From a virus, in the IMG/VR virus record IMGVR_UViG_3300013102_000034, positions 1-60,738 of that record: a stretch of DNA of 60,738 bases; one strand, given 5' to 3'. This document shows, in pieces, positions 1 through 60,738 of this stretch. Each line of letters begins with the position of its first letter. Positions within the stretch are counted from its first letter, which is position 1. The notes beneath the pieces are model-generated. The model did no database searches. It was not told the DNA's origin and was given only the letters and a program-made list of their open reading frames with translations. A program made the translations under genes and the position numbers.

Positions 1-1
1 G

Positions 2-2668
2 ACGAGTGCGGGCTTCACTGCGGATCAGATCGTCGGTCTTGCCGGTACGCTGGCGTCTCTCCAGATTGCACCTGAGCGTGCGCGTGGAACCCTGACGACC
101 TACTTCGAGACCCTGAACAAGGCTGTCGCGAGCGGTGGGGAGCGACTCCAGAACTTCGCCACGATCACGGGCCTGACCGCCGATGAACTGTCCCGCATGG
201 TGGACAACGGCGAGGGTGCCGAGGTGTTCAAGCGGTTCATGCAGGGGCTTGGCAACACGTCCTCCACCTCCAAGGCCACCGAGGCTCTGGACGCCCTCGG
301 TCTTTCGCAGCTGCGTGTGACGGACACGTTCCGTCGACTCTCCAGCCGCATGGACCTGTACCAGCGCGACCAGGACAACGCCAAGAACGCCTTCATGGAA
401 GGCTCTGAGCTTGCACGTCAGTATGCCATGACGATGGACGACCTGTCCTCGCAGTGGCAGATTTTCATCAACGGAATCAACGGGCTGATCGACGCGATCT
501 CGGGTGGAGCAGTCCCCACGCTTGCCGCCCTGCTCGCGGGCATCAACAACGTCATCTTCGCGATGACCGACTTCCTGGGCAACAACAAGTGGGTCGGTGG
601 CTTGATCGCCATCACCGTTGCCATCGTCGGCGTCATCGGCACGATGGTCCTCTTCCGCGCCATGCTCCTGGCGGGCACCGCGGCAACCTACGCCATGCGC
701 ACCGCCATCGCACAGATGGGTGGACAGGCTCTCGCAAGCGCGGGAACTGTCCGAGGATTCGCAAGTGCCGTCTGGAGTGTACGCACGGCATCCATCGGCG
801 CTGCCGGTGGCGTCAACGGCCTCAAGCTGGCCATCCGCGGACTCCTGGCGAGCACGGGAATCGGCCTTGTCGTAGGACTCCTCGGCATGGGTGCCGAAGC
901 CCTGATGAACACCGGCACAAACGCCCAGGATGCCGCTCTCGACCTCAAGGCGTACAAGGAAGCCACATCTGGCTCCGCGGCGGCCATGCAGGACGCCACC
1001 AACGCGGCGGACAAGTTCGCTGGCGGCGGTGGCGGCGGTGGCGGCGGTGGACTCGGCGGTGCCGGTAAGGCGGCCGAGGAGACCGCAAAGAAGGTTCGCA
1101 CCCTCGTAGACTACGTCTCCGACCTCACGGGTGTCATTCGCCGTTCCAGTGATATTCGCTTCGGCTCGACCGCCGCGATGGATGAGATCACACTCAAGTG
1201 GATCGAACTCAACGAGCAGGCGGCCGAGTACGAGCGCAGCATCCGCACGCTCACCGCCGACCGCAAGCTCAAGCAGTATTGGCTCGACATCGCCAACCTC
1301 TACGACGACCAGATTCGCGCATCCCAGCTGCGCGAGGAGATCGCGAAGATCGATGATGACCTTGCCGAAGCGCAGGCGGGCGCAAGCACTGAACTCAAGG
1401 GCAACTCGAAGGCCGCCATTGAGAACCGCAAGAAGATGCGCGACCTGCTCGGCGGGTACGAGGACTACATCGAGGCGCTGGCCGCAGCTGGCGCGAGCCA
1501 GGAAGAGATTCAGCGGGTCATCTCGGTCCTCAACAAGGACTTCACCGCCCAGGCGACCGCGCTCGGCTTCTCCAGTGGAGAGCTTTCGACCTACCAGGCT
1601 CGCTTCGCTGACCTGTCGAAGATCGTCGCGAAGGTTCCGCGCAACGTCACCGTAGCTTTCAATGGAGACCCCGCGCTCCAGGCTCTCAATGAGTTCTTCG
1701 CCAAGGCCGAGGAGCAGGCTCGGCAGGCTGGCAATGCGGCGGGCGATGCATTCGGTGACGGTCTCGGTGGTGGGTTCGACCCCGGAACGTGGGACGACCT
1801 CTTCCCGCCGAAGACGATTGCGGAGAAGAAGGGGCGCAGCATGGCGAGCGTCCTCAAGGATGGGATGAGCAATGCCTTCTCCTCCCTTGGCTTCGCGGGC
1901 GCTGACCTGTACGCCGACTTCCTGGTTGACTGGCTTGGACCCGAAACGGTCCTGGCCGGTGGCAAGGCATCGAAGTGGTTCGTTGACAACTTCATCGGCG
2001 GCATCCCCGTGCTTGGCCCGATGCTCAAGCAGGCAATCTACGACTTCGTCGGATACCCGGCCGAAAGCGCTGGTCGAGAGACTGGTAGCCGATTTGGTAA
2101 GAAGGTCAACGAGGGTGCCGTCAATGCCCTGGTTGCATCCGACCCGGTTGCATCGTGGTCGCTTAGGCAGTCCCGTAACAGCTACAACGCGGGATACAAC
2201 TTGGGTGGCCAGGTCGGTGGTGGTATCGCTGATGGACTCAGCGTTGCCCTCGGCGGCAAGAAGATCGGCGCGACGTTCAAGAAGTATTCAAACGGTGGAT
2301 TCGTCACCCCCGGCCTGACCGGCTATGCGGGCGGTGGATACACGGGTTCGGGCCACTGGCTCAAGCCTGCTGGCGTCGTGCACGCGGGCGAGTACGTGGT
2401 ACCCAAGCGCCACGTCAACCAGAGCACGGGCCTGCCCGACATCAACTACGTTGCCAACCTCCAGCGCGGTCGCTCTGCTCCGAAGGGTGCGTACGCAACG
2501 GGTGGGCATGTTTCCGGTGGCGGTTTCGGTGGCCCTGTGGAGCTTGGACCGGCCACGATCGGCGCTCTGATCAATGGCATGTCTGTTAGGCTGAATGTGG
2601 GCCGCGAGCAGCTTGCATCGGCCACGTCGAGCGGAAACTCGCGCCTCGCATTCACCGGGAGTAACTGA
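2..2668 (+). CDS. Tape measure protein, C-terminal part (continues from the right end of the window)
   Basis: Tape measure proteins set tail length and are threaded through the tail tube. This is the C-terminal 888 residues of a protein whose start lies at 59924; the frame is open from base 2 with no start needed. Joining over the 9-base terminal repeat gives about 1157 residues. A strongly hydrophobic stretch lies near 589-690, a run of about ten glycines is encoded at 1021-1065, a charged helical region follows, and the C-terminus has the Gly-rich GVVHAGEYVVPK-type motif common at tape measure ends. It follows the frameshifted tail chaperones and precedes the distal tail gene with a one-base overlap, which is canonical order. 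Confidence 0.95.
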   Translation, partial: TSAGFTADQIVGLAGTLASLQIAPERARGTLTTYFETLNKAVASGGERLQNFATITGLTADELSRMVDNGEGAEVFKRFMQGLGNTSSTSKATEALDALGLSQLRVTDTFRRLSSRMDLYQRDQDNAKNAFMEGSELARQYAMTMDDLSSQWQIFINGINGLIDAISGGAVPTLAALLAGINNVIFAMTDFLGNNKWVGGLIAITVAIVGVIGTMVLFRAMLLAGTAATYAMRTAIAQMGGQALASAGTVRGFASAVWSVRTASIGAAGGVNGLKLAIRGLLASTGIGLVVGLLGMGAEALMNTGTNAQDAALDLKAYKEATSGSAAAMQDATNAADKFAGGGGGGGGGGLGGAGKAAEETAKKVRTLVDYVSDLTGVIRRSSDIRFGSTAAMDEITLKWIELNEQAAEYERSIRTLTADRKLKQYWLDIANLYDDQIRASQLREEIAKIDDDLAEAQAGASTELKGNSKAAIENRKKMRDLLGGYEDYIEALAAAGASQEEIQRVISVLNKDFTAQATALGFSSGELSTYQARFADLSKIVAKVPRNVTVAFNGDPALQALNEFFAKAEEQARQAGNAAGDAFGDGLGGGFDPGTWDDLFPPKTIAEKKGRSMASVLKDGMSNAFSSLGFAGADLYADFLVDWLGPETVLAGGKASKWFVDNFIGGIPVLGPMLKQAIYDFVGYPAESAGRETGSRFGKKVNEGAVNALVASDPVASWSLRQSRNSYNAGYNLGGQVGGGIADGLSVALGGKKIGATFKKYSNGGFVTPGLTGYAGGGYTGSGHWLKPAGVVHAGEYVVPKRHVNQSTGLPDINYVANLQRGRSAPKGAYATGGHVSGGGFGGPVELGPATIGALINGMSVRLNVGREQLASATSSGNSRLAFTGSN

Positions 2669-3537
2669 TGGGCCTGTATGACAACCCGACACGGATGTGG
2701 TTCGGGACCGAGCAGCGCATGGGCTGGGTCGAGACTCCCCAGACCGGGGCAGACGTCTCCAGCATCGGCATGTCCGTTGAGGAGACTCTTCTCGGCGGGG
2801 GCGGGTACACGCGCAACTCGTGGGACTCTCACAAGGTCTACCAGTTCTCGTGGGGTGAGTCTGCATCCCCGCAGCTAGTTTCCCTTCTCCAGGCGTACAG
2901 GAACGGTTCCTACGGTCGCGGCTACTTGTACTTCCATGACCCGATGTACTACGGCACCAACCTGCTCCCGAAGCGCTGGGCCGACCCGTCCATGGCCGTC
3001 AATACTGAGGCTGAGCCTATCGTGCCTGACGTGGACCCTTCGGCGATCCCGCAGGTGAGCACGGCAAACAACTACCCCACGAACGCGGCCTCGTACCCTC
3101 TCCCCGCTGGCTACTCCTCCCAGACGAACAACTCCGAGCTTTTCATCCCCATCCCGCCCGATATGTACCTGGCGATCGGTGCCGTCTACTCGGGGGTGGG
3201 CGCGGTCTACATCCGCACGCCCGCAGGTATCGCCAACCTTACTCCTCTCGGCCTGTCGGGTGCAAACGTGGCATCTGCGATCGTCAGCGGTCAGCCCTGG
3301 GTTCGCCTGGGCGTCAGGAACACGACAGCTTCCGCAGGCAATCTCGTAATCGGTGGTATGACTGCACGACTGTCGAGCGCGCCCGATAGCGCCCTGATGG
3401 CTGGCCCCTGGTATGCGGGCGAAGGTCACTCTGGATGCCAGTTCGTCGGCAACCCCGTAGTGATCAACTACAACGGCGTCGGCGGCGGCCAGATCGGAAT
3501 CTCGGCCACGCTCAAGGAGGTCGGCGCATGGGTGTAA
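2668..3537 (+). CDS. Distal tail / minor tail protein (Dit-like)
   Basis: This 289-residue protein lies directly after the tape measure gene, its ATG sharing the last base of that gene's stop, which is the usual place for the distal tail protein linking the tube to the tip complex. The N-terminus, with a short WFGTEQRMGWVETP-type segment, and the Gly/Tyr-rich middle resemble first minor tail proteins of actinobacteriophages. No catalytic motif is visible. The assignment rests mainly on gene order. Confidence 0.75.
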   Translation: MGLYDNPTRMWFGTEQRMGWVETPQTGADVSSIGMSVEETLLGGGGYTRNSWDSHKVYQFSWGESASPQLVSLLQAYRNGSYGRGYLYFHDPMYYGTNLLPKRWADPSMAVNTEAEPIVPDVDPSAIPQVSTANNYPTNAASYPLPAGYSSQTNNSELFIPIPPDMYLAIGAVYSGVGAVYIRTPAGIANLTPLGLSGANVASAIVSGQPWVRLGVRNTTASAGNLVIGGMTARLSSAPDSALMAGPWYAGEGHSGCQFVGNPVVINYNGVGGGQIGISATLKEVGAWV

Positions 3538-5153
3538 CTCTCAGGCTTGACGGCAAGCGCGTTCAGCCTGTAGCATACCGCGTCCAGGAGTCCTCTATGC
3601 CCCTCGCGGGCGGCGACTCTTCGGGCGCGATCGGAACGATCGAAGCAGACCTGGTAGACCTCCCCTACCTGCCGGTTGGGTTGAACGTCGAAGAACAGTT
3701 CACCCTCGTAGACACAAACCGTGGCTCCACGCTGGGCACTGTTCGTGACATCGGTGACAGTCGTGCAGCTGGCGCGCGCTACAACCTCATGGCGAGCAAC
3801 CGCCTTGGCGAGTTCAACATCGAGACGCAGGTTCAGCCCTACGCGGGGACGCTGGAGAACGCCTTCCGGTACTACTGTGCGCTGGCGAACCTGACCACGG
3901 GCATCATTGTGGACCCTGCTCTTGCTTCACGACCCGTGAACTTCCCGGGCTGGAACGGCAACCTGTGGAATCACATGAAAATGATGGCCACCGCCATCTC
4001 TGCCGACCTGAACCTGATCTCCAATAACGTCGTTCTGCGCCCTGTGCGCCTGTTTGAGGCGACCCGCAACCGGGCGATCGACTCAAGCGCGGGAATCTCC
4101 AGCACTGAACTGGCCCTCAAGCAGGAGGTCATCTGGTACGACACCCAGTATGTCGCAAGTGGCTTGATCTACCCAGCCGGTGGCTGGCGCTCAGACATCA
4201 CCCCCCTGAGCGTCACTGCTGGCGAAACCGTGGAGACGACTCTGGACTCCACCAAGGACGTCTTCTCGTCCATCTTCTCTCTGCAACAGCCCGTGGCCGT
4301 ACTTAGTGTTGCGCCGGAATACTCCGCATCCTCCGTATATACCGTTGTAGGAGACGATGGAATCGTCATTCCGCCCGCACAGTGGGCCGACTACGGCGGA
4401 TCGCTGAGTGTTGCAATTTCCCCTGATACTCGCAGCATTATCGTGACGCTGACCGGTGCTTCTGGACTCGTCCAGGCCAACGGTGACCCGATTCGCACAT
4501 TCCGCATCGGCCTTGCATCTGGAACCTCTTCGAGCGACACATACTCGACCCTGCGCATTGTGGGAAGCCACATTGCGATCAACGAGAAGTCGATCATCCT
4601 GCCGACAGGAATACCGGACTATCGCACCGGACAGGAATTCGCACCGACGATCGATAACCCATTCTTGAACTCACTGGATGCGGCCTACTCTGCGGGGGTC
4701 CGCGGCGCTCGCCGTTACGCCGGTCGCACAATGTCAGTGTCCGCTACCGTCACCGCGATAAATAAGCGCGGTAACACCGGAACTGCCAACTACCCGCCAT
4801 ACTCCTACGCCCAGAGTCTTTGGGCGGGAAACACTTATGGCCAGGTCAAGACGCTGAATGCACCCCGCACGTATGCCGCGATCGAGGCCGACTTCTACGC
4901 ATCAGTCCAGGATACATTTGACAACCAGATTTTTGGTAACGCGCCTGGCGCTCGCTACTGGGACGAAGAAAGCAAGCGTTGGTATCGAGTTCGCGAATCG
5001 ACCGTCGACTGGGGCAGTATCAGCATTGATGCCGATGATGATCTCACTAATGGCGATATGCAGGAAAAGTTCAGCGGCCAGACGTATGCCCAAGTGGCAA
5101 CACACTACGGCTCTATGAGTTACTACAAGGCGAATGTGCGAGGAATGGCATGA
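3528..5153 (+). CDS. Minor tail protein (tail hub/tip, Tal-like position)
   Basis: This 541-residue protein occupies the position of the baseplate hub. The ATG at 3528 is preceded by AAGGAGG at 3514-3520 and overlaps the end of the distal tail gene by 10 bases; an in-frame upstream start exists but lacks that ribosome site. The N-terminal half is beta-rich with the LWNHMKMMATA-type helix seen in tail-hub proteins; the C-terminal half is Tyr- and Asn-rich. No hydrolase motif is seen. The ATGA overlap at 5150 couples it to the next gene. Confidence 0.75.
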   Translation: MGVTLRLDGKRVQPVAYRVQESSMPLAGGDSSGAIGTIEADLVDLPYLPVGLNVEEQFTLVDTNRGSTLGTVRDIGDSRAAGARYNLMASNRLGEFNIETQVQPYAGTLENAFRYYCALANLTTGIIVDPALASRPVNFPGWNGNLWNHMKMMATAISADLNLISNNVVLRPVRLFEATRNRAIDSSAGISSTELALKQEVIWYDTQYVASGLIYPAGGWRSDITPLSVTAGETVETTLDSTKDVFSSIFSLQQPVAVLSVAPEYSASSVYTVVGDDGIVIPPAQWADYGGSLSVAISPDTRSIIVTLTGASGLVQANGDPIRTFRIGLASGTSSSDTYSTLRIVGSHIAINEKSIILPTGIPDYRTGQEFAPTIDNPFLNSLDAAYSAGVRGARRYAGRTMSVSATVTAINKRGNTGTANYPPYSYAQSLWAGNTYGQVKTLNAPRTYAAIEADFYASVQDTFDNQIFGNAPGARYWDEESKRWYRVRESTVDWGSISIDADDDLTNGDMQEKFSGQTYAQVATHYGSMSYYKANVRGMA

Positions 5154-5758
5154 GACCCCCGGCAATGAATCTGCCCCCACAGTCGATGGCGTGGGGGCGA
5201 TACATTCAAGAGACGAATGCAGAAACCGCCGAGGCAATTGATTTGCAGAGGAATGACGCCAACAGTGCGGGTTCCATTTTCGCTGCCAGGGCCGATCTCG
5301 TCGCGAAGCAATTCACGGCAGTGAGCAATGTGTCGACCCAATACACTAAAGAATTCCCGTCCTACTCCAGGAGTAAAGCCGCAGGCTCGCTGAACGACCC
5401 TCTCGTGATGCTGGAATCCGACGCAATGTCCTTCTCGCCACCCAAGCCGACCGGCTCATATCGAGTCCTCTTGTTCGCCAACATGGTTGCAAGGCAGACG
5501 GGTGGCACGGGAAACCTGGATTTCACATGGGTTTACATGTCCGTATCTGGTCGCATTTATCGACAGCCCGTTCTCCAGGAAAACCGCCCCGGGGCAACCG
5601 GGAATAGCCTCGACAAGATCGCCTCTGTTTCCGCATGGGATATCACATCTGGCGGTGACCCGACAATCGTGAAGATTGGCCTGCTGGTAGGCTCTGAGGC
5701 TAAGACGATTGACTTCTCTGGTAGTTCTGTCACCGCCGTATACGTAGGAGCACTTTAA
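5150..5758 (+). CDS. Minor tail protein, paralogue of the next gene
   Basis: This 202-residue protein starts at an ATGA overlap. Its N-terminal 45 residues (PMSxxW-like segment, a helix with TxxNxxAI, then DAxNxG) match the product of 5758-6369, so the two are tandem paralogues with different C-terminal beta domains. The helical N-terminus probably anchors to the tail tip and the C-terminal domain faces outward, possibly binding receptor (inference). Confidence 0.65.
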   Translation: MRPPAMNLPPQSMAWGRYIQETNAETAEAIDLQRNDANSAGSIFAARADLVAKQFTAVSNVSTQYTKEFPSYSRSKAAGSLNDPLVMLESDAMSFSPPKPTGSYRVLLFANMVARQTGGTGNLDFTWVYMSVSGRIYRQPVLQENRPGATGNSLDKIASVSAWDITSGGDPTIVKIGLLVGSEAKTIDFSGSSVTAVYVGAL

Positions 5759-6369
5759 TGGCAACACCACCCCCCAGTAATCTTGGCCCCATGTCAGAGC
5801 CTTGGGCACGCTTCCAGACGGACCAGACGCTACAGAATGCGACTGCCATCGAGCGACTGGGTGGTGATGCGACAAATGACGGTCGACTCAACAACTCCAC
5901 CCTGGACAATATGGCTGCGCAACTGGAGGAGATCAACCAGCGCCAGTCTGGATATGTCACTGCGAATGACATCACAACGGCCCCCTTCAATGGAACGGGG
6001 ACGTCTGCCCCCACGGTTGCGCAAGAGATTCAGCTTCCGCGTCCGACAGACACTCGTCGTTCCGGGTGGCTGGCTGTGACATTCGATGTGTCCCAGAGTA
6101 CAGCAGACTTCGGAACAGCATTCCTTACGATCTACATTGACGGCCGCGTTTTCCACAAGAACTCTGTCGGTTTTCCGACAAGCACTATCACGCCCCCAGA
6201 ATGGGCAAGCAACTCGAATGTCGCTGGCTTCACTGGATTCACGGCCGAACCGAGTTCTGGCGGACTACTTCGGGTAGAACTTACTGGAAGCGCGAGCAGC
6301 GGGGCGGCGTTGAGAACTGTGAGCGCTCGATCTTTCCAGGTTACCTACCAGTACAGCCAAAAGGCTTGA
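5758..6369 (+). CDS. Minor tail protein, paralogue of the previous gene
   Basis: This 203-residue protein begins at the last base of the preceding stop (TAATG). It shares the N-terminal helical anchor of its neighbour and has a different beta-rich C-terminal domain. It is probably a tail-tip or receptor-binding component. Function is inferred from position and paralogy only. Confidence 0.65.
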   Translation: MATPPPSNLGPMSEPWARFQTDQTLQNATAIERLGGDATNDGRLNNSTLDNMAAQLEEINQRQSGYVTANDITTAPFNGTGTSAPTVAQEIQLPRPTDTRRSGWLAVTFDVSQSTADFGTAFLTIYIDGRVFHKNSVGFPTSTITPPEWASNSNVAGFTGFTAEPSSGGLLRVELTGSASSGAALRTVSARSFQVTYQYSQKA

Positions 6370-6384
6370 CTCAACCGGGGATGA

Positions 6385-6390
6385 TAGACT
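6385..6390 (+). promoter_or_regulatory. Extended -10-like element TGA-TAGACT
   Basis: TAGACT preceded by TGN lies in the only gap among the minor tail genes, 27 bases before the next ATG. TTGACT at 6366 is too close (13 bases) to act as its -35. The motif recurs in other late gaps. Confidence 0.4.
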
Positions 6391-6416
6391 AAGGTCACGA
6401 CTTCTTAGGAGAAACA

Positions 6417-7088
6417 ATGCCTACCACCCCCGGAGGCCGCTGGAGTCCAGCGGATAGCGACGACTGGGACTTGACTACCGACCTTGCGGCAATGCAGGTG
6501 TCCAACGAGTCGGCGTCCGCGGCGGAAATTGCAACCGCGATCTCTGCCCAGCTTCCGACCCGCTTCGTGGGCACTGACTCCCAGCGCACCGCTCTCGTCG
6601 CCCCGCAGCTTCGGAATGGAATTGAGTTCCAGACCACGGACACGAACCTGACGTGGCAACGGCGAAGTGGAACGTGGTTCATTGCACCCGGCCAGGTTCT
6701 CGGTGCCATGACAGGCCCCGCGACAAACGTGACCGGTGCCGCGGGAACTCTCGCGGGAACTATCGTGTCTACGCCCGTTCTTCCCGTTGGTCAGCGTGTC
6801 AAGGTTTTTGCCTTCTACTCTCAGTACACCACAGGGACGGCGAATGCCAACTACACCATGCTTCGCGTGCGCAACAACGCAGCTGATGTCACCTACGCCA
6901 TTGCTGACATGGTTGTCGGAATGCGCGGATATTCTGCGGCCACATCGGGCGTTCATGACAGCGTCACGCCCGCTGGCATCTTCACTACCACTGTTGCCGC
7001 AAAGGTTTCGGCTGGGGTCTACCTGGCGTCCGGCACAACGGGCATCTATGGCCAGGACAGCTTCCAGATGTGGATCGAGTCCGCATGA
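6417..7088 (+). CDS. Minor tail protein / receptor-binding candidate
   Basis: This 223-residue protein follows a 47-base gap with a good ribosome site (AGGAGAA). Residues 1-70 are helical and charged, and the rest is Ser/Thr/Gly-rich and beta-predicted, like trimeric tail-tip appendages. It is the last structural gene before the endolysin, a typical place for a host-range determinant (inference). Confidence 0.6.
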   Translation: MPTTPGGRWSPADSDDWDLTTDLAAMQVSNESASAAEIATAISAQLPTRFVGTDSQRTALVAPQLRNGIEFQTTDTNLTWQRRSGTWFIAPGQVLGAMTGPATNVTGAAGTLAGTIVSTPVLPVGQRVKVFAFYSQYTTGTANANYTMLRVRNNAADVTYAIADMVVGMRGYSAATSGVHDSVTPAGIFTTTVAAKVSAGVYLASGTTGIYGQDSFQMWIESA

Positions 7089-7831
7089 TCCAGCACAATT
7101 ACCCCAACGGCGAGTTCCCGCTGAGCCTGTTCATCCACCGCGGCGGCAACCTCTACTTCACCCCCTCTCTGAACGCGCGCTGGAATGAGATGGTGCGCCT
7201 TTCTCTCGCCAAGTACGGCGTGCGTCTCTACATCACCGGAGACGTGGACGGACTGGGCGGATGGAACGTCTACCGCAACCGCCCCGCTCAGCGCAGATAC
7301 AGGGCGCACTACGGCAACATGGCGGCCGTTGAGGGCACGTCCTCTCATGGTGGCGTGTATCGCGGCAAGCAGACGTTCGCTCTCGACATCTCGAACTACC
7401 TCGACCTCGCCCCCGGCAACAAGTCGCTCGCGCAGGCACGCCTTACCGCTCTTGCAAAACTGGTCGGCCTCACCGTGAACTTCGTCACCCCGACCGAGTG
7501 GTGGCACGTCGGCGATTTCAACAACGCATGGGTGGCCCCGACATTCGGTCAGGTCACTGTCAATCCTGGAACAACGAACAAGCCGAAGCCGACTGATGCC
7601 TCGGAGGAAGAAGATGATGAAATGAAGGGCGCATACTTTACGCGCAATGGGCAGACGATTTACGCTCTGTTCAACGAGGTCTCGGGCTTCTACGTGGAGT
7701 ACCAGGGGACAAACCCGGACAACAACAATGCAATCGCGCTCAAGTGGAAGACGGGTTCCTTTGCTCACCTGACGGAATCTGTCGCTGGCGCTCTCAAGCG
7801 CGAACTCGCAAACGTCCGCCAGGGCAAGTAA
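7085..7831 (+). CDS. Endolysin, M15-type D,D- or L,D-peptidase
   Basis: This enzyme cuts peptidoglycan peptide crosslinks at lysis. With the ATGA-overlap start at 7085 it has 248 residues. The M15 zinc-peptidase signature is clear: H88 in the SSHGG segment, D101 in FALDIS, and E138-W-W-H141 in PTEWWH. Residues 155-182 form an acidic, Lys/Pro-rich linker, and the last 65 residues are a separate domain that may bind cell wall. No mycolate esterase accompanies it, which fits a host without an outer mycolate layer. Membrane proteins follow immediately, completing the lysis cassette. Confidence 0.88.
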   Translation: MIQHNYPNGEFPLSLFIHRGGNLYFTPSLNARWNEMVRLSLAKYGVRLYITGDVDGLGGWNVYRNRPAQRRYRAHYGNMAAVEGTSSHGGVYRGKQTFALDISNYLDLAPGNKSLAQARLTALAKLVGLTVNFVTPTEWWHVGDFNNAWVAPTFGQVTVNPGTTNKPKPTDASEEEDDEMKGAYFTRNGQTIYALFNEVSGFYVEYQGTNPDNNNAIALKWKTGSFAHLTESVAGALKRELANVRQGK

Positions 7832-7842
7832 GGGCTGATGTC

Positions 7843-8298
7843 GTGAAGTGGCTTTACGAGCAGTCGGTATGGCATCCCGACGCCATTGAACCCGAGGATT
7901 TCAAGTACCGCAATCAGCGGCGCGTGTACCTCCCGCTCTTTGACGTTATCGGCGTCATCATCGGCATTCTCGCAATTGCCTATGGATCGACAATTCTGAA
8001 CGAGGCATACGACCCCGCCCTTATTGACGCTGTCGGATTCGCCTTCATGGGCGCATCTATTGCCGCGCTGACTGGTGTCGCGTTTCCGCGTCTGTGGCTC
8101 ATGGAAATCATCTCGAAGATTTTCATGATGACCCTGTTGGGAACCTATTCGATCACGATCTGGATTTCCTTCTTCCAGGGGCAGGTTTTCAGCGGGTTTG
8201 TCGCGGCGATCCTCGTGTTGCCTCTGATCACCCCATTGTCTCGCCTTGATACCCTCGCGGAGGAGATCAAGCAGCGCCGGGTGGTTGAGGAAGCATGA
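7843..8298 (+). CDS. Multi-spanning membrane protein of the lysis cassette
   Basis: Read from GTG at 7843, 11 bases after the endolysin stop, this gives 151 residues. Four hydrophobic segments are visible at about residues 30-50, 60-82, 88-110 and 115-135, with a charged C-terminal tail. It could be a holin, an antiholin or another lysis-associated membrane protein; the sequence does not decide which. Confidence 0.7.
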   Translation: MKWLYEQSVWHPDAIEPEDFKYRNQRRVYLPLFDVIGVIIGILAIAYGSTILNEAYDPALIDAVGFAFMGASIAALTGVAFPRLWLMEIISKIFMMTLLGTYSITIWISFFQGQVFSGFVAAILVLPLITPLSRLDTLAEEIKQRRVVEEA

Positions 8299-8684
8299 CC
8301 GAGTTGCAGTTCCTTGCCACGGTAGGTGGCGCGCTCTTGCTTCTTCTGGGTACGTTCCTGACGGTCATGGTGACCCGCGGAAAGACTCAGGCGGACTACA
8401 AGACCGCGTTCGACAAGCGTGTGGACGAGAAGATGAGCGCCTACACGGACAAGCTGGAGCAGCGCGTGTCGGCGGCCGAGGAGAAGGCCGAAGAACTCAA
8501 GGGTCGCGTTGAGCACCTGGAGGACAAGGTTGAGGAGAGCACGAAGCGCGAGAAGCTTCTCTACCGTTACACGGCGCAGCTGCGTGAGCACATCATGGGC
8601 GGCCTCAAGCCCCCGCCCCCTGCGGTTCCGGACGAACTGGTTGAGTGGTATGAGAACTTCGAGGCCGGAACTGGCCTGGCGTAG
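8295..8684 (+). CDS. Membrane-anchored coiled-coil protein of the lysis cassette
   Basis: This 129-residue protein begins at an ATGA overlap. It has one N-terminal membrane segment (about residues 8-27), a long Glu/Lys/Ala heptad-like coiled coil (about 30-85), then a proline-rich tail. The architecture resembles spanin-like or holin-accessory proteins found beside endolysins of actinobacteriophages. The host lacks an outer membrane, so a classical spanin role is unlikely. Confidence 0.65.
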   Translation: MTELQFLATVGGALLLLLGTFLTVMVTRGKTQADYKTAFDKRVDEKMSAYTDKLEQRVSAAEEKAEELKGRVEHLEDKVEESTKREKLLYRYTAQLREHIMGGLKPPPPAVPDELVEWYENFEAGTGLA

Positions 8685-8715
8685 ACTTGTACTGATCCTA
8701 ACGAAAGAAGGCCAT

Positions 8716-8979
8716 ATGAGCACCCCTATCTATGATGCGACCGCCACTGCGGTCACCACGGACGCTGAGGGCGTCCCCACTCTCAAGCCCACCTCGAAGG
8801 TCGCAACCGGCGCGATCACGGGTATCGCCCTGACGGTCCTCGTGGCAGTTCTCGGCGCGATCGATGTGAACCTGCTCGGCTTCCTGGGCGGATGGGCACC
8901 CGTCGCACTCGTGGGAATCGGCGCGCTGGCAACATCGCTCGCTTCCTACCTCAAGAAGCCCACTGGGGAAATCTCCTAA
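8716..8979 (+). CDS. Holin candidate, two membrane segments
   Basis: The ATG at 8716 is preceded by GAAAGAAGG and a TAGACT element at 8682-8687. The 87-residue product has a polar N-terminus, two hydrophobic segments (about 30-50 and 54-76) and a short Lys-containing tail, a class II holin topology. It is the last gene before the late terminator. Of the three membrane proteins here it is the most holin-like in size. Confidence 0.65.
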   Translation: MSTPIYDATATAVTTDAEGVPTLKPTSKVATGAITGIALTVLVAVLGAIDVNLLGFLGGWAPVALVGIGALATSLASYLKKPTGEIS

Positions 8980-9003
8980 CCTGGAGGTGTAATGTCTCGG
9001 ATC

Positions 9004-9027
9004 AGCCCTGCTTCGGCAGGGCTTTTT
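9004..9027 (+). terminator. Rho-independent terminator ending the late operon
   Basis: An 8-bp stem AGCCCTGC/GCAGGGCT with a TTCG tetraloop is followed by TTTTCGTT. It separates the rightward late genes from the converging leftward genes. On the other strand the hairpin lacks a U-run. Confidence 0.93.
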
Positions 9028-9029
9028 CG

Positions 9030-9467
9030 TTACCCCCAGTAGCGCTTTACGATCTCCTTGTTGCCCTGGAGGCGCAGGCGCAGCAGGCCGTGCGAGATGG
9101 CATCAAGCTCGTGCGATGTCCCGGTGAATCCACGGTCCCGTAGCCAGTTGAATCGGTAGGTTTCGTCACCGTTGACGACGACCCGCTTCTGCGCTCGGGA
9201 CTGGAAGACCTGATGCTGTGCACCGGACTGCCTGCTCGCCAGCATGAGCACTCCGATGACCTCGCTGGCGAACGCTCTACCCACGAAATCCGGTTCTACT
9301 ATGAAGGATTCCAGAACGAGTAGGTCATGCTCGGGCATCCGGCCGCTCATCACCCACTCAATCGCGCCTTCCACGCCATTGTCGATGATTCCCTGGTCGA
9401 CCAGTTCGCCGTCAACGAAGTATGCCCACCCGGTCGTGTTGCCGGGGTCAGCGTTGAGTATCCTCAT
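9030..9467 (-). CDS. RuvC-like Holliday junction resolvase / RNase H-fold nuclease
   Basis: This 145-residue protein has RuvC-family features: D7 in NADPGNTTGWA, E53 in VLESF, and a C-terminal HELDAISHG segment with D122 and H126. Such enzymes cut branched DNA from recombination or replication before packaging. It is the last gene of the leftward replication operon, so it should be read with the ERF and Cas4-like genes upstream. Confidence 0.82.
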   Translation of the reverse strand: MRILNADPGNTTGWAYFVDGELVDQGIIDNGVEGAIEWVMSGRMPEHDLLVLESFIVEPDFVGRAFASEVIGVLMLASRQSGAQHQVFQSRAQKRVVVNGDETYRFNWLRDRGFTGTSHELDAISHGLLRLRLQGNKEIVKRYWG

Positions 9468-10060
9468 GCGAGCGAGTAGTCCACGACCGGGTTCAGAAGC
9501 TCGTACATGACGTCCTCCTCGGTCTTCTTCTTGCTCGGCTTGCGCTTGGTGGAGATGTGTGCATGGTCGACCTTGAACACGTCAATCATGTCGTCAATCC
9601 ACTGCGCGAACTCACCCCACGTTGACATGCGCCATTTGGTGATGTTGTACGTCTCTCCGTCGTTGTAGCGGTAGTCACGCTCCTGGAGCATCTTCTCCAC
9701 ATGCTCGGGTGTGTAGCCGTAGTTCTCGCCCTCTTTCTTGCCGTACGAGTAGTCGGCGCGAAGTTCGGTCTCCTTGCCGACCGGGTCGATCACGCGGGCG
9801 GTGTGGAATCCGTCCGCGTAGACAAGCTCGAAAGCCAGCTGCGTCGGCATGGCCATGTGGCGGGCGCGCAGAAACCAGCCATCAATATCCTTCTCGGGAA
9901 AGCGGACATCGCCATCCTTGTGCGCCTCACCCGCGGCGCTCGTGCCATCACCCACCCAGAGCGTTGCGTCCTTGTGCACGTTGCGCTCGAATGTGAACAC
10001 CTCGAAGCCCAGCGCCTCAGCTGCCGTCCGGGCCTTCTTCGCGTTTCCTGGCTCCTTCAT
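9464..10060 (-). CDS. Hypothetical protein in the replication operon
   Basis: This 198-residue protein is not recognised. It is rich in aromatic and charged residues with a Lys-rich stretch near residues 172-180, and shows no signal peptide or membrane segment. It overlaps the RuvC-like gene by four bases downstream and the next gene by 44 bases upstream, so it is co-translated with DNA metabolism genes. Confidence 0.75.
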   Translation of the reverse strand: MKEPGNAKKARTAAEALGFEVFTFERNVHKDATLWVGDGTSAAGEAHKDGDVRFPEKDIDGWFLRARHMAMPTQLAFELVYADGFHTARVIDPVGKETELRADYSYGKKEGENYGYTPEHVEKMLQERDYRYNDGETYNITKWRMSTWGEFAQWIDDMIDVFKVDHAHISTKRKPSKKKTEEDVMYELLNPVVDYSLA

Positions 10061-10394
10061 CGCGAACCGTCAACTCCTCTCCAAAAATGCTTCTCATCAG
10101 GTCCATCGACAGGCGTGCGCCGCGGCTCTCGGCCTGAATCCCCAGTGCCCACTTGACGGCCTCCTCGACCATGGCGGGCTTCTTGGGGTAGATATAGTCG
10201 ACCACGGGACCGTTGTCAAACCCGTCCTCCAGCACGAGAACCCGCTTCGCCTCCTCCGACGTCTCCACCGAGTACCAGAACGGCTTCACCGTGTATGGCA
10301 GGTTGAGCGCGAGAACGGCCCCCTTGACTGCGGCGACCTTGCGGGGGTCTGCGCCCTTGGGCCACAGGAAGAGGCGCGGGTCGCGGTCAGTCAT
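10017..10394 (-). CDS. Hypothetical protein
   Basis: This 125-residue protein, with a FLWPKGADP-like N-terminus and a charged C-terminus, is unrecognised. Its start overlaps the stop of the small gene at 10387-10551 by eight bases and its end overlaps the following gene by 44 bases. The long overlap suggests that its C-terminal extension arose by read-through into the neighbouring frame. Confidence 0.7.
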   Translation of the reverse strand: MTDRDPRLFLWPKGADPRKVAAVKGAVLALNLPYTVKPFWYSVETSEEAKRVLVLEDGFDNGPVVDYIYPKKPAMVEEAVKWALGIQAESRGARLSMDLMRSIFGEELTVRDEGARKREEGPDGS

Positions 10395-10551
10395 GTGGCT
10401 TCCATGGCTTCATGCGCCGTTCGCTGACCATCGCGCGCCTCTCCGACATACCAGACTTTGCCCACCACCATCCATCTCGTGGCGTCCACACAAGCTCCCA
10501 GTGCACTCTGCCATTACCGATCAGGACGATGTCGCCCTTCTGGTACTTCAC
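10387..10551 (-). CDS. Small Trp-rich hypothetical protein
   Basis: The GTG at 10551 lies in a GTGA overlap with the DUF3310 gene. The 54-residue product begins MKYQKGDIVLIGNG, a short SH3-like beta start, and contains a run of three tryptophans and a basic C-terminus. The compact overlaps on both sides support a real gene that is too small for many gene finders. Confidence 0.7.
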   Translation of the reverse strand: MKYQKGDIVLIGNGRVHWELVWTPRDGWWWAKSGMSERRAMVSERRMKPWKPHD

Positions 10552-10973
10552 TCGGCCTCGATCCTTGCTCGCTCATCCTGGAGGTAGAAGATGGCCTTGT
10601 CGATCTCCTGGAGTCTCTGCTCCTTGGTCGCGGCATTCGAACCCTTGAGGCCGATGCGCCACAGGTACTTGAGCACGTTGCCGATGTTGAAGTTGTGATG
10701 CCGCGCGACAGTGATGCACTCGACGCCAGACGGGTGAGAGTTGTAGTGCTTCGGGTGCTCAACCGGCGAGTCGCCCGGGTCTTCGACCGGTGAAGTCCCA
10801 ATCGTCTCCGCCATTTCAAACTGCTCGGCGTCATAACCCCACGTCATGCCCACGAAGTAGAGAACGCCGGACCGGCAGTGCGAGATTGTGTATTTTACAC
10901 CATTGATCATTCCCTCAGACTCGATGCTCGGCCCCGTCCGAACGACCTCGTCGCCAACCTTGAATTTGCTCAT
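10548..10973 (-). CDS. DUF3310 domain protein
   Basis: The ATG at 10973 is chosen because it overlaps the primase stop as ATGA and follows GGGAGGT. The 141-residue protein has an N-terminal KVGDEVV beta segment and a C-terminal DUF3310 region (HPKHYN, GNVLKYLWR, then a KAIFYL helix), a small phage domain often encoded with replication genes whose biochemical role is not settled. Confidence 0.8.
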   Translation of the reverse strand: MSKFKVGDEVVRTGPSIESEGMINGVKYTISHCRSGVLYFVGMTWGYDAEQFEMAETIGTSPVEDPGDSPVEHPKHYNSHPSGVECITVARHHNFNIGNVLKYLWRIGLKGSNAATKEQRLQEIDKAIFYLQDERARIEAE

Positions 10974-13414
10974 TCCACTACCTCCCACACGTTTCCGGCA
11001 AGCTGAATCTTGCCCTCCTTTTCGGCGCGATCAATAATCTCGTCGACCTCAAACTTCTTCATGTTCTGGAACATCGGCGACTTGAGAATGCCCGCCGTTG
11101 TCCTGCGCCTCGACTCTACCAGGGCAACCAGCCCATCCACAAGTCGTCGGTAGGCAGATGCGGAAACCGCCTCAGCGAGGTCGACGGACCCCTTCACCCA
11201 CCACTCGCCAGACTTGATGGCCAGGAGCATGTCTTCCATCTCGATCAGGTTGCGCCCCTCGCTGAGCGCGATCAGGGCGGCACCCTTGAGCATGTTCTGC
11301 CCCACGCGCAGGAGAACGCCCCGCAGGTACTCGGAGAGCGGGTGCTTGCTCGCGTACGCCTCCAGCTTCTCGCGCATGTCCACGTAGCAATCCACGACAT
11401 CCTGCGACACGAAGCCCATGCGCTGACGCTCTCCGTCCAGGTGCGCCACCATCTGACGCACGGGGACCGCAAACGAGTCCATCATCGGGTGACGTCCGCC
11501 GTTCTCGACCTGATACTCGCTGGCGATCTGTGGCGTCAGGGATTCGCGGGTCACCTCGGCGTCCCCACCAACTGCCACCAGGAATCGGCCCACGAAGCCG
11601 TTCTCGATGTGGCGCGAGTCCATCGTCTCCACGACCGGACCCCAGGCACCCTGCATCCAGAGCGTGAAAGAAACCTCAGCCTCCTCGCCGACCTGTTCCT
11701 TGTCCATGCCGCGGCGCAGCTGGCGCTTGGCCTTGCCGTCGTAGAGCTTGAGGTACGCGCCGAGAACCTTGGACTCGTATGAGCCGGGTCGCTTAGCCCC
11801 CTCCAGGAACTCGCGGCACTCGTCCATGAAGATGCCCATCGACTTTCCGGGGCGATCCATTACGACATCGAGCAGCTGTTCGGCGCTCGCGTCTTCACCG
11901 AGCGAGACAGAGCCGAACCCGCCCGGGCGCATGGCGTCCACGGTGCTGTCGCGGTGGTCGTTGGCGTCGGACTTACCGGCCGCGGATGGTGCAAGGTTCA
12001 GCCCCCACAGAGAGAGAGGCGTGCGCCCCTTCTGCTCGTAGATGTTGCCCTTGTCACCGATGCCTACTGAGAGGGCAATCCAGGCGTTGACGTAGTGCAA
12101 CGGGAGATTGGGCTTGGCGTAGAAGATTTTGGCGGTTTCGATGTAATTGTCAATGAAATTCGGGTAGTTTCGGACGATTGCGCGCTGTTCGTCACTCAAA
12201 AGGACGACGGGAACCTTGGGCGTCTTCTTCTCTGCCTTCGGGGCAGGCTCGCCCCAGTCCTCGTCCAGCGCTTCATCGGCCTGAGGCACCGGCTGTTCGT
12301 ACTCGGCCTTGACGAAGCCCCAGGTGGACGACGAACCCGAGTTGGATGCCCGAATGCGCTTCATTGCGGCGCACTCGTAGGAGATGCTGTACGCCTCCTG
12401 CTCGGTGGCACCCTTGAGGCGCAGTGCATGGATCAGCTTCTTGACATCGCCGATCTTCTTCGACTCCCAGTACAGGCGATCCACCTCAGAGTCGCCGAAC
12501 CGGGTCAGGAGATCGTCATCCACCTCCAGGCGGATCGGGGTGTACCCCGGGTGCTCGGCGACCTGACCCTCGGTCTGCTGGCGTGCGCTATTCCAGCGCT
12601 CTTCTCGCAGGTAGGCGTGGTTCTTGCTCCGAATGGGGGCGTGCTCCAGGAAGAGGGCGTGCGCGGTGGCTTCGTCGGTCGCGTAGTGCGGCGAGTTGAT
12701 GATGCGGTGCAGGTGGCACGCGGCACGGAACTGCACGTCATGGTATCCGGCACCCTTGCGCCACGGCCGCGGGAGCGCATCCAGCGTGTCGGTGATGCCC
12801 TTGAGGACGCGCTTCTCGGCCTCGGTGACCTCTGCGGCATGGACGACGGGCGTAGACTCTGCGGCCTCGGTGGCTTCATCCTCTGCGGCGTCATGGTGGT
12901 TGCGCCGGGGAAGAAGCTCGGCCACGTCCTCGGGGAGGTCGGGGAAGTCGCTGTAGTCGTCCGTGTATGCGACGATGTAGCCACCCTCGCCGCGGATGTC
13001 GATGTCCTTCGCGACCCGGCTCTTATTGGTCTGGATGTCCATGCCGGGGTCGACCTCGTAGCGAATGTGTCGGCCGCCACTGGGCGTTTCCACGTCGCTT
13101 CCCTCGGCAAACCAGTGCTCGCTCCACCACTCGTCTGCCTGGTCGCTGTCGATGTCAACCGCGATGAATCCGTTCATGTCGCCCGTGGGCGTACCCCAGC
13201 GGCATCCCTTATATTCGGCAACCCACTTCTCTACCTGTGCGGGGTCGGTTGTCGCGACCTTGCTCCACGCGAGGCGCGGCACAGAGTAGTCCCACTTGGG
13301 GTTGACGGGGTGCTGGCGAACGTTAGCTGCGACCGGGCGCTTGTCGCCGGGGTCTGTCGGGAAGATCGAGATTCCCTGTTCGATCAGCTTGAACGGGTCA
13401 ACGTCGTAAGTCAA
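10970..13414 (-). CDS. Bifunctional primase (PrimPol-type AEP) with C-terminal ATPase-like region
   Basis: This 814-residue replication protein starts at TTG 13414 behind GGGAG. The N-terminus is a PrimPol-type archaeo-eukaryotic primase: D87-I-D89, the SGGRHIRY motif at 112-119 and DIRGEGGY at 139-146. After an acidic linker, the C-terminal half has APSAAGKSD (474-482) as a P-loop-like turn and FMDECREF (529-536) as a Walker B-like segment, resembling DUF3987 helicase-like modules. It should make primers and perhaps unwind DNA at the fork. No DNA polymerase gene is present, so it must hand over to the host replicase. Confidence 0.88.
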   Translation of the reverse strand: MTYDVDPFKLIEQGISIFPTDPGDKRPVAANVRQHPVNPKWDYSVPRLAWSKVATTDPAQVEKWVAEYKGCRWGTPTGDMNGFIAVDIDSDQADEWWSEHWFAEGSDVETPSGGRHIRYEVDPGMDIQTNKSRVAKDIDIRGEGGYIVAYTDDYSDFPDLPEDVAELLPRRNHHDAAEDEATEAAESTPVVHAAEVTEAEKRVLKGITDTLDALPRPWRKGAGYHDVQFRAACHLHRIINSPHYATDEATAHALFLEHAPIRSKNHAYLREERWNSARQQTEGQVAEHPGYTPIRLEVDDDLLTRFGDSEVDRLYWESKKIGDVKKLIHALRLKGATEQEAYSISYECAAMKRIRASNSGSSSTWGFVKAEYEQPVPQADEALDEDWGEPAPKAEKKTPKVPVVLLSDEQRAIVRNYPNFIDNYIETAKIFYAKPNLPLHYVNAWIALSVGIGDKGNIYEQKGRTPLSLWGLNLAPSAAGKSDANDHRDSTVDAMRPGGFGSVSLGEDASAEQLLDVVMDRPGKSMGIFMDECREFLEGAKRPGSYESKVLGAYLKLYDGKAKRQLRRGMDKEQVGEEAEVSFTLWMQGAWGPVVETMDSRHIENGFVGRFLVAVGGDAEVTRESLTPQIASEYQVENGGRHPMMDSFAVPVRQMVAHLDGERQRMGFVSQDVVDCYVDMREKLEAYASKHPLSEYLRGVLLRVGQNMLKGAALIALSEGRNLIEMEDMLLAIKSGEWWVKGSVDLAEAVSASAYRRLVDGLVALVESRRRTTAGILKSPMFQNMKKFEVDEIIDRAEKEGKIQLAGNVWEVVE

Positions 13415-13441
13415 AATCTCCCTCTCGTGATGATGTTGTAA

Positions 13442-13524
13442 TGGTGGAGCATGTGAGAGTTGAACTCACGTCCGCCTGCGTTCCCTCGTGGGGCTTTCAC
13501 AGACGTCGACACCGGCAATGCCCC
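13442..13524 (-). ncRNA. tmRNA-like RNA: tRNA-like domain without a message domain
   Basis: This 83-nt element reads as the tRNA-like half of tmRNA. The acceptor stem GGGGCAT/ATGCTCC pairs over all seven positions with a G3-U70 wobble, the alanine identity element, followed by A73 and encoded CCA. The T-arm is GTGAG-TTCAACT-CTCAC with the tmRNA-type loop. The 5' side carries GGTGTCGACG in place of a D-arm, as in tmRNA. A 7-bp P2-like stem GTCTGTG/CGCAGGC is closed by only 17 nt, so there is no tag reading frame and no pseudoknots. A normal anticodon arm cannot be drawn. It lies between a membrane protein gene and the primase. Confidence 0.72.
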
Positions 13525-13535
13525 GCCCCTCTACG

Positions 13536-13751
13536 TTACCAGATGGCAACCGGAGGAGTTGTAGCTCCCATGTAGCCGCACACAATGGCGACCGCGAATG
13601 TAAATCCGATTCCGAACCCTACTCGCTGCGCTTCCCTCTGGCCCCCGTCGTTCAACTTCTCGACCGGAGTATTCAGGTAGTAGAAGAAGTTCGAGAGCCA
13701 GGTGAAGCCCGCGACGGAAACGCCCGCCGCGAGCAACACCCAGGCGATCAT
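13536..13751 (-). CDS. Small membrane protein, two membrane segments
   Basis: This 71-residue protein starts at an ATGA overlap with the ssDNA-binding gene. Hydrophobic segments are at about residues 2-22 and 46-66, joined by a polar loop. The partner and role are unknown. It sits 12 bases before the tmRNA-like RNA on the same transcript. Confidence 0.75.
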   Translation of the reverse strand: MIAWVLLAAGVSVAGFTWLSNFFYYLNTPVEKLNDGGQREAQRVGFGIGFTFAVAIVCGYMGATTPPVAIW

Positions 13752-14371
13752 CCCCAGTTGTCCGCGTCTGCCGACTCGTCAGCGGGGTCGTCCACGTCGC
13801 CACCGCCGAGGCCAGCGAACTCGTCCGAGACGGCGTAGAACGTGACGATCGCCTTCGGGGCAACCGGCTCGTCGAACACCTCACCCTTGGGGTTCTTCAC
13901 GAGGCGACCCTTGTCGTCCAGGCAATCCTCCCACCCGTCCTTGACCCAGTTGGTCTTCGCCGACTTCGAGGTCTGGAGGCTGTACTCCTCCCCGGGGACG
14001 TCCTCGTACTCGTGCTCGATGTTGAAATCGATGTATGTGCCATCGAGGATCGAGGCGTCCTTGCCACCGGGGGCACCCGGGGGAACCGTGCCCGCGGGGA
14101 GGCCGATCGCCTGGAGGAACGAGTTGCGACGGGCCACCTGGAAGGCGTTCTCGTTGCGGCTCAGGGGCAGGTAGTTCTCGAAGGCCAGAACCTTCTTGTA
14201 CTTGCCGTGCGTGATCGAGATGCCGAAGCCGAGGAACGCCTTGCCCTTGGTCGACTTCTTGCCCTTCGCGCGGCTGATGGTTCCCGTGTACTTGTCGCGG
14301 GGGAGCGCGGTGCTTCCGCCGCCCTTGTTCTCGGAATCCTCGTCGGTGTAGCCGTATTCGTTGTCGGTCAT
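13748..14371 (-). CDS. Putative single-stranded DNA-binding protein (DUF669-like)
   Basis: This 207-residue protein has a beta-rich core with the spacing of DUF669-type proteins (GTISRAKGKKS then GFGISITHGKYKK) and a strongly acidic C-terminus ending DADNWG, as in many ssDNA-binding proteins whose tails recruit partners. Its position between the primase and the recombination nuclease fits. The family call is by resemblance and not certain. Confidence 0.6.
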   Translation of the reverse strand: MTDNEYGYTDEDSENKGGGSTALPRDKYTGTISRAKGKKSTKGKAFLGFGISITHGKYKKVLAFENYLPLSRNENAFQVARRNSFLQAIGLPAGTVPPGAPGGKDASILDGTYIDFNIEHEYEDVPGEEYSLQTSKSAKTNWVKDGWEDCLDDKGRLVKNPKGEVFDEPVAPKAIVTFYAVSDEFAGLGGGDVDDPADESADADNWG

Positions 14372-14583
14372 GCGTTCTCCTTCTTCTTGATGGTTGGGGT
14401 GACTCGTGCCGTCGCACCTTCTGTGACAAGCTGAGTCTTCACTGCTCCGAGCGATGCCAGAGCGCGTGCAACCTGCTCATCCGAAGGCGTCTCGCCCTCA
14501 AAGTAGAGCTTCCACACGGCACCCTTGGCTTCGATCTTTCCGTCATCGTACGGGAGCACGACGTCGTTGGGTAGTTCTGTCAC
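14368..14583 (-). CDS. Hypothetical protein
   Basis: This 71-residue protein has a short Lys-rich C-terminus and overlaps its neighbours by four bases on each side. No motif is recognised. Its place between the Cas4-like nuclease and the ssDNA-binding gene suggests an accessory replication or recombination role (inference). Confidence 0.7.
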   Translation of the reverse strand: MTELPNDVVLPYDDGKIEAKGAVWKLYFEGETPSDEQVARALASLGAVKTQLVTEGATARVTPTIKKKENA

Positions 14584-15419
14584 TTCATGGCCTCCTTGAG
14601 TTTTTGCTTTGCGGTTTGGACTCCAGCATATGCCACGAAGACCCCGTAGTGCAAGTCCGCGTTCTCAACCTCCTCGAATGCATACTCGTCCGCACGGATG
14701 TGGAGCTTCGCGAGCACATCGAACTTCGGCATGTCACGGCGAACCCACCACGAGTCTTCTTTCTTGGTACGACCCTTGCGCAGGAACGCACCCTCGGTTC
14801 CCGCGGGCACCTCCCACACGACGTACAGGCCAGCGCCCAGGGCGGCCAGCTGCATGTCGTGCGAAGCCCAGAGCTTGCGCGAAGTCTTGAGATCGACCAG
14901 GGCGATCTTGCGGACGCCGTCATACGGGTCCACGTAGGAGATGAGCAGGTCGGCCGTGCCCATCGTGTGCTCGCCACGGATCGTGAACTCCGACCAGATG
15001 ACCTGCACCTGATACTCCTCCACGAACCGATCCCACTGCTCGACCATGGCTTCCTGCTCCGCGTCAAGCTCAGGGTAGTCCCACGTTCCCTTGTGCTCCG
15101 CTTCGACGTAGGCGTGCACTCCCGTGCCAACCTCCGCTCGCTCGTCACGGAACTCGTTGTGGGCGTACTGGAGCTTGTTGAGGATCAGGTCCGGGTCACC
15201 GAGGATGATGTCGGGTCGATCCCGTGCCTTCTCGGCGACCTTCGTGGCCGCCCACTGCACGAGGTCGGACTTGTCCTCCTGCTTGAGGATGGTGGTCACG
15301 GACGGCCAGAGCGAGTCGCCATCGGTGGGGTCACGGTAGGTGCGACCCTGACCGTTTCCCTCCCCGGCGTAGAGCGCGAGCTTGGGTGCCCGCGACCATC
15401 GCTTCTTAGCCTCGGTCAC
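14580..15419 (-). CDS. Cas4/RecB-like PD-(D/E)XK exonuclease
   Basis: This 279-residue nuclease shows GTGVHAYVE (98-106), D157 in MGTADLL, D176-L-K178 in LVDLKTS and Q190 in HDMQLAAL, the ordered motifs of RecB/Cas4-type nucleases. In phages such enzymes resect DNA ends to supply single strands to an annealing protein; the ERF-family gene lies immediately upstream and overlaps by four bases, which strongly supports a two-component recombination pair. No iron-sulfur cysteine set is visible, so it is closer to the RecB-like branch. Confidence 0.87.
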   Translation of the reverse strand: MTEAKKRWSRAPKLALYAGEGNGQGRTYRDPTDGDSLWPSVTTILKQEDKSDLVQWAATKVAEKARDRPDIILGDPDLILNKLQYAHNEFRDERAEVGTGVHAYVEAEHKGTWDYPELDAEQEAMVEQWDRFVEEYQVQVIWSEFTIRGEHTMGTADLLISYVDPYDGVRKIALVDLKTSRKLWASHDMQLAALGAGLYVVWEVPAGTEGAFLRKGRTKKEDSWWVRRDMPKFDVLAKLHIRADEYAFEEVENADLHYGVFVAYAGVQTAKQKLKEAMK

Positions 15420-16147
15420 TCGACTTCGCCACCGTTTGCCGCCGCGGCCTGCTGCTCCTTTGCGACCTTGTCAAGCTCGGTTGCTAGCTGCTCCATCACG
15501 CGGATGTCCTTGCGCCACACGGTCGACTTCTCGCCCACCCCGAGCTTCTTGGCGATCTCGGTTCCGGTCTTGCCGACCAGGGCACCGTCGATCGCGTTGT
15601 CTTCGGCCGCCACGAGTGCGCGCACGTCGGCGTCCCACTCCTTGAGCGTCTTTGACTTCTCGGCCGTCTCCTCGCCAGGCTTGGCGACGTCGGCGGGCGA
15701 CTCCTCGTACTTGTCGCCATCGAACCCTGCGATGTCTTCCACGACCACGAACGTGTCCACGGCGGCGATCTTGAACACCTGCACCTGGAACTTGCGGGTC
15801 GCCTTGTCGCCTCCGATGTCGGAACCGGTCGCGAGCACGTCGGTGGAGAACTCGGAGCCGTCTTCGATGTCGACGAAGGTGACGGTTGCCTTGCTGGTCA
15901 GGCGGGAGCGCTCGCGTCCCTGCTTGTCGATCGTGGTGCCGTCGTGAATGTCCTCACTGGCGATCGAGGTGCGGTGGATGACCTTGAACCGGTTCATCAG
16001 CCCCTTGACGTCGCGGGCAATGTCATCGGCCTTGAAGTAGGCGTACTCGTTGCGCTCGTCGTAGCCGGTCTTGTTGACGTCGAGGCTTTCCTGGATGGCG
16101 TGAATCTTGCCGAGGATTCCGGGTGCCTTGGTGGTTGCGGTTGTCAT
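15416..16147 (-). CDS. ERF-family single-strand annealing protein
   Basis: This 243-residue protein has the ERF pattern: NKTGYDERNEYAYFKADDI in the first 45 residues and a GSDIGGDKATRKF-like segment near 105-120. ERF proteins anneal complementary single strands in phage recombination and genome circularisation. The C-terminal 60 residues are helical and charged. It is paired with the nuclease encoded just downstream. Confidence 0.85.
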   Translation of the reverse strand: MTTATTKAPGILGKIHAIQESLDVNKTGYDERNEYAYFKADDIARDVKGLMNRFKVIHRTSIASEDIHDGTTIDKQGRERSRLTSKATVTFVDIEDGSEFSTDVLATGSDIGGDKATRKFQVQVFKIAAVDTFVVVEDIAGFDGDKYEESPADVAKPGEETAEKSKTLKEWDADVRALVAAEDNAIDGALVGKTGTEIAKKLGVGEKSTVWRKDIRVMEQLATELDKVAKEQQAAAANGGEVE

Positions 16148-16443
16148 GCTGCCCCTTCCAGAGCGTTGTAGGTGGCGGTCGTCATGCGAAGTCCGACCGC
16201 TTCGATCTGCTGATCACGGTTGCCCTCTGGATTGTAGTACACACCTAGGACATTGGAGAGTGAGCCGTCAGGCTTGTGGATTCCGACGCGACCGTGGGTT
16301 TCCCCGAGGTTGTAGAGCGAGTCCACGACGGTCTCGCCGAGACCGCGAGACATGTCCTTGACGGATGCCTCGAAGTCCACGTCGGCCATCTGGAACTTGT
16401 ACTGCTTCTCGCCCGCTTCGAGCGTGTAGTGTGCGTTGGTCAC
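16144..16443 (-). CDS. Hypothetical protein
   Basis: This 99-residue protein, four-base overlapped on both sides, is unrecognised. It is soluble-looking with mixed composition. It may belong to the recombination module by position only. Confidence 0.7.
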   Translation of the reverse strand: MTNAHYTLEAGEKQYKFQMADVDFEASVKDMSRGLGETVVDSLYNLGETHGRVGIHKPDGSLSNVLGVYYNPEGNRDQQIEAVGLRMTTATYNALEGAA

Positions 16444-16850
16444 TTTGCGTCCTTCACGTAGTCGGGGTGGATGGTCAGAGGGAGCATGCTGGCAAACGGC
16501 ACCTCTTCCTCCGTGATCTTGTTCATGAGGCCGCCCGCGTTGCCGATTCTGTACCAGCCGTGGTCCCGCGTCTTGAGGATCAGGTTGGGGAAGTTGACCA
16601 TGTGTCCATCATCCTCCAGCCCCAGTGAGTAGTAGATGTAGACGCCAGGCTTCTCCCAGCGCGGGTCGCCCTCCATGGTTACTGTCTTGATGCTTTCGTA
16701 GCGGACCTTGATTTCGTCGACGAATTCGAGAACCTCAGCGAACGAGTTGTTGGACTCCACCTCCCCGGAGATGGTCAGTCCGCTTTTCAGTGTTGCGGTC
16801 ACGACCAGACCCGCTCGTGCCGCGCGTGGGCCTGCTTCGATAGTGCTCAT
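16440..16850 (-). CDS. Hypothetical protein, beta-rich N-terminus
   Basis: The ATG at 16850 is chosen because AAGGAG lies five bases upstream; a GTG two codons earlier overlaps the preceding stop but is too close to that ribosome site. The 136-residue product starts with VVTATLKSGLTISGEV, an Sm-like or SH3-like strand pattern. No function is assigned. Confidence 0.7.
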   Translation of the reverse strand: MSTIEAGPRAARAGLVVTATLKSGLTISGEVESNNSFAEVLEFVDEIKVRYESIKTVTMEGDPRWEKPGVYIYYSLGLEDDGHMVNFPNLILKTRDHGWYRIGNAGGLMNKITEEEVPFASMLPLTIHPDYVKDAK

Positions 16851-16852
16851 AT

Positions 16853-17584
16853 TCACTCCTTCTTCCAGGGGAAGCTGCCGTCAACGACGATCCGCGACCC
16901 ATCCTGTTCAGTCTTTCCTTGTGAGGCGAAATACTCAGTGAGATGTTCGGCCCAGTCACGCTTCCACTGTAGCTGGAGCGGCTGGAGTTCCGCAAGCGTA
17001 TAGGGCGATTTCTGCAAAAGACGCCACGCCAGCTTGCTCGTGAGGATCACGTCGTACTCTGCGTCATGCAGACGAGATTCATCGACCTCGATGCCGTAGT
17101 GCGCGGCGACCGTCATCAGCTTCCGATTGCCCCTGCGGTACTTGTCCATGGCCCGGTCGTAGATGATCGGGTCGAAGAACTGGCCATCGTATTTGTAGCC
17201 GGGGCGGTCCATGTTCAACCCGTGGCCGTTGTGCCTGCGCATCTCGTGGTGCAGAATGCCGAGGTCGTACGAGTTGTTGAAACCCACGATCGGCCACCCA
17301 TTCGAGATGGCACCTTCGAGATACCACTCGATGTCATAGATCGCCTCGGCGACATCCTTGCGGCCGTTCTCCCGCACCCACTCGGTAGTCATGCCATGGA
17401 CGTCAGATGCCCCCTTCGGCACTTCCACCCCCGGGTCGATGACCCAGCTGCGCTCGTCCAGCTTCTCGCCCTTGATGTTCGTCACCATGGCATAAGCCGT
17501 GATTATGCGGTCCCGGGTTATATCGACACCCGTGGACTCCACATCCCAGACGCACAGCGCCTCGGGCGCATCCTCCCGCCTCAT
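16853..17584 (-). CDS. DnaQ-like DEDDh 3'-5' exonuclease
   Basis: This 243-residue exonuclease has motif I D14-V-E16 (WDVEST), motif II NSYDLGIL in the middle, and motif III HDAEYDVILT with the DEDDh histidine. A KxDVHGMT-like loop as in DnaQ relatives lies near residue 60. In the absence of a phage DNA polymerase it may trim 3' ends in recombination or supply nucleotides rather than proofread (inference). Confidence 0.88.
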   Translation of the reverse strand: MRREDAPEALCVWDVESTGVDITRDRIITAYAMVTNIKGEKLDERSWVIDPGVEVPKGASDVHGMTTEWVRENGRKDVAEAIYDIEWYLEGAISNGWPIVGFNNSYDLGILHHEMRRHNGHGLNMDRPGYKYDGQFFDPIIYDRAMDKYRRGNRKLMTVAAHYGIEVDESRLHDAEYDVILTSKLAWRLLQKSPYTLAELQPLQLQWKRDWAEHLTEYFASQGKTEQDGSRIVVDGSFPWKKE

Positions 17585-18120
17585 ACGGCGATCCTGTTCA
17601 GTGCCCGGGTCATCGAAGCCATCTCTCTCATCTCCTCGCGAGACAGTCCCGCGTCCGGGAAGTGGTTGTCCAGCGCGTTCCAGCTGATCCCAGTGATCTC
17701 GCTGACCGCCTTCTTCGGGTAGCCCTCCTCGAAGAGGCTTGCCGCTCGGGCAAGCTCCTCCTCAGGGATGCTGTTGCGAGACTTGGCGCGGTCCTCATCC
17801 GACTTCCGGTAGACGCCGCGCCGCATGCGCAGCTTGCCGACCGTGTCCAGCTTCTCGATGCCGAGCCGCTGGCCGATCTGCATGTCCGTCATGCCCTGGT
17901 CGACCATCTCCTGCATCTCCTCGGATGTGACACTGTGCTCGGGGCGCATGTTGCGGAAGAGTTCGTCCGGGAAGTCTGCCTGCTTGCGCGCCCAGCCGGA
18001 GATGCGCCTGCGGGACATCCCGTATACCTCACCGATCGTATCCCAGGACTGCCGCTCCTCGCGACGGCGAATCACGTCAGGAAGAGAGGGCTGCTTCGAG
18101 TTCATCTTCCCACCCGTCAT
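17581..18120 (-). CDS. Helix-turn-helix DNA-binding protein
   Basis: This 179-residue protein has several HTH-like units: WDTIGEVYGMSRRRISGW near 25-43, MTDMQIGQRLGIEKLDTVG near 76-95 and PKKAVSEITGISWNALDNHF near 133-153. Repeated HTHs of this type are common in phage regulators and terminase-like small subunits. ATG 18105 (five codons in) is an alternative start with a better-placed GGGAAG. It could regulate the leftward operon. Confidence 0.75.
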   Translation of the reverse strand: MTGGKMNSKQPSLPDVIRRREERQSWDTIGEVYGMSRRRISGWARKQADFPDELFRNMRPEHSVTSEEMQEMVDQGMTDMQIGQRLGIEKLDTVGKLRMRRGVYRKSDEDRAKSRNSIPEEELARAASLFEEGYPKKAVSEITGISWNALDNHFPDAGLSREEMREMASMTRALNRIAV

Positions 18121-18241
18121 GCTTCATTGCAACGATGTGCGTAATCTCACGCACCTTCTTGATCGACTGGAATGCGTGCACCCCGTCGTCTCCCCAGGAA
18201 AAGTCCCTCTTCCATGCCAGGAATTCGCTTGCTTCGTCCAT
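18077..18241 (-). CDS. Small hypothetical protein
   Basis: This 54-residue ORF starts at ATG 18241 behind AGAGGACAAC and overlaps the start of the HTH gene by 44 bases. It is acidic and Trp-containing (FLAWKRDFSWGDDG). The position, ribosome site and open frame support it. No motif is known. Confidence 0.65.
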   Translation of the reverse strand: MDEASEFLAWKRDFSWGDDGVHAFQSIKKVREITHIVAMKHDGWEDELEAALSS

Positions 18242-18264
18242 GCTGTTGTCCTCTCGTGCCTCAA

Positions 18265-18293
18265 GGGCGGGGTCTCGATGTGAGACCCCGCCC
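18265..18293 (-). terminator. Perfect 12-bp hairpin, terminator or processing site
   Basis: GGGCGGGGTCTC pairs perfectly with GAGACCCCGCCC around a 5-base loop in the gap between two leftward genes. There is no U-run on either strand, so it may be a partial terminator or an mRNA-stabilising stem. Confidence 0.6.
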
Positions 18294-18306
18294 GCCTACC
18301 CTACTA

Positions 18307-18504
18307 CTACTTGTCGATCCGGTGGAACGTCCCGTGGAAGACCGGCTCAGGGTACGACGCCACAGGCCCGCCCACCTCCTGCGCCACGGTCAGCCACCGC
18401 TTCCCGCCTGGCGTTGCTGCACCGATGATCACCCACCGGTTGCCGTCCGCTTCCACGCCACGCATGGCCCATGTGCCCTCGCCGACCTTTGCCTTGGTTG
18501 TCAT
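18307..18504 (-). CDS. Small hypothetical protein
   Basis: This 65-residue basic, beta-type protein starts at an ATGA overlap with the RNA ligase gene. It contains an RWVIIGAATPGGKRW core. It is the last gene before the 12-bp hairpin and could be an accessory of RNA repair (inference from coupling only). Confidence 0.7.
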   Translation of the reverse strand: MTTKAKVGEGTWAMRGVEADGNRWVIIGAATPGGKRWLTVAQEVGGPVASYPEPVFHGTFHRIDK

Positions 18505-19802
18505 GCTTCGATACTCGCCTCTCCGCTGTCCAGTTCTTCCGTCTCGTGAAGGTAGAAACTGTCGTTCTTATACTTGAAGAAGTGACCGATGGGCCACCCC
18601 TGGTCGACCCGGATGACGACACCCTCATCCTTGCCCGTGCCACCGTCACTGAGCCGAACCGGTGTGTCAGGGTACTGGGTGTCGATGACCACATTGCTCT
18701 TCATCCACTCCAGGTAGAAGTTCTTCTCTGCGAAGTCTTCCACCCGGAAGTCGCGCTTGAATCCGCGCCATAGTTCGGGCACGTACTTGAGGCCACGGCT
18801 GTGAGCGAAGTGACGCACCTGATCCCATGACAGGTCGGTGAGTTCGCCCTGCTCGGTCACCACTGCCACGCGGTACACGTACAGTTCCATCTCCCCCGCA
18901 AAAGCCTCGTACGTGAAACCCTTCTGGATCGCCGCACCGTCCGGGGTGTAGCCCACAAGCTCACCGTAGACGATGTAGTTCTCCGGGACCGCCTCACCGT
19001 AGCGCAACGCGGCATCCGTCCAGATGTCCGTCGCGTAGAAGTGATTCTGCGTGGTCGACTTCGGGTCTTTGATGACCTTGCGCGAACCGCCGATGAGATC
19101 GAATTCCATCTCACGGACACGCACGCCCAACTTGGCCGCCAGGCGCTCGTACCACTTGTGCTCCACCTTGACGGGGACGCGGCCGAAGCGAACCGACGTT
19201 CCGTGAAGCTTCTGCGTGACGATCAACACTTCATCGTCCGTGACGTGACCCTCATTGCGAAGCCACTGGTCGGTCTCGATGTGCTCCGGGAATACCTTCG
19301 CATCCACCCGCTTGAAAGCCTTCGCCAGCTTCGCCTGCGCGGCGTTCTGCGGCTCTTTCACGGGGATGACGTACTTGCGAGAGACCTCGATCCCATTGAC
19401 CGTGTCGAACGACTGCCCCTCCTCGAATTCATCCGGGAATGAGTTCGTCACGAGCGTGACCTTTTCGAGCGGGAGGATCAGCCCCTTGCTCACGTTCCCG
19501 CGAAGCTTGAGTGCCCGGATGCGGCGGTTATCCTCCAGGTATCCAGACTCCTCTGGATCGTCGTTCAGTTCCGAATGGCGGTATAGGTTCGCGTAGGCCG
19601 TCAGCGGGTGGCTCAGCTGCGACTCGGCCGGGAACATGACGGCAAGCTCGCCGACCCGCTCAAGCCAACTGGAGTCCACGACGACGCTGATCCCGGCGAC
19701 GTTGATCCCATACAGCTTGTCGCTGTTGGGGAGCTTGTGAAGCTCGGGCACGCGGATCACTAGTGCCGCGTAGTTCTTCTCGTTCTCGATGGTGACGGTC
19801 AT
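18501..19802 (-). CDS. RNA ligase (nucleotidyltransferase superfamily)
   Basis: This enzyme joins RNA ends through lysyl-AMP. The ATG at 19802 overlaps the previous stop as ATGA; product 433 residues. The adenylation motif is K198-L-H-G (TQKLHGTSVRFG), motif III lies in VYGELVGYT, motif IV in EGVVIRV, and motif V in FFKYKNDSF. About 190 residues precede the ligase core, as in ligases of the DraRnl type with an N-terminal OB-like module. It is encoded with a polynucleotide kinase-phosphatase (20166-21089), making a tRNA/RNA repair pair. Confidence 0.88.
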   Translation of the reverse strand: MTVTIENEKNYAALVIRVPELHKLPNSDKLYGINVAGISVVVDSSWLERVGELAVMFPAESQLSHPLTAYANLYRHSELNDDPEESGYLEDNRRIRALKLRGNVSKGLILPLEKVTLVTNSFPDEFEEGQSFDTVNGIEVSRKYVIPVKEPQNAAQAKLAKAFKRVDAKVFPEHIETDQWLRNEGHVTDDEVLIVTQKLHGTSVRFGRVPVKVEHKWYERLAAKLGVRVREMEFDLIGGSRKVIKDPKSTTQNHFYATDIWTDAALRYGEAVPENYIVYGELVGYTPDGAAIQKGFTYEAFAGEMELYVYRVAVVTEQGELTDLSWDQVRHFAHSRGLKYVPELWRGFKRDFRVEDFAEKNFYLEWMKSNVVIDTQYPDTPVRLSDGGTGKDEGVVIRVDQGWPIGHFFKYKNDSFYLHETEELDSGEASIEA

Positions 19803-20155
19803 GCCTTCTCCTCCCACAGCAGGCGGGCCTCTGTGATCTCTTCGTCGTCGATGTTGATGTAGGAACGGCCGACGTTGTACGGGAGCGCGAAGTCCAGGTC
19901 TCCGTCCAGCGCGCCAGCGTACTCTTCGCCCTTGTAGGTGATGGCCCAAATCTGGCCACGCTTCGCGTTTCGGTTCGGCTTGTCGAACTCCTCGCCGCCC
20001 GCGAAGAACTCGCGCAACGCCTGCATGTCACTTGAGTTCAGGTAGTCATACTCTCCCAGGCGATTGTAGCTGTCGTGAGCATCCAGGATCGTGTACGTGT
20101 CGTTGTCTCGCCTCACGATGGCAACGTCATTGCTGGCAGTGAATCTCTTCTCCAT
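19799..20155 (-). CDS. Hypothetical protein between the RNA repair genes
   Basis: This 118-residue acidic protein has ribosome site GAGGAGGACACT before ATG 20155. It lies between the kinase-phosphatase and the ligase and is translationally coupled to the ligase. No known motif is seen; a partner role in RNA end repair is only inferred from position. Confidence 0.75.
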   Translation of the reverse strand: MEKRFTASNDVAIVRRDNDTYTILDAHDSYNRLGEYDYLNSSDMQALREFFAGGEEFDKPNRNAKRGQIWAITYKGEEYAGALDGDLDFALPYNVGRSYINIDDEEITEARLLWEEKA

Positions 20156-20165
20156 AGTGTCCTCC

Positions 20166-21089
20166 TCAGAACTCGTTGTTGCGGGTGTCGCCTACGGCGA
20201 ACGTGGTCAGACCCTTGGCCCGCCACATGGCGAGCACTCGGGCGCGGTCATCGAAGACGCCGACGATGTTGTACTTGCCGCGGATGTGCTGCTCGTAGAT
20301 TTCTGCCTTGATGACATCATCCGGGCGCGTGTCACCCTCGGGGCGGAAGTACATGAAGTCGGGCGTCACCCGAGCCTGGCTAGCCCACCAGTCGATTGTG
20401 ACCAGGGCAAACTTCTCATCCCGCCCCGAGACGCCGATAATGTAATGCGTGTCGCCCAGGTTGTTGACGATGCGAGCGACATCCTCGTGCACCGTGTCGT
20501 CCGCGTACTTGCTCGTGTCGTACGGCGAGCGGATGCCCTCGTGGTTGGCGAGCGTGCCATCCGTGTCCACGATGATCGCAGTCGGCAGCATGTCGTCCCA
20601 CTCGGCCGCGGGCGTCAGGTCGGGCAGCTGCGGGCGCGTCCACTTCGGGGCCTTGGGCAGCTTGCCGTCGTCCTCGATACCGGCACGCTGGGCCATGCGG
20701 GCGATGACCCCCTGACCGACCGTGCGCTTGCGACTCGCATCACGCTCGATGGCGGTAGCGATCGGCACCGGGAAGTCCCAGAACTTCACATCAGCCCCAG
20801 CGCGCTTGGCGATCTTGAACCACGGCCGGATGAACTGGGGGTTGAGGTTCGTGGCGTCCAGGAGAACGTCGTGGCCGCGGCCGAGGGCGAGCAGTGCCGC
20901 CTCCTCGTGGATGCGCGTGATGACCTGCTCCTGCTCTGCATTGCCGACACCGTCGAAGCCGAACAGGCTCGCTCGCGCGTCGTCACGGCTCAGGCGCACG
21001 GTGAAACCGGCGTGCGTGGCGATGTACTCCTCGGCGGCGGTGGTCTTGCCGGAACCCGGCAGGCCACGCATGATGATGATGGTGCTCAC
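20166..21089 (-). CDS. Polynucleotide kinase-phosphatase (T4 Pnkp-like)
   Basis: This 307-residue two-domain protein has the N-terminal P-loop kinase GLPGSGKTT (9-17) with the downstream DATNLNP segment typical of T4 Pnk, and a C-terminal HAD phosphatase with D175-T-D177-G-T. It phosphorylates 5'-OH ends and removes 3' or 2',3'-cyclic phosphates, preparing cleaved RNA for the ligase downstream. Start GTG 21089 overlaps the previous stop as GTGA. In T4 the same pair reverses anticodon nuclease damage. Confidence 0.9.
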   Translation of the reverse strand: MSTIIIMRGLPGSGKTTAAEEYIATHAGFTVRLSRDDARASLFGFDGVGNAEQEQVITRIHEEAALLALGRGHDVLLDATNLNPQFIRPWFKIAKRAGADVKFWDFPVPIATAIERDASRKRTVGQGVIARMAQRAGIEDDGKLPKAPKWTRPQLPDLTPAAEWDDMLPTAIIVDTDGTLANHEGIRSPYDTSKYADDTVHEDVARIVNNLGDTHYIIGVSGRDEKFALVTIDWWASQARVTPDFMYFRPEGDTRPDDVIKAEIYEQHIRGKYNIVGVFDDRARVLAMWRAKGLTTFAVGDTRNNEF

Positions 21090-21277
21090 TTGTCCTCCTC
21101 GCGGAACTTGGCGGCATGTGCCTCGATTACTTCGTTCGGGGCGAGGCCCAGTCGCGTCCGCGCTGCCTCCAGGTAGCGGTTCTGACAGTGGAAGTCCATC
21201 GCGTAGAAATCCTTGCCGTCCTCGGCCGCATACTCGCTGGCCAGCTGCCAGCGGGCGTCCTTCAAGTGACTGCTCAT
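21086..21277 (-). CDS. Small hypothetical protein heading the repair/replication operon
   Basis: The ATG at 21277 is chosen for GAAGGAGGAG seven bases upstream. The 63-residue helical protein is unrecognised. It is the first gene after the promoter at 21303-21332 and so starts the long leftward operon. Confidence 0.75.
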   Translation of the reverse strand: MSSHLKDARWQLASEYAAEDGKDFYAMDFHCQNRYLEAARTRLGLAPNEVIEAHAAKFREEDK

Positions 21278-21302
21278 TGCTCCTCCTTCTGTTTGTGTCA
21301 TC

Positions 21303-21332
21303 AGTATTGCACAGGATTCAATCCTGCGTCAA
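21303..21332 (-). promoter_or_regulatory. Leftward promoter with palindromic spacer
   Basis: TTGACG (21327-21332) and AATACT (21303-21308) are 18 bases apart. The spacer carries CAGGATT-C-AATCCTG, a perfect 7+1+7 inverted repeat at 21312-21326. The leader continues as TGATGACACAAACAGAAGGAGG, shared with other early units. Confidence 0.8.
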
Positions 21333-21334
21333 GC

Positions 21335-21517
21335 TCACTCGCGCCAGATTCTCTTTCCGCCCCACTCAAGCTGCGAGCACACCGTCTCTCCACTGCTGAA
21401 CGTGGTGCAGTAGGGCTGAAAGCTGGCGAACAGGCCGCCACCCACTACGGCGAGCATGAGCACCCCCAAGATGAGAAACTCCTTGTGATCGCTAATCCAG
21501 TACCTCAAATCCTTCAT
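21335..21517 (-). CDS. Small membrane protein
   Basis: This 60-residue protein from ATG 21517 has one membrane segment at about 14-35 and a short C-terminal domain with two cysteines. It starts at the last base of the helicase stop (TAATG). Role unknown. Confidence 0.75.
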   Translation of the reverse strand: MKDLRYWISDHKEFLILGVLMLAVVGGGLFASFQPYCTTFSSGETVCSQLEWGGKRIWRE

Positions 21518-23049
21518 TATCCCCACCCCTTCGCTCCGTTGTTCGTGGCCACCTTCTTGTTGAGCGTGCTGATGACGCCCTGATCGTACGTGTTGCGGGC
21601 GATCAGGTTCCACACGTTCACCTGATGCTCCTGCCCCTGACGCGCCACGCGCGAGATCGCCTGCGTGTTCACGAGAGCCTGATCGCTGGGCGATGCCACG
21701 ATGACGTTGTGGCAGACCGCCTGGAGTCCGTCCGTGCCCGTTCCCATCGTCTCTGCGGTGGCCGTGAACGCTTGCAGGTCGCCCTGGATGAAGTCCTTCT
21801 TGATTGCGGCCTTCTCTTTATCGTTCAGCCCACCGGTCCACGCCTGGATGCCCAGTTCTGCGGCAACCTTCCGGCACCACTTCGCGCTGTGCGAGTAGAT
21901 GATGAACTTCTTGCCGGGGTGGTCGGACATGATCGACTTGACCTCTTCGAGCTTCGAGGAGGGGGCACCTGGATCGAACTGGATGGTCGTCTTCTCGATG
22001 CCATCCTCGGTGAACTCGCCGGTCTCTTCGACCCGGAACATGCCGAGGGAAAGCTCGCGCAGTCGGATGCGCAACGCGAGGGGAACCTCAATGTTGAGCA
22101 CCTTGTCGTCCACCATGGCGACGTAGTTGTGCTCCAGCTGGTCGTACAGTTCCCGCTCTGCTCGGGAGAGTGTGATGATGCGGTTCTCAGGCTCGGGCGG
22201 GGTGACAGACGGTGGGGCCGTCACGTACAGGGGAAGCTCGGATGCAAACAGGCCGGGAATCTGCTCGGCGACGATCGCCTTCTTCGTGAATGCGAAGTGG
22301 TCGTACTCGGTGACCATGTAATCTTCGACGAACTGGGCACGGTTCATGCCCAGCGACTCCTCGCCGTACACGTCACGGGCGACCGTGTACATGTTCTCCA
22401 GCTGCGACCCGAACCAGTCGGCCGAGGATGCGATCTTGAATCCGTGGAGGGCCGCGAAGGACTGCTGCCCGATGTTGCCCGCCTTGGCAAAGTTCTGATT
22501 CTCATCCAGGATCACCACGTCGAACGGGTGCTTGCCCTTCTGGTCCCAGATGCCCTTGCGGTGGCGCGCGGTCTTCTGCTTCTTGGTCTTCGGGTCGATC
22601 ACCGGGACGCGCTCGCTATCCACCCGCTTGAACACGGGCTTGCGCTCCCAGTCCTGCGAGGTGAACAGTTCACGGGTGACGAAGTACCATCCCTCTTCAC
22701 CGGCCTGGGCCTTGGCGAGGTTGGACTGGCACACCTTCGCGCTGAGCTTGACCTCTACGGTCTCGTCGCGATTGTTCGGGTCGGGCACGTAGTTGAACGT
22801 GAAGGCGTTGTTGGCGCAGCGCTTGAGCTTGCGACCAGTCTGCCAGTACACCGTTGACGCCCAGCTGTCGAACGTGGACTGCGGCCCCATGATGAGCACG
22901 CGCTTGGCTTTGCGCAGGCGTGCAATCTCGGTGCCGACGAAAGTCTTGCCCACGCCCGTGCCCAGGCCGAGGATGCCACCGGTCGCGTCAGTGTTGACGA
23001 ACTGGTTGATCCATTCGGCCTGGGCGGGCGTGGCGGTGAGGCGGGTCAT
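21517..23049 (-). CDS. SNF2/DEAD-like superfamily 2 helicase
   Basis: This 510-residue ATPase starts at an ATGA overlap. Motif I is GLGTGVGKT (28-36), motif II is D182-E-N-Q in VVILDENQN (where DEAH/DEAQ is usual), motif III lies in IASSADWFG, and the C-terminal RecA-like domain ends with motif VI QAISRVARQGQ. Phage SNF2-type proteins remodel DNA or protein-DNA complexes during replication. The changed motif II keeps D and E, so it should remain active. Confidence 0.88.
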   Translation of the reverse strand: MTRLTATPAQAEWINQFVNTDATGGILGLGTGVGKTFVGTEIARLRKAKRVLIMGPQSTFDSWASTVYWQTGRKLKRCANNAFTFNYVPDPNNRDETVEVKLSAKVCQSNLAKAQAGEEGWYFVTRELFTSQDWERKPVFKRVDSERVPVIDPKTKKQKTARHRKGIWDQKGKHPFDVVILDENQNFAKAGNIGQQSFAALHGFKIASSADWFGSQLENMYTVARDVYGEESLGMNRAQFVEDYMVTEYDHFAFTKKAIVAEQIPGLFASELPLYVTAPPSVTPPEPENRIITLSRAERELYDQLEHNYVAMVDDKVLNIEVPLALRIRLRELSLGMFRVEETGEFTEDGIEKTTIQFDPGAPSSKLEEVKSIMSDHPGKKFIIYSHSAKWCRKVAAELGIQAWTGGLNDKEKAAIKKDFIQGDLQAFTATAETMGTGTDGLQAVCHNVIVASPSDQALVNTQAISRVARQGQEHQVNVWNLIARNTYDQGVISTLNKKVATNNGAKGWG

Positions 23050-23306
23050 GCCCCGTACCACTCCTTCTTCTGCGCGGCGAAGCGTGCATCGTGAGCATAG
23101 TCAGCTGCACCCTTGACGCGGCCACCGGGGACTTCCTTGGTGAAGTCGATGACGCGCGTGCCCTCGATGTAGCGAGCGCTCGGGTCCGGGCGCGTCTCGC
23201 GCTCCTGGACGTTGTCCTCGGTGCGGCACATGAAGATGCCACCCTTTTCGATCATCGGGCGGTTGCATCCGGGGCAAAGCTTGATGGCGTCCTGCTGGGT
23301 CTCCAC
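23046..23306 (-). CDS. Small zinc-ribbon-like protein
   Basis: GTG start at 23306 behind AAGGAGGAGTC. The 86-residue product has LCPGCNRPMIEKGGIFMC, a CPxC knuckle plus a third cysteine, then a polar tail. It is the first gene after a strong promoter and is coupled to the helicase. Confidence 0.75.
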   Translation of the reverse strand: METQQDAIKLCPGCNRPMIEKGGIFMCRTEDNVQERETRPDPSARYIEGTRVIDFTKEVPGGRVKGAADYAHDARFAAQKKEWYGA

Positions 23307-23332
23307 GACTCCTCCTTCTGTTGTGTGTTATC

Positions 23333-23362
23333 AGTATGCCCGACGTGTCGGGTCCATGTCAA
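23333..23362 (-). promoter_or_regulatory. Leftward promoter with palindromic spacer
   Basis: TTGACA (23357-23362), 18-base spacer, CATACT (23333-23338). The spacer contains CCCGAC-GT-GTCGGG (23339-23352), a perfect 6+2+6 palindrome placed like an operator. The leader is TGATAACACACAACAGAAGGAGG. Confidence 0.85.
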
Positions 23363-23364
23363 GC

Positions 23365-23538
23365 TCAGCCGTCAAGTTCTCCGCTGTCGATCAGGGCGAT
23401 CAAATCGGTGATCAGGTCTGCATCGCTTGCGCTCTTTGACTCTTCCCGCCACTGCCGCAACGTGGCGAGCAATTCCTTCTTGTCTACCGTTCCAATCAGG
23501 TAACGGGTGACGAAGTTGACCTCTGCATCTGTTGTCAT
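23365..23538 (-). CDS. Small acidic hypothetical protein
   Basis: This 57-residue helical protein is read from ATG 23538; GAGAGGA lies rather far upstream (about 16 bases), so the start is uncertain. It carries KKELLATLRQWREE and ends DSGELDG. It precedes the promoter of the helicase unit. Confidence 0.65.
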   Translation of the reverse strand: MTTDAEVNFVTRYLIGTVDKKELLATLRQWREESKSASDADLITDLIALIDSGELDG

Positions 23539-23563
23539 TGAGTTGTTCTCGATCCTCTCTTGG

Positions 23564-23767
23564 TTACTGAATGTACTGATCGAGAAGATGGTCCTCAATC
23601 ATGTGCCGTGTGGCCGCTGTGTCGTCGTCCTGAACGTTCCCGTCATGCGAGTCAATCTCATAGCCGAACTCGTCAATGAGAGTGGCCTGGATGTACCCGT
23701 CCTCGTAGACGCGAGTCTCCAGCGTGACGGTGCCGATGTGGGTTTCGTAGATGTCGCAGATGCTCAT
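23564..23767 (-). CDS. Small acidic hypothetical protein
   Basis: This 67-residue protein is acidic with a beta-type N-terminus (TVTLETRVYEDGYIQATL). An extended -10-like TGG-TAGCGT ends six bases before its ATG, so it may be expressed from a leaderless transcript. Confidence 0.7.
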   Translation of the reverse strand: MSICDIYETHIGTVTLETRVYEDGYIQATLIDEFGYEIDSHDGNVQDDDTAATRHMIEDHLLDQYIQ

Positions 23768-23773
23768 GGCTCC

Positions 23774-23779
23774 ACGCTA
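23774..23779 (-). promoter_or_regulatory. Extended -10-like element (TGG-TAGCGT)
   Basis: On the minus strand TGGTAGCGT ends six bases before the ATG at 23767, the same spacing as at several late genes. Confidence 0.35.
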
Positions 23780-23784
23780 CCAGA

Positions 23785-23916
23785 TCACAGGATCACCCTG
23801 TTCTCGGCGCGCCACGCCTCCTTCATCCATTCGGGCGGCTCGCAGTCGTTGCCACAGACGCACCCGTGCGGCCCCTCATCACAGTCCTCCCAGCACGAGT
23901 GACCTTCGAGCATCAT
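23785..23916 (-). CDS. Very small Cys-rich protein
   Basis: This 43-residue ORF begins at ATG 23916 overlapping the previous stop (ATGA). It has six cysteines in CWEDCDEGPHGCVCGNDC, likely a metal-binding knot. No family is known. The overlap and density of cysteines argue against chance. Confidence 0.65.
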   Translation of the reverse strand: MMLEGHSCWEDCDEGPHGCVCGNDCEPPEWMKEAWRAENRVIL

Positions 23917-24083
23917 GCGCCAGCCTTCGGCGCACGGGCAGCGATCTCTGCTTCGACCTCTTCCATCACCAAGTCGGCAATGCGAGCGGCCATGTTGTTG
24001 AACGTGCCCTCCGTCATTGTGCCGAAGGAGCCGTCGTATGCCTCGTCCCGAACGATCGTGTCGATCCTGTCCTTGAGGCTCAC
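23913..24083 (-). CDS. Small helical protein
   Basis: This 56-residue protein uses GTG 24083 in a GTGA overlap. It is amphipathic (NNMAARIADLVMEEVEAEIAA) and may dimerise as a coiled coil. It is coupled at both ends to its neighbours. Confidence 0.7.
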   Translation of the reverse strand: MSLKDRIDTIVRDEAYDGSFGTMTEGTFNNMAARIADLVMEEVEAEIAARAPKAGA

Positions 24084-24298
24084 AGCGCGACCTCCACGAT
24101 CTCGTCGTAGTCGAAGCCGAGAGTGTCGAGCACGTCGGGCAGCTTGCGCCAGTACGTGCTCTCGTTGACAACCCCGTTGGCCTGGAGGGCGGACAGGATG
24201 CGCAGCACGGCGACGTCCTCGTTCGTCTTGAGAATGATCTCGTCAGACAGCTTTTCGGCTTTGTCGACCTGGAATCCTGCAATGGTTGTGATTGCCAT
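24080..24298 (-). CDS. Small hypothetical protein
   Basis: This 72-residue protein follows GAAAGGGG and the promoter at 24326-24355. The helical segment DEDVAVLRILSALQANG looks like a winged-helix start, but no clear DNA-binding motif can be claimed. Confidence 0.7.
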   Translation of the reverse strand: MAITTIAGFQVDKAEKLSDEIILKTNEDVAVLRILSALQANGVVNESTYWRKLPDVLDTLGFDYDEIVEVAL

Positions 24299-24325
24299 GG
24301 CAACCCCTTTCTGTTGTGTATTACA

Positions 24326-24355
24326 AAGTTAGACCCCGACCGGGGCAAGTGTCAA
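24326..24355 (-). promoter_or_regulatory. Leftward promoter with palindromic spacer
   Basis: TTGACA (24350-24355), 18 bases, TAACTT (24326-24331). The spacer contains CCCCG-AC-CGGGG (24334-24345). The leader reads TAATACACAACAGAAAGGGG, matching the other units. Confidence 0.8.
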
Positions 24356-24373
24356 GTCCCGGCCGGGGTTACC

Positions 24374-24610
24374 TCAGCATTCGTCGTGCTGTGTCCTGAA
24401 CCGGTACTCCTCGCGGGCCACGTCGAAGCTCGCACCGAGGGCCAGAGAAATGGCGGCGATTGCGGCTTCCGCGATGGCGAACCATGTGACGCCACCCACG
24501 AGAAGCATGATCACCATGGACATCGCGGCGGATGCCCCGCAGATGAAAAACAGATACATGCTTCGCCCGGCGATCCGGTACTCTTCGTCGTTGTCGATCG
24601 TGATGTTCAC
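24374..24610 (-). CDS. Small membrane protein, two membrane segments
   Basis: GTG 24610 behind GAGGAG gives 78 residues: a short acidic N-terminus, hydrophobic segments about 20-42 and 45-64, and a polar C-terminus. Role unknown. Confidence 0.72.
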   Translation of the reverse strand: MNITIDNDEEYRIAGRSMYLFFICGASAAMSMVIMLLVGGVTWFAIAEAAIAAISLALGASFDVAREEYRFRTQHDEC

Positions 24611-24819
24611 GACTTGCTCCTCTTTCTCGGGTCGATGCGCCACGGGATGCCGTAGCGATCCAGCGCACCCGCTCGTGCGGCCAGGACCGAGCGGCCCAGG
24701 CGGGTGAATTCTTCGGTGCGAGTGGGGATGGGTTCCGCCGTGTCGGCGTCCATAACGCTCAGCACCCATGCGTCATAGCGAGTCGACTCGCGGCCAGGCT
24801 GTGCCACAGATGCAGACAT
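24607..24819 (-). CDS. Small basic hypothetical protein
   Basis: ATG 24819 follows GGAGGAGAAGC, which decides the start although it overlaps the upstream gene by 47 bases. The 70-residue product is Arg-rich with IPWRIDPRKRSKS at its end. It overlaps the next gene by four bases (GTGA). Confidence 0.65.
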   Translation of the reverse strand: MSASVAQPGRESTRYDAWVLSVMDADTAEPIPTRTEEFTRLGRSVLAARAGALDRYGIPWRIDPRKRSKS

Positions 24820-24958
24820 GCTTCTCCTCCTCATGGTCGACATGGCGCTTGCACAGGTGCGTGTGCGCCGTCAGGGACGTGTTGCGCGCCGAGGACGGGC
24901 AACGGTAGCTTGGGTACGGGACGGGCGTGCCGTCCTCGTACTTCTGGGGCGTGTTCAC
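24773..24958 (-). CDS. Small Cys/His-rich protein
   Basis: This 61-residue protein has CPSS, then HTHLCKRHVDH and HVCICG, a Cys/His set that could bind zinc. It is coupled to its upstream neighbour by a four-base overlap. No named family. Confidence 0.65.
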   Translation of the reverse strand: MNTPQKYEDGTPVPYPSYRCPSSARNTSLTAHTHLCKRHVDHEEEKHVCICGTAWPRVDSL

Positions 24959-25167
24959 TTCTTGCGCTCAACCCGGACCGACTCTGCGACCAGTCCGCCG
25001 CCGACGATGACGATCAGGAGAGCGGCGATCACGACGCCCACGTAGCTGTCCAGGTCAACGCCTGTCTCTGACAGCTTCGTGGTGACCTGCACGATGACGT
25101 CCTGCGCCGGGGTGCTGTGCTCGGGAGGGCAGGCGTACCCCTCGCATGCGGCCGCAAGCCACTTCAC
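24955..25167 (-). CDS. Small single-span membrane protein
   Basis: GTG 25167 lies in a GTGA overlap. The 70-residue product has a short N-terminal part with two cysteines, a membrane segment at about 42-62 and a positively charged tail RVERKK, suggesting N-out C-in topology. Confidence 0.7.
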   Translation of the reverse strand: MKWLAAACEGYACPPEHSTPAQDVIVQVTTKLSETGVDLDSYVGVVIAALLIVIVGGGLVAESVRVERKK

Positions 25168-25304
25168 GATGCCACCCGAGCCTTCGACTGTGCGCGGCCC
25201 GAACGGGTAAACGTCGCCGCGTTGGCATACTTCGCCGCCCGCTGCATGCGACGGCCCAGGGTCTCGGCCTTGTTCTTGTCCTTCTTGGTCTCGTAGCTAG
25301 CCAT
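25164..25304 (-). CDS. Very small basic protein
   Basis: ATG 25304 after GAAGGAGCCG encodes 46 residues rich in Lys, Arg and Ala. It is the first gene after the promoter at 25354-25383. It may bind nucleic acid because of its charge (inference). Confidence 0.7.
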   Translation of the reverse strand: MASYETKKDKNKAETLGRRMQRAAKYANAATFTRSGRAQSKARVAS

Positions 25305-25353
25305 GATCGGCTCCTTCTGTTGTGTGCGAGGCTCTTTCCTCGTCGTTGATACA

Positions 25354-25383
25354 AGTATGCCCCACGGGCCGCGACATGCGCAA
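25354..25383 (-). promoter_or_regulatory. Leftward promoter flanked by inverted repeats
   Basis: TTGCGC (25378-25383), 18 bases, CATACT (25354-25359). GCCCCACGGGC (25359-25369) and GCCCATGGGGC (25384-25394) form inverted arms around the -35. The leader has a CGAGG/CCTCG hairpin and then CACACAACAGAAGGAG. Confidence 0.75.
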
Positions 25384-25402
25384 GCCCATGGGGCAACTTT
25401 TT

Positions 25403-25714
25403 TCAGCGGGGTTTGGGGTAGTGGTCGCCGACCACGTACGTGTCGAACTCGCCTTCGGTCACGTACACCCAGCCGGTGTCCTCTCCCTCCTGTAGGGAGA
25501 GCGTGTACCGGTCAGGCTCGGTGTGCACGATGGGCACCTGCGTGGTGCAGACACCCTGGCTGTTGTAGCCCGCGCACACGTTCTGAATCCATATGTAGCT
25601 CGGTCGGTGAGTCTTGTCTGTGACCGTGCCCTCGCTGATTGCCGACCCGCATCCCAACAGAATGGTGAGCAGGCAGCCCAGCATGACCAGGACTAGGACC
25701 AGCCGTACCTTCAC
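25403..25714 (-). CDS. Phage-encoded lipoprotein
   Basis: GTG 25714 (GTGA overlap) gives 103 residues. MKVRLVLVLVMLGCLLTILLGCGS is a lipoprotein signal with lipobox ILLGC near residue 22, so the mature part would be diacylglycerol-anchored outside the cell. Small early lipoproteins in phages and prophages often block DNA injection by related phages; that role is inferred. Confidence 0.8.
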   Translation of the reverse strand: MKVRLVLVLVMLGCLLTILLGCGSAISEGTVTDKTHRPSYIWIQNVCAGYNSQGVCTTQVPIVHTEPDRYTLSLQEGEDTGWVYVTEGEFDTYVVGDHYPKPR

Positions 25715-25884
25715 GAAATGTCCTTGTCGTCGAAGTCGTCTTCCGACTCAATCTCAGGCTTGACACGGACAGACACGCCCAGCTTCCGACTCGCATCCGA
25801 CACGGCAAGGTAGACGTTCTTCCCGATGAACGGCATCAGGTCTACCCACCCGTGCGGGCTTCGATACTGCAACGTTCCCTTCAT
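25711..25884 (-). CDS. Small hypothetical protein
   Basis: ATG 25884 follows AGGAGGAGAC. The 57-residue product is beta-type at the start and has an acidic end (EIESEDDFDDKD). It is coupled to the lipoprotein gene. Confidence 0.7.
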   Translation of the reverse strand: MKGTLQYRSPHGWVDLMPFIGKNVYLAVSDASRKLGVSVRVKPEIESEDDFDDKDIS

Positions 25885-25892
25885 GTCTCCTC

Positions 25893-26228
25893 CTATGCAA
25901 TCTTGCTGTAGTTGGCCACCCATTCGGCGTGCCAGTCTCGATCCTCGTTGCCGACCTCTACCGGCCAGCCCACATGCTTGTCGAACACCCACGTCGCCGT
26001 CTCACCGTCAGGCCAGACAACGTCCACGCTGTAGCTCGCGTAGTCGCCTGTCTCCCCGTACCGGTGCTTGCGCACCCATGTGCGGACAAATGCGATGTCC
26101 TGTTGCATGTAGGCGATGCGCGCGCCGTGCTCAGCCTCAACCTCACGGAAGGGGATGCTCTGCTGACTGCTGAGTTCGAGCTTCCAGTTCGGCAACACCA
26201 CCTCACCGAAGTCTAGCTGCTCCGACAC
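25893..26228 (-). CDS. Hypothetical protein
   Basis: GTG 26228 overlaps the previous stop (TAGTG) and follows AAGGTGGAG. The 111-residue Trp-rich protein contains WPDGETATWVFDKHVGW. No family is recognised. Confidence 0.7.
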   Translation of the reverse strand: MSEQLDFGEVVLPNWKLELSSQQSIPFREVEAEHGARIAYMQQDIAFVRTWVRKHRYGETGDYASYSVDVVWPDGETATWVFDKHVGWPVEVGNEDRDWHAEWVANYSKIA

Positions 26229-26362
26229 TACTCCACCTTCCGGTACATCTCCCACCCCACGAACGTGTTCACGAACAGGGCCTCATCCCAGGATAGCCCA
26301 TCCGATATGCGCCACTCCCGCTTCTCCTCGTTCCAGTATTCCACCTTCGGCTCATCCGTCAT
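26228..26362 (-). CDS. Very small hypothetical protein
   Basis: This 44-residue acidic protein starts at ATG 26362, inside the last codons of the upstream membrane protein gene (11-base overlap). It is Trp-rich (YWNEEKREWRI). Role unknown. Confidence 0.65.
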   Translation of the reverse strand: MTDEPKVEYWNEEKREWRISDGLSWDEALFVNTFVGWEMYRKVE

Positions 26363-26573
26363 CGCGTGCCCGCTGTCCTGCCAGGTATGCCAGGCGCAGG
26401 AAGAGGATGATGAAGTACAGCCCGAAGGCGATGGCGGCAACCCAAGTGGCAACTGTGATTGCTTTGCTCGCAGAATCGTGATTCATGTTGCCGATCAAGG
26501 CAGCCATCCCGAAGTTGTATACCAGGATCACCCAGGCCATCTTGTGCCAGGCAATCTTCTCCTTGTCCTTCAC
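26352..26573 (-). CDS. Small membrane protein, two membrane segments
   Basis: GTG 26573 in a GTGA overlap encodes 73 residues with hydrophobic segments at about 12-30 and 40-64 and a basic tail. Role unknown. Confidence 0.7.
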   Translation of the reverse strand: MKDKEKIAWHKMAWVILVYNFGMAALIGNMNHDSASKAITVATWVAAIAFGLYFIILFLRLAYLAGQRARDDG

Positions 26574-26782
26574 GGAAGCTCACCCCCAAGCGACTGGACG
26601 TAGTCCTCTGCGATCTTGATGTCATCCTCGTACGCCTGGATGCGGAGACCGAACGGCTCTTCTTCGCCCTCGATCTCCAGGAGAAGGTCATCACGGCGCA
26701 GGGTCACCTCTTCGAGACGGTCGTACGCGGCCACCAGCTTGTCCTCATCGGGGCTGTCGACCGTGATGGGATACGTGGTCAT
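26570..26782 (-). CDS. Small acidic coiled-coil-like protein
   Basis: This 70-residue protein is Glu/Asp-rich with leucine heptads (KLVAAYDRLEEVTLRRDDLL). It is coupled on both sides by four-base overlaps. Confidence 0.7.
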   Translation of the reverse strand: MTTYPITVDSPDEDKLVAAYDRLEEVTLRRDDLLLEIEGEEEPFGLRIQAYEDDIKIAEDYVQSLGGELP

Positions 26783-27042
26783 CGCGCACTCTCCTTGACC
26801 GCATTACGCAGACCCTCCAGGCCCGTGCGAATCTCCGAGACAGGTGAGTCGTCCTTGATGAAGCCAAGGAACTCGTTCAGGGCGATATACACCGACCCCG
26901 AGGAAGCACGGAACCCAGCCTTATGGCCGTCCAGGTAGCCCGCGGTCGCCGCCTCCTTCTGCTCACGAGTCATGTCACTCTCGGCGAGCGCGGCATTGAA
27001 CCGTGCCAGAGAGTTGTCCTTCGCGATCCGTCGTGCGTTCAT
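26779..27042 (-). CDS. Small helical hypothetical protein
   Basis: ATG 27042 lies in an ATGA overlap behind GAAGGAGAAG. The 87-residue product is helical with a Gly/Ala-rich middle. No motif is known. Confidence 0.7.
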   Translation of the reverse strand: MNARRIAKDNSLARFNAALAESDMTREQKEAATAGYLDGHKAGFRASSGSVYIALNEFLGFIKDDSPVSEIRTGLEGLRNAVKESAR

Positions 27043-27590
27043 GCGTTCTTCTCCTTCTTCGCAGCTGCGCGCGCGCGGACATCCCACGGCGCGTACATCA
27101 GTGTGGCACCAGTCTGCTCGACAACCTCGCGCATCAGGTCTTCCGTCAGCCAGTCCGGTGTCGTCGTCAGGTTACCCGGCTGATCAGCCTCAACCTTCGT
27201 GGCACCCCACCCGACCGTGTCACCCGTGAGCAGGTAGACCCGCTTGCCGTCATGGATGATGTATGCCGTGTCATCCTCGATGCCGAATGTGCCGTGACCG
27301 GCAGCGGGCGTGACCGCATCGGGCGCGACCGAGAGATGGCGATCGCCGTACTCTTCCAGCCACCGGATGACCGTGGACCGACTCAGGCCCGTCGAGTTCG
27401 CGAACTCACTCGGCCCCGCGTCAGGGAACTCGGTCACCATGAGCCGCTGAATTTCTGTGCGCTGATCAGCGATTTCCTTCTCGGCGAGCGCCGCGTAGCG
27501 TGCACGGATCAGGGTACGGTTGCCCATGTACTTCGTGATCAGGTCACGAAGCTCACCCATGTCAGGGTTGATTGTGATCTTGCGACCCAT
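27039..27590 (-). CDS. Helix-turn-helix protein
   Basis: ATG 27590 overlaps the stop of the tiny acidic gene. The 183-residue protein has a helical N-terminus and an HTH (SEFANSTGLSRSTVIRWLEE near residues 78-97), then a beta-type C-terminal domain. It is a candidate regulator of the palindromic early promoters. Confidence 0.72.
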   Translation of the reverse strand: MGRKITINPDMGELRDLITKYMGNRTLIRARYAALAEKEIADQRTEIQRLMVTEFPDAGPSEFANSTGLSRSTVIRWLEEYGDRHLSVAPDAVTPAAGHGTFGIEDDTAYIIHDGKRVYLLTGDTVGWGATKVEADQPGNLTTTPDWLTEDLMREVVEQTGATLMYAPWDVRARAAAKKEKNA

Positions 27591-27679
27591 CAGTAGCTCC
27601 AGTTTTCGTCGTCGCCGGGGTCGGCGTACCAGTCGTAGTCGTCGTCTGCGAACTCGTCCTCGAAGTCGTCCTCGTCCAT
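27590..27679 (-). CDS. Tiny, extremely acidic protein
   Basis: This 29-residue ORF starts at ATG 27679 behind GAGGAG. About half its residues are Asp or Glu (MDEDDFEDEFADDDYD). It is the first gene after the promoter at 27711-27740. Such acidic peptides can mimic DNA; that is speculation here. Confidence 0.6.
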   Translation of the reverse strand: MDEDDFEDEFADDDYDWYADPGDDENWSY

Positions 27680-27710
27680 CAGTTCTCCTCGCTCCTATTC
27701 TCGTTTCACC

Positions 27711-27740
27711 AGTATGACACACCTAAACAGTGTCCCGCAA
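27711..27740 (-). promoter_or_regulatory. Leftward promoter with dyad spacer
   Basis: TTGCGG (27735-27740), 18 bases, CATACT (27711-27716). The spacer is framed by GACAC and GTGTC. The leader differs from the shared ACACAACA type. Confidence 0.7.
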
Positions 27741-27743
27741 CCC

Positions 27744-28133
27744 CTACTCGGGGCGAACGCGCGCGAAAATCTCCCACCCCGGAGCTTTTCCGTCCACGCG
27801 CGGCCTCCCCTGCCGGGAAAACGCTTCCACGCCCAACCCTTCGAGAGCAGGAACCCGGCCGAGGTTGATCGACTTCGCCACCTCATCCGTCGGCGCATCC
27901 CGGCGAAGCCTCACCCAATCCCCCGGATGCGACTCGGCGCGCTCAGTGATGGCCTTCGCGGCATCCACCCACTTGATCTGCTTCGCAGCTGGAGCGCCCA
28001 GCGACTCGGCATCGAATTCCACGGCGAGCATTGACTGGCGGGCATCCCACAGCGCCCGCTCGCGCTCAATGCGTGCCATCTGCTCGGGTGGGATCAGGTG
28101 ATCCAGGCTGGCGTCCTCGATGATCGGCGTCAC
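27744..28133 (-). CDS. HPG(D/E)W-family hypothetical protein, paralogue of 32720-33127
   Basis: GTG 28133 lies in a GTGA overlap. The 129-residue product shares a C-terminal core with the gene at 32720-33127: HPGDWVRLRRDAP, a variable insert with GRV, then ESF/EAFSR and WEIFARV. The conserved block suggests a compact fold used for different partners. Function unknown. Confidence 0.72.
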   Translation of the reverse strand: MTPIIEDASLDHLIPPEQMARIERERALWDARQSMLAVEFDAESLGAPAAKQIKWVDAAKAITERAESHPGDWVRLRRDAPTDEVAKSINLGRVPALEGLGVEAFSRQGRPRVDGKAPGWEIFARVRPE

Positions 28134-28420
28134 GCTTCCCGCCACTCCCCGGCTACGGCCTTCTCACGCACCATGATCCGTACCGGGGCAACCATCCTCT
28201 CCATGTAATGCATAGCCCTGTGCGCCGACTCTTTCGTGTCAGAGCCATGGATCGGAAATGTGCCCGTGCTGTTGCCCGAAGCCCACTCCCAGCCGTACTC
28301 CAAGTCGGGATTCTCCACTGCAATCTCAGTTGAAATCAGGTAATGGAGGTGCGAGTAGTCGTCGTAGTCGATCCTGCCCGTCTCGTTCAGGGTTGTCAGG
28401 TAATCGAGTGCAGCGCTCAT
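28130..28420 (-). CDS. Hypothetical protein
   Basis: ATG 28420 (ATGA overlap) gives 96 residues, acidic and aromatic in the middle, basic at the end. Unrecognised. Confidence 0.7.
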   Translation of the reverse strand: MSAALDYLTTLNETGRIDYDDYSHLHYLISTEIAVENPDLEYGWEWASGNSTGTFPIHGSDTKESAHRAMHYMERMVAPVRIMVREKAVAGEWREA

Positions 28421-28635
28421 CGTGAACCACCCGCTCCCGCATCGATCCACCGCATGACACGGGGAACCACGAAGGCCAGGATCGCCACCCACAGCGCCAT
28501 CCCGGTATACACGAGGTAGCCCCACCAGCCGCCGCCAGACAATCCCTGTCCTGTCCCGAATACGCCGCAAAGAAAGAGCCATGCACACACGAGTGCGAAC
28601 CAGCCGCGGCCCTTGGTGGTCTTCGGCCACTTCAT
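28417..28635 (-). CDS. Small membrane protein
   Basis: ATG 28635 (ATGA overlap) gives 72 residues with a basic N-terminus and two hydrophobic segments at about 14-32 and 42-62. Confidence 0.72.
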   Translation of the reverse strand: MKWPKTTKGRGWFALVCAWLFLCGVFGTGQGLSGGGWWGYLVYTGMALWVAILAFVVPRVMRWIDAGAGGSR

Positions 28636-28892
28636 CGCGTCCACTCCGGGACCACGAACTCATTCGCGATCTTCTGCAACGCATCGACATCGTCCTGCTG
28701 GAAGACATCAAACGTGTTCACGTTAATCGTCATCCGCGACACACCCGGAAGGCGAATCGAGTTGACACACACATCCAGGTATGCCAGCCCGAACGCCTCC
28801 AAGTCCTGCGCCGCGGTCGCCTTCATCCAGCCCGTCTTCGGGCTGTGAATCCACAGCTGATCGCCGTTTGCGATCGCACCCTTCGTGCTCAC
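28632..28892 (-). CDS. Hypothetical protein
   Basis: GTG 28892 (GTGA overlap) encodes 86 residues with a beta-type N-terminus and helical C-terminus (DVDALQKIANEF). Unrecognised. Confidence 0.7.
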   Translation of the reverse strand: MSTKGAIANGDQLWIHSPKTGWMKATAAQDLEAFGLAYLDVCVNSIRLPGVSRMTINVNTFDVFQQDDVDALQKIANEFVVPEWTR

Positions 28893-29191
28893 TCGTCATC
28901 CTCCACTTCCACACGAACCCGATTCGTCGGGCGGTTCTTGTCGCGAATCTCCTGCGGGATGGTCGGGAAGTATCCCCGCGTCAGCGAGTTCCTGATCCGC
29001 GTACCCTTCTTCGTCAGACGCCACAGCGAACCCCGCGCATGCGTCATGCCCCAGCCCGTTTCTGCATCCCACGTGTACGTCAGGGTGATGTGATCCCACT
29101 CCGAACCGTTGTCGTAGTAGCTGACCGTTTCCACCTGGTCGAGGTCTTCCGCACTCAGGCGAACGGTCTTCGTGATCTTGACGTCGATCAC
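28889..29191 (-). CDS. Hypothetical protein
   Basis: GTG 29191 (GTGA overlap) encodes 100 residues. Beta-rich N-terminus (TVRLSAEDLDQVETVSYY) and a basic middle; unrecognised. Confidence 0.7.
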   Translation of the reverse strand: MIDVKITKTVRLSAEDLDQVETVSYYDNGSEWDHITLTYTWDAETGWGMTHARGSLWRLTKKGTRIRNSLTRGYFPTIPQEIRDKNRPTNRVRVEVEDDE

Positions 29192-29571
29192 AGTTCCGCC
29201 ACCTTCACCATCGAACCCTCGGCAACGACCTGCACGAAGCCGGATGCGCTGTAAGCCGACCGCGTCGCCTGCGACCCGAGGTTCAGCCTCGAATTTGTGA
29301 TCACACCATCGCGAACCGCGTAGATGTTCTTGTTCGCAGTCGACTGGTAGTAGCCATCCTCCAGGGGCGGAACAATCACCTCAACCGACCACTCGGCCAG
29401 CTGGAAGCAGTTTTCCATCGATGTGCCATCCACACGGATGACAAACCCATCCTTTGCACTGTGAATCTCGTGAAGAGATTCGCCCTCCAGGGAAGCACCC
29501 GTGGCCTTGTTCGAGATGCGGATGCGGTCACCCTGGCTCGCGATGACCCGTCCGAAGCTGTCGTAGTTCAT
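29188..29571 (-). CDS. Hypothetical protein with SH3-like start
   Basis: This 127-residue protein is beta-rich, with GDRIRISNKATG near residue 15 and a second strand-rich block. It is the first gene after the promoter at 29601-29629, with AAGGAGGAAAA before the ATG. Confidence 0.72.
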   Translation of the reverse strand: MNYDSFGRVIASQGDRIRISNKATGASLEGESLHEIHSAKDGFVIRVDGTSMENCFQLAEWSVEVIVPPLEDGYYQSTANKNIYAVRDGVITNSRLNLGSQATRSAYSASGFVQVVAEGSMVKVAEL

Positions 29572-29600
29572 TTTTCCTCCTTGGTTGTTGTGTTACTCAG

Positions 29601-29629
29601 ATACTACACGTTCGATCGAAACAAGGCAA
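29601..29629 (-). promoter_or_regulatory. Leftward promoter with perfect palindrome
   Basis: TTGCCT (29624-29629), 17 bases, TAGTAT (29601-29606). The spacer contains the 10-bp palindrome TTCGATCGAA (29611-29620). The leader is TGAGTAACACAACAACCAAGGAGG. The -35 lies in the end of the upstream gene. Confidence 0.78.
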
Positions 29630-29828
29630 GCCGAAACTTGGGCCGACCCCGCTCCGCATGCTTCGCCCGCGCCAGAATCTCGCGCTCGGCGGCGTTTGCG
29701 ATTCTCCGCTGCTTACCCACCAGCGAGTCATAATTGCCGATGTAGCTTGCAACCTTGGCCTGTGCGACAGTGTGAACCTCATGAAGCTGTTCGTCTGTCA
29801 GCGTCCTCACTGCGCTTCTATGGGTCAC
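29604..29828 (-). CDS. Small helical basic protein
   Basis: GTG 29828 (GTGA overlap) encodes 74 residues, mostly helical, with a basic C-terminus (ARAKHAERGRPKFR). Its 3' end contains the next promoter's -35 and palindrome. Confidence 0.68.
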   Translation of the reverse strand: MTHRSAVRTLTDEQLHEVHTVAQAKVASYIGNYDSLVGKQRRIANAAEREILARAKHAERGRPKFRLALFRSNV

Positions 29829-30157
29829 GCCTCGCCCTTCTGGCTCAGGCTCTTCCGCAACCACGCGGCGTACGTATGCATGGCGTGGCTATCCGTGCGA
29901 CTCGCCAGGTTCTCCACCTCATGCAACACTTGGAATACGAAATGCTGCCGATCCCGCTCGGACTGCTCCCGTGCGCGCTCTGCAATGCTCAGCAGGAAGT
30001 CGTAGAATCTCTCCGGGTCCGACTGGCCGAGTTCGACAACCTCGGGCACCAGTTCCAGGCTCGGACGTGGGTCTTGTGTCAGCCACGAACCGCTCCCGTT
30101 GCCGTTGACCTGATGGCACAGTGCGTTTCGGACCGCATGCTTGGGTTCATAAGCCAT
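29825..30157 (-). CDS. Hypothetical protein
   Basis: This 110-residue helical protein follows GAAGGAGAAATC and the promoter at 30188-30216. A charged helix (SIAERAREQSERDRQHF) is visible. Unrecognised. Confidence 0.72.
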   Translation of the reverse strand: MAYEPKHAVRNALCHQVNGNGSGSWLTQDPRPSLELVPEVVELGQSDPERFYDFLLSIAERAREQSERDRQHFVFQVLHEVENLASRTDSHAMHTYAAWLRKSLSQKGEA

Positions 30158-30187
30158 GATTTCTCCTTCTGTTGTTGTGTTACCTGA

Positions 30188-30216
30188 ATGCTACACGATC
30201 AAGTCGATGGGTTCAA
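30188..30216 (-). promoter_or_regulatory. Leftward promoter
   Basis: TTGAAC (30211-30216), 17 bases, TAGCAT (30188-30193). The leader GGTAACACAACAACAGAAGGAG matches the other units. Only a weak dyad lies in the spacer. Confidence 0.75.
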
Positions 30217-30430
30217 CCACCACGTAGCCCTTCGCGAGAAGAATCTCAACCGCCACACCCGTGACGACATCCTCCTCGATCGCCATTATCTTGCGCACCT
30301 GGCCCTCGACCAGTCGCTCGACCTTCACAAGCTCGGGGAAGTCGCCGTAGTCCGTGCGCCACGCGAAAGACTGCGACGGGATCACCGTTCCCTCAGCGTC
30401 CACGCTGAAACCGCCGAACGGGTAGATCAC
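30191..30430 (-). CDS. Small beta-rich protein
   Basis: GTG 30430 (GTGA overlap) encodes 79 residues, acidic with hydrophobic strands at the C-terminus. Unrecognised; its 3' end overlaps the next promoter. Confidence 0.7.
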   Translation of the reverse strand: MIYPFGGFSVDAEGTVIPSQSFAWRTDYGDFPELVKVERLVEGQVRKIMAIEEDVVTGVAVEILLAKGYVVVEPIDLIV

Positions 30431-31068
30431 GACACCTCCTCGATGCTCACAATGCCCTCGCGGTTCCTCGGCTTACCCTTCGCGCCCATCCACATCAGGA
30501 AAACCACCGTTTCATTCTTGGCATCGATGTCGCCCCTACTGTCCTCGCGCACATACACCTTGACCCGGCTGCCATCGGTGAACGTCAGCCAGTAATCCTT
30601 GCCAACCTCCAGGTCAATCATGTTCGACGGCACGGGCGCAGGCTCGATCAGGCGGAACGGACCGTGCTTCGGGATGTACGGTTCGTCGATCTTGATGCCG
30701 TTTGCCCCGCTGTCGGTGGTGAGGTAAAACCCCGTCGCATCCAGGCGGTACGGCAGTGGCGAATACGGTTGATCCGACACCGGGTAGAACTTCGACTCGT
30801 ACAGCCCATACTCGGTCGGCACCTCGACCGAATAGGTCGGGGCCACCAGTTCGACGTACTCGGCCCAGATGCCGCGATCGGCCGGGTCGCCCTTCACATA
30901 GAACTGCCCCTTGCGGAACCCGCCGAGCGAGTCGATGATCTCGGTCACCTTGAACTCTGTGCCCACCGTGTTCTTGCCCAGCCCGAGCACGTGCTTTCCC
31001 CAGTCCAGCTTCTCGTAGCTCGGGAGGATGCGAACCGTGTCGCCGACCTTGATGTTCTTCTCAGCCAT
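30427..31068 (-). CDS. Hypothetical protein with two SH3/KOW-like modules
   Basis: This 213-residue protein starts KNIKVGDTVRILPSYEK and has a second, similar beta module near residue 155 (EVGKDYWLTFTDGSRVKVYV). The N-terminal pattern resembles the small AGD-module proteins of the rightward operon. First gene after the promoter at 31097-31126. Confidence 0.7.
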   Translation of the reverse strand: MAEKNIKVGDTVRILPSYEKLDWGKHVLGLGKNTVGTEFKVTEIIDSLGGFRKGQFYVKGDPADRGIWAEYVELVAPTYSVEVPTEYGLYESKFYPVSDQPYSPLPYRLDATGFYLTTDSGANGIKIDEPYIPKHGPFRLIEPAPVPSNMIDLEVGKDYWLTFTDGSRVKVYVREDSRGDIDAKNETVVFLMWMGAKGKPRNREGIVSIEEVS

Positions 31069-31096
31069 GATGGCCTCCTTTTCTTGTGTTACTCAG

Positions 31097-31126
31097 AGAC
31101 TACAGGGGAAACGCACGGTGCGTCAA
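31097..31126 (-). promoter_or_regulatory. Leftward promoter with palindrome at the -35
   Basis: TTGACG (31121-31126), 18 bases, TAGTCT (31097-31102). CGCAC-G-GTGCG (31112-31122) overlaps the -35. The leader is CTGAGTAACACAAGAAAAGGAGG. Confidence 0.8.
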
Positions 31127-31128
31127 GA

Positions 31129-31359
31129 TCAATCCTTCTTGGGCCAAAAGTCTCTCGACTCCCACCCATCCTCAACAACCGTCATCGGGTAGTCGGATGC
31201 CGCATACGTCTGTTGCAACCCGTATTTCGAATGCGTGATGCGAACCACGCCCAGGGGCAGGCTGTAGACCGAGTGCACCTCCTGTGGAAACTGGTAGCGG
31301 GGCAGGATCACCCACTCGCCTCGCTGCAAGTTGACGGCCATCTTCTGATTGCTCTTCAT
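31129..31359 (-). CDS. Small hypothetical protein
   Basis: This 76-residue protein starts at ATG 31359 in a TCATGA overlap with AAGGAGGAG upstream. Beta-type with many Tyr and Val. Unrecognised. Confidence 0.72.
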   Translation of the reverse strand: MKSNQKMAVNLQRGEWVILPRYQFPQEVHSVYSLPLGVVRITHSKYGLQQTYAASDYPMTVVEDGWESRDFWPKKD

Positions 31360-31508
31360 GACTCCTCCTTCTCAATCCAACCGTAGAAACCATCATCCTG
31401 ACAGCGCACGAGATCGTGTGTCAAGGTGTATGCCACATTCCGCAACAGCAACTCCTCCGGGGCCACAACCTTGTGCTCGTGCCCGCGGTGCTGGGCGTGA
31501 TTCTTCAC
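31356..31508 (-). CDS. Very small His-rich protein
   Basis: GTG 31508 behind GGAGGAGTC gives 50 residues with an N-terminal His cluster (NHAQHRGHEH) and a C-terminal KEES. The last codons double as the ribosome site of the next gene. Confidence 0.68.
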   Translation of the reverse strand: MKNHAQHRGHEHKVVAPEELLLRNVAYTLTHDLVRCQDDGFYGWIEKEES

Positions 31509-31675
31509 GACTCCTCCTGCTCCATCCCCGCCAGGACCAAGTCCAGCGTCAACTGCGCCGCAGCTGCGGCTGAGTGGTAGATCACTCGCTCCAAGTGGTC
31601 AGCCTTCTTCGGCTTGTACTTGTGGCCGTTGATGTCGTAGAACACCTGGGCCGCAATCTCGTCTGCGTCCTTCAC
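31505..31675 (-). CDS. Small helical protein
   Basis: GTG 31675 behind GGAGGAGTC gives 56 residues, helical with a run of alanines, ending QEES. It is coupled by the same GAGGAGTCGTGA arrangement to its neighbours. Confidence 0.68.
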   Translation of the reverse strand: MKDADEIAAQVFYDINGHKYKPKKADHLERVIYHSAAAAAQLTLDLVLAGMEQEES

Positions 31676-31845
31676 GACTCCTCCTCTCGATCCTCAGGGG
31701 CCGCACCCCTGTAGTCATACGTGTACTTGTACCGTTCCGTCATGAAGACGACCCGCTCCCGCTTGTCTCGGTGAGTGCGCCTGTGCATCGACACGCCCTG
31801 ATGGTGAAACGGCTTCATGCAGTTGACGCAGTACCAGACGCTCAC
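31672..31845 (-). CDS. C2H2 zinc-finger-like small protein
   Basis: GTG 31845 behind GGAGGAGTC gives 57 residues. YCVNCMKPFHHQGVSMHRRTH has C6-x2-C9-x11-H21-x3-H25, close to a classical C2H2 finger, followed by a basic segment and REEES. It may bind DNA or protein; bacterial relatives (Ros type) are transcription factors. Confidence 0.72.
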   Translation of the reverse strand: MSVWYCVNCMKPFHHQGVSMHRRTHRDKRERVVFMTERYKYTYDYRGAAPEDREEES

Positions 31846-32168
31846 GACTCCTCCTCTGAATTGCTTCCGTACTCCGCATCGAGTTCGGCAATGATCGCCG
31901 CATCCGGGTCAACCCACCCGTTCTCCTCGATCTCCCGGTGAACCCGGTCACCCTCGGCAATGAGTGCATCCCGATCCGGGAACGTGGGCACGCGCCCGCG
32001 GCTCTCCCAAAACGTCCGCCCGAACTCGGCCGCCCACTGTGCGAGCTTCACCTGCTGCTCCAGGCTCAGTGGCTTCTCCTTGCGGGTCAGTGCCCCCGTG
32101 GGGGTCTTCGCGGTGCGAGCGTGGGGGATGCCCGCCTTCTTGCGGGCCTTGCGTGCGGCGTTGCTCAT
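31842..32168 (-). CDS. Hypothetical protein with basic N-terminus
   Basis: This 108-residue protein has a Lys/Arg-rich first 35 residues and an acidic second half ending SEEES. It heads the run of four genes whose C-terminal Glu-Glu-Ser codons supply the next ribosome site. Confidence 0.7.
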   Translation of the reverse strand: MSNAARKARKKAGIPHARTAKTPTGALTRKEKPLSLEQQVKLAQWAAEFGRTFWESRGRVPTFPDRDALIAEGDRVHREIEENGWVDPDAAIIAELDAEYGSNSEEES

Positions 32169-32434
32169 TTTTCCTCCTTAATTCTGTTACGGTGCTCCCG
32201 AGCATACACTCTGCGAGCGTTCGTGCATAGAGCACACCGGCAACCCGCCGTGTAGCTCGAATTCTTCCCGTGGTCCGGGTGAAGCGGGTCCGCCTCCAGG
32301 ATCGCCCTCTTCTTCGAGTACGACCTCTTGATCCTCGCATTGTACGCCGCGGGGTCAGCCCTGTGTACGCCCCGCATGTACTCACGCGCCCGTGCACGCT
32401 TTCTCTCCAGCCAATCCGGGTCAGCTGCGATCAT
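32165..32434 (-). CDS. GCRCxxC-motif small protein (copy 1)
   Basis: ATG 32434 (ATGA overlap) gives 89 residues: a basic helix, then HGKNSSYTAGCRCALC followed by a basic helix ARRVYAREHR. The same block occurs in the adjacent gene. It resembles the short zinc-binding block found near HNH-type domains in actinobacterial and phage proteins, but no nuclease residues follow. Confidence 0.7.
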   Translation of the reverse strand: MIAADPDWLERKRARAREYMRGVHRADPAAYNARIKRSYSKKRAILEADPLHPDHGKNSSYTAGCRCALCTNARRVYAREHRNRIKEEK

Positions 32435-32562
32435 GCGATCATGCGCTCCTGGTAGTCGCGGTTGTATGCGGCGTGCGCCTCGGAGCACTCGTCGCAGCGA
32501 CACCCTTTCACATAGCCCGCTGGGTTATGTTGGGCCAAATCCAGCAATCGGCGTTCGGTCAT
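32431..32562 (-). CDS. GCRCxxC-motif small protein (copy 2)
   Basis: ATG 32562 (TCATGA overlap) gives 43 residues consisting almost only of the HNPAGYVKGCRCDEC block and its basic helix. It is a tandem relative of its neighbour. Likely metal-binding; role unknown. Confidence 0.68.
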   Translation of the reverse strand: MTERRLLDLAQHNPAGYVKGCRCDECSEAHAAYNRDYQERMIA

Positions 32563-32723
32563 GACTTCTCCCCCTCGTGCCTCACGCCATCATGCCGCCA
32601 CTGTCGGGCGATCTCTGTCGCCTGATCGTAATCGGGCACAACGATCTGCCACTCAAATACCCAACGACTGTACGCGAGGACCATGCACCCACCCCGAACC
32701 GGGTAGATGCTTGTCGATCTCAT
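32559..32723 (-). CDS. Small hypothetical protein
   Basis: ATG 32723 after GGAGGAGCA gives 54 residues, Trp-rich (YSRWVFEWQIVVPD). Coupled by four-base overlaps. Unrecognised. Confidence 0.68.
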   Translation of the reverse strand: MRSTSIYPVRGGCMVLAYSRWVFEWQIVVPDYDQATEIARQWRHDGVRHEGEKS

Positions 32724-33127
32724 TGCTCCTCCTTCTCTCGATTCTTCCTTGCAGCCTCAACCAGTTCCCGTACATCCCGGTCCGCTCGTGCCCTGTTCTC
32801 GGTGCGAGCCTCGTCAATGAGTTTCTGCACGGGAGCAACCCGCATCCAGATTTCCCAGGCACTGTCAAACCGGGAACCGTTTTTCTGGGGGATTGCTTTT
32901 CTGGCGAACGATTCGATGCGGATTTCGTTGAATGCAGGATTCGCTCGCACCCTGCCCGGTGTGTACGGACTCTTGGAGGGGGCTGACCGGGTGATGAGCA
33001 ACCACTCGCCCGGGTGTGCTTTGGCGTGGTCGAGCAGGTCGTCACGAATGCCGATCCAGCTGATGCGTCCACCCTCGGGAGGGGTCGGTTTGGGACCGGG
33101 ACCGTGGAAGGTGAACTGAGGGGTCAA
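32720..33127 (-). CDS. HPG(D/E)W-family hypothetical protein, paralogue of 27744-28133
   Basis: The TTG at 33127 is preceded by CAGGAGG. The 135-residue product shares HPGEWLLITRSAP, the GRV element, ESFARK and WEIWMRV with its paralogue and adds a charged helical tail. It is the first gene after the large non-coding control region and is driven by the promoter at 33179-33207. Confidence 0.72.
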   Translation of the reverse strand: MTPQFTFHGPGPKPTPPEGGRISWIGIRDDLLDHAKAHPGEWLLITRSAPSKSPYTPGRVRANPAFNEIRIESFARKAIPQKNGSRFDSAWEIWMRVAPVQKLIDEARTENRARADRDVRELVEAARKNREKEEQ

Positions 33128-33159
33128 AACGGGCCTCCTGAGGCGATTCGGTGGAAAAC

Positions 33160-33254
33160 GGGTGTGACTTCAAAAATAAGTGTACTCTAAGTTGTACCAG
33201 ATGTCCAGCTATGTGGAACGGTATAGAGTTACAGTTATTTTGAAAGTCACACCC
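33160..33254. repeat. Imperfect ~30-base inverted repeat
   Basis: GGGTGTGACTT then CAAAAATAAGTGTACTCTA at 33160-33189 is matched in reverse by 33224-33254 with a few substitutions and single-base gaps. The arms are AT-rich and separated by 34 bases. Confidence 0.8.
33179..33207 (-). promoter_or_regulatory. Leftward promoter inside the inverted-repeat region
   Basis: TGGACA (33202-33207), 17 bases, TACACT (33179-33184). The -10 lies inside one arm of the 30-base inverted repeat, an arrangement expected of an autoregulated promoter. Confidence 0.6.
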
Positions 33255-33612
33255 CGATTGCACGGAAACGACCGTTCTCAGGGGGTTTCGGCGAAAGTGC
33301 GATCCCTTGGGAGAGTAAGGGAGTCGTAAGTGGGTTTCTCTGTGTCTATACGTCTACTGTATTCTACGTTAAGTACAATAAAGCCATAATACAGTTTGTA
33401 GGTAAGAGAGAAACGAGTTTTCCGTTTCTGAGAGGCAGCTGAGAGGTCTGGGATATATCGAGACACCCACGCCTAGGGGAATTTTGGGGGGTTCGTGCCT
33501 ATGCCGAAATCGACATCTCACGCCTACTTTGTATACCGCCCGTCCCTCATGTGTGCGCGTGCGCGCACGTGCGCGCGAGGATACACCAAAACACCCTGTA
33601 TTGGAACCAAAA

Positions 33613-33678
33613 TCGCTGAGAACTCGCTGAGAACGGGTGAGAGTGCCATCGATCCTCCACAAAGCGGGTGAGAACGGG
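33613..33678. repeat. Iteron-like repeats (TCGCTGAGAAC)
   Basis: Two perfect adjacent 11-base copies at 33613-33623 and 33624-33634, followed by GGGTGAGAG and by CGGGTGAGAACGGG at 33665-33678. Confidence 0.65.
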
Positions 33679-33741
33679 AATGGAATGTGCCCTGGGAAGC
33701 CGTGTGCGCCATTCTGGCGGCCTCAACCCGCTCCCCGGTAC

Positions 33742-33855
33742 TCAGATACCACCTGGCAGGTGTTCGGGGCTTAGACGGGCGGCTACGGGAACCGTGGGAG
33801 CGTGGCCGGGGCACGCCGAATACCCCCGCCACACGGGGCAGGGGTAGACGTGCAT
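33742..33855 (-). CDS. Very small hypothetical protein
   Basis: ATG 33855 overlaps the previous stop by one base. The 37-residue product has CPVW and SACPGH segments that might bind metal. It is supported mainly by the overlap with its neighbour. Confidence 0.5.
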   Translation of the reverse strand: MHVYPCPVWRGYSACPGHAPTVPVAARLSPEHLPGGI

Positions 33856-33950
33856 CAGTAACCCAACACGGCGCGCACGATACAGCCCGCGAGGGCACCC
33901 GCGGCGAGCGCAGACAACCCGAGAGCGTACCGGGTGAGCGGGCGGCTCAC
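33855..33950 (-). CDS. Tiny single-span membrane peptide
   Basis: GTG 33950 (GTGA overlap) encodes 31 residues, mostly a hydrophobic Leu/Ala/Gly helix with Arg at both ends. Confidence 0.5.
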   Translation of the reverse strand: MSRPLTRYALGLSALAAGALAGCIVRAVLGY

Positions 33951-34072
33951 AGCACACCTACAAGCCACGCGAGAGAGCAACCGGAGCCGACACTGAGAGA
34001 GATGATTGCCGCGCTCCACATCGGGGCCGGGTCGTCGGAGGTGAACAGGTGCCGGAGGTAGGCGCGGATCAC
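33947..34072 (-). CDS. Very small single-span membrane protein
   Basis: GTG 34072 (GTGA overlap) encodes 41 residues with a C-terminal membrane segment from about residue 19. The chain of start-stop overlaps from 34263 to 33742 supports it. Confidence 0.58.
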   Translation of the reverse strand: MIRAYLRHLFTSDDPAPMWSAAIISLSVGSGCSLAWLVGVL

Positions 34073-34263
34073 TCAGCGCCCCCATTCCAGGTGTCGCCAC
34101 AGGTGCGGCAGGTGTACTCGGTGGGAACGTTGTCGTCACCCTCCACGTCATCGTGCGGGCAGGCGTACTCGCCGTACGCCTCTACCCATTCGGCATCCGT
34201 CATGTCGTCGTCATGATCGGATTGTCCTGCAACGTAGCGGGGGTCACTTTCCTTGATAGCCAT
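34069..34263 (-). CDS. Small acidic zinc-ribbon-like protein
   Basis: This 64-residue protein follows ACAGAAAGGGCC. It is acidic, with CPHDD and YTCRTCGDTWN forming a likely Cys-knuckle pair. It begins a unit preceded by two hairpins. Confidence 0.7.
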   Translation of the reverse strand: MAIKESDPRYVAGQSDHDDDMTDAEWVEAYGEYACPHDDVEGDDNVPTEYTCRTCGDTWNGGAE

Positions 34264-34306
34264 GATTGGCCCTTTCTGTTATGTGTGTGCTAAGTCGTGC
34301 ACTGAG

Positions 34307-34334
34307 AGCGGGCCACTACCCCTAGCGACCCGCT
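34307..34334 (-). terminator. 11-bp hairpin before the unit at 34263
   Basis: On the minus strand AGCGGGTCGCT pairs with AGTGGCCCGCT over 11 positions using two G-U wobbles around a 6-base loop; on the plus strand the same positions would be mismatches. This indicates a structure selected in the leftward RNA. No U-run follows. Confidence 0.55.
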
Positions 34335-34344
34335 ACTCATTGAT

Positions 34345-34360
34345 GCCGTTCCCCAACGGC
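34345..34360 (-). terminator. Short GC-rich hairpin
   Basis: GCCGTT-GGGG-AACGGC lies between the end of the gene at 34451 and the larger hairpin. Together they probably end the upstream transcript. The rest of 34361-34450 shows no gene beyond a 19-codon ORF. Confidence 0.5.
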
Positions 34361-34450
34361 CTCCCCATGTGTCCGCATCACTCCCACAGTGTGCAGACAT
34401 CGTACGCGCCTAGGACTCGAACCCAGGTGTATGCCATTCGCGCGGTGTTG

Positions 34451-34735
34451 CTAGCCGAATACGGCAAGTGAGATTCGGCGCTGCCGTGCGACCCTCCTAG
34501 TCCCCGTGGCGGTCTGTCCGGCCTTTCGGCGCTCATTCCAGACACGCACCTCCCGGGACTCTCCCTGTCCCGTGGCGCGCCATGCGCGACGCCCCTGGCG
34601 CTTAATGGCGGCATTCTGTTCCCACTGATAGCGACCAGCGGCGGACGACGGTTCGGCGGCGTGCATCATGTGGATGGTTCGCGCGCCCTCGTGGATGAGC
34701 TTGCAGTCAACGTGGCAGATGTGAGGGGTAGCCAT
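34451..34735 (-). CDS. Basic protein with N-terminal Cys/His cluster
   Basis: ATG 34735 is spaced nine bases from GGAGAG; GTG 34744 is too close to it. The 94-residue product starts HICHVDCKLIHEG and HMMHAAEP and becomes strongly Arg-rich. It may bind nucleic acid. Confidence 0.65.
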   Translation of the reverse strand: MATPHICHVDCKLIHEGARTIHMMHAAEPSSAAGRYQWEQNAAIKRQGRRAWRATGQGESREVRVWNERRKAGQTATGTRRVARQRRISLAVFG

Positions 34736-34740
34736 GACGG

Positions 34741-35190
34741 TCACTCTCCTTCGACGTAGTTCGGGCCGGGGCGCGTGTTCGCGTCACCGTTGAAGATCAT
34801 CTTGCCATCCATGACGCGCTGTGCGTCAGCCGGGGTTGCATCCCAGGGCATGTAGATGTGGCGGCCCCCGAGCTTCCACAGGTGAGACTGATGCTTGCTT
34901 GACGTGGTAATCGAGTAGCGCACGATGGGGACAATCCAACCGTAGTCAGCGTCAAGCCATGCGATCGGCGTGCTGTAGCTGTAGACGACCGCTTCAATGC
35001 GGCCCGCGTGGAACCGGTCGGAGAGAAGACGCTCCCACGCCCCCGAGAGAGACCCACTGTAGGGGGTGAACCGGGAGGAGCCGACACGGTATCGGTCGAC
35101 GCTCATAGCGCCCGTCTTAGTGGCCCCCTCACCCCCGGCGAGCGCGAGGGGAACGATCTGTGCATTGGTCTGATTCTTGCGGTACGGCAT
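34741..35190 (-). CDS. Hypothetical phage protein with YSxTTSxHQ motif
   Basis: This 149-residue protein contains VVYSYSTPIAW and VRYSITTSSKHQSHLWKLG, a pattern I associate with a widespread family of small early phage proteins of unknown function (DUF8033-like, from memory). It follows a CTCACC/GGTGAG hairpin in the leader region. Confidence 0.7.
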   Translation of the reverse strand: MPYRKNQTNAQIVPLALAGGEGATKTGAMSVDRYRVGSSRFTPYSGSLSGAWERLLSDRFHAGRIEAVVYSYSTPIAWLDADYGWIVPIVRYSITTSSKHQSHLWKLGGRHIYMPWDATPADAQRVMDGKMIFNGDANTRPGPNYVEGE

Positions 35191-35242
35191 TATGATGCCC
35201 TTTCGTTTGGTGTTCCGTATTGGCTAGTCTGCCAGTCCCACA

Positions 35243-35258
35243 CTCACCCGTAGGTGAG
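35243..35258 (-). other. Hairpin in the leader of 34741-35190
   Basis: CTCACC-TACG-GGTGAG (minus strand) lies between two leftward genes, next to the palindrome GGCCTAGGCC. It could be a terminator of the upstream gene or an operator; no clear promoter hexamers were placed here. Confidence 0.45.
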
Positions 35259-35273
35259 AGTGAGGCAAGCGGC

Positions 35274-35660
35274 CTAGGCCGGGAGGATGGTAACCACGCA
35301 ACGCTCACCGGCGAGAGTGGAGCCGCACAGGCCGCACGGCATGCGCGTGAACGTCGTGTGGCGCTCATTTTCATCGCCGCAATCGCCCGACACAAGGCGC
35401 ATGCCATAGGCAAACGCGGCACGCTTGGTTTCGGTGGGGTACTCCTCTCCGCGCTCGTGCTCGGAGATGCCCGCGACGTGCTGCGCGCAATCGATGCAAG
35501 CATCCACGTCAACCCCCTCGGCCTCAATCTCGTTTGCCAGCATTGCCTGCTGCGCGGCCACGGTTGATGCATCTCCCACAAGGCGGTCATACGCGGCCTG
35601 CTGATCGAACGTGCGACCCGACTCGATCGCCCGTGCCGTGATGTCTTCGCGAAGTCCCAT
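35274..35660 (-). CDS. Cys-rich zinc-ribbon-like protein
   Basis: ATG 35660 follows AAAGGATAGG. The 128-residue protein has CIDC in the middle and MPCGLCG near the C-terminus, together a four-cysteine set typical of zinc ribbons. Its N-terminal half is helical. Role unknown. Confidence 0.7.
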   Translation of the reverse strand: MGLREDITARAIESGRTFDQQAAYDRLVGDASTVAAQQAMLANEIEAEGVDVDACIDCAQHVAGISEHERGEEYPTETKRAAFAYGMRLVSGDCGDENERHTTFTRMPCGLCGSTLAGERCVVTILPA

Positions 35661-35701
35661 GTTGCCTATCCTTTGGTCGGTTTGTGTTGTTGACAAGAGA
35701 T

Positions 35702-35729
35702 ACGTTACTCGGAATCTGCCCGCGTGCAA
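35702..35729 (-). promoter_or_regulatory. Possible leftward promoter
   Basis: TTGCAC (35724-35729), 16 bases, TAACGT (35702-35707). GCCCG and CGGGC arms (35718-35736) flank the -35. The leader includes CAACAACACAAACCGACCAAAGGA. Confidence 0.5.
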
Positions 35730-35757
35730 GTCGGGCGTGTATCCCGGGCGTGTCGGA

Positions 35758-36132
35758 TTACAGGTTACCCAGCGTGATGCACTCACCCGTCCTCCGATCG
35801 TAGATTGCAAGCTCGCCCCTGGCCTGCGCCACGGCGAGCGCCATACCTACCCCATCGTAGGTATCTCCCAGGTCGACGTATACGGCCCCGTCATCCTCCC
35901 AGTAACCCATCGTGTCGGCCGTCGCCCCGGCGTAACTATCTGCCATAGTGCGCATGCCCCTACGCACGGCCCCTACGGCCTCACCCACAGGATAGATGCG
36001 GGTGGCAAGCCCTCCCACTACGTAGCGGCGCTTAGTGGCACCCAAGCTATAGACGGTGTGCCCCGTACCCTGCCCCTCAACGGCAGATGCGGCGCGGCGT
36101 GCGAGCGTGCGGATACTCTCAGGTGTGAACAT
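35758..36132 (-). CDS. Hypothetical protein
   Basis: This 124-residue protein has a beta-rich centre (DDGAVYVDLGDTYDG) and follows AAGGATTACCTAAC. Unrecognised. Confidence 0.7.
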   Translation of the reverse strand: MFTPESIRTLARRAASAVEGQGTGHTVYSLGATKRRYVVGGLATRIYPVGEAVGAVRRGMRTMADSYAGATADTMGYWEDDGAVYVDLGDTYDGVGMALAVAQARGELAIYDRRTGECITLGNL

Positions 36133-36144
36133 GTTAGGTAATCC

Positions 36145-36282
36145 TTAGTTACAGTAAAAACAGTCGATACGGTGGAACCATGCGAGCAATCGGGGCAAGC
36201 GTGCCACCTTAGCGCGGTGTGCCTCCACGTAGGCCCTACGTAGTGAGGCTGTGCGGTTAGCGGCATGGGTATACATGTGCAT
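36145..36282 (-). CDS. Very small basic protein
   Basis: ATG 36282 after TAAGGATC gives 45 residues, basic and helical, ending IDCFYCN. It is short, but lies in a consistent leftward series. Confidence 0.58.
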   Translation of the reverse strand: MHMYTHAANRTASLRRAYVEAHRAKVARLPRLLAWFHRIDCFYCN

Positions 36283-36287
36283 GATCC

Positions 36288-36443
36288 TTACTTGATCGGC
36301 AGGGCAGATGCGAACGGGACGACGACGGCACATGTGCACAGCGCGGCACGTACCCATGCACGCACTACCAAGTAGCGGCGGCTGTGCCCTGTGAGGCGTG
36401 TCATCGTGGCGTAGTACGTGGCCGTGTCAGTGTCCGCATGCAT
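36288..36443 (-). CDS. Very small membrane protein
   Basis: ATG 36443 (preceded by CGGATGAG) gives 51 residues: polar N-terminus, then a hydrophobic C-terminal segment at about 28-47. It is the first gene of the leftward early block. Confidence 0.58.
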   Translation of the reverse strand: MHADTDTATYYATMTRLTGHSRRYLVVRAWVRAALCTCAVVVPFASALPIK

Positions 36444-36488
36444 GATCTCATCCGTTCCCTTGTGTGTGGCAGGTTGCCTACTCACATC

Positions 36489-36518
36489 AGTATGCATCCA
36501 CTCAGGCCCATCACCTAA
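36489..36518 (-). promoter_or_regulatory. Possible leftward promoter at the divergent junction
   Basis: CATACT (36489-36494) with a TGATG continuation and a leader CACACACAAGGGA resembles the other early units; the -35 (TTAGGT, 36513-36518) is weak. Confidence 0.45.
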
Positions 36519-36521
36519 TCG

Positions 36522-36579
36522 GCATGCATCTCGGGCGTCTCTGTACATAGCATTGCTAAGTAGTAAGCGTGATGCATGC
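36522..36579. repeat. Inverted 9-mers GCATGCATC / GATGCATGC
   Basis: Perfect 9-base arms, 40 bases apart, each itself nearly palindromic. Probable binding sites for a dimeric regulator. Confidence 0.55.
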
Positions 36580-36887
36580 ATGCCCTCTCACGCGCGCCAC
36601 CCCAGCCGGTCAAGGGCATCAGCTTTACGAGGGGGAGGGGGCACCCCATAGGGGGAAAGACGTCATATTTCCAACCGGCGACCGCCGTATTTGACCCCGG
36701 GCACCCCCGTGCAGAACCTAAACCTACAAGTTTTTCCACGTTGGCCTGGACTTTATCCAACTTACCTAAAGCGCACTAAAGCCTGGAAAGTGACCCCTCC
36801 CAAAATTTTTTGTCCCCCTATTTTTTGCCCTCATGCGAGTTATCCTTTGTCTACGCGCCCTTTGGGCGAACTATATCGAGGGTCAAC

Positions 36888-36916
36888 TTGCACACCCCGC
36901 CAAGACCTGCTATTCT
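36888..36916 (+). promoter_or_regulatory. Rightward promoter TTGCAC-N17-TATTCT
   Basis: -35 at 36888-36893, -10 at 36911-36916. First of five rightward promoters with 17-base spacing. Confidence 0.85.
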
Positions 36917-36982
36917 CGTATCAGACTCCCCGGCGCGATGCTGGGTGGGACCGCGTGATGCGGTTGAGCGAAAGGGGCCATC

Positions 36983-37195
36983 ATGCCCGCAGAGAAGTTC
37001 TATCCGTCAACGGCCGTTGAGGGCCAGCCGAGCGATCACTTTGAGATCGCGTGGCACCGTGACTACCCGGGGGTGTTTGCCACTCTTGTGATCGGTGACG
37101 CGGCCTCTGGTATCGAACTGGACCGGGCCGGGGTGAACCGGGCGATTGCGGCGCTTCGACGCGCTCGGAATGCCACGTTCGGCGCGGACGAATAG
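36983..37195 (+). CDS. Small hypothetical protein
   Basis: This 70-residue protein follows AAAGGGGCC. It has a beta-type N-terminus and a basic helical C-terminus (NRAIAALRRARNA). First gene of the rightward early operon. Unrecognised. Confidence 0.75.
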   Translation: MPAEKFYPSTAVEGQPSDHFEIAWHRDYPGVFATLVIGDAASGIELDRAGVNRAIAALRRARNATFGADE

Positions 37196-37209
37196 GCCCA
37201 GTGGCGGGG

Positions 37210-37238
37210 TTGCGCATGGTGCGTGGCCCCGCTATTCT
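37210..37238 (+). promoter_or_regulatory. Rightward promoter TTGCGC-N17-TATTCT
   Basis: -35 at 37210-37215, -10 at 37233-37238, followed by a leader with GAGGAGG before the ATG at 37268. Confidence 0.88.
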
Positions 37239-37267
37239 GGGGATACATCAACGATTGAGGAGGAATT

Positions 37268-37621
37268 ATGGCTACACCGATCGCGTTCGAGGACATCCAG
37301 GCGGGCGACACGATCCGTTTCAGTAAGGAGATCGAGGTGTCGAGCGTGGAGGCGCATCAACTGCTGTCCAACCACGGCGTCTACACGGACTACTACTTGG
37401 CGGGGGTGGGTTCTCTGGAACTGGTGGATCGCCCTCTTCCAGAGCTTCCGACGAAGCCGGGTTCGGTGATCGCGGTGGGGACGGTGAAGGAGCACTGGTT
37501 CCTCCAGCAGGCTCACGGGACAGTACCGGAGCGCTGGGTGAATGGGTTCGGCTCTTTCCTGTGGACGAACTCGATGCCGCAGCATGTGAAGCACAAGGGG
37601 TTCTTTGAGGTGCTTGTCTGA
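37268..37621 (+). CDS. AGD-module protein 1 (SH3-like start)
   Basis: This 117-residue protein starts IAFEDIQAGDTIRFSKEIEV, the same block as the products of 38876 and 39761. The block looks like a small beta barrel. The rest is aromatic and unrecognised. First gene after its own promoter, with GAGGAGGAATT upstream. Confidence 0.75.
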   Translation: MATPIAFEDIQAGDTIRFSKEIEVSSVEAHQLLSNHGVYTDYYLAGVGSLELVDRPLPELPTKPGSVIAVGTVKEHWFLQQAHGTVPERWVNGFGSFLWTNSMPQHVKHKGFFEVLV

Positions 37622-37794
37622 TGCGGACCACGGAGTACAAGTCTTTCTCTGAGGAGATCGCGGGTCACGTAAGCACTACGGAGAACACGCTGTCGCGCCG
37701 TGCACGCCGGAATCAGGCTCGAAATTTGGCCCGAGCGGAGAAGAAGCGGGCACGCGCCAACTACTACACGGACATGAAGAAGGTGGTGGCCTGA
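37621..37794 (+). CDS. Small basic protein
   Basis: This 57-residue protein starts at a TGATG overlap. Its Arg/Ala-rich middle (LSRRARRNQARNLARAEKKRARA) is highly basic and helical; it may bind nucleic acid. Confidence 0.7.
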   Translation: MRTTEYKSFSEEIAGHVSTTENTLSRRARRNQARNLARAEKKRARANYYTDMKKVVA

Positions 37795-37925
37795 TGGATT
37801 GCCCTGTCTGTGATGAGCCTGACATGCTCTTTTACCCGGGCGACGAGTACGAGGAGGATGGCGACGTCTACGTTGAGCCTGACGCCTACGGGTGCCCGGT
37901 GTGCGGCCACATGGAGGTGTTGTGA
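37794..37925 (+). CDS. Very small zinc-ribbon protein
   Basis: TGATG overlap; 43 residues with CPVC at 3-6 and CPVCGH near 34-39, a compact four-cysteine zinc ribbon separated by an acidic loop. Confidence 0.75.
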   Translation: MDCPVCDEPDMLFYPGDEYEEDGDVYVEPDAYGCPVCGHMEVL

Positions 37926-38161
37926 TGGCTGAACAGGCGTACGAGTGGGGCTACGTGTCTCGTTTCACGGTCGACGGCAGCAAGGATGACGAGAATCTGT
38001 GGCCGATGACGGAGGCTGAGGCTCGGGAGTACATTGCGGCCGAGCAGGCGCATGAGGATCACCGCTATGGACCCGGCACGCCTGAGCACGATTTGCATGT
38101 GACGTACACGTTGCGCAGGCGGCCGATGCCGATTGTGCCCAAGTGGGAGGAGTTGGTATGA
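37925..38161 (+). CDS. Small hypothetical protein
   Basis: ATG 37925 overlaps the preceding stop. The 78-residue product is acidic in the middle and has a basic RRRPMPIVPKWEE end. Unrecognised. Confidence 0.7.
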   Translation: MAEQAYEWGYVSRFTVDGSKDDENLWPMTEAEAREYIAAEQAHEDHRYGPGTPEHDLHVTYTLRRRPMPIVPKWEELV

Positions 38162-38736
38162 CGGACAACGAGAAGCTGATCGAGGAAGCGCGGAACTGGA
38201 ACCAGGGCGAAACGACAGGAGTGTTCGACCTACTAGAGCGCCTCTCCGATGCGCTCGAAGCCGCCGAGAAGTCGCGCACCCCGACCGACGACGAGCGGGA
38301 AGCGCTGGCAGACCGTCTCGCACGACGGTTCATCGACGACCCGAGGCAGCTGATGCTCGCGGAGGGTACGGGCGCGCTCCATGTTGCGCTGAGTGAGTCG
38401 ATCCGCTCCGTCATCGAGGACGTGTACACCGACTGTGGCGACAGTGACCCCGGCGTGCTGTCATCGAACATCGCACGTCGCCTCGCGGGCGAACTGCCTG
38501 CCGCGATCCTCGCCGACGCTGGGTTCCGTCGTTCCGAGAGCGAACCGTCCGACGCGCAGGTGAAAGCGTTCACTGACGCGGGGTGGGAGCACCGCTTCAT
38601 GGCGTTCAATGGCGGGTGGTCGTGCAAGTGCGGCTGGGACATCCCTGGGCCAAAGCTCACCACGGACGAAGCCGCGAAGCGTCACCAAGAACATCAAGTG
38701 CGTGCCGCTCTACGTGCTACTGGGGGTGTGCGATGA
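38158..38736 (+). CDS. Hypothetical protein with helical repeats and CKCGW motif
   Basis: ATGA overlap; 192 residues. The first 150 are helical (FDLLERLSDALEAAEKSRTP), and the C-terminus has WSCKCGWDIPG, then a His-containing helix, possibly a minimal metal site. Unrecognised. Confidence 0.7.
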   Translation: MTDNEKLIEEARNWNQGETTGVFDLLERLSDALEAAEKSRTPTDDEREALADRLARRFIDDPRQLMLAEGTGALHVALSESIRSVIEDVYTDCGDSDPGVLSSNIARRLAGELPAAILADAGFRRSESEPSDAQVKAFTDAGWEHRFMAFNGGWSCKCGWDIPGPKLTTDEAAKRHQEHQVRAALRATGGVR

Positions 38737-38879
38737 GCGACGATCTCATGCGCCGCATGCGTGGACATGTGGGGTACGATCCGAAGCAGGTTCTCAAGAA
38801 CCCGGAGCGTTACAACCGGGCCGAGCGACGTGCTGCGGCCCGTGTCATTGCAGAAAATGGAAGGAAGGCTATCGTATGA
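38733..38879 (+). CDS. Very small basic protein
   Basis: ATGA overlap; 48 residues, basic and helical (RAERRAAARVIAENGRK). Unrecognised. Confidence 0.68.
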   Translation: MSDDLMRRMRGHVGYDPKQVLKNPERYNRAERRAAARVIAENGRKAIV

Positions 38880-39247
38880 GCGAGCAGATCAAGTTTGAGG
38901 ACATCGAGGCGGGCGACAAGGTCACCATGACCATGACGGTCGAGGTGCTGGAGCGTGATGACGAGGATCGCAGCCTCCGCATCAAGGGGCATGGGTGGTT
39001 CTTTGATGAGAACCTGAGTCCGACGTACACTCGCGAGACGCCGCCGCTGATCCCGGATGATGCCGAGTTCGTGGTGTGGAACCTGTCCGGCCGCGACCTT
39101 CTGCTGTGGAAGTCGGGTGAATACTGGACTGATTCCGATGAGGATGAGTACGAGGACACTGCGGCCCTGATCGAGCGCATCGAGGCTATCTGCGCCCGGA
39201 ACGAGATTGCGGTGGATGTCACGGTGCTGGATCGGAGGGCGAAGTGA
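38876..39247 (+). CDS. AGD-module protein 2
   Basis: ATGA overlap; 123 residues. Starts IKFEDIEAGDKVTMTMTVEV, paralogous to 37268 and 39761 in the N-terminal block; the remainder is acidic with WNLSGRDLLLWKSG. Role unknown. Confidence 0.75.
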   Translation: MSEQIKFEDIEAGDKVTMTMTVEVLERDDEDRSLRIKGHGWFFDENLSPTYTRETPPLIPDDAEFVVWNLSGRDLLLWKSGEYWTDSDEDEYEDTAALIERIEAICARNEIAVDVTVLDRRAK

Positions 39248-39498
39248 ACCTTGGACCGTACACCCAGGAAGAGAAGCGGGAAGAACTCGCGAAGTTGATG
39301 CGGGAGGCTGCCGTGGAAGCGCGGGCTGAGCGCTTCGGCGACTCGCTGTACACGCAGCGTGTCAAGAACCCGTTTGCGGGTGGGAAGTTCGATGGCTTCG
39401 ACAAGCCGCAGAATGATTGGCGCAAGGCGCTGTCGGAGGCGATCCTGTACACGGATGCCGCGGAGCTTCTGGATGGATTTGAGGGGGTGGCGAAGTGA
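39244..39498 (+). CDS. Small helical protein
   Basis: GTG 39244 (GTGA overlap); 84 residues, charged and helical with a Gly/Phe-rich middle. Unrecognised. Confidence 0.7.
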   Translation: MNLGPYTQEEKREELAKLMREAAVEARAERFGDSLYTQRVKNPFAGGKFDGFDKPQNDWRKALSEAILYTDAAELLDGFEGVAK

Positions 39499-39698
39499 CC
39501 GGCCTCAAGCCTCTGGCCAAGACTCCCGAGCGGCTTCACGGCAACACGATCCTGTTCAAGCTGGCGGAGGCGCTGGGTTACGAGAAAACTCCTCGCTTTG
39601 AGGAGAAGTTCGTGACGAATGTGATCCATGCGGAACCGGACAGGGTTCTGGATGAGGCGCTGGAGATCATCTGGCGCTACCGCGGCCTGGAGAAGTGA
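39495..39698 (+). CDS. Small hypothetical protein
   Basis: GTG 39495 (GTGA overlap); 67 residues, mixed charge, helical C-terminus. Last gene before the promoter at 39701. Confidence 0.7.
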   Translation: MTGLKPLAKTPERLHGNTILFKLAEALGYEKTPRFEEKFVTNVIHAEPDRVLDEALEIIWRYRGLEK

Positions 39699-39700
39699 AC

Positions 39701-39729
39701 TTGCAGATGACGCCCAGACCCGCTAATCT
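39701..39729 (+). promoter_or_regulatory. Rightward promoter TTGCAG-N17-TAATCT
   Basis: -35 at 39701-39706, -10 at 39724-39729; the leader has GAGGAGAAGGAG before ATG 39761. Confidence 0.85.
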
Positions 39730-39760
39730 AGAACCCAACAACGAGGAGAAGGAGTAACAC

Positions 39761-40168
39761 ATGAGCAAGCCTGTCATTGAGCCGAGCGAGATTCGCGCCG
39801 GGGACCGCATTCGCATCACCCGTGAGGTGGAAGTCGCATCGACGTTGTACACGTACGACGCCCGCCAGGGCCGGTACGTGCATCAGGTGCGCACGAACGA
39901 CATCGCCGGTGGTGAGATCAACCTCCTGGATGGCGTGGAGGTGAAGCTCCTGGAGCGGCCCAAGCGCCTGCCGAAGGATGTCGACCTGATCTCGGCGACG
40001 AGCGAGCACGGCTACACGACGTACTTCCAGCGTGCGGGTGACGGCGTGTCCTGGCACGAGGATGGCGGAACCATCGAAGAGACCGAGGAGTATGTGATCG
40101 AGGAGATCGAGAACATCTCCCAGGGCCTGTACGTGGCCTGGAAGCACGAAAAGGTGGGCCAGCTGTGA
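39761..40168 (+). CDS. AGD-module protein 3
   Basis: This 135-residue protein starts with IEPSEIRAGDRIRITREVEV, the third copy of the block, followed by beta strands and an acidic helix. Each copy heads or sits near the head of a rightward unit, so they may be related regulators or host-interaction proteins (inference). Confidence 0.75.
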   Translation: MSKPVIEPSEIRAGDRIRITREVEVASTLYTYDARQGRYVHQVRTNDIAGGEINLLDGVEVKLLERPKRLPKDVDLISATSEHGYTTYFQRAGDGVSWHEDGGTIEETEEYVIEEIENISQGLYVAWKHEKVGQL

Positions 40169-40217
40169 GTCGCCGCCTCAACCGCCGATTCGAGGCGATC
40201 TCGTTACCACGGAGCAG

Positions 40218-40556
40218 ATGGATGCCGTGGATGCGGCGCGCCCGAAGTCTCAGCTTGCCTCCGGTGGCGTGATCCACGGCCTCTCTCAGGGGGGCTACAC
40301 GGGTCGAGTTTCTGACATTCCACTAGTTCCCGAGACGCGCCCGTATTCGTACCCGCAGGCGACTGTCCAGGTCGATTACATCGCGTTCCTGGAGCAGGCA
40401 AAAGAGCAGGAGCGGTGGCGTGTGCTGCGTCAGGTGCTTGACGCGGTCGCTGCGATCCAGACGGGTCTCCCCGGCTCCCGTAGCTGGGAGGATAAGCACA
40501 TCTCGGGCGACAAGCTCAAGGAGAGGGTGCTCAAGGAGATCATGGCGCTGATGTGA
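40218..40556 (+). CDS. Hypothetical protein, start uncertain
   Basis: ATG 40218 follows ACGGAGCAG and gives 112 residues with a helical middle (YIAFLEQAKEQERWRVLRQ). A GTGA overlap at 40165 opens a short different frame that would join this gene by a single-base shift, so the true product may be longer or the sequence may contain an indel. Unrecognised. Confidence 0.62.
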   Translation: MDAVDAARPKSQLASGGVIHGLSQGGYTGRVSDIPLVPETRPYSYPQATVQVDYIAFLEQAKEQERWRVLRQVLDAVAAIQTGLPGSRSWEDKHISGDKLKERVLKEIMALM

Positions 40557-40619
40557 TAGCGTAGCTACAAGCCAATGTCGAGTTTGTGGGTGGCCCGGAC
40601 GATCAGGGAAACCCTCAAC

Positions 40620-40700
40620 GGTGGGGTAGCGAAGTGGCCAAACGCGGGGGACTGTAAATCCCTTCCTTCGGGTTCGCGGGTTCGAATCCCGCCCCCACCA
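40620..40700 (+). tRNA. tRNA-Tyr (GTA)
   Basis: Acceptor GGTGGGG/CCCCACC, anticodon loop CTGTAAA (anticodon GTA), long class II variable arm with a CCTTCGGG stem, T-arm GCGGG-TTCGAAT-CCCGC. The discriminator is A; CCA is not encoded. Confidence 0.95.
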
Positions 40701-40780
40701 CGCGGAGTACCGCCGAGGATTCCCATGTGGAGCTTCGGTAAGGCACCAGCGCTCGCAGACCGCAAGGAATAGTCTGCCAC

Positions 40781-40853
40781 GCCACCGTAGCTCAGTTGGT
40801 AGAGCAGCTGTCTCGTAAACAGCAGGTCGGGAGTTCGAGACTCCCCGGTGGCT
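40781..40853 (+). tRNA. tRNA-Thr (CGT)
   Basis: Acceptor GCCACCG/CGGTGGC, D-arm with AGTTGGT loop, anticodon arm GCTGT-CTCGTAA-ACAGC (anticodon CGT), T-arm with TTCGAGA. The discriminator is U; CCA is not encoded. Confidence 0.95.
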
Positions 40854-40895
40854 CAGGGTGGGGAGGTCGTTGACCGCTGTGACTCACCAGCGAAT

Positions 40896-40937
40896 GCCCC
40901 GGTAACCCCTTTTCCAAGGTGGCAATGTCGGGGCTTT
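40896..40937 (+). terminator. Terminator after the tRNA genes
   Basis: GCCCCG (40896-40901) pairs with CGGGGC (40929-40934), with an inner imperfect CCCTT/AAGG stem, followed by TTTCGT. It precedes the next promoter. Confidence 0.6.
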
Positions 40938-40953
40938 CGTGTACCCGGTGGGG

Positions 40954-40982
40954 TTGCGCCGCCCCAGGATGCCTGGTACTGT
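40954..40982 (+). promoter_or_regulatory. Rightward promoter TTGCGC-N17-TACTGT
   Basis: -35 at 40954-40959, -10 at 40977-40982; GGAGG precedes the ATG at 41010. Confidence 0.82.
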
Positions 40983-41009
40983 CGAAATACAACGACAGTA
41001 GGAGGAAAA

Positions 41010-41207
41010 ATGGGAATTGTTGCATGGATCGTGCTCATCTGGGGCGTCATGATGGTTGTGTCGGCGTTTGTCATTCCATTCATGATCGGAAGACACCATG
41101 AGCCGTACACGGCGGCGACCGCAAGTTGGAGCATGTTCTTCAACATCGGTCTGGGGATTCTGTTGATCGTGCTCGCTGGGGCGTACCTGAACGGAGGTGC
41201 CGCATGA
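41010..41207 (+). CDS. Small membrane protein
   Basis: ATG 41010 after GTAGGAGGAAAA gives 65 residues with two hydrophobic segments, about 3-24 and 42-61. First gene of its unit. Role unknown. Confidence 0.75.
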   Translation: MGIVAWIVLIWGVMMVVSAFVIPFMIGRHHEPYTAATASWSMFFNIGLGILLIVLAGAYLNGGAA

Positions 41208-41392
41208 TGGACGCCGAGGAGCGCAAGCTGTACGAGGAGAACCGTAAGGAACTCCTGGAGGACGCGCTGATCCAGTATCACATCGGTTCTGAGATTGATC
41301 CTGACACGGACAAGATCATTCTGACAGGAGAACTGGAAGCGATCGTCGATTTCTACCACGAGTACCGAAGCGAGATCGAGGACGTGCTGTGA
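41204..41392 (+). CDS. Small acidic helical protein
   Basis: ATGA overlap at 41204 (a second ATG follows directly). 62 residues, Glu/Asp-rich and helical. Unrecognised. Confidence 0.7.
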   Translation: MMDAEERKLYEENRKELLEDALIQYHIGSEIDPDTDKIILTGELEAIVDFYHEYRSEIEDVL

Positions 41393-41604
41393 TGGCAATG
41401 CAGAGTCCGCCCGCGAAGCCGACAGTCGCCGCACTGCGCGTGAGCATTACACCGCTGGACGAGAACGACGTGCCGATCATCGTACATGGGATGCGATTCG
41501 ACCTCGTCAGCCCGGGCCACTACTCGCTCGCTCAGGTCAAGGCGCACCTTTCCGAAACAGTCTCAGGAACCGTCGGCTACATCGCAGAGGAATGGGGAAT
41601 CTAA
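41389..41604 (+). CDS. Small hypothetical protein
   Basis: GTG 41389 or ATG 41392, both overlapping the previous stop. About 71 residues, beta-rich. Confidence 0.7.
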   Translation: MMAMQSPPAKPTVAALRVSITPLDENDVPIIVHGMRFDLVSPGHYSLAQVKAHLSETVSGTVGYIAEEWGI

Positions 41605-41918
41605 TGGCAGGTCGCGAAGAGCAGGAAACCATCGTCACGCAAAACCGGCTTGACGGGTATGTGGACATCTGGAGCAACAACGTGGTCGACGTCCGCAAGC
41701 TGGAGAGGGAGGAGCGCGCTGTGCGCGAGTCCCCCGAGGGCGATGTCACGGCGGAAGAGTTGGCCGAGCACCTGGAGGCAGGATTCGGCGTCAGCTACCG
41801 CGTGAGCACGGACGACTTCACGCCTCTGGGTGGATTCCGCCGCAAGCTCAAGCCGAAGACCGAGGAGCAGAAGAAGGCCGCGGGCGAGCGCCTGCGCGCA
41901 GCGAGGGGGCAGAAGTGA
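41604..41918 (+). CDS. Hypothetical protein with basic tail
   Basis: TAATG overlap; 104 residues, acidic first half and Lys/Arg-rich tail (RRKLKPKTEEQKKAAGERL). Unrecognised. Confidence 0.7.
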   Translation: MAGREEQETIVTQNRLDGYVDIWSNNVVDVRKLEREERAVRESPEGDVTAEELAEHLEAGFGVSYRVSTDDFTPLGGFRRKLKPKTEEQKKAAGERLRAARGQK

Positions 41919-42073
41919 GCCGCACATTTGACAGCCTGGACAAGGACAATATGACGATGGCCGAGGTCATTGCATACGAGCGCGTCATCGTGGAGCGCGA
42001 GAAGGTGCGCGCCATCGAGTCTCTTGCTCGCGAGGTTGGCCGCATTCACGGGAAGATGCCCCGGGGATGGTAG
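41915..42073 (+). CDS. Small helical protein
   Basis: GTG 41915 (GTGA overlap); 52 residues, one long amphipathic helix (VIAYERVIVEREKVRAIESL). Confidence 0.7.
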   Translation: MSRTFDSLDKDNMTMAEVIAYERVIVEREKVRAIESLAREVGRIHGKMPRGW

Positions 42074-42414
42074 CCTTCGACCCGCAGGTGGCCCTGCGCA
42101 TCCTGCGCGAACGTCAGCGTAGACTCGACGACGAAGCATTCGCGTATCTGCGCCAACGTTTCGAGCACGAGATGAACGGCGGCTGGTACGACAAACGCTT
42201 CTATGAACTGAGCGATCTCTATGAGGCGAAGTCCAAGGAGGCCGGGAAGATGTTCGACGTGATCGACTACCTGGAGAACCGCATCGAGGCTGAGAAGTCC
42301 CGCGAGGAGCGCATCTGGGACTTGGTCAAGGGCTGGGAGTTTTCAACTGGTCTCGTGATGGTCAAGGAAATCCTCTGGGCAGCTGACCTGATCGACGGAA
42401 AGTTGGAGTTTTGA
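42067..42414 (+). CDS. Helical hypothetical protein
   Basis: ATG 42067 inside the end of the previous gene (7-base overlap); 115 residues, largely coiled-coil-like, with an aromatic patch GGWYDKRFYEL. Unrecognised. Confidence 0.7.
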   Translation: MVAFDPQVALRILRERQRRLDDEAFAYLRQRFEHEMNGGWYDKRFYELSDLYEAKSKEAGKMFDVIDYLENRIEAEKSREERIWDLVKGWEFSTGLVMVKEILWAADLIDGKLEF

Positions 42415-42977
42415 GCACCATTTTCACGACCATCCACGGCTCGCGCCTGTACGGCCTGGAGCACGCAAGCTCGGATCACGACTACTACCGAGTGGTGACA
42501 GACAATCACCACTTCGAGGAGGGCGAGCGCGGTCAGCGGGTTCGCTCCTTCGGCGACAAGACCGAGGACACGCTTGTGATCACGCTGACGGACTTCCTGA
42601 GGCGCGTGAGCAAGGGAAGCCATCAGGCGCTGGAGGCTCTGTTCTCCCCGGTGAAGGTGTGGGAAAACGATCAGTTCAAGCCTTTTATCGAGTCGCAGCG
42701 AGTCACAAGCCCCGACGCGTTTGAGGCGTACGAGCGCACGATCCGCAAGTTCGCGTTCGGGGACTTTAAGCGCCGCCGACACGGGGCGCGGCTGAGCCTG
42801 AATCTGTCGGCTCTCCGCGAGTTCGGCCGGTTCAACCCGCGCATGACGTACGCGCAGATTCAGTTCGTCAGCGAGTACGCCACGACCATGTCTGGGAACG
42901 CTTTCATCCGCGGGCTTGACATCCCTCTGAGCGATGACTATTCTGAGTCTCAGACCAAGAACGAAGGAGAATCATGA
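42411..42977 (+). CDS. Nucleotidyltransferase of the pol-beta fold
   Basis: TTG 42411 (TTGA overlap) encodes 188 residues. GSRLYGLEHASSDHDYY near residues 10-26 is the GS...SDxD signature of pol-beta-type nucleotidyltransferases, as in phage proteins of the COG3541 type. The substrate is unknown. It lies on the tRNA side of the early operon and could modify RNA, nucleotides or proteins. Confidence 0.78.
   Translation: MSTIFTTIHGSRLYGLEHASSDHDYYRVVTDNHHFEEGERGQRVRSFGDKTEDTLVITLTDFLRRVSKGSHQALEALFSPVKVWENDQFKPFIESQRVTSPDAFEAYERTIRKFAFGDFKRRRHGARLSLNLSALREFGRFNPRMTYAQIQFVSEYATTMSGNAFIRGLDIPLSDDYSESQTKNEGES
42916..42944 (+). promoter_or_regulatory. Consensus-like promoter TTGACA-N17-TATTCT
   Basis: -35 at 42916-42921, -10 at 42939-42944, inside the 3' end of the nucleotidyltransferase gene. 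It is the best sigma-70-type match in the window. Confidence 0.9.
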
Positions 42978-43234
42978 GCAACACAGAAGAGACCCGATAC
43001 CGCCTCGGGGACCACGTCCTCAAGACCGGCCCAGGCTACGCACAGTACGGCCCGCATGCTCAGGACGGTGACTTCATCGACCTTTCTCGCGACGAGCTTG
43101 GGGAACTCAGCGAGTTCATCGCTTTTGCCTGGCAGAACGTGGCGAACGCACCATACGAGCCGAAGCATGTCGGTGTGCCGATCGAGGATCGGGAATTCGA
43201 TGCCATCACGCGACTGGAGCGTGACTGCGAGTGA
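42974..43234 (+). CDS. Small hypothetical protein
   Basis: ATG 42974 after GAAGGAGAATC; 86 residues starting TRYRLGDHVLKTGPGY, an SH3-like start related in style to other GD-containing small proteins here. Acidic C-terminus. Confidence 0.72.
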   Translation: MSNTEETRYRLGDHVLKTGPGYAQYGPHAQDGDFIDLSRDELGELSEFIAFAWQNVANAPYEPKHVGVPIEDREFDAITRLERDCE

Positions 43235-43437
43235 CCCCCGCCCAGACCGCGCTTCTCAACGCGATCAAGAAGACATGGGCGCATCACCCAGAATGGACTC
43301 TCGGCAAGCTCCTCCAGTCGGCCATGAACGTCTCGCGTGGCGAGATTCGCACCAACCCGGCGTATGCAACGAACGCCGAACTCAAGAAGCACCTCGTGGC
43401 GCTGATCCCCGAAGAGGACGAAGGAAGGAAGAAATGA
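43231..43437 (+). CDS. Small hypothetical protein
   Basis: GTG 43231 (GTGA overlap); 68 residues, helical, with WTLGKLLQSAMN. Resembles short phage helical modules of unknown function. Confidence 0.7.
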   Translation: MTPAQTALLNAIKKTWAHHPEWTLGKLLQSAMNVSRGEIRTNPAYATNAELKKHLVALIPEEDEGRKK

Positions 43438-43538
43438 CCGGTTTTCATCTGGCAACAGGCCAGGCAAAGCCCCAGCAGTCAAAGCCAGAGGACAAGCCAC
43501 GCTTCCACCCGGTGCTCGGCTTCGGTGGTGCGAAGTGA
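43434..43538 (+). CDS. Tiny Pro/Lys-rich protein
   Basis: ATGA overlap; 34 residues, polar and proline-rich (PQQSKPEDKPRFHP), probably disordered. Confidence 0.6.
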   Translation: MTGFHLATGQAKPQQSKPEDKPRFHPVLGFGGAK

Positions 43539-43651
43539 CCGAGGATTCGCGTGACCAGTTCGACTCCGAGCCTTCTGGCTGGAGCACATTCTGGTTGCTT
43601 CTGGTGATCGCCGCGGTTCTGACCGTTGCGCTGTCACCCAGCATCAGTTGA
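43535..43651 (+). CDS. Tiny single-span membrane protein
   Basis: GTG 43535 (GTGA overlap); 38 residues with an acidic N-terminus and a C-terminal membrane helix from about residue 17. Last gene before the terminator. Confidence 0.65.
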   Translation: MTEDSRDQFDSEPSGWSTFWLLLVIAAVLTVALSPSIS

Positions 43652-43665
43652 TAGACTGATATACC

Positions 43666-43715
43666 CGAAAGCCCCTGGGCGTAATGGCGTAAGCCACCCC
43701 GGGGGCTTTCGTTTT
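43666..43715 (+). terminator. Strong terminator ending the rightward early operon
   Basis: CGAAAGCCCC (43666-43675) pairs with GGGGGCTTTCG (43701-43711), with an inner GGG/CCC stem, then TTTT. Confidence 0.9.
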
Positions 43716-43737
43716 GCCCTCTACGACAAGGAGAAAC

Positions 43738-43980
43738 TTGAACATCACCCTCAACACCACTCCCACATGTGGCACATGCAAGATGGCGGGCAGGCAGCTG
43801 GAATCGGCGGGGGCAAACGTGAACATCGTGGACCTGACCGAGCACCCTGATCTCCTCGAAGCACTCAAGGTTCGCCTCGGCCGCGACGTCATCCAGGTTC
43901 CCCTCTTCATTGACGACAACGACGAAGTATTCGACATCACCGGTCTGCCCGACCTGCTCGCGCGTGCAAAAGCGGCCTAG
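43738..43980 (+). CDS. Glutaredoxin/NrdH-like thiol protein
   Basis: TTG 43738 follows AAGGAGAAAC. The 80-residue product has TPTCGTCKMAGRQL (CGTC active site) and QVPLFID, the thioredoxin-fold cis-proline region. NrdH-type proteins reduce ribonucleotide reductase; no reductase is encoded here, so it would serve the host enzyme. Confidence 0.85.
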   Translation: MNITLNTTPTCGTCKMAGRQLESAGANVNIVDLTEHPDLLEALKVRLGRDVIQVPLFIDDNDEVFDITGLPDLLARAKAA

Positions 43981-43984
43981 GTGG

Positions 43985-43990
43985 TAGCAT
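43985..43990 (+). promoter_or_regulatory. Extended -10-like TGG-TAGCAT
   Basis: Ends six bases before the ATG at 43997, with no ribosome site between: a likely leaderless start. Confidence 0.5.
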
Positions 43991-43996
43991 GAAGTG

Positions 43997-44119
43997 ATGG
44001 ACACCACGCCGACCGAGACCCTGACCCAACTGTGGGCGCAGGGTCTCGTTTGTTTCTCCGAGGATTCATGTTGCACCGATGACTGCGAACATGGTAACGT
44101 CATCCTGAGCGTCAACTGA
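43997..44119 (+). CDS. Very small Cys-rich protein
   Basis: This 40-residue ORF lies between the glutaredoxin and metallophosphoesterase genes, with VCFSEDSCCTDDCEHG (four cysteines, one His) suggesting metal binding. Expression would be from a leaderless transcript. Confidence 0.6.
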   Translation: MDTTPTETLTQLWAQGLVCFSEDSCCTDDCEHGNVILSVN

Positions 44120-44124
44120 GGAGG

Positions 44125-44140
44125 GGGCCAATTCTGGCCC
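44125..44140 (+). other. Short hairpin before the metallophosphoesterase gene
   Basis: GGGCCA-ATTC-TGGCCC, between the tiny Cys-rich gene and ATG 44171; no U-run. Confidence 0.45.
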
Positions 44141-44170
44141 GTGTCGCCCGATATGACTAGGAGTTTCTGA

Positions 44171-45469
44171 ATGAGTAAAGACCAGTGCGCCTCGTGCGCT
44201 TACGAGGAAGAGCATGACATTACCGTTGACGGCTCCAAGCCAAACACGGAATGGGCGAAGCTGATCAGCGTCAGTGAAACGTCAATCCGCCGTCACCGCA
44301 AGCACTCTCAGGGAACCTCTGCGTTTCGCAAGGGCGGGGATAGCGCCGGTTCTCTCTACAACGAATTCCCGTCCGATATCGAGATGGGCTACGAAGACTT
44401 CCGCGAATACATTCGTGCTAGCGGGCAAGACCCCGACAAGGTGACATTCAACTGGGGTGTCACATCGAACCCCAACGGCGGATACTGGAACAAGCTTCTC
44501 AACGTCAAGCCGATCGCCGAGGACGCAGGCCAGCCCAAGTGGCCGGTCATTGATCAGGCGGCTCCTGTAGAGATTCAGTGGATGCCGTTGCCCTCGAAGC
44601 CCGCTCGCGGTGGACTCCTGCTCAGCCTTAAGGGCGCAGACACGCAGATCGGGTTCCGAGCACTCCCCGATGGCACCCACGAAGAGTTCCACGACGCGGA
44701 CGCGATGGACACGTTCGTGGAGGTGGCCCGGATCGAACAGCCCGACAGCATCATCATCCTCGGCGACTTCCTGGACCTGGCCGGTCAGGGCAAGTACATC
44801 CAGGAGGCGGGCTTCGCTCGCACCACGCAGATGTCCCTCGACTTCGCCCACGAGTGGCTTTCCGTGCTTCGCGCAGCTGCCCCCGAGTCGAAAATCGTCA
44901 TCATCGAGGGCAACCACGACAAGCGAATGCAGAACTTCATCGAACTGAACGCTCTCGCCGCGTTCGGCCTCACCCGGGCGAACATGCCCGACGACTGGCC
45001 CGTGATGAGCCTGCCCTACCTGCTTCGCCTGGATGAGCTTGACATCGAGTACATGGACGCCTACCCGGCCGCGGTCTACTGGGATGACGACCGCACGCGG
45101 AACATCCACGGCACGCGAGCAAACTCAAAGGGTTCCACGACCGCCCAGTACACGGGCGACCTCCCTCACATCAACACATGGGTGGGGCACACGCATCGCA
45201 CAGAGATCACCTACAAGACGATCATGGGCGCGCGAGGAGAGGCCATTGAGTCCTATTCGGCGAACCCGGGCGCGCTCTGCAAGGTTGACGGGACGGTTCC
45301 CAGCGTCCACGGCGCACTCCACGCGAACGGCACGAGCGCCAAGGTGGTGGAGGATTGGCAGAACGGCTTCGGTATCAACCTCTACGATCCCGCCACGGGC
45401 GAGTCGTGGCCCCAGGTGTACCGCATCAAGGATGGCAAGACGATCTACAACGGCCGGGTGATCGGCTGA
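44171..45469 (+). CDS. Metallophosphoesterase with N-terminal HTH-like segment
   Basis: This 432-residue protein follows TAGGAGTTTCTGA. Residues 5-50 contain CASC and an HTH-like helix pair (WAKLISVSETSIRRHRKH). The catalytic domain has GDFLDL (motif GDxxD), EGNHDKR (GNHD) and GHTHR (GHxH), the calcineurin-like dinuclear metal site. It may be a DNA or nucleotide phosphoesterase acting near packaging, as it is first in the late operon. Confidence 0.85.
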   Translation: MSKDQCASCAYEEEHDITVDGSKPNTEWAKLISVSETSIRRHRKHSQGTSAFRKGGDSAGSLYNEFPSDIEMGYEDFREYIRASGQDPDKVTFNWGVTSNPNGGYWNKLLNVKPIAEDAGQPKWPVIDQAAPVEIQWMPLPSKPARGGLLLSLKGADTQIGFRALPDGTHEEFHDADAMDTFVEVARIEQPDSIIILGDFLDLAGQGKYIQEAGFARTTQMSLDFAHEWLSVLRAAAPESKIVIIEGNHDKRMQNFIELNALAAFGLTRANMPDDWPVMSLPYLLRLDELDIEYMDAYPAAVYWDDDRTRNIHGTRANSKGSTTAQYTGDLPHINTWVGHTHRTEITYKTIMGARGEAIESYSANPGALCKVDGTVPSVHGALHANGTSAKVVEDWQNGFGINLYDPATGESWPQVYRIKDGKTIYNGRVIG

Positions 45470-45705
45470 TGCGCGCGCAGTGCGGCTGTGGCGGCGGGAT
45501 CAGCACGTTCCGCCTCTCCGTGTACCGCGATTGGCGCGACAACCATGTCTGCGCTACGCTGGCAACACAGGAAGAGCCGAGCGAGGTTGACCAGAAGGGC
45601 GGGGCTTACCTGGAGCTATCAGGCCAGTGGGACGGCGACTATGACAGCTGCTATCGGACGCTTCCCGGCGTCAACGCTCGAAGGATTGGATTTCAGCCGG
45701 AATGA
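45469..45705 (+). CDS. Small hypothetical protein
   Basis: TGATG overlap; 78 residues with CGCGGG at the start and two further cysteines. Unrecognised. Confidence 0.7.
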   Translation: MRAQCGCGGGISTFRLSVYRDWRDNHVCATLATQEEPSEVDQKGGAYLELSGQWDGDYDSCYRTLPGVNARRIGFQPE

Positions 45706-46211
45706 CCTGCATTCGGGAGGACTGCGACAAGGTCGCAGCGAAGGGGAGACAGGGAAGATGCTCGACTCACTACTGGCGCGACTACCGCGCCAGTAGGCGG
45801 GAAGAACTCAGCGCCAACTACAAGGCGTGGGCCAAGAGGCGAGGCTCTCGATGGGCGCGTATGGACGAGGCTGAGAAGACGTCCTATCGAGTCTGGCATG
45901 CTGCCGCCCGCGCTCGCGAGAACGAGGTGGAAGTCTTTGAGTTCACTGCCCGCGACCACTCGCGCCTGTATCGACGTCAGCGTGGGAAGTGCGCATATTG
46001 CCGGGGAGGCAAAGGGACGCTCCAGATGGATCACGTCATCCCTCTTCTGCTTGGCGGTCGCCACAGCGTCGGCAACATTGTGCTTGCCTGCGCGGACTGC
46101 AACAAGTCCAAGGCGGCTATGACGCACATGCAGTGGCGAATGGTCAAGGAGAAGGGGCGCATTGGTGTGCCCGATGTGCCTCGCGACCCCGATTGGGGCG
46201 AAGAGTTCTGA
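45702..46211 (+). CDS. HNH endonuclease
   Basis: ATGA overlap; 169 residues. N-terminal Cys/His segment, then a full HNH domain: CAYC, LQMDHVIPLLLGG, N in SVGNIVLAC, and CNKSK. HNH enzymes adjacent to terminase genes assist DNA packaging cleavage in many phages, so it should act at genome ends together with the terminase. Confidence 0.9.
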   Translation: MTCIREDCDKVAAKGRQGRCSTHYWRDYRASRREELSANYKAWAKRRGSRWARMDEAEKTSYRVWHAAARARENEVEVFEFTARDHSRLYRRQRGKCAYCRGGKGTLQMDHVIPLLLGGRHSVGNIVLACADCNKSKAAMTHMQWRMVKEKGRIGVPDVPRDPDWGEEF

Positions 46212-46221
46212 ACACCACTGA

Positions 46222-46227
46222 TATCAT
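46222..46227 (+). promoter_or_regulatory. Extended -10-like TGA-TATCAT
   Basis: Ends six bases before ATG 46234 with no ribosome site, suggesting a leaderless terminase transcript. Confidence 0.5.
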
Positions 46228-46233
46228 GGGAAT

Positions 46234-46770
46234 ATGAGCGAGGAAAACGCTGTCTCAATTCTGCCCCCGTCTTCTGTAGACCGAAGGCTCATTCGCGGTG
46301 CCGCGAAGTACATGACTGCAAACGAACTCAGCGAGTACGTTCTCGGTCAGCTGACACCCGAGCAGGCAGCCAACCGCGTCCAGGAACTCCTTGAGTCGAA
46401 GACGATTCTCGATGAGGTCAAGGAGCGCAGACTTCTCCTCGTGCAGATGGCAGAGCACCTGGACTGGATGAAGCAACAGCGCGACAACCCGAAGTCCTGG
46501 ACTGCGATCTCTCGTATGTACAAGGTGCTCTCCGACCAGATCGAGCGCTCCACCATCAACGTGTCCGACATCACCGGCAAGCTAGCCGCAGAGCACGCCA
46601 TGTACTTCGTCGAAGCGCTCAACGTCGGATTCGACAAGATCGCCCGCGCCATCGCCGAGCAGAACGAGATCGTCATCCCCGAGGAGGACATCCTGGAACT
46701 CGTGCAGGTCGGCTCGTCCGCGAGCAAGGAGTACCTGGATCGAGTTACGGTGAAGGAACTCGATGCCTGA
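46234..46770 (+). CDS. Terminase small subunit
   Basis: This 178-residue, mostly helical protein lies directly upstream of the large terminase and overlaps it by eight bases. The N-terminal region can hold an HTH and the central helices an oligomerisation domain, as expected for the packaging-site recognition subunit. Family assignment is by context. Confidence 0.75.
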   Translation: MSEENAVSILPPSSVDRRLIRGAAKYMTANELSEYVLGQLTPEQAANRVQELLESKTILDEVKERRLLLVQMAEHLDWMKQQRDNPKSWTAISRMYKVLSDQIERSTINVSDITGKLAAEHAMYFVEALNVGFDKIARAIAEQNEIVIPEEDILELVQVGSSASKEYLDRVTVKELDA

Positions 46771-48502
46771 ACAGGTCTACCACGACTCGGGCTACAAGTT
46801 TGACTTCTCCCAGGCGATCTTCGCCCAGCTGGAGATGCAGGCTCGCCGTCGACTGTATGCCCAGCGTCCCGAGATTTGGGCCAGGGATGTGCTCGGCGTC
46901 ACGCTCTGGTCTAAGCAGGTGGAGGTCGCTCTCTCGATCGTCCACAATCACAACACCATGGTTGCCGCAGGGCACGGTGTCGGCAAGAGCTACCTGACTG
47001 CCGTGCTCGCGTGTTGGTGGATCGACACGCACCCGATCGGTGAGGCACGAGTCCTGTCGACAGCGCCGACATCGGCCCAGGTGCGAGGTATTGTGTGGCG
47101 TGAGATGCAGCTTCTCCACCGCAAGGCGGCCGAGCGCCACAAGGAGTTCCTGGCGGCGCAGAAGGCGGGGGAGTCCACCCAGGGTCTCCCTGACCACCCG
47201 CTCCCCGGCTACATCACGTCCTCGGCGACGTGGCGCAACTTTGATGGCCTGGAGCTTGGCTCGGGCCGCACGCCCCCGAAGGGCCGAGAGGGTGACGCCT
47301 TCCAGGGTATCCACGGTGGTGTGTTCGCAATCGCCGATGAGGCGGTGGGTGTGTCGGCCGAGATGATCGACACGCTGCGCAACAACACGACCGCGAACGA
47401 CGACCGCATTCTCATGATCGCCAACCCGACGAACCCGGCATCCGCGATGGGTGAGACGTGGAATGACCCCGAGAAGGCCGCATCCTGGAAGCGCATCACC
47501 ATCTCCGTCCTGGAGTCTCCGCACTTCACCGAGGAGGGGGAAACCCTCCCGGCGTCGGTCATGAAGTACATGACTGATCACGAGTACGTGGAGACGAAAA
47601 AGAAGGAGTATGGCGAGGATTCTGCCAACTACAAGGCCCGCGTAAAGGGCGAGTGGGCGATGGACTCGGGCATGATCGTTTTCCTTGATGAGACAATCGA
47701 AATTGGCAAGGCGACGACCGTTATCCCCGACTCGGAAGCTCCCATTCGCGTCGGCTTCGATGTGTCGCGCTCAGAGAAGGGTGACTGGTCCTACCTCTAC
47801 ACCGCCCAGGAGGGCTGGGTGTACGAGACGTCCCGCTGGGCGAAGGATGAGGACGGCGACTGGAATGAGATCGCCCTCGCTGAGCCGGTGAAGACCGATC
47901 GTCGCGGCATCCGCCTGCGCTACCTCGACCGGTGGCGCGGCCTGCCCTTCCAGCCGGTGCACAACGCCCAGGGGAACCTCACCGTGGACGTGGCCGCCAA
48001 CCAGCGCGTGCATGCGCACATGATCGAACTTGGCGCGACCGAGCTTCGCATTGACGCGGACGGCATGGGAACGCTCATGTTCGATGCGATGGTGGATGTC
48101 AACTACGGCGACTATGACATGATCCGCATGAAGGGTAACGACCCTTCCCCGGATCGCAACGGTTGGTACAACGCGCGCGCCTACCTGTTCATGGAATTCG
48201 CACGACGCATGCGCATCGGCGAGATCGACATCGAGGCGGACACCGAAGAACACCCGCTGTGCCGTGAGCTTGGCGCGCTGGAGTACAAGTTCGCAGCTGG
48301 CCTCGCAGAGAGCATCCTGATCCTATCCAAGGCCGAGATGAAGAACAAGGGCATCAAGTCCCCTGACACCGCCGATGCGGCCAACTACGCGGTCGCCACC
48401 CTGGACTTCGGCGTGCACCTCGAAGCGGGTAGCGAATTCGCTTACGACATGACGCAAATGAGCGGCTACGGAATGTACGACGATCGCAACTCGTTCTGGT
48501 GA
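46763..48502 (+). CDS. Terminase large subunit
   Basis: This 579-residue packaging motor has Walker A GHGVGKS (70-76), Walker B FAIADEAVG with D192-E193, and a C-terminal RNase H-like nuclease with GFDVSRSEKGD, IDADGMG and a DTADAANYA segment supplying acidic residues. It translocates and cuts DNA at the portal. ATG 46763 lies within the end of the small subunit gene. Confidence 0.95.
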   Translation: MPEQVYHDSGYKFDFSQAIFAQLEMQARRRLYAQRPEIWARDVLGVTLWSKQVEVALSIVHNHNTMVAAGHGVGKSYLTAVLACWWIDTHPIGEARVLSTAPTSAQVRGIVWREMQLLHRKAAERHKEFLAAQKAGESTQGLPDHPLPGYITSSATWRNFDGLELGSGRTPPKGREGDAFQGIHGGVFAIADEAVGVSAEMIDTLRNNTTANDDRILMIANPTNPASAMGETWNDPEKAASWKRITISVLESPHFTEEGETLPASVMKYMTDHEYVETKKKEYGEDSANYKARVKGEWAMDSGMIVFLDETIEIGKATTVIPDSEAPIRVGFDVSRSEKGDWSYLYTAQEGWVYETSRWAKDEDGDWNEIALAEPVKTDRRGIRLRYLDRWRGLPFQPVHNAQGNLTVDVAANQRVHAHMIELGATELRIDADGMGTLMFDAMVDVNYGDYDMIRMKGNDPSPDRNGWYNARAYLFMEFARRMRIGEIDIEADTEEHPLCRELGALEYKFAAGLAESILILSKAEMKNKGIKSPDTADAANYAVATLDFGVHLEAGSEFAYDMTQMSGYGMYDDRNSFW

Positions 48503-48540
48503 TAAACCTGGGGTAAACCGTACCCAAAGTGGTCATGAAG

Positions 48541-48546
48541 TAGGAT
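48541..48546 (+). promoter_or_regulatory. -10-like TAGGAT before the portal gene
   Basis: Ends six bases before ATG 48553. A GGGTA-AACCG-TACCC dyad lies upstream at 48511-48525. Confidence 0.45.
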
Positions 48547-48552
48547 GGAAAC

Positions 48553-50133
48553 ATGCCATCCGAACGAATTGCCAACAGTATCCGTGCGCGCCGCGATGAG
48601 GTTACACGCTCTCTCCAGGCTGTCGCCGGGGAGGGATTCCAGGTAGAAGTCCTCCGCGAGCAGTTCGCTCATGTCGTCCAAGACCTCATGCGCTTCGAGG
48701 ACGAAGGATGGCTCAAGCTCTGGGGCGATGCCGATAAGGCTGTCAAGGGATTCACGCTTGAGGACGTCCGCAAGGTCACTGTATACCTGGAGAAGCAGAC
48801 CAAGATTCTTGGCGACCTGCTCGGTCGCGGTCTTCGCCTCAAGAACAACCATGCATTCGGCCGTGGATTCAACTACGAGGTAATCACCCCGGACGGCAAG
48901 AGCGAAAAGCTTAAGCCGCGCCACCGCGCAATCATGGAAAACCCCCACAACTGGGAGACGGTTTTCTCGCCCACGGCCATCAAGGAACTCAACCGGATCA
49001 TCTACACATCTGGCAACATCATTCTGATGTATGACGAGAAGGAGAAGTCCTTCGAGCGCCTGGCAATTGACGTGGACATTTCTGACTACATTTCCGACTC
49101 TCGTTTCCCGACGCGCATCAAGTATTATCTCCGCACCTGGACTGAGCGCAACGACCTCCGCTCCTCCTCGGGTGAGGGAAACGCTGCCCAGGTGAAGTAC
49201 GAGTGGGTGCCGACGTCCAGCTACGTTGCCACGAACCCGCGCACGCGCCCGAAGACGATCTCTTACATGTCCAAGGCCATCCCCGTCAACTGGGATGCCG
49301 TGATCATCGATCGCCGGTACAACCGCGACAATGGCGAGACGTGGGGCGTGCCGGATGCGTTCTCCGCAGCTGCCCCGGCTCACATCTACGCGACGTACAT
49401 GAAGGACGGCGCGATGCTCCAGCACGCGCTCTCTGCGATTGCGTTCGTCGTCAAGGCGAAGACGGAGACTGCGGGTCGCACGGCAGGGGCGAAGCTCCAG
49501 CGTGACAAGGCAGGCCAGGCCGCCATCACCGGACCCGAGACTGAGATTCAGTCGATGCCTCGCGCCGGTAGTGTCAACCTGTACGAGGGTCGTCCGCTCG
49601 TAGCTCGCGTGGCTGCCGCCCTGGATGTCTCCACCACCGGCCTCACCTCTGACCCCGGCCCCGGTGGATCGTACGCTTCCGAGAACGCGCTGAGCGCACC
49701 CGAGCAGATGGCCGCCCTGTCACGCCAGGAGGACTTCGCGAACCTGTTTGCCGAAATCTTCCGCGTCATCAAGGCCGAGGGTGCGCGGATCAACTTCAAG
49801 CGCCTGGACACCGACCCGGTTCACCGCCAGTTGCAGTCCCTCGGACTTGCTCGCACGATGGGCTTCATCCATCAGGCAGAGGGCCGCGAGCGCACCCTGG
49901 AGCTTCTGGACATTGAGCCGACCTCCACTGCCCTGCCGAAGCCTGACGAATTCACTGGATCGAAGTATTCGACCCTCAAGGCACAGGTGGACGCGGGACT
50001 GGTGAATGCGGCAGACGCGGCGGCGAATTCTTCTGATGACCCGAATGCAAGCCAGGGCAATAGCGGCGCAGTTGGCTCATTGGACGACGCGAATTCGGCC
50101 CGAGACGATGACAGTGCGGCAGGCACGGCGTAA
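48553..50133 (+). CDS. Portal protein
   Basis: This 526-residue protein lies between the terminase and the protease genes. It has an alternating alpha/beta core, a GxYASE-type segment (GGSYASENALSAPEQ) common in portals, and a low-complexity Asp/Ala/Ser tail of about 45 residues. It forms the dodecameric DNA channel. Confidence 0.88.
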   Translation: MPSERIANSIRARRDEVTRSLQAVAGEGFQVEVLREQFAHVVQDLMRFEDEGWLKLWGDADKAVKGFTLEDVRKVTVYLEKQTKILGDLLGRGLRLKNNHAFGRGFNYEVITPDGKSEKLKPRHRAIMENPHNWETVFSPTAIKELNRIIYTSGNIILMYDEKEKSFERLAIDVDISDYISDSRFPTRIKYYLRTWTERNDLRSSSGEGNAAQVKYEWVPTSSYVATNPRTRPKTISYMSKAIPVNWDAVIIDRRYNRDNGETWGVPDAFSAAAPAHIYATYMKDGAMLQHALSAIAFVVKAKTETAGRTAGAKLQRDKAGQAAITGPETEIQSMPRAGSVNLYEGRPLVARVAAALDVSTTGLTSDPGPGGSYASENALSAPEQMAALSRQEDFANLFAEIFRVIKAEGARINFKRLDTDPVHRQLQSLGLARTMGFIHQAEGRERTLELLDIEPTSTALPKPDEFTGSKYSTLKAQVDAGLVNAADAAANSSDDPNASQGNSGAVGSLDDANSARDDDSAAGTA

Positions 50134-50152
50134 AGCCGAATTGTCGATACTG

Positions 50153-50158
50153 TAGACT
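50153..50158 (+). promoter_or_regulatory. -10-like TAGACT before the protease gene
   Basis: Ends ten bases before ATG 50169; no ribosome site is present. Confidence 0.45.
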
Positions 50159-50168
50159 GAATAACGAA

Positions 50169-51131
50169 ATGGCAAAGCTTCTAGAAGAGTCCACCTCAGT
50201 ACCGGTAGCCACTGGCACACCGGGTCTGTGGCGCGCGACTCTGATCACTCCCGGCCAGGGTTCTTCGGGCAACTGGCTCGAAGAGACCATCAAGCGCGAT
50301 GGCCCTCACGCCCTCAAGAAGGGCGCGAAGTGCTTCGTTACTCACAACCGCCTGGAGAATGGCGAGCCTGACCCGTTTCGCATGTGGGGTGTTCTCGCTG
50401 AGGACTCCTTCTACGAAGAGGGTACAGGACTTGTCGCAGACATTCAAGTCCTCAAGTCCTGGCAGGAGCGCGTCGAAGAGGTTGCCCCTCACACGGCGCT
50501 GAGCGTCTACCTGATGGGCGAGTCAGATAACGGCGGCAACATCACCGCGATCCTGGATGACGTGCAGAACGGCGTCGACATGGTCGCATATCCGGGGCGC
50601 GCTGGTAGCGCTCTGGTCGAAAAGCTTTACGAGTCGGCAACCGCCCGCTCGAAGGAAGACCACCCTGCCGCCCCGGCTGGGGAAGGTAAGGATAAGAAGG
50701 GACGGCTCCGAATGGACCCGGAAACCAAGGCGGCTTTCGACGCAGTCAACGCAAAGATTGACGCGCTTGCCGCAAGCAACAAGGCCGAGGCTCAGGCCAA
50801 GGTCGACGAAGAGGCCATCGCGGAGAAGGTCGAAGAGGGCGTCAAGTCCCGACTCGCCGTCACCCAGAAGAGCCTTGAGGCAATCGAGGCCGCTCGTGGC
50901 GACCTGCTTGAGTCTCACGTCAAGGAACTGACCGAGGCGGCTTACGAGGGCAAGGACGTTGCCGAGGCAGTCGAGTCGGCCAAGAAGATCGCAGCTGAGG
51001 GTAAGGCACTTGGCCTGGCCGAGGCAGCGAAGGCAGCTGAGGCAACCGGTGAGACCGGACGCTTCGGTGAGTCGACCAATGCATCCACCTACACTCTTCG
51101 GAGCGTTCCCCAGAAGAAGGAGGCCAAGTAA
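50169..51131 (+). CDS. Capsid maturation protease fused to scaffold-like domain
   Basis: This 320-residue protein has an N-terminal globular region (to about 155) resembling prohead proteases of actinobacteriophages and a C-terminal Ala/Glu/Lys-rich coiled coil (about 182-300) like a scaffold. An in-frame ATG at 50712 with AAGGGACGG upstream could give the scaffold part alone, as in lambda C/Nu3. Catalytic residues are not assigned. Confidence 0.78.
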   Translation: MAKLLEESTSVPVATGTPGLWRATLITPGQGSSGNWLEETIKRDGPHALKKGAKCFVTHNRLENGEPDPFRMWGVLAEDSFYEEGTGLVADIQVLKSWQERVEEVAPHTALSVYLMGESDNGGNITAILDDVQNGVDMVAYPGRAGSALVEKLYESATARSKEDHPAAPAGEGKDKKGRLRMDPETKAAFDAVNAKIDALAASNKAEAQAKVDEEAIAEKVEEGVKSRLAVTQKSLEAIEAARGDLLESHVKELTEAAYEGKDVAEAVESAKKIAAEGKALGLAEAAKAAEATGETGRFGESTNASTYTLRSVPQKKEAK

Positions 51132-51563
51132 ATGGCTCTCAACGTGATCTTCTCGGACATTGAGTCCGAGCGCCGCGCAGTTCCGGTTGGCAACAACGTT
51201 GCACCTGGAACCGCAATCATCCAGGGTGGACGCCCTGCGGTGACTCTGACTGGTTCGCGTGACTACGCGGGCAATCAGGTCAGCCTCGTCGTCGGTGGCG
51301 AGACCATGATCCTCCAGGAGGGTCGTGGCGGCGAGAGCCTTCCGGCCGACAACTACGCGACGGTCACCTACACGGGCACCTATGCGTTCCCCGTGACGGG
51401 CGCATCGGTTGCTACGGCACCGGGCACTGTCGTCTACCGCACGTCGGGCGGCACGCTGACCCTGACTGCAAGCGGTAACACCAAGTTCGGTGTTGTCGAA
51501 TTCTTCCGCGGTACGGTGTCGGGCACCGATACCGCAGTCACGATTGGAGTGAACCTTGGCTGA
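51132..51563 (+). CDS. Head decoration protein candidate
   Basis: This 143-residue beta-rich, Gly/Thr-rich protein lies between scaffold and capsid genes, a usual site for a decoration protein. Its end overlaps the capsid start by eight bases. Confidence 0.72.
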   Translation: MALNVIFSDIESERRAVPVGNNVAPGTAIIQGGRPAVTLTGSRDYAGNQVSLVVGGETMILQEGRGGESLPADNYATVTYTGTYAFPVTGASVATAPGTVVYRTSGGTLTLTASGNTKFGVVEFFRGTVSGTDTAVTIGVNLG

Positions 51564-52758
51564 GCGCCTGCTGGAAACGATCACGAAGGGCGGCAAGCTG
51601 CCCTCGTTCAACCCGTCGCTGAATGACGCGAAGGTGATGGAGGCCGACAAGATTCTTGCTGGCATCGCGGAGAACGACAACCTCGCGGTGTACGAGTTCA
51701 AGAAGCACCTCGGCGCTCGCTATGGTGAGGCCATCCACACCACGGGTGACGACTTCATCTTCGCCTTCGCGCAGTTGCAGTCCTACTCGGTCGACAACGA
51801 GTGGGAGGCCGCAGAGCGCACCTGGGACCAGGCAATCGCCACTGAGCAGGTTTCGTCCTTCGACGCACCGACCACGTACTCGATCAAGCCTGTTGTGGAC
51901 GGCTTCGCTCGTCCCGCGACTGAGCCTGGCAAGCCTGGCAACGTTGCTCCCCTGGTTCCTGAGGGCAGCCCGTACCCGCACTTCATCTTCTCGGGTGAGC
52001 GCAGCGCGGCTGGCTCGATCCGCAAGCGCGGTGGTCGTTACGACCTGACCTTCGAGCAGATCATCAAGGATGTTGTGGGCATCGTCCCGCAGATTCCGAA
52101 GCTGATCAACGAGACTCTTCTTGAGTCCGAGGAGTTCGACGCCTGGTATGGACTGATTCAGTTCATCGACGTCCCGGCCAACCACCTCCAGGCGGGTTCC
52201 ACTCTCCTGAACGAGTCGGTCCCGGCTGACGCGCCTCTCTCTCGCGCCGCGCTTGCGCTGGCCCTGGAGCAGGCGGCGAACCGCGAGATCAACGGCGTCA
52301 AGGTCAAGGTCTCGGGCTACAACCTGATTGTCCCCACGGGCAAGAAGCTGTCGGCTCAGTTCGTGATCAACACGCTCCAGCCGTCCGCGATCACCACCAC
52401 GGATGGCCTGGTTGCCCAGACTGTCAACCTGAACGGCTACAACCCGCTCAGCGACATCGTGGGCGTCATCGAGACGGACTACCTGACCGGCTCGCAGTGG
52501 GCACTCATCCCGGCCAAGGGAGCGATCCGTGGCCGTGACAAGTTCTACGCGCTGGGTCAGCTGATCGGCCACGTCGGTCCTGAGCTTCGCCTGGAGAACG
52601 TCACGGGCCAGTACCTCGGCGGCGGCACCCCCGCACCGTTCGAGGGATCGTTCACGACTGACTCGGCCGCATTCCGCGGTCGCATCATCCAGGGTGGACT
52701 CGGCTGGAACAACCAGTACGCAGTCATCTCGGATGGTGACGGAGTTCTGACCCCGTAA
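51556..52758 (+). CDS. Major capsid protein
   Basis: TTG 51556 gives 400 residues. The protein has an N-terminal helical region, a long central beta/helical domain and the composition expected of an HK97-fold capsid subunit. It is followed by a strong terminator, consistent with high expression. Confidence 0.88.
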   Translation: MAERLLETITKGGKLPSFNPSLNDAKVMEADKILAGIAENDNLAVYEFKKHLGARYGEAIHTTGDDFIFAFAQLQSYSVDNEWEAAERTWDQAIATEQVSSFDAPTTYSIKPVVDGFARPATEPGKPGNVAPLVPEGSPYPHFIFSGERSAAGSIRKRGGRYDLTFEQIIKDVVGIVPQIPKLINETLLESEEFDAWYGLIQFIDVPANHLQAGSTLLNESVPADAPLSRAALALALEQAANREINGVKVKVSGYNLIVPTGKKLSAQFVINTLQPSAITTTDGLVAQTVNLNGYNPLSDIVGVIETDYLTGSQWALIPAKGAIRGRDKFYALGQLIGHVGPELRLENVTGQYLGGGTPAPFEGSFTTDSAAFRGRIIQGGLGWNNQYAVISDGDGVLTP

Positions 52759-52770
52759 TCAACGCATAAG

Positions 52771-52806
52771 GAAGGCCCCTGGGAGCAATTCTCCTGGGGG
52801 CCTTTC
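52771..52806 (+). terminator. Terminator after the capsid gene
   Basis: GAAGGCCCC pairs with GGGGCCTTTC, with inner GGGAG/CTCC, giving a long stable stem ending in TTTC. Confidence 0.85.
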
Positions 52807-52818
52807 TGCGTCTACTGG

Positions 52819-52824
52819 TAGACT
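52819..52824 (+). promoter_or_regulatory. Extended -10-like TGG-TAGACT
   Basis: Directly after the capsid terminator and 26 bases before ATG 52851, which has GAAAGGA. Confidence 0.5.
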
Positions 52825-52850
52825 GGAACCCTCTGAAAGGACTTACTCCC

Positions 52851-53069
52851 ATGGCTGATTCAATTCCCCACGTCGTCACCACTGACGGCCCGGCGAGCGC
52901 GGCTCCTGCTGGTTCCATTCCCATCGCCCTTTATGGCGCGGGAGACCCGGTGACGCAGGCCCCTGCGCAGGCCAATAGCACGGCGACTGATGTAGCCGGA
53001 ATCGTGGCTGATTTCAACTCTCTCCTCGCGAAGCTTCGCACCGCTGGCGTTCTCAACACTGTGGCCTGA
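52851..53069 (+). CDS. Head fibre/decoration-like small protein
   Basis: This 72-residue protein starts MADSIPHVVTTDGPASAAPAGSIPIAL, nearly the same N-terminal block as the next gene. The block probably docks to the capsid; the rest is a short helix. Confidence 0.65.
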   Translation: MADSIPHVVTTDGPASAAPAGSIPIALYGAGDPVTQAPAQANSTATDVAGIVADFNSLLAKLRTAGVLNTVA

Positions 53070-53071
53070 GC

Positions 53072-53581
53072 ATGGCTGACCCGATTCCGTACGTAGTACG
53101 CAGGAGTGGGGGTGCGGGAGCGGCCCCCGATGGCTCTATCCCCATCGCCCTCTTCGGTGCTGGCGGTGGTGGCGGGGGCGGCGCTGTCGATTCGGTCAAT
53201 GGCCAGACTGGAGATGTGGAACTCGGCATTGCCGACATTCCCAACCTTTCAGGGATTCTCGACGACAAGGCCAATAGTGCCGAGGTAATTGAGACGCTGC
53301 AAATTCTCCAGTCTGAGATGACAGCGATCATGAACAACGCGAACTCTCGTGTTGCTCAGACCGAGTTCAACACGTACCAGACAAATGCCACGGCGGCATT
53401 CGAGGAGCTTGAGGGTGCAGTTGCCACGAATACCTCAAACCTCGCCAACACCACGGCCACTGCGAACTCCGCAGTCCAGCCAAACAACCTTCGTCTGCCG
53501 ATCCTTTTGACTCAGGCGCAGTATGACGCACTCGTTGCCGCAGGAACGGTCGTCGCTGGCCAGATTTACATTACTACATAA
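53072..53581 (+). CDS. Head fibre-like protein with coiled coil
   Basis: This 169-residue protein has the shared docking block, a polyglycine hinge, VNGQTGDVELG (a fibre motif), a coiled coil and a C-terminal LTQAQYDALVAAGT segment found in phage fibres. Likely a trimer on the head surface. Confidence 0.68.
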   Translation: MADPIPYVVRRSGGAGAAPDGSIPIALFGAGGGGGGGAVDSVNGQTGDVELGIADIPNLSGILDDKANSAEVIETLQILQSEMTAIMNNANSRVAQTEFNTYQTNATAAFEELEGAVATNTSNLANTTATANSAVQPNNLRLPILLTQAQYDALVAAGTVVAGQIYITT

Positions 53582-53589
53582 GGATAAAT

Positions 53590-55134
53590 GTGTCGCATCC
53601 CGTACCGGTCGGGCCAGTCGTTCAGTCTGGCGCTGGCTCTGGAACAACCCTGGCAGTAGGTAACCCCTATCTCGCTCCGGGTGCCGTCACGCGCCAGGCT
53701 GGCGATTACATCGTTACTCTCGTGCGCGCGCAGGGTACGGTAGCGTCCGATATCACCGCACCATCCGGGTTCACGCGCGCGGGGGCCGCCAATGGCGCGG
53801 CCGACCGAGCGCAGGGCGGATACATCCACAAGGTCGTCGCGGGCGATGAGTCCGTGGCGTCCTGGACGTTTGGCGGGTGGAGCGCAGGGCGCTCTGTCGC
53901 AGAGTCCCAGGTGTGGCGCAATATCGATCCTGACAACCCGATCGCGGGCACGACGCCGTATTCGATCACCAACCCGGCCGCGTACACGACGACCGCCGCT
54001 CCGTTCACGGCTGTAGCCATGTGGGGCGATGAGCGCACAGACGCGCGATCTCATGTCCCGTCTGCGCCGCCCGCTGGATACACGGTGCTCGCGAACGTGC
54101 AGAACACGCTCGACAGTTCCACGACCGGCTCGCGTACCGCCCTGTGGGCTGGCTACCTGGCTGTACCGGATGGTGGCACAGCCGATGTGGCCGCGGCTAC
54201 GTTGACATGGCCCGTGGGGGTGAGCGCGAACCGTTCCATCGCATTCGGCTTGCGCGGCATCTCCACACCCGTCCCGCCGACCCCAACCCGGGCGTTCGCC
54301 AACGTGGCAGACTTCCTGCGCACACCCGGCGCAACGTCGGCCTGGCGACTCGGCGGTGGCCCATACCCGCAGCACTCGAAGTACGCGGCAGACAAGTCGA
54401 TCGAGATCGGATACAAGGCGCTGGAGTTCTCCTGCGGGTGGACGAGCGACCTCGTGCCGTTCGGCCTCGGCCCGCAGTACCTCGACACGATCGCAGGCGT
54501 CACCGGCAACGTTGACCCCACGACGATGACCTGGGCCACCCTGTCCTCGACGTACCAGATTCGCAACAACCCGGTCGCCCCGGGTGTATACCAGCCGTTC
54601 TACAAGCTGGAAGACTTCCTGGCGCAGTACGCGGCCACGAACATCTGCATCGTGGACCCCAAGTTTGGATTCGACACGGTCGCCAAGATCGACGCGATGC
54701 TGGCCATCTGCGACGCCCACGGCGGCAAGGATCGCATCATCATCAAGTTCGATGCGCCGACCGCGGCCACGAACCTCGTGAACCGCGCCCACGCCAAGGG
54801 GTACACCTGCATCAACTACTGGGGTGTCGACACAACCACGATGACGTCCCAGCAGACGAACTGGGATGCGATCGGCGTGCTCTACAGCGCTGACCCTTCC
54901 GTGTTCACGACGGCGAACTCGTTCGGCAAGCCGGTGTGGGCCGCAGTCATCCCCAACCAGGCCGGGTACGACACGGCCATGGCGCGCGGCGCAGACTTCG
55001 CAAACATCTCTGGCGTCACCTCTGTGGCACCCGTTGGCGCTCTCGAAGTGGACCCTCAGCCGTGGGCGAATGTGTATGTCGGCGGCACCATTGCCCAGCG
55101 CATGTACGTCGGAACCGATCAGGTCTGGCCGTAG
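53590..55134 (+). CDS. GDPD-like (glycerophosphodiester phosphodiesterase) virion enzyme
   Basis: GTG 53590 after AAGGATAAAT gives 514 residues. Residues 1-230 are beta-rich and may attach to the virion. From about 240, LGGGPYPQHSKYA, then ALEFSCGWTSD, and later strands (CIVDPKFGF, IIIKFDAP, TCINYWGVDT) follow a GDPD TIM-barrel pattern. It may cleave teichoic-acid-like or phosphodiester polymers on the host surface. Confidence 0.72.
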   Translation: MSHPVPVGPVVQSGAGSGTTLAVGNPYLAPGAVTRQAGDYIVTLVRAQGTVASDITAPSGFTRAGAANGAADRAQGGYIHKVVAGDESVASWTFGGWSAGRSVAESQVWRNIDPDNPIAGTTPYSITNPAAYTTTAAPFTAVAMWGDERTDARSHVPSAPPAGYTVLANVQNTLDSSTTGSRTALWAGYLAVPDGGTADVAAATLTWPVGVSANRSIAFGLRGISTPVPPTPTRAFANVADFLRTPGATSAWRLGGGPYPQHSKYAADKSIEIGYKALEFSCGWTSDLVPFGLGPQYLDTIAGVTGNVDPTTMTWATLSSTYQIRNNPVAPGVYQPFYKLEDFLAQYAATNICIVDPKFGFDTVAKIDAMLAICDAHGGKDRIIIKFDAPTAATNLVNRAHAKGYTCINYWGVDTTTMTSQQTNWDAIGVLYSADPSVFTTANSFGKPVWAAVIPNQAGYDTAMARGADFANISGVTSVAPVGALEVDPQPWANVYVGGTIAQRMYVGTDQVWP

Positions 55135-55148
55135 GGTAGACTGATTAC

Positions 55149-55215
55149 ATCCCCGCCGAGCGGTGCGAGAACTTCCTCCTCCTCCTTCCAGGTTCTCAGT
55201 CTCCTCGGCGGGGAT
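55149..55215 (+). terminator. Long hairpin terminator after the GDPD gene
   Basis: ATCCCCGCCGAG (55149-55160) pairs perfectly with CTCGGCGGGGAT (55204-55215), with an inner GAGAAC/GTTCTC stem and a pyrimidine-rich loop; TTTCTCTT follows. Confidence 0.88.
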
Positions 55216-55226
55216 TTCTCTTGAGA

Positions 55227-55232
55227 TAGAAT
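55227..55232 (+). promoter_or_regulatory. -10-like TAGAAT before the connector gene
   Basis: Ends seven bases before ATG 55240. An in-frame ATG at 55231 lies inside this element, so the downstream ATG is the likely start of a leaderless mRNA. Confidence 0.55.
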
Positions 55233-55239
55233 GGGAAAC

Positions 55240-55692
55240 ATGGCCTTTACAAAGCGTGGCATTGCACCGCCCGACCCGAACACGGATGTCGGCAAGTTCC
55301 GCTTTGCATCAGGCGACAATGAGTGGCTTCCCTACGATCCCGCACAGCCCGGATACGGCCTGTACCAGCTGTGGTCCGATGATGAGATCACGGCACTGAT
55401 CGCCATTGCGGGAGGCTCGGTGGCTCGCGCCATCTCGATAGCCTACGCACAGATTGGTGCATCCTGGGCGGCAACGGGCGCGACCATCAAGACGGACGAC
55501 CTGACCTTCTCCGTCAAGGACTCGGTCGGAAACTGGCTGCAACTCTCGAAGTTCTGGGCCGACATCGCTGACGGCGAAGACGGCCGCGGCGTGGATGACA
55601 TGTTCGATCTCGTGGTTGTGCGCGGTGACCACCCGTGGCGCAAGCCCGAGGCGGCACCGTGGCCCGCTGGACCCTGGAGTGAATTTTGGTGA
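55240..55692 (+). CDS. Head-tail connector protein (gp6-like position)
   Basis: This 150-residue protein has helical N-terminal and mixed C-terminal parts and is the first gene of the connector cluster. Start 55240 is preferred because an upstream in-frame ATG overlaps the -10 element. Confidence 0.65.
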   Translation: MAFTKRGIAPPDPNTDVGKFRFASGDNEWLPYDPAQPGYGLYQLWSDDEITALIAIAGGSVARAISIAYAQIGASWAATGATIKTDDLTFSVKDSVGNWLQLSKFWADIADGEDGRGVDDMFDLVVVRGDHPWRKPEAAPWPAGPWSEFW

Positions 55693-56141
55693 GCATCGGC
55701 GCGGCTCCGACCAGCTGGGAAGAGGCAATCCTCCTCGGTGCAGTGCAGTTCATGAACGCGGAGGTGTGCTTCTTTGAAGTCACGGGTGACGACTACAACG
55801 ACGCCACGGGCACTGGAGGGGCACAAGTGCGTCTCCTCTGGCGTGGAAAGGCTCGTGTTCAGCAGCTGCGAGCGCCACGAGAAGCATCCACAGACTACCA
55901 GGCATCTGACTCTCGCGCCTTCCGATTCCAACTCGATCCTCGTGATAGCGTGCCCACACTGTATTCGGGAGCAAAGGCGCGCGTCATTGCCGGGGGACGT
56001 GACACCGATTTGGAAGCTCTGGCATTCGTAGTAGACTCGGCGATCAACTCCTCGCACATGGCCGTGCGCACGATCGAACTGACGGCGAACATGCGGCCCG
56101 CAAAGTGGTCATGGGAACCGGATGAGGCGATCCAGCCGTGA
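55689..56141 (+). CDS. Head-tail connector protein
   Basis: GTG 55689 (GTGA overlap), 150 residues, beta-rich in the middle. Position between connector and gp10-like genes suggests a head completion or stopper protein. Confidence 0.65.
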   Translation: MSIGAAPTSWEEAILLGAVQFMNAEVCFFEVTGDDYNDATGTGGAQVRLLWRGKARVQQLRAPREASTDYQASDSRAFRFQLDPRDSVPTLYSGAKARVIAGGRDTDLEALAFVVDSAINSSHMAVRTIELTANMRPAKWSWEPDEAIQP

Positions 56142-56584
56142 GCGGTGGATTCACGGTCACCGGTCTCGATGCCCTGGAGCGCCGGTTCAATCCGAAGACA
56201 ACGATGGATCGCGTTGAGGCCGCCATGGCTGATGCAACCGACAAGGGCCGCGATGCCATGCGCGAGGCAGTGGAAACCCGAGGCACCGGCAAGACATGGA
56301 AGCACCCCTGGCGTGGCCGCTCCGGGTCAATCCCTGGCCGCGTGGACAGTGGTGACATGCTGGACGGCGTCAAGGGTGAGGTCACCGAGCGCACCCGCCA
56401 CAGCGTGACTGGCGTAGTGGGCTGGGACGACGACTCTGAGGCGTACATGGCATTCCAGGACCAGGGATTCCGCCACGTCCTGACCGGCGAATACGTGGAG
56501 GGAATGATGGCGCTGCGAGATGGCTCTGAGCTTGCAAAGACCAGTCTCATCGCAGACCTCGAACAGATCGTGAGGGACATCTGA
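56138..56584 (+). CDS. HK97 gp10-like head-tail connector
   Basis: GTG 56138 (GTGA overlap), 148 residues, starting FTVTGLDALERRFN and continuing with a long helix, then TRHSVTGVVGW and YMAFQDQGF, the pattern of gp10/neck proteins. Confidence 0.75.
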   Translation: MSGGFTVTGLDALERRFNPKTTMDRVEAAMADATDKGRDAMREAVETRGTGKTWKHPWRGRSGSIPGRVDSGDMLDGVKGEVTERTRHSVTGVVGWDDDSEAYMAFQDQGFRHVLTGEYVEGMMALRDGSELAKTSLIADLEQIVRDI

Positions 56585-57048
56585 TGGCATACGACGTCAA
56601 CCCTGGACGCGAGCAGCAGTCGATCATCGACTTTCTCCGCGCCGAATACCCGCACACGGTAGTTCTCCCCGATGGCATGCTCGATGATGACAACGACGAC
56701 ATCACATACAACGACGCAGGTCTGGTCGGGTTCATCGTTCTCTGGTTCTCGAACCCCAAGCCGTCTCCAGGAAATTCCGGCAAGAGCTTCGCAGGCGTTC
56801 GCCTGGATCAGCGTCACGCGACCGTTGACGTTGTCGCCGTTGCCCGTAATGGCACCGCGGCTCGAAACTTCCTGAATGACATTTACAACCGTCTCCTGGG
56901 ATTCCAGACTGACGGCGGCGGCAGGCTGACCGATGGGACCGCATTGTGGGGCGATACTCGTCAGGTTGCCTCCGAAAAGGACAGGCCGACACGATGGGCG
57001 CGAACTGCGCGATTTGACTTCGGCGTGAATTCAAAGAAGGTCGAATAG
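56584..57048 (+). CDS. Tail terminator protein
   Basis: TGATG overlap; 154 residues with the alpha/beta pattern of tail terminators (REQQSIIDFLRAEYP at the start, later NFLNDIYNRLLG). Its position before the tube genes fits. Confidence 0.72.
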   Translation: MAYDVNPGREQQSIIDFLRAEYPHTVVLPDGMLDDDNDDITYNDAGLVGFIVLWFSNPKPSPGNSGKSFAGVRLDQRHATVDVVAVARNGTAARNFLNDIYNRLLGFQTDGGGRLTDGTALWGDTRQVASEKDRPTRWARTARFDFGVNSKKVE

Positions 57049-57053
57049 ACCTT
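57037..57053 (+). other. Inverted repeat AAGGTC-GAATA-GACCTT
   Basis: Perfect 6+5+6 dyad overlapping the end of the tail terminator gene and lying just before the next -10 element. Confidence 0.55.
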
Positions 57054-57057
57054 ACGA

Positions 57058-57063
57058 TAGAAT
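57058..57063 (+). promoter_or_regulatory. -10-like TAGAAT
   Basis: Ends eight bases before ATG 57072. Confidence 0.45.
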
Positions 57064-57071
57064 GGAGACTG

Positions 57072-57287
57072 ATGGATACCGTACTGGCTTACAACGAGGT
57101 CTCTGAGGTGACCAAGCGGGTTCCCCGTAACCACTTCGACCACCCGATCCTCGGCGCTCACCTGCGCGAGGTCCGGTCGCCGAAGAAGCGCTCGCGCCTC
57201 AGTGAGATCGTGACGGAAGACGCGCCTGCAACTTCCACCGCCCGAGTGACCAATGTGGCCACTCCCGATAAGGACAAGGAAGACTAA
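57072..57287 (+). CDS. Small protein before the tail tube genes
   Basis: This 71-residue polar protein has a basic middle (RSPKKRSRLSE) and an acidic end. Probably expressed from a near-leaderless transcript. Role unknown. Confidence 0.68.
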   Translation: MDTVLAYNEVSEVTKRVPRNHFDHPILGAHLREVRSPKKRSRLSEIVTEDAPATSTARVTNVATPDKDKED

Positions 57288-57844
57288 TGGCAGGTGAAGC
57301 ATTCACCCAGGATTTGCGCCGCAACTCTGTCACGTTCAAGCTTTTTGACGTGGCCGCTTTTGCGGATCGCAACAACCCCACTCTTGCGGAACTGAATACG
57401 ACGAACCTTCGTCTCGGTTTCGACATTACGTGCGCTCTCGATGAGGAGGGTACGACGTTCACGATCGGTTCGTCCGAACTCGATGAGCGACTTTCGTACT
57501 GCGACAGCGTCGGCGTCTCGCGTCCGGGTGAGATCAACCCGGAACTCACGCTCGCCGCGTATCGAGATGAGGACCGTGCAGCTGACGGCGTTTTCAAGCG
57601 TGCGTTCGACTGGCTCCGTCACGCAGACCGCGAGTACATCATCGTGCAGCGCGTCGGCGACCAGGACTCTGGCCCGATGGACGGTAGCCCTGCGGCACCG
57701 TTCGCCGTGACCGATGACATCCGCATGATGGCATTCCGCACCGACTACCCCGTTGACACGCTGGCAAGCGGCGACCCTGTTCTGCTCGGGCAGACCGGCC
57801 TCACGGCTGGATGGGTCCGCTGGAACCTGCCTCCGGTCGCGTAA
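57287..57844 (+). CDS. Tail tube protein 1
   Basis: TAATG overlap; 185 residues, beta-rich, with VTFKLFDVAAFA and PTLAELN near the start and an NYxxT-like later region. It resembles the next gene and is probably a tube paralogue. Confidence 0.72.
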   Translation: MAGEAFTQDLRRNSVTFKLFDVAAFADRNNPTLAELNTTNLRLGFDITCALDEEGTTFTIGSSELDERLSYCDSVGVSRPGEINPELTLAAYRDEDRAADGVFKRAFDWLRHADREYIIVQRVGDQDSGPMDGSPAAPFAVTDDIRMMAFRTDYPVDTLASGDPVLLGQTGLTAGWVRWNLPPVA

Positions 57845-57858
57845 GAAAGGACTGAGAC

Positions 57859-58641
57859 ATGGATACTCGACTTAAGAGCATGGGTAATGTGCGGTTCCGC
57901 CTTTACGCCGACAACGCATTCGCGAACATCTCGTGGCCGACCGTGGCCGAACTGAACGCTGGCCAGGAGCTTGAGCAGGTCACGCTCTGGGACAATTTCG
58001 AGGTGGGCGCTCAGGCGTCTGAGACCTCTGACGCCGTCCCGATCGGGGCGAAGGCGAACGTGGTCCGTCGTGGTGGTGCCAACTACGGTGGCACGGCTTC
58101 GTTCTGGTATCCCGGATACCGCGCGGACCTCACGAACGCTGCGGCTCTCGTGTACCTGGCGCTCAAGGAGCTTCACACTCCCGGATACATCGCGCTCTCT
58201 GTGGACGGCGAGATCGGCGAGCCGGGTCAGCCTGCGTCCGACATGAGCTTCGCGAACGGTGACTACGTCTCCGTCATGAAGGTTGTTACGGACGAGTGGA
58301 CCGACATGATCACGGGAGAGGATGCGTTCTACTACACGCGGAACTTCCTCAAGGCCGGTGGCTTCGCTCCCTACACGGTTGCAAGCACCTCCGTACCCGT
58401 GCTTGACGTGACTTCGACTTCGGCAACTGGCGCTTCCGGCTCCAAGCTGTTCGTCACGGGTCTCGTCAACGGCCGCGACTGGACGCGAGGCGTGCAGTGG
58501 TCTTCGTCCGACCCGGCGATTGCCACGGTCTCCGCAACCGGTGTCGTGAACCTGCTCGCCGCAGGTTCGGTCACGATCACGGGAACCCTGCCTCGCGCAG
58601 TGCCCGCAGTCACCGACACGGTTGCCCTCACTGTCACCTGA
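57859..58641 (+). CDS. Major tail tube protein with Ig-like (BIG2) C-terminal domain
   Basis: ATG 57859 after GAAAGGACTGAGAC; 260 residues. Residues 1-175 are a tube-type beta domain; from about 180 a BIG2-like Ig domain follows (VQWSSSDPAIATVSATGVV then GSVTITGT), which would decorate the tail surface. The gene is followed by a terminator. Confidence 0.82.
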   Translation: MDTRLKSMGNVRFRLYADNAFANISWPTVAELNAGQELEQVTLWDNFEVGAQASETSDAVPIGAKANVVRRGGANYGGTASFWYPGYRADLTNAAALVYLALKELHTPGYIALSVDGEIGEPGQPASDMSFANGDYVSVMKVVTDEWTDMITGEDAFYYTRNFLKAGGFAPYTVASTSVPVLDVTSTSATGASGSKLFVTGLVNGRDWTRGVQWSSSDPAIATVSATGVVNLLAAGSVTITGTLPRAVPAVTDTVALTVT

Positions 58642-58654
58642 TTCTGATTCAGCG

Positions 58655-58690
58655 AAAGCGCCCTTGGTCTTCGGACTGGGGGCGCTTTTT
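58655..58690 (+). terminator. Terminator after the tail tube gene
   Basis: AAAGCGCCC (58655-58663) pairs with GGGCGCTTT (58680-58688), followed by TT. It limits read-through from the tube gene. Confidence 0.88.
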
Positions 58691-58698
58691 GCGTCTGG

Positions 58699-58704
58699 TA
58701 GCAT
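58699..58704 (+). promoter_or_regulatory. Extended -10-like TGG-TAGCAT
   Basis: Ends seven bases before ATG 58712, immediately after the terminator. Confidence 0.55.
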
Positions 58705-58711
58705 TGACAAT

Positions 58712-59365
58712 ATGAGCGAGGATATCGAAACCACTGACATTGACGAGTCCGCCGAGGACGTCGTCACGCCCGCAAACTTCTCCTTCTACGACATGATGGC
58801 TGGGGTATCGTACCCCAAGGACGTCATCACGATCAGCCTGGATGAAGCGGCCGCTTATGATGCGGCAAAGATCGTTGAGGACTTCGAGAAGACCGATGTC
58901 TCCTCGCTGACGCCGACGCAGGCGAAGAAGGCCGCCAAGGATTTCGAGGCGCGCATCGCCGAAGTCACGGAGCGCGTGAGTCGCAAGTCGGCAACCTTCC
59001 ACCTGACCGGCGTGAGCAGCGATCTCGTTGAGTCGGCAAAGGAGTCCGTGGACGACATGTTCATGGACAAGCGCAGGCAGCGCAAGCTCGCTGACGGCTC
59101 GCTCCAGAAGTACCTCCCCGAGGATCAGATGCAGCCGTACATGCGCATGCTGAACGCCACCATCTACGCACTCTACATCGAGAAGGTCGTCTACAACGAG
59201 AATGGCGTCACGTTCGTGGCACCGGACCCGGACATGATCGCGCACTTCTACGACACGGCCCCTGATGGCGCGAAGGCGAAGCTGAGTGAGGGCATCCAGA
59301 AGCTTCGCGTTGAGGCTGGCCAGTACGAGAGCTACCTCGACGAAGGTTTTTTTCAGAAGTCCTGA
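58712..59365 (+). CDS. Tail assembly chaperone, zero-frame product
   Basis: This 217-residue helical, acidic protein is the first of the two overlapping chaperone products that guide tape measure and tube assembly. It ends shortly after a run of seven T residues (59347-59353) where ribosomes can slip. Confidence 0.85.
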   Translation: MSEDIETTDIDESAEDVVTPANFSFYDMMAGVSYPKDVITISLDEAAAYDAAKIVEDFEKTDVSSLTPTQAKKAAKDFEARIAEVTERVSRKSATFHLTGVSSDLVESAKESVDDMFMDKRRQRKLADGSLQKYLPEDQMQPYMRMLNATIYALYIEKVVYNENGVTFVAPDPDMIAHFYDTAPDGAKAKLSEGIQKLRVEAGQYESYLDEGFFQKS

Positions 59366-59889
59366 CTCTTGACTCGCACGCCTGGATGAGACCAACCATC
59401 CAGGCGGCGATCGAGTCAGGACGGCCCCCACTGGAACTCCTGATGGATGAGCCGAATCGCGAGCGCACGCGCTTGGACGGCATTCTCATCAAGGCGTACT
59501 ACCTCCAGCAGGCGTATGAGGTTGATGGATACCCCATCTGGGTTGAAGACTCCCCCAGCGTCACCTTCGAGGCGAAGAGTCGGGTCATTCGCAGTCTTGC
59601 CGCCGTGGAGACCGCACAGGCCGCAGAGTCGAAGAAGAAGAACCCACGCCCCGGCAGGCGCTTCCATGCCGAAGCCAAGCTCGTTCCCGGAGCATCCTGG
59701 CCGACCCGCGCTGAATGGCTCAACAACCGTCAGCGTGGCGTCGAGTACAACGAGGACTCTACTCTTGTGGACCGCACTCGCGAGGCAGAGGAGCGCGCAG
59801 CGGCTCTTGTGGCACAGAACCCGGAAGCGGCCGACATTGTAGCGAAGTTCGCGGAAAGGTTCAAGTCGTCGGCTGGTAGTATGGACTAA
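59353..59889 (+). CDS. Tail assembly chaperone, -1 frameshift extension
   Basis: In the zero frame the sequence is GGT TTT TTT CAG; slipping back one base on T TTT TTT leads into an open frame that continues for 178 codons (SEVLTLDSHAWMRPTIQ...), giving a fusion of about 392 residues. The extension is helical with basic and acidic blocks. A separate start at ATG 59386 is possible but has no ribosome site. Confidence 0.88.
   Translation, partial: SEVLTLDSHAWMRPTIQAAIESGRPPLELLMDEPNRERTRLDGILIKAYYLQQAYEVDGYPIWVEDSPSVTFEAKSRVIRSLAAVETAQAAESKKKNPRPGRRFHAEAKLVPGASWPTRAEWLNNRQRGVEYNEDSTLVDRTREAEERAAALVAQNPEAADIVAKFAERFKSSAGSMD
59877..59882 (+). promoter_or_regulatory. Extended -10-like TGG-TAGTAT
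   Basis: Lies in the last codons of the chaperone extension, 41 bases before the tape measure TTG. Confidence 0.4.
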
Positions 59890-59923
59890 GAGCCTGTCCG
59901 TGTAACTTATAGGAGACCCCACC

Positions 59924-60738
59924 TTGGCCGATGAAGTCAATGTCGTACTCAAGGTCAGTGAACAGGGTTTCGACAAGGTAACAAAGGACATTGCCGCCCT
60001 CCGTTCGCAGCTTGAGGCTGCGGGCGTTGACATGTCCGAGTTCAACCGACGTTTGGACTCGATCGAGAAGACGGCAACTCGCGGCGCTCGCGCAAACAAG
60101 GAAGTCGCCAAGTCCAATCGGGACATTTCGAGCACCGCAAAGGGTGCCGCAGATGCGACCAAGGGCCAGGCTGACGCCGCCGATCGTGGCGCGCGGGCCA
60201 ACAAGAAGCTTGCCGAGTCGATCGATCCGATCGCGAACCCCTCCACCCGCTACGCCCTGTATGACGTCTCAAACGCATACCGTCTTCTGGGTGCGAGCAT
60301 GGCTGGTGCCGCGATCTACGCGGCCGTCGTGGGTGCTCGCTTCGAGTCTGCCTTCACGAACGTTCAGCGTACGCTCCAAACGAACACCACCGCCGAGCAG
60401 GTCGAAGAAATCCGCGGCTCCCTGGTACAGCTGAGCGGTCAGATTCCGCTCACGTTCCAGGAGCTTTCGCAGATTGCGACCATCGGTAACCAGATGGGTA
60501 TTGCCAAGGAGTCCGTGGTGGACTTCACTGGCACTATCGCGCGGTTCTCGTCGGTCGCTGGCATCTCTATCGATGAGACCACCAAGGCATTCGGTGGATT
60601 CATGGCGCAGACCGGCCTCGCGCCGAAGTACCTGGAGAACTTGGGTGCCGCCATTGCCAAGGTGGGTATCGACTCCAACGCTACCGAGGCGCAGATTCTC
60701 TCCCTCATGCGAGAGATTTCGGCCGGTGCGACGAGTGC
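59924..60738 (+). CDS. Tape measure protein, N-terminal part (runs off the window)
   Basis: TTG 59924 follows TATAGGAGACCCCACC. The 271 complete codons in the window encode a helical N-terminus rich in Ala, Lys and Asp, then a TMP-type domain (STRYALYDVSNAYRLLGASM). The frame continues at base 2 of the window after the shared 9 bases, giving one long gene. Confidence 0.92.
   Translation, partial: MADEVNVVLKVSEQGFDKVTKDIAALRSQLEAAGVDMSEFNRRLDSIEKTATRGARANKEVAKSNRDISSTAKGAADATKGQADAADRGARANKKLAESIDPIANPSTRYALYDVSNAYRLLGASMAGAAIYAAVVGARFESAFTNVQRTLQTNTTAEQVEEIRGSLVQLSGQIPLTFQELSQIATIGNQMGIAKESVVDFTGTIARFSSVAGISIDETTKAFGGFMAQTGLAPKYLENLGAAIAKVGIDSNATEAQILSLMREISAGATS
60730..60738 (+). repeat. 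9-base terminal repeat (identical to bases 1-9)
   Basis: GACGAGTGC occurs at both ends of the window within the same reading frame of the tape measure gene. It is best read as an assembly overlap of a circular or permuted genome. Confidence 0.85.

What the first reader, a model, noticed from the sequence alone, without database searches (positions are those of the whole stretch)
13442..13524. A tmRNA tRNA-like domain without a message domain (mini-tmRNA)
Seen: a fully paired 7-bp acceptor stem with a G3-U70 wobble, encoded ACCA, T-loop TTCAACT, the GG-N2-TCGACG D-loop signature of tmRNA and a P2-like stem with GTCTGTG/CGCAGGC capped by only 17 nt. Known: tmRNA carries exactly these elements, is charged by AlaRS through G3-U70 and is bound by SmpB, but has about 250-300 nt of tag and pseudoknots inserted at P2. 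Inference: the phage encodes an alanine-chargeable RNA that could occupy SmpB, AlaRS or stalled ribosomes without supplying a tag, and so inhibit or redirect trans-translation.
Basis: partly seen in the sequence, partly recalled or inferred. Interest (0 to 1): 0.93.

Follow-up and report, generated by a model that had tools for sequence, protein, structure and literature searches.

The report
Phage mini-tmRNA lacking the tag message
This phage carries an 83-base RNA gene that copies only the tRNA-like half of the bacterial ribosome-rescue RNA (tmRNA); relatives occur in over two hundred other virus contigs, always with the mark for alanine loading, so phages probably use it to jam or divert the host's rescue of stalled ribosomes.

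Summary
Window 13442-13524(-) is an 83-nt tmRNA tRNA-like domain: Rfam tmRNA 58.5 bits (cut-off 47), 292 model positions deleted; ARAGORN misses it. It is no relic. Pattern scans gave 173 distinct mini-tmRNAs in 229 viral loci. Chosen without using pair 3-70 or stem P2, all 173 keep G3.U70 and A73 while acceptor pairs 4-7 vary with compensation. P2 averages 6.98 of 8 pairs (shuffled 3.96, sd 0.097). In a scan forbidding G-C at the second P2 pair, 88 of 88 sequences had another standard pair. Gene neighbourhoods are very diverse, most loci lack other tRNAs, and 39 of 39 carriers examined lack full-length tmRNA and SmpB. So it is a trans-acting RNA relying on host SmpB and AlaRS. Prior art: mycobacteriophage DS6A has a TLD-only tmRNA, and such a molecule inhibits tmRNA in E. 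coli (Mao 2009, cited in PMC4131195, PMC11915505). The kind is known; its breadth and invariant alanine identity appear new. Most likely an alanylated, SmpB-bound competitor of host tmRNA that supplies no tag; tagless rescue is the main rival. No expression or function was tested.

The parts
13442..13524 (-). mini-tmRNA gene, 83 nt including encoded CCA
   Evidence: Rfam RF00023 58.5 bits, E 7.9e-22; 173 distinct viral sequences of this build
13518..13524 (-). acceptor stem 5' strand GGGGCAT; G3 at 13522
   Evidence: pairs with 13446-13452; G3.U70 invariant in 173 of 173
13505..13513 (-). deformed D-loop GG-N2-TCGAC (in known tmRNA the D-arm region contacts SmpB)
   Evidence: direct sequence; GG starts 3-6 nt before TCGAC in 168 of 173
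13498..13505 (-). P2 5' strand C-GTCTGTG
   Evidence: pairs with 13473-13480; strong covariation
13481..13497 (-). apical cap AAAG-CCC-CACGA-GGG-AA replacing tag ORF and pseudoknots
   Evidence: 3-bp hairpin in the predicted fold; motif A[AG]..CC-loop-GG in 131 of 173
13473..13480 (-). P2 3' strand CGCAGGC-G
13453..13469 (-). T arm GTGAG-TTCAACT-CTCAC
   Evidence: stem pairs 1 and 2 covary in relatives
13446..13452 (-). acceptor stem 3' strand ATGCTCC; U70 at 13448
13442..13445 (-). discriminator A73 plus encoded CCA
   Evidence: A73 in 173 of 173; CCA encoded in 49 of 173
10970..13414 (-). downstream gene: PrimPol-DUF3987 DNA primase (TTG start)
   Evidence: phrog_3022 E 5.6e-89, PF09250, PF13148
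13536..13751 (-). upstream small ORF (71 aa), ends 11 nt before the RNA
   Evidence: no family match
13748..14371 (-). SSB-like protein gene in the same replication cluster
   Evidence: phrog_7778 and phrog_378, E about 1e-6

Best explanation
The element encodes a phage mini-tmRNA. It is transcribed with the phage replication genes and trimmed like a tRNA. Host AlaRS charges it with alanine through G3.U70/A73, and host SmpB and EF-Tu bind it. It then competes with host tmRNA for SmpB and for stalled ribosomes; having no tag reading frame, it cannot complete trans-translation, so tagging and degradation of the products made on those ribosomes is reduced during infection. Shown here by sequence: the fold, the conserved alanine identity, the absence of a message domain, wide distribution among viruses, and no SmpB in the carriers examined. 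Inferred: expression, alanylation, SmpB binding and the effect on trans-translation. Why phages gain from it (for example sparing phage mRNAs and proteins when mRNAs are cut) is a guess.
For: Rfam tmRNA match over model 1-374 with the message domain missing. 173 distinct viral mini-tmRNAs: G3.U70 and A73 in 173 of 173 though neither was used in selection; acceptor pairs 4-7 show 4-6 standard pair types each; P2 6.98 of 8 pairs against 3.96 shuffled, sd 0.097. In a scan forbidding G-C at the second P2 pair, 88 of 88 had another standard pair where 4 of 9 is expected. Total length (5' end to base 73) 78-80 nt in 141 of 173. 39 of 39 carriers have exactly one over-cut-off tmRNA match, the mini, and no SmpB. 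128 distinct downstream-neighbour families, so the RNA acts in trans. A similar TLD-only molecule strongly inhibits tmRNA in E. coli (PMC4131195, PMC11915505). A TLD fragment closed by a UUCG loop binds SmpB in a crystal, PDB 2CZJ (PMC3985003).
Against: No expression, charging, binding or phenotype data. The reported inhibition in E. coli did not need alanine charging (PMC4131195), so invariant G3.U70 hints at a function beyond SmpB titration, possibly productive rescue. Genomic position is not consistently early: many copies sit between late head genes. One mini-like RNA in a Pseudonocardia MAG has G3-C70 (L212), and a degenerate one in Streptomyces phage Riptide has A3-U70.
Confidence: 0.58

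Rival explanations
1. Tagless rescue: the charged mini-tmRNA-SmpB complex enters stalled ribosomes, takes over the nascent chain and helps recycle the ribosome without adding a degradation tag, as proposed for CDS-less mitochondrial tmRNA. The phage keeps ribosomes available and spares its proteins from tag-directed proteolysis.
For: Alanine identity is invariant, as expected if ribosome entry and peptidyl transfer matter. CDS-less tmRNAs are conserved with SmpB in some mitochondria (PMC11915505).
Against: No known route releases the chain without a stop codon on the RNA, and the cap has no conserved stop triplet (95 of 173 have one in any frame). The one tested relative inhibits tmRNA.
Confidence: 0.2
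2. Pure SmpB sponge: the RNA only titrates SmpB; charging is irrelevant.
For: Inhibition in E. coli by a TLD-only molecule was seen whether or not it was chargeable (PMC4131195).
Against: A sponge would let G3.U70 and A73 drift; they do not in 173 of 173 distinct sequences, while neighbouring pairs do.
Confidence: 0.1
3. Decoy for a host defence nuclease that recognises tmRNA or its SmpB complex; CoCoNuT systems carry SmpB-like domains predicted to target RNA.
For: SmpB-like OB-folds and RNases occur in CoCoNuT defence systems (PMC11090510).
Against: No link seen here; association with RNA-repair ligases is absent (3 of 50 carriers against 1 of 33 control contigs).
Confidence: 0.06
4. Not a trans-acting RNA: an attP remnant of ssrA integration, a decaying tmRNA, or tRNA-like punctuation of the primase mRNA.
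For: Phages do integrate into ssrA (PMC10865867). In Microbacterium relatives a tRNA gene sits at the same place upstream of the primase gene.
Against: Both 5' and 3' halves are present with compensatory evolution. The window has no tyrosine integrase match, and only 9 of 50 carriers do. Neighbour genes differ between lineages.
Confidence: 0.05

Closest known systems
Mycobacteriophage DS6A TLD-only tmRNA (tmID 11587; Mao et al. 2009; Hudson and Williams 2014, PMC4131195)
   Same: Phage-encoded tmRNA reduced to little more than the tRNA-like domain; a similar molecule inhibits host tmRNA in E. coli
   Different: One reported phage; its sequence was not in the collections searched, so whether it shares the conserved capped P2 is untested. 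The present family includes phages of Streptomyces and Stenotrophomonas and many unassigned viruses.
Standard one-piece tmRNA (Rfam RF00023)
   Same: Acceptor stem with G3.U70, A73, T arm, GG-N-TCGAC D-loop, P2 base
   Different: No tag ORF and no pseudoknots; P2 is closed after 8 bp by a small hairpin
CDS-less mitochondrial tmRNA and ~65-bp Mallomonadaceae plastid tmRNA (PMC11915505)
   Same: tmRNA tRNA-like domain without a tag reading frame
   Different: Organelle genes, the mitochondrial ones mostly permuted; thought to work with nucleus-encoded SmpB
Full-length phage tmRNA (Bxz1-type mycobacteriophages, Streptomyces cluster BE phages, crAss-like phages)
   Same: tmRNA genes carried by phages
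   Different: They keep a tag ORF (for example ANSNFALAA in Streptomyces phages) or are permuted (cr50_1)

Membership tests
tmRNA (Rfam RF00023), tRNA-like domain | Covariance-model score above gathering cut-off | tested here: met
   58.5 bits against 47
tmRNA (Rfam RF00023), tRNA-like domain | G3.U70 and A73 alanine identity | tested here: met
   for the window; 173 of 173 viral sequences
tmRNA (Rfam RF00023), tRNA-like domain | Deformed D-loop GG-N-TCGAC without D-stem, and P2 in place of an anticodon stem | tested here: met
Functional full tmRNA | Tag reading frame with stop codon | tested here: not met
   292 model positions deleted; no conserved stop triplet in the cap
Functional full tmRNA | Pseudoknots PK1-PK4 | tested here: not met
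   Deleted; 17-nt cap only
TLD-only phage tmRNA (DS6A type) | Phage-encoded, only the tRNA-like domain, no tag | tested here: met
   Window record is a virus record
TLD-only phage tmRNA (DS6A type) | Inhibits host trans-translation | not testable with these tools
   Reported for the DS6A-type molecule in PMC4131195; needs an experiment here
TLD-only phage tmRNA (DS6A type) | Sequence homology with the DS6A molecule itself | not tested
   DS6A record not held
tRNA-Ala | Anticodon arm with Ala anticodon and D-stem | tested here: not met
   ARAGORN finds none; no D-stem, P2 of 8 bp

The most novel reading that the evidence does not exclude
Phages widely carry a dedicated, selected RNA family that must be alanine-charged and that subverts ribosome rescue inside the ribosome, either as a dead-end substrate or as tagless rescue, rather than merely sequestering SmpB. 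It would be a general RNA-based phage strategy against host translation quality control.
Probability: 0.5. Interest if true: 0.85.

Novelty: new member of a known kind. Interest (0 to 1): 0.72.

Why it matters
Trans-translation is the main bacterial rescue pathway for stalled ribosomes, yet in the open literature searched here phage antagonism of it rested on one mycobacteriophage RNA. Finding the same RNA in well over two hundred virus loci, with its alanine identity untouched, turns that curiosity into a family. It makes a direct question testable: do phages need to block, or to take over, ribosome rescue? It also gives natural minimal TLD RNAs for work on SmpB and on trans-translation inhibitors, and shows that ARAGORN-based phage annotation misses the genes.

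Tried and rejected
A tRNA with an odd anticodon: rejected. tRNA-array by-product: 174 of 229 loci have no tRNA in the fetched DNA. Cis element or primase mRNA punctuation: neighbours differ between lineages, although in the window lineage a tRNA occupies the same site in relatives. attP remnant: integrase in 9 of 50 carriers and not in the window. Mini tag in the cap: no conserved stop or reading frame. Link with RNA-repair ligase: 3 of 50 carriers against 1 of 33 controls. A phage SmpB: 0 of 39. Vibrio phage VpaJT_1 hit: an ordinary tRNA sharing the T arm. Many genome-contig hits: 3' ends of full-length tmRNAs, not minis. crAss-like phage hits: permuted tmRNA, not mini. Search for close relatives through the primase in IMG/VR gave only phage ISF9, which has a tRNA there instead. 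DS6A could not be fetched, and Mao et al. 2009 is not held.

Full report
What is there. On the minus strand at 13442-13524 the window holds GGGGCAT TGCCGGTG TCGAC GTCTGTG AAAGCCCCACGAGGGAA CGCAGGC GGAC GTGAG TTCAACT CTCAC ATGCTCC A CCA. It is a complete tmRNA tRNA-like domain with an encoded CCA, closed after P2 by a 17-nt cap that folds as a 3-bp hairpin. Rfam tmRNA matches at 58.5 bits, over the curated cut-off of 47, with 292 positions (tag and pseudoknots) absent. It is the only over-cut-off tmRNA match in the 60.7-kb virus record. ARAGORN misses it.

Context. The RNA lies between a 71-aa ORF and a PrimPol-DUF3987 primase in a minus-strand replication cluster with SSB-like, exonuclease and Erf genes. 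The phage is nearest to Microbacterium phages of about 59-65 kb (primase 63-69% identical). Two that were looked at have an ordinary tRNA gene at the same place (tRNA-Ile in Fork, tRNA-Val in ISF9). Stenotrophomonas virus Jojan60, whose primase is a distant homologue (25% over 377 aa), has an 83-nt mini-tmRNA there (61.8 bits). Between the window and Jojan60 five of seven P2 pairs and two T-stem pairs changed, all staying paired.

A family. Pattern scans of 2.9 million viral contigs asked only for the D-loop core, a short gap, the P2/T junction and a T arm. The acceptor stem and most of P2 were left free. The hits separate well into chance matches and sequences with a full acceptor stem. Keeping sequences by acceptor pairs 1, 2, 4-7 and the T stem only gave 173 distinct mini-tmRNAs in 229 viral loci, the window and a few named phages included. 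Pair 3-70 is G.U and base 73 is A in all 173. Pairs 4-7 show 4-6 standard types each. P2 has 6.98 of 8 pairs on average against 3.96 (sd 0.097) when 3' strands are shuffled among sequences. The shuffle does not remove relatedness, so a prospective test is the cleaner one: a scan that excluded G-C at the second P2 pair returned 88 distinct sequences, all with another standard pair (T-A 41, A-T 34, C-G 11, T-G 2), where 4 in 9 would be expected by chance.

Who carries it. Named carriers are Streptomyces phages Shaeky, LuckySocke, GiJojo, pSt2308, Alone3 and BRock and Stenotrophomonas virus Jojan60. None carries a tmRNA annotation there; GiJojo and Jojan60 have hypothetical ORFs overlapping it. 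In 84,980 prokaryote genomes the strict pattern gave only about six real cases. Some lie on contigs that look viral (the Prochlorococcus one is the same 130,604-base contig as IMG/VR locus L074); two lie on chromosomes that also hold a full-length tmRNA (Cellulomonas massiliensis, Planctomycetes bacterium syqfu). No clear prophage was shown around those two. Viral loci differ widely: between head protease and major capsid genes, between terminase and portal, beside integrase, inside tRNA arrays, or upstream of primase. In all there are 128 distinct downstream-neighbour families, and 174 of 229 loci have no tRNA in the fetched DNA. None of 39 carriers examined has a full-length tmRNA or an SmpB.

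How it probably works. In normal trans-translation Ala-tmRNA with SmpB and EF-Tu enters the empty A site, takes the nascent chain, and the ribosome resumes on the tag ORF (PMC3985003). A molecule with everything but the ORF can compete for SmpB, EF-Tu and stalled ribosomes but cannot finish. Such a molecule strongly inhibits tmRNA in E. coli whether or not it can be charged (Mao et al. 2009, cited in PMC4131195). The engineered TLD crystallised with SmpB, closed by a UUCG loop (PDB 2CZJ; PMC3985003), is close in design. That argues against simple SmpB titration and for entry of charged mini-tmRNA into the ribosome. Whether the ribosome is then trapped or recycled without a tag is open.

Known and new. 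The kind is known from one phage (DS6A), and the current tmRNA database lists only nine 'standard, no CDS' sequences (PMC11915505). The window element is therefore a new member of a known kind. I found no paper in the open library describing the family's breadth, its conserved cap or its invariant alanine identity; most subscription papers were not searchable.

Limits. All of this is sequence evidence. Viral contigs are often fragments and host assignments are few. The loci come from exact patterns that fix TCGAC and much of the T arm, so conservation of those parts cannot be claimed from them. Two mini-like RNAs outside the counted set have lost G3.U70 (L212 in a Pseudonocardia MAG; Riptide).

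Noticed in passing
L355:676-755 (Streptomyces phage Riptide): A degenerate mini-tmRNA-like RNA: acceptor GGATTTG/CAAATCC (A3-U70), altered D-loop, yet the cap AGAAAGCCGCACGCGGAACT is kept, in a phage reported to carry a tmRNA as well (PMC12509530).
   Followed up: partly
L353:654-1149 and L354:642-1088 (crAss-like phages cr50_1, cr60_1): Annotated as SsrA. In cr50_1 the gene matches the permuted tmRNA model (60.3 bits), the acceptor 3' piece comes first and the annotation runs into a downstream tRNA; cr60_1 shows the same order by eye but no model match.
   Followed up: partly
L261 and L280 (IMGVR_UViG_3300027749_000047): Two different mini-tmRNAs about 67 kb apart on one 136-kb virus contig.
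   Followed up: no
window 13420-13441, L003, L004, L005: The motif ACAACATCA just downstream of the RNA gene and before the primase start is shared by the window, Fork, ISF9 and Jojan60, whether the RNA is a tRNA or a mini-tmRNA.
   Followed up: no
L003:1453-1526 (Microbacterium phage Fork): tRNA-Ile with anticodon AAT, unusual for bacteria, overlapping the annotated primase start.
   Followed up: no
window 18501-19949(-): RNA ligase (phrog_968, E 9e-93) in the window; a strong homologue also occurs in Jojan60, but not in mini-tmRNA carriers in general.
   Followed up: yes
window 13750-13788(-): Weak hammerhead-like match (16.1 bits, below cut-off), probably chance.
   Followed up: no
L195:1621-1716: Pistol ribozyme match (54.8 bits) about 2.2 kb upstream of the mini-tmRNA on a virus contig binned with Prochlorococcus AG-409-P03; RAGATH RNAs lie near the tmRNA in cr50_1 and cr60_1.
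   Followed up: no
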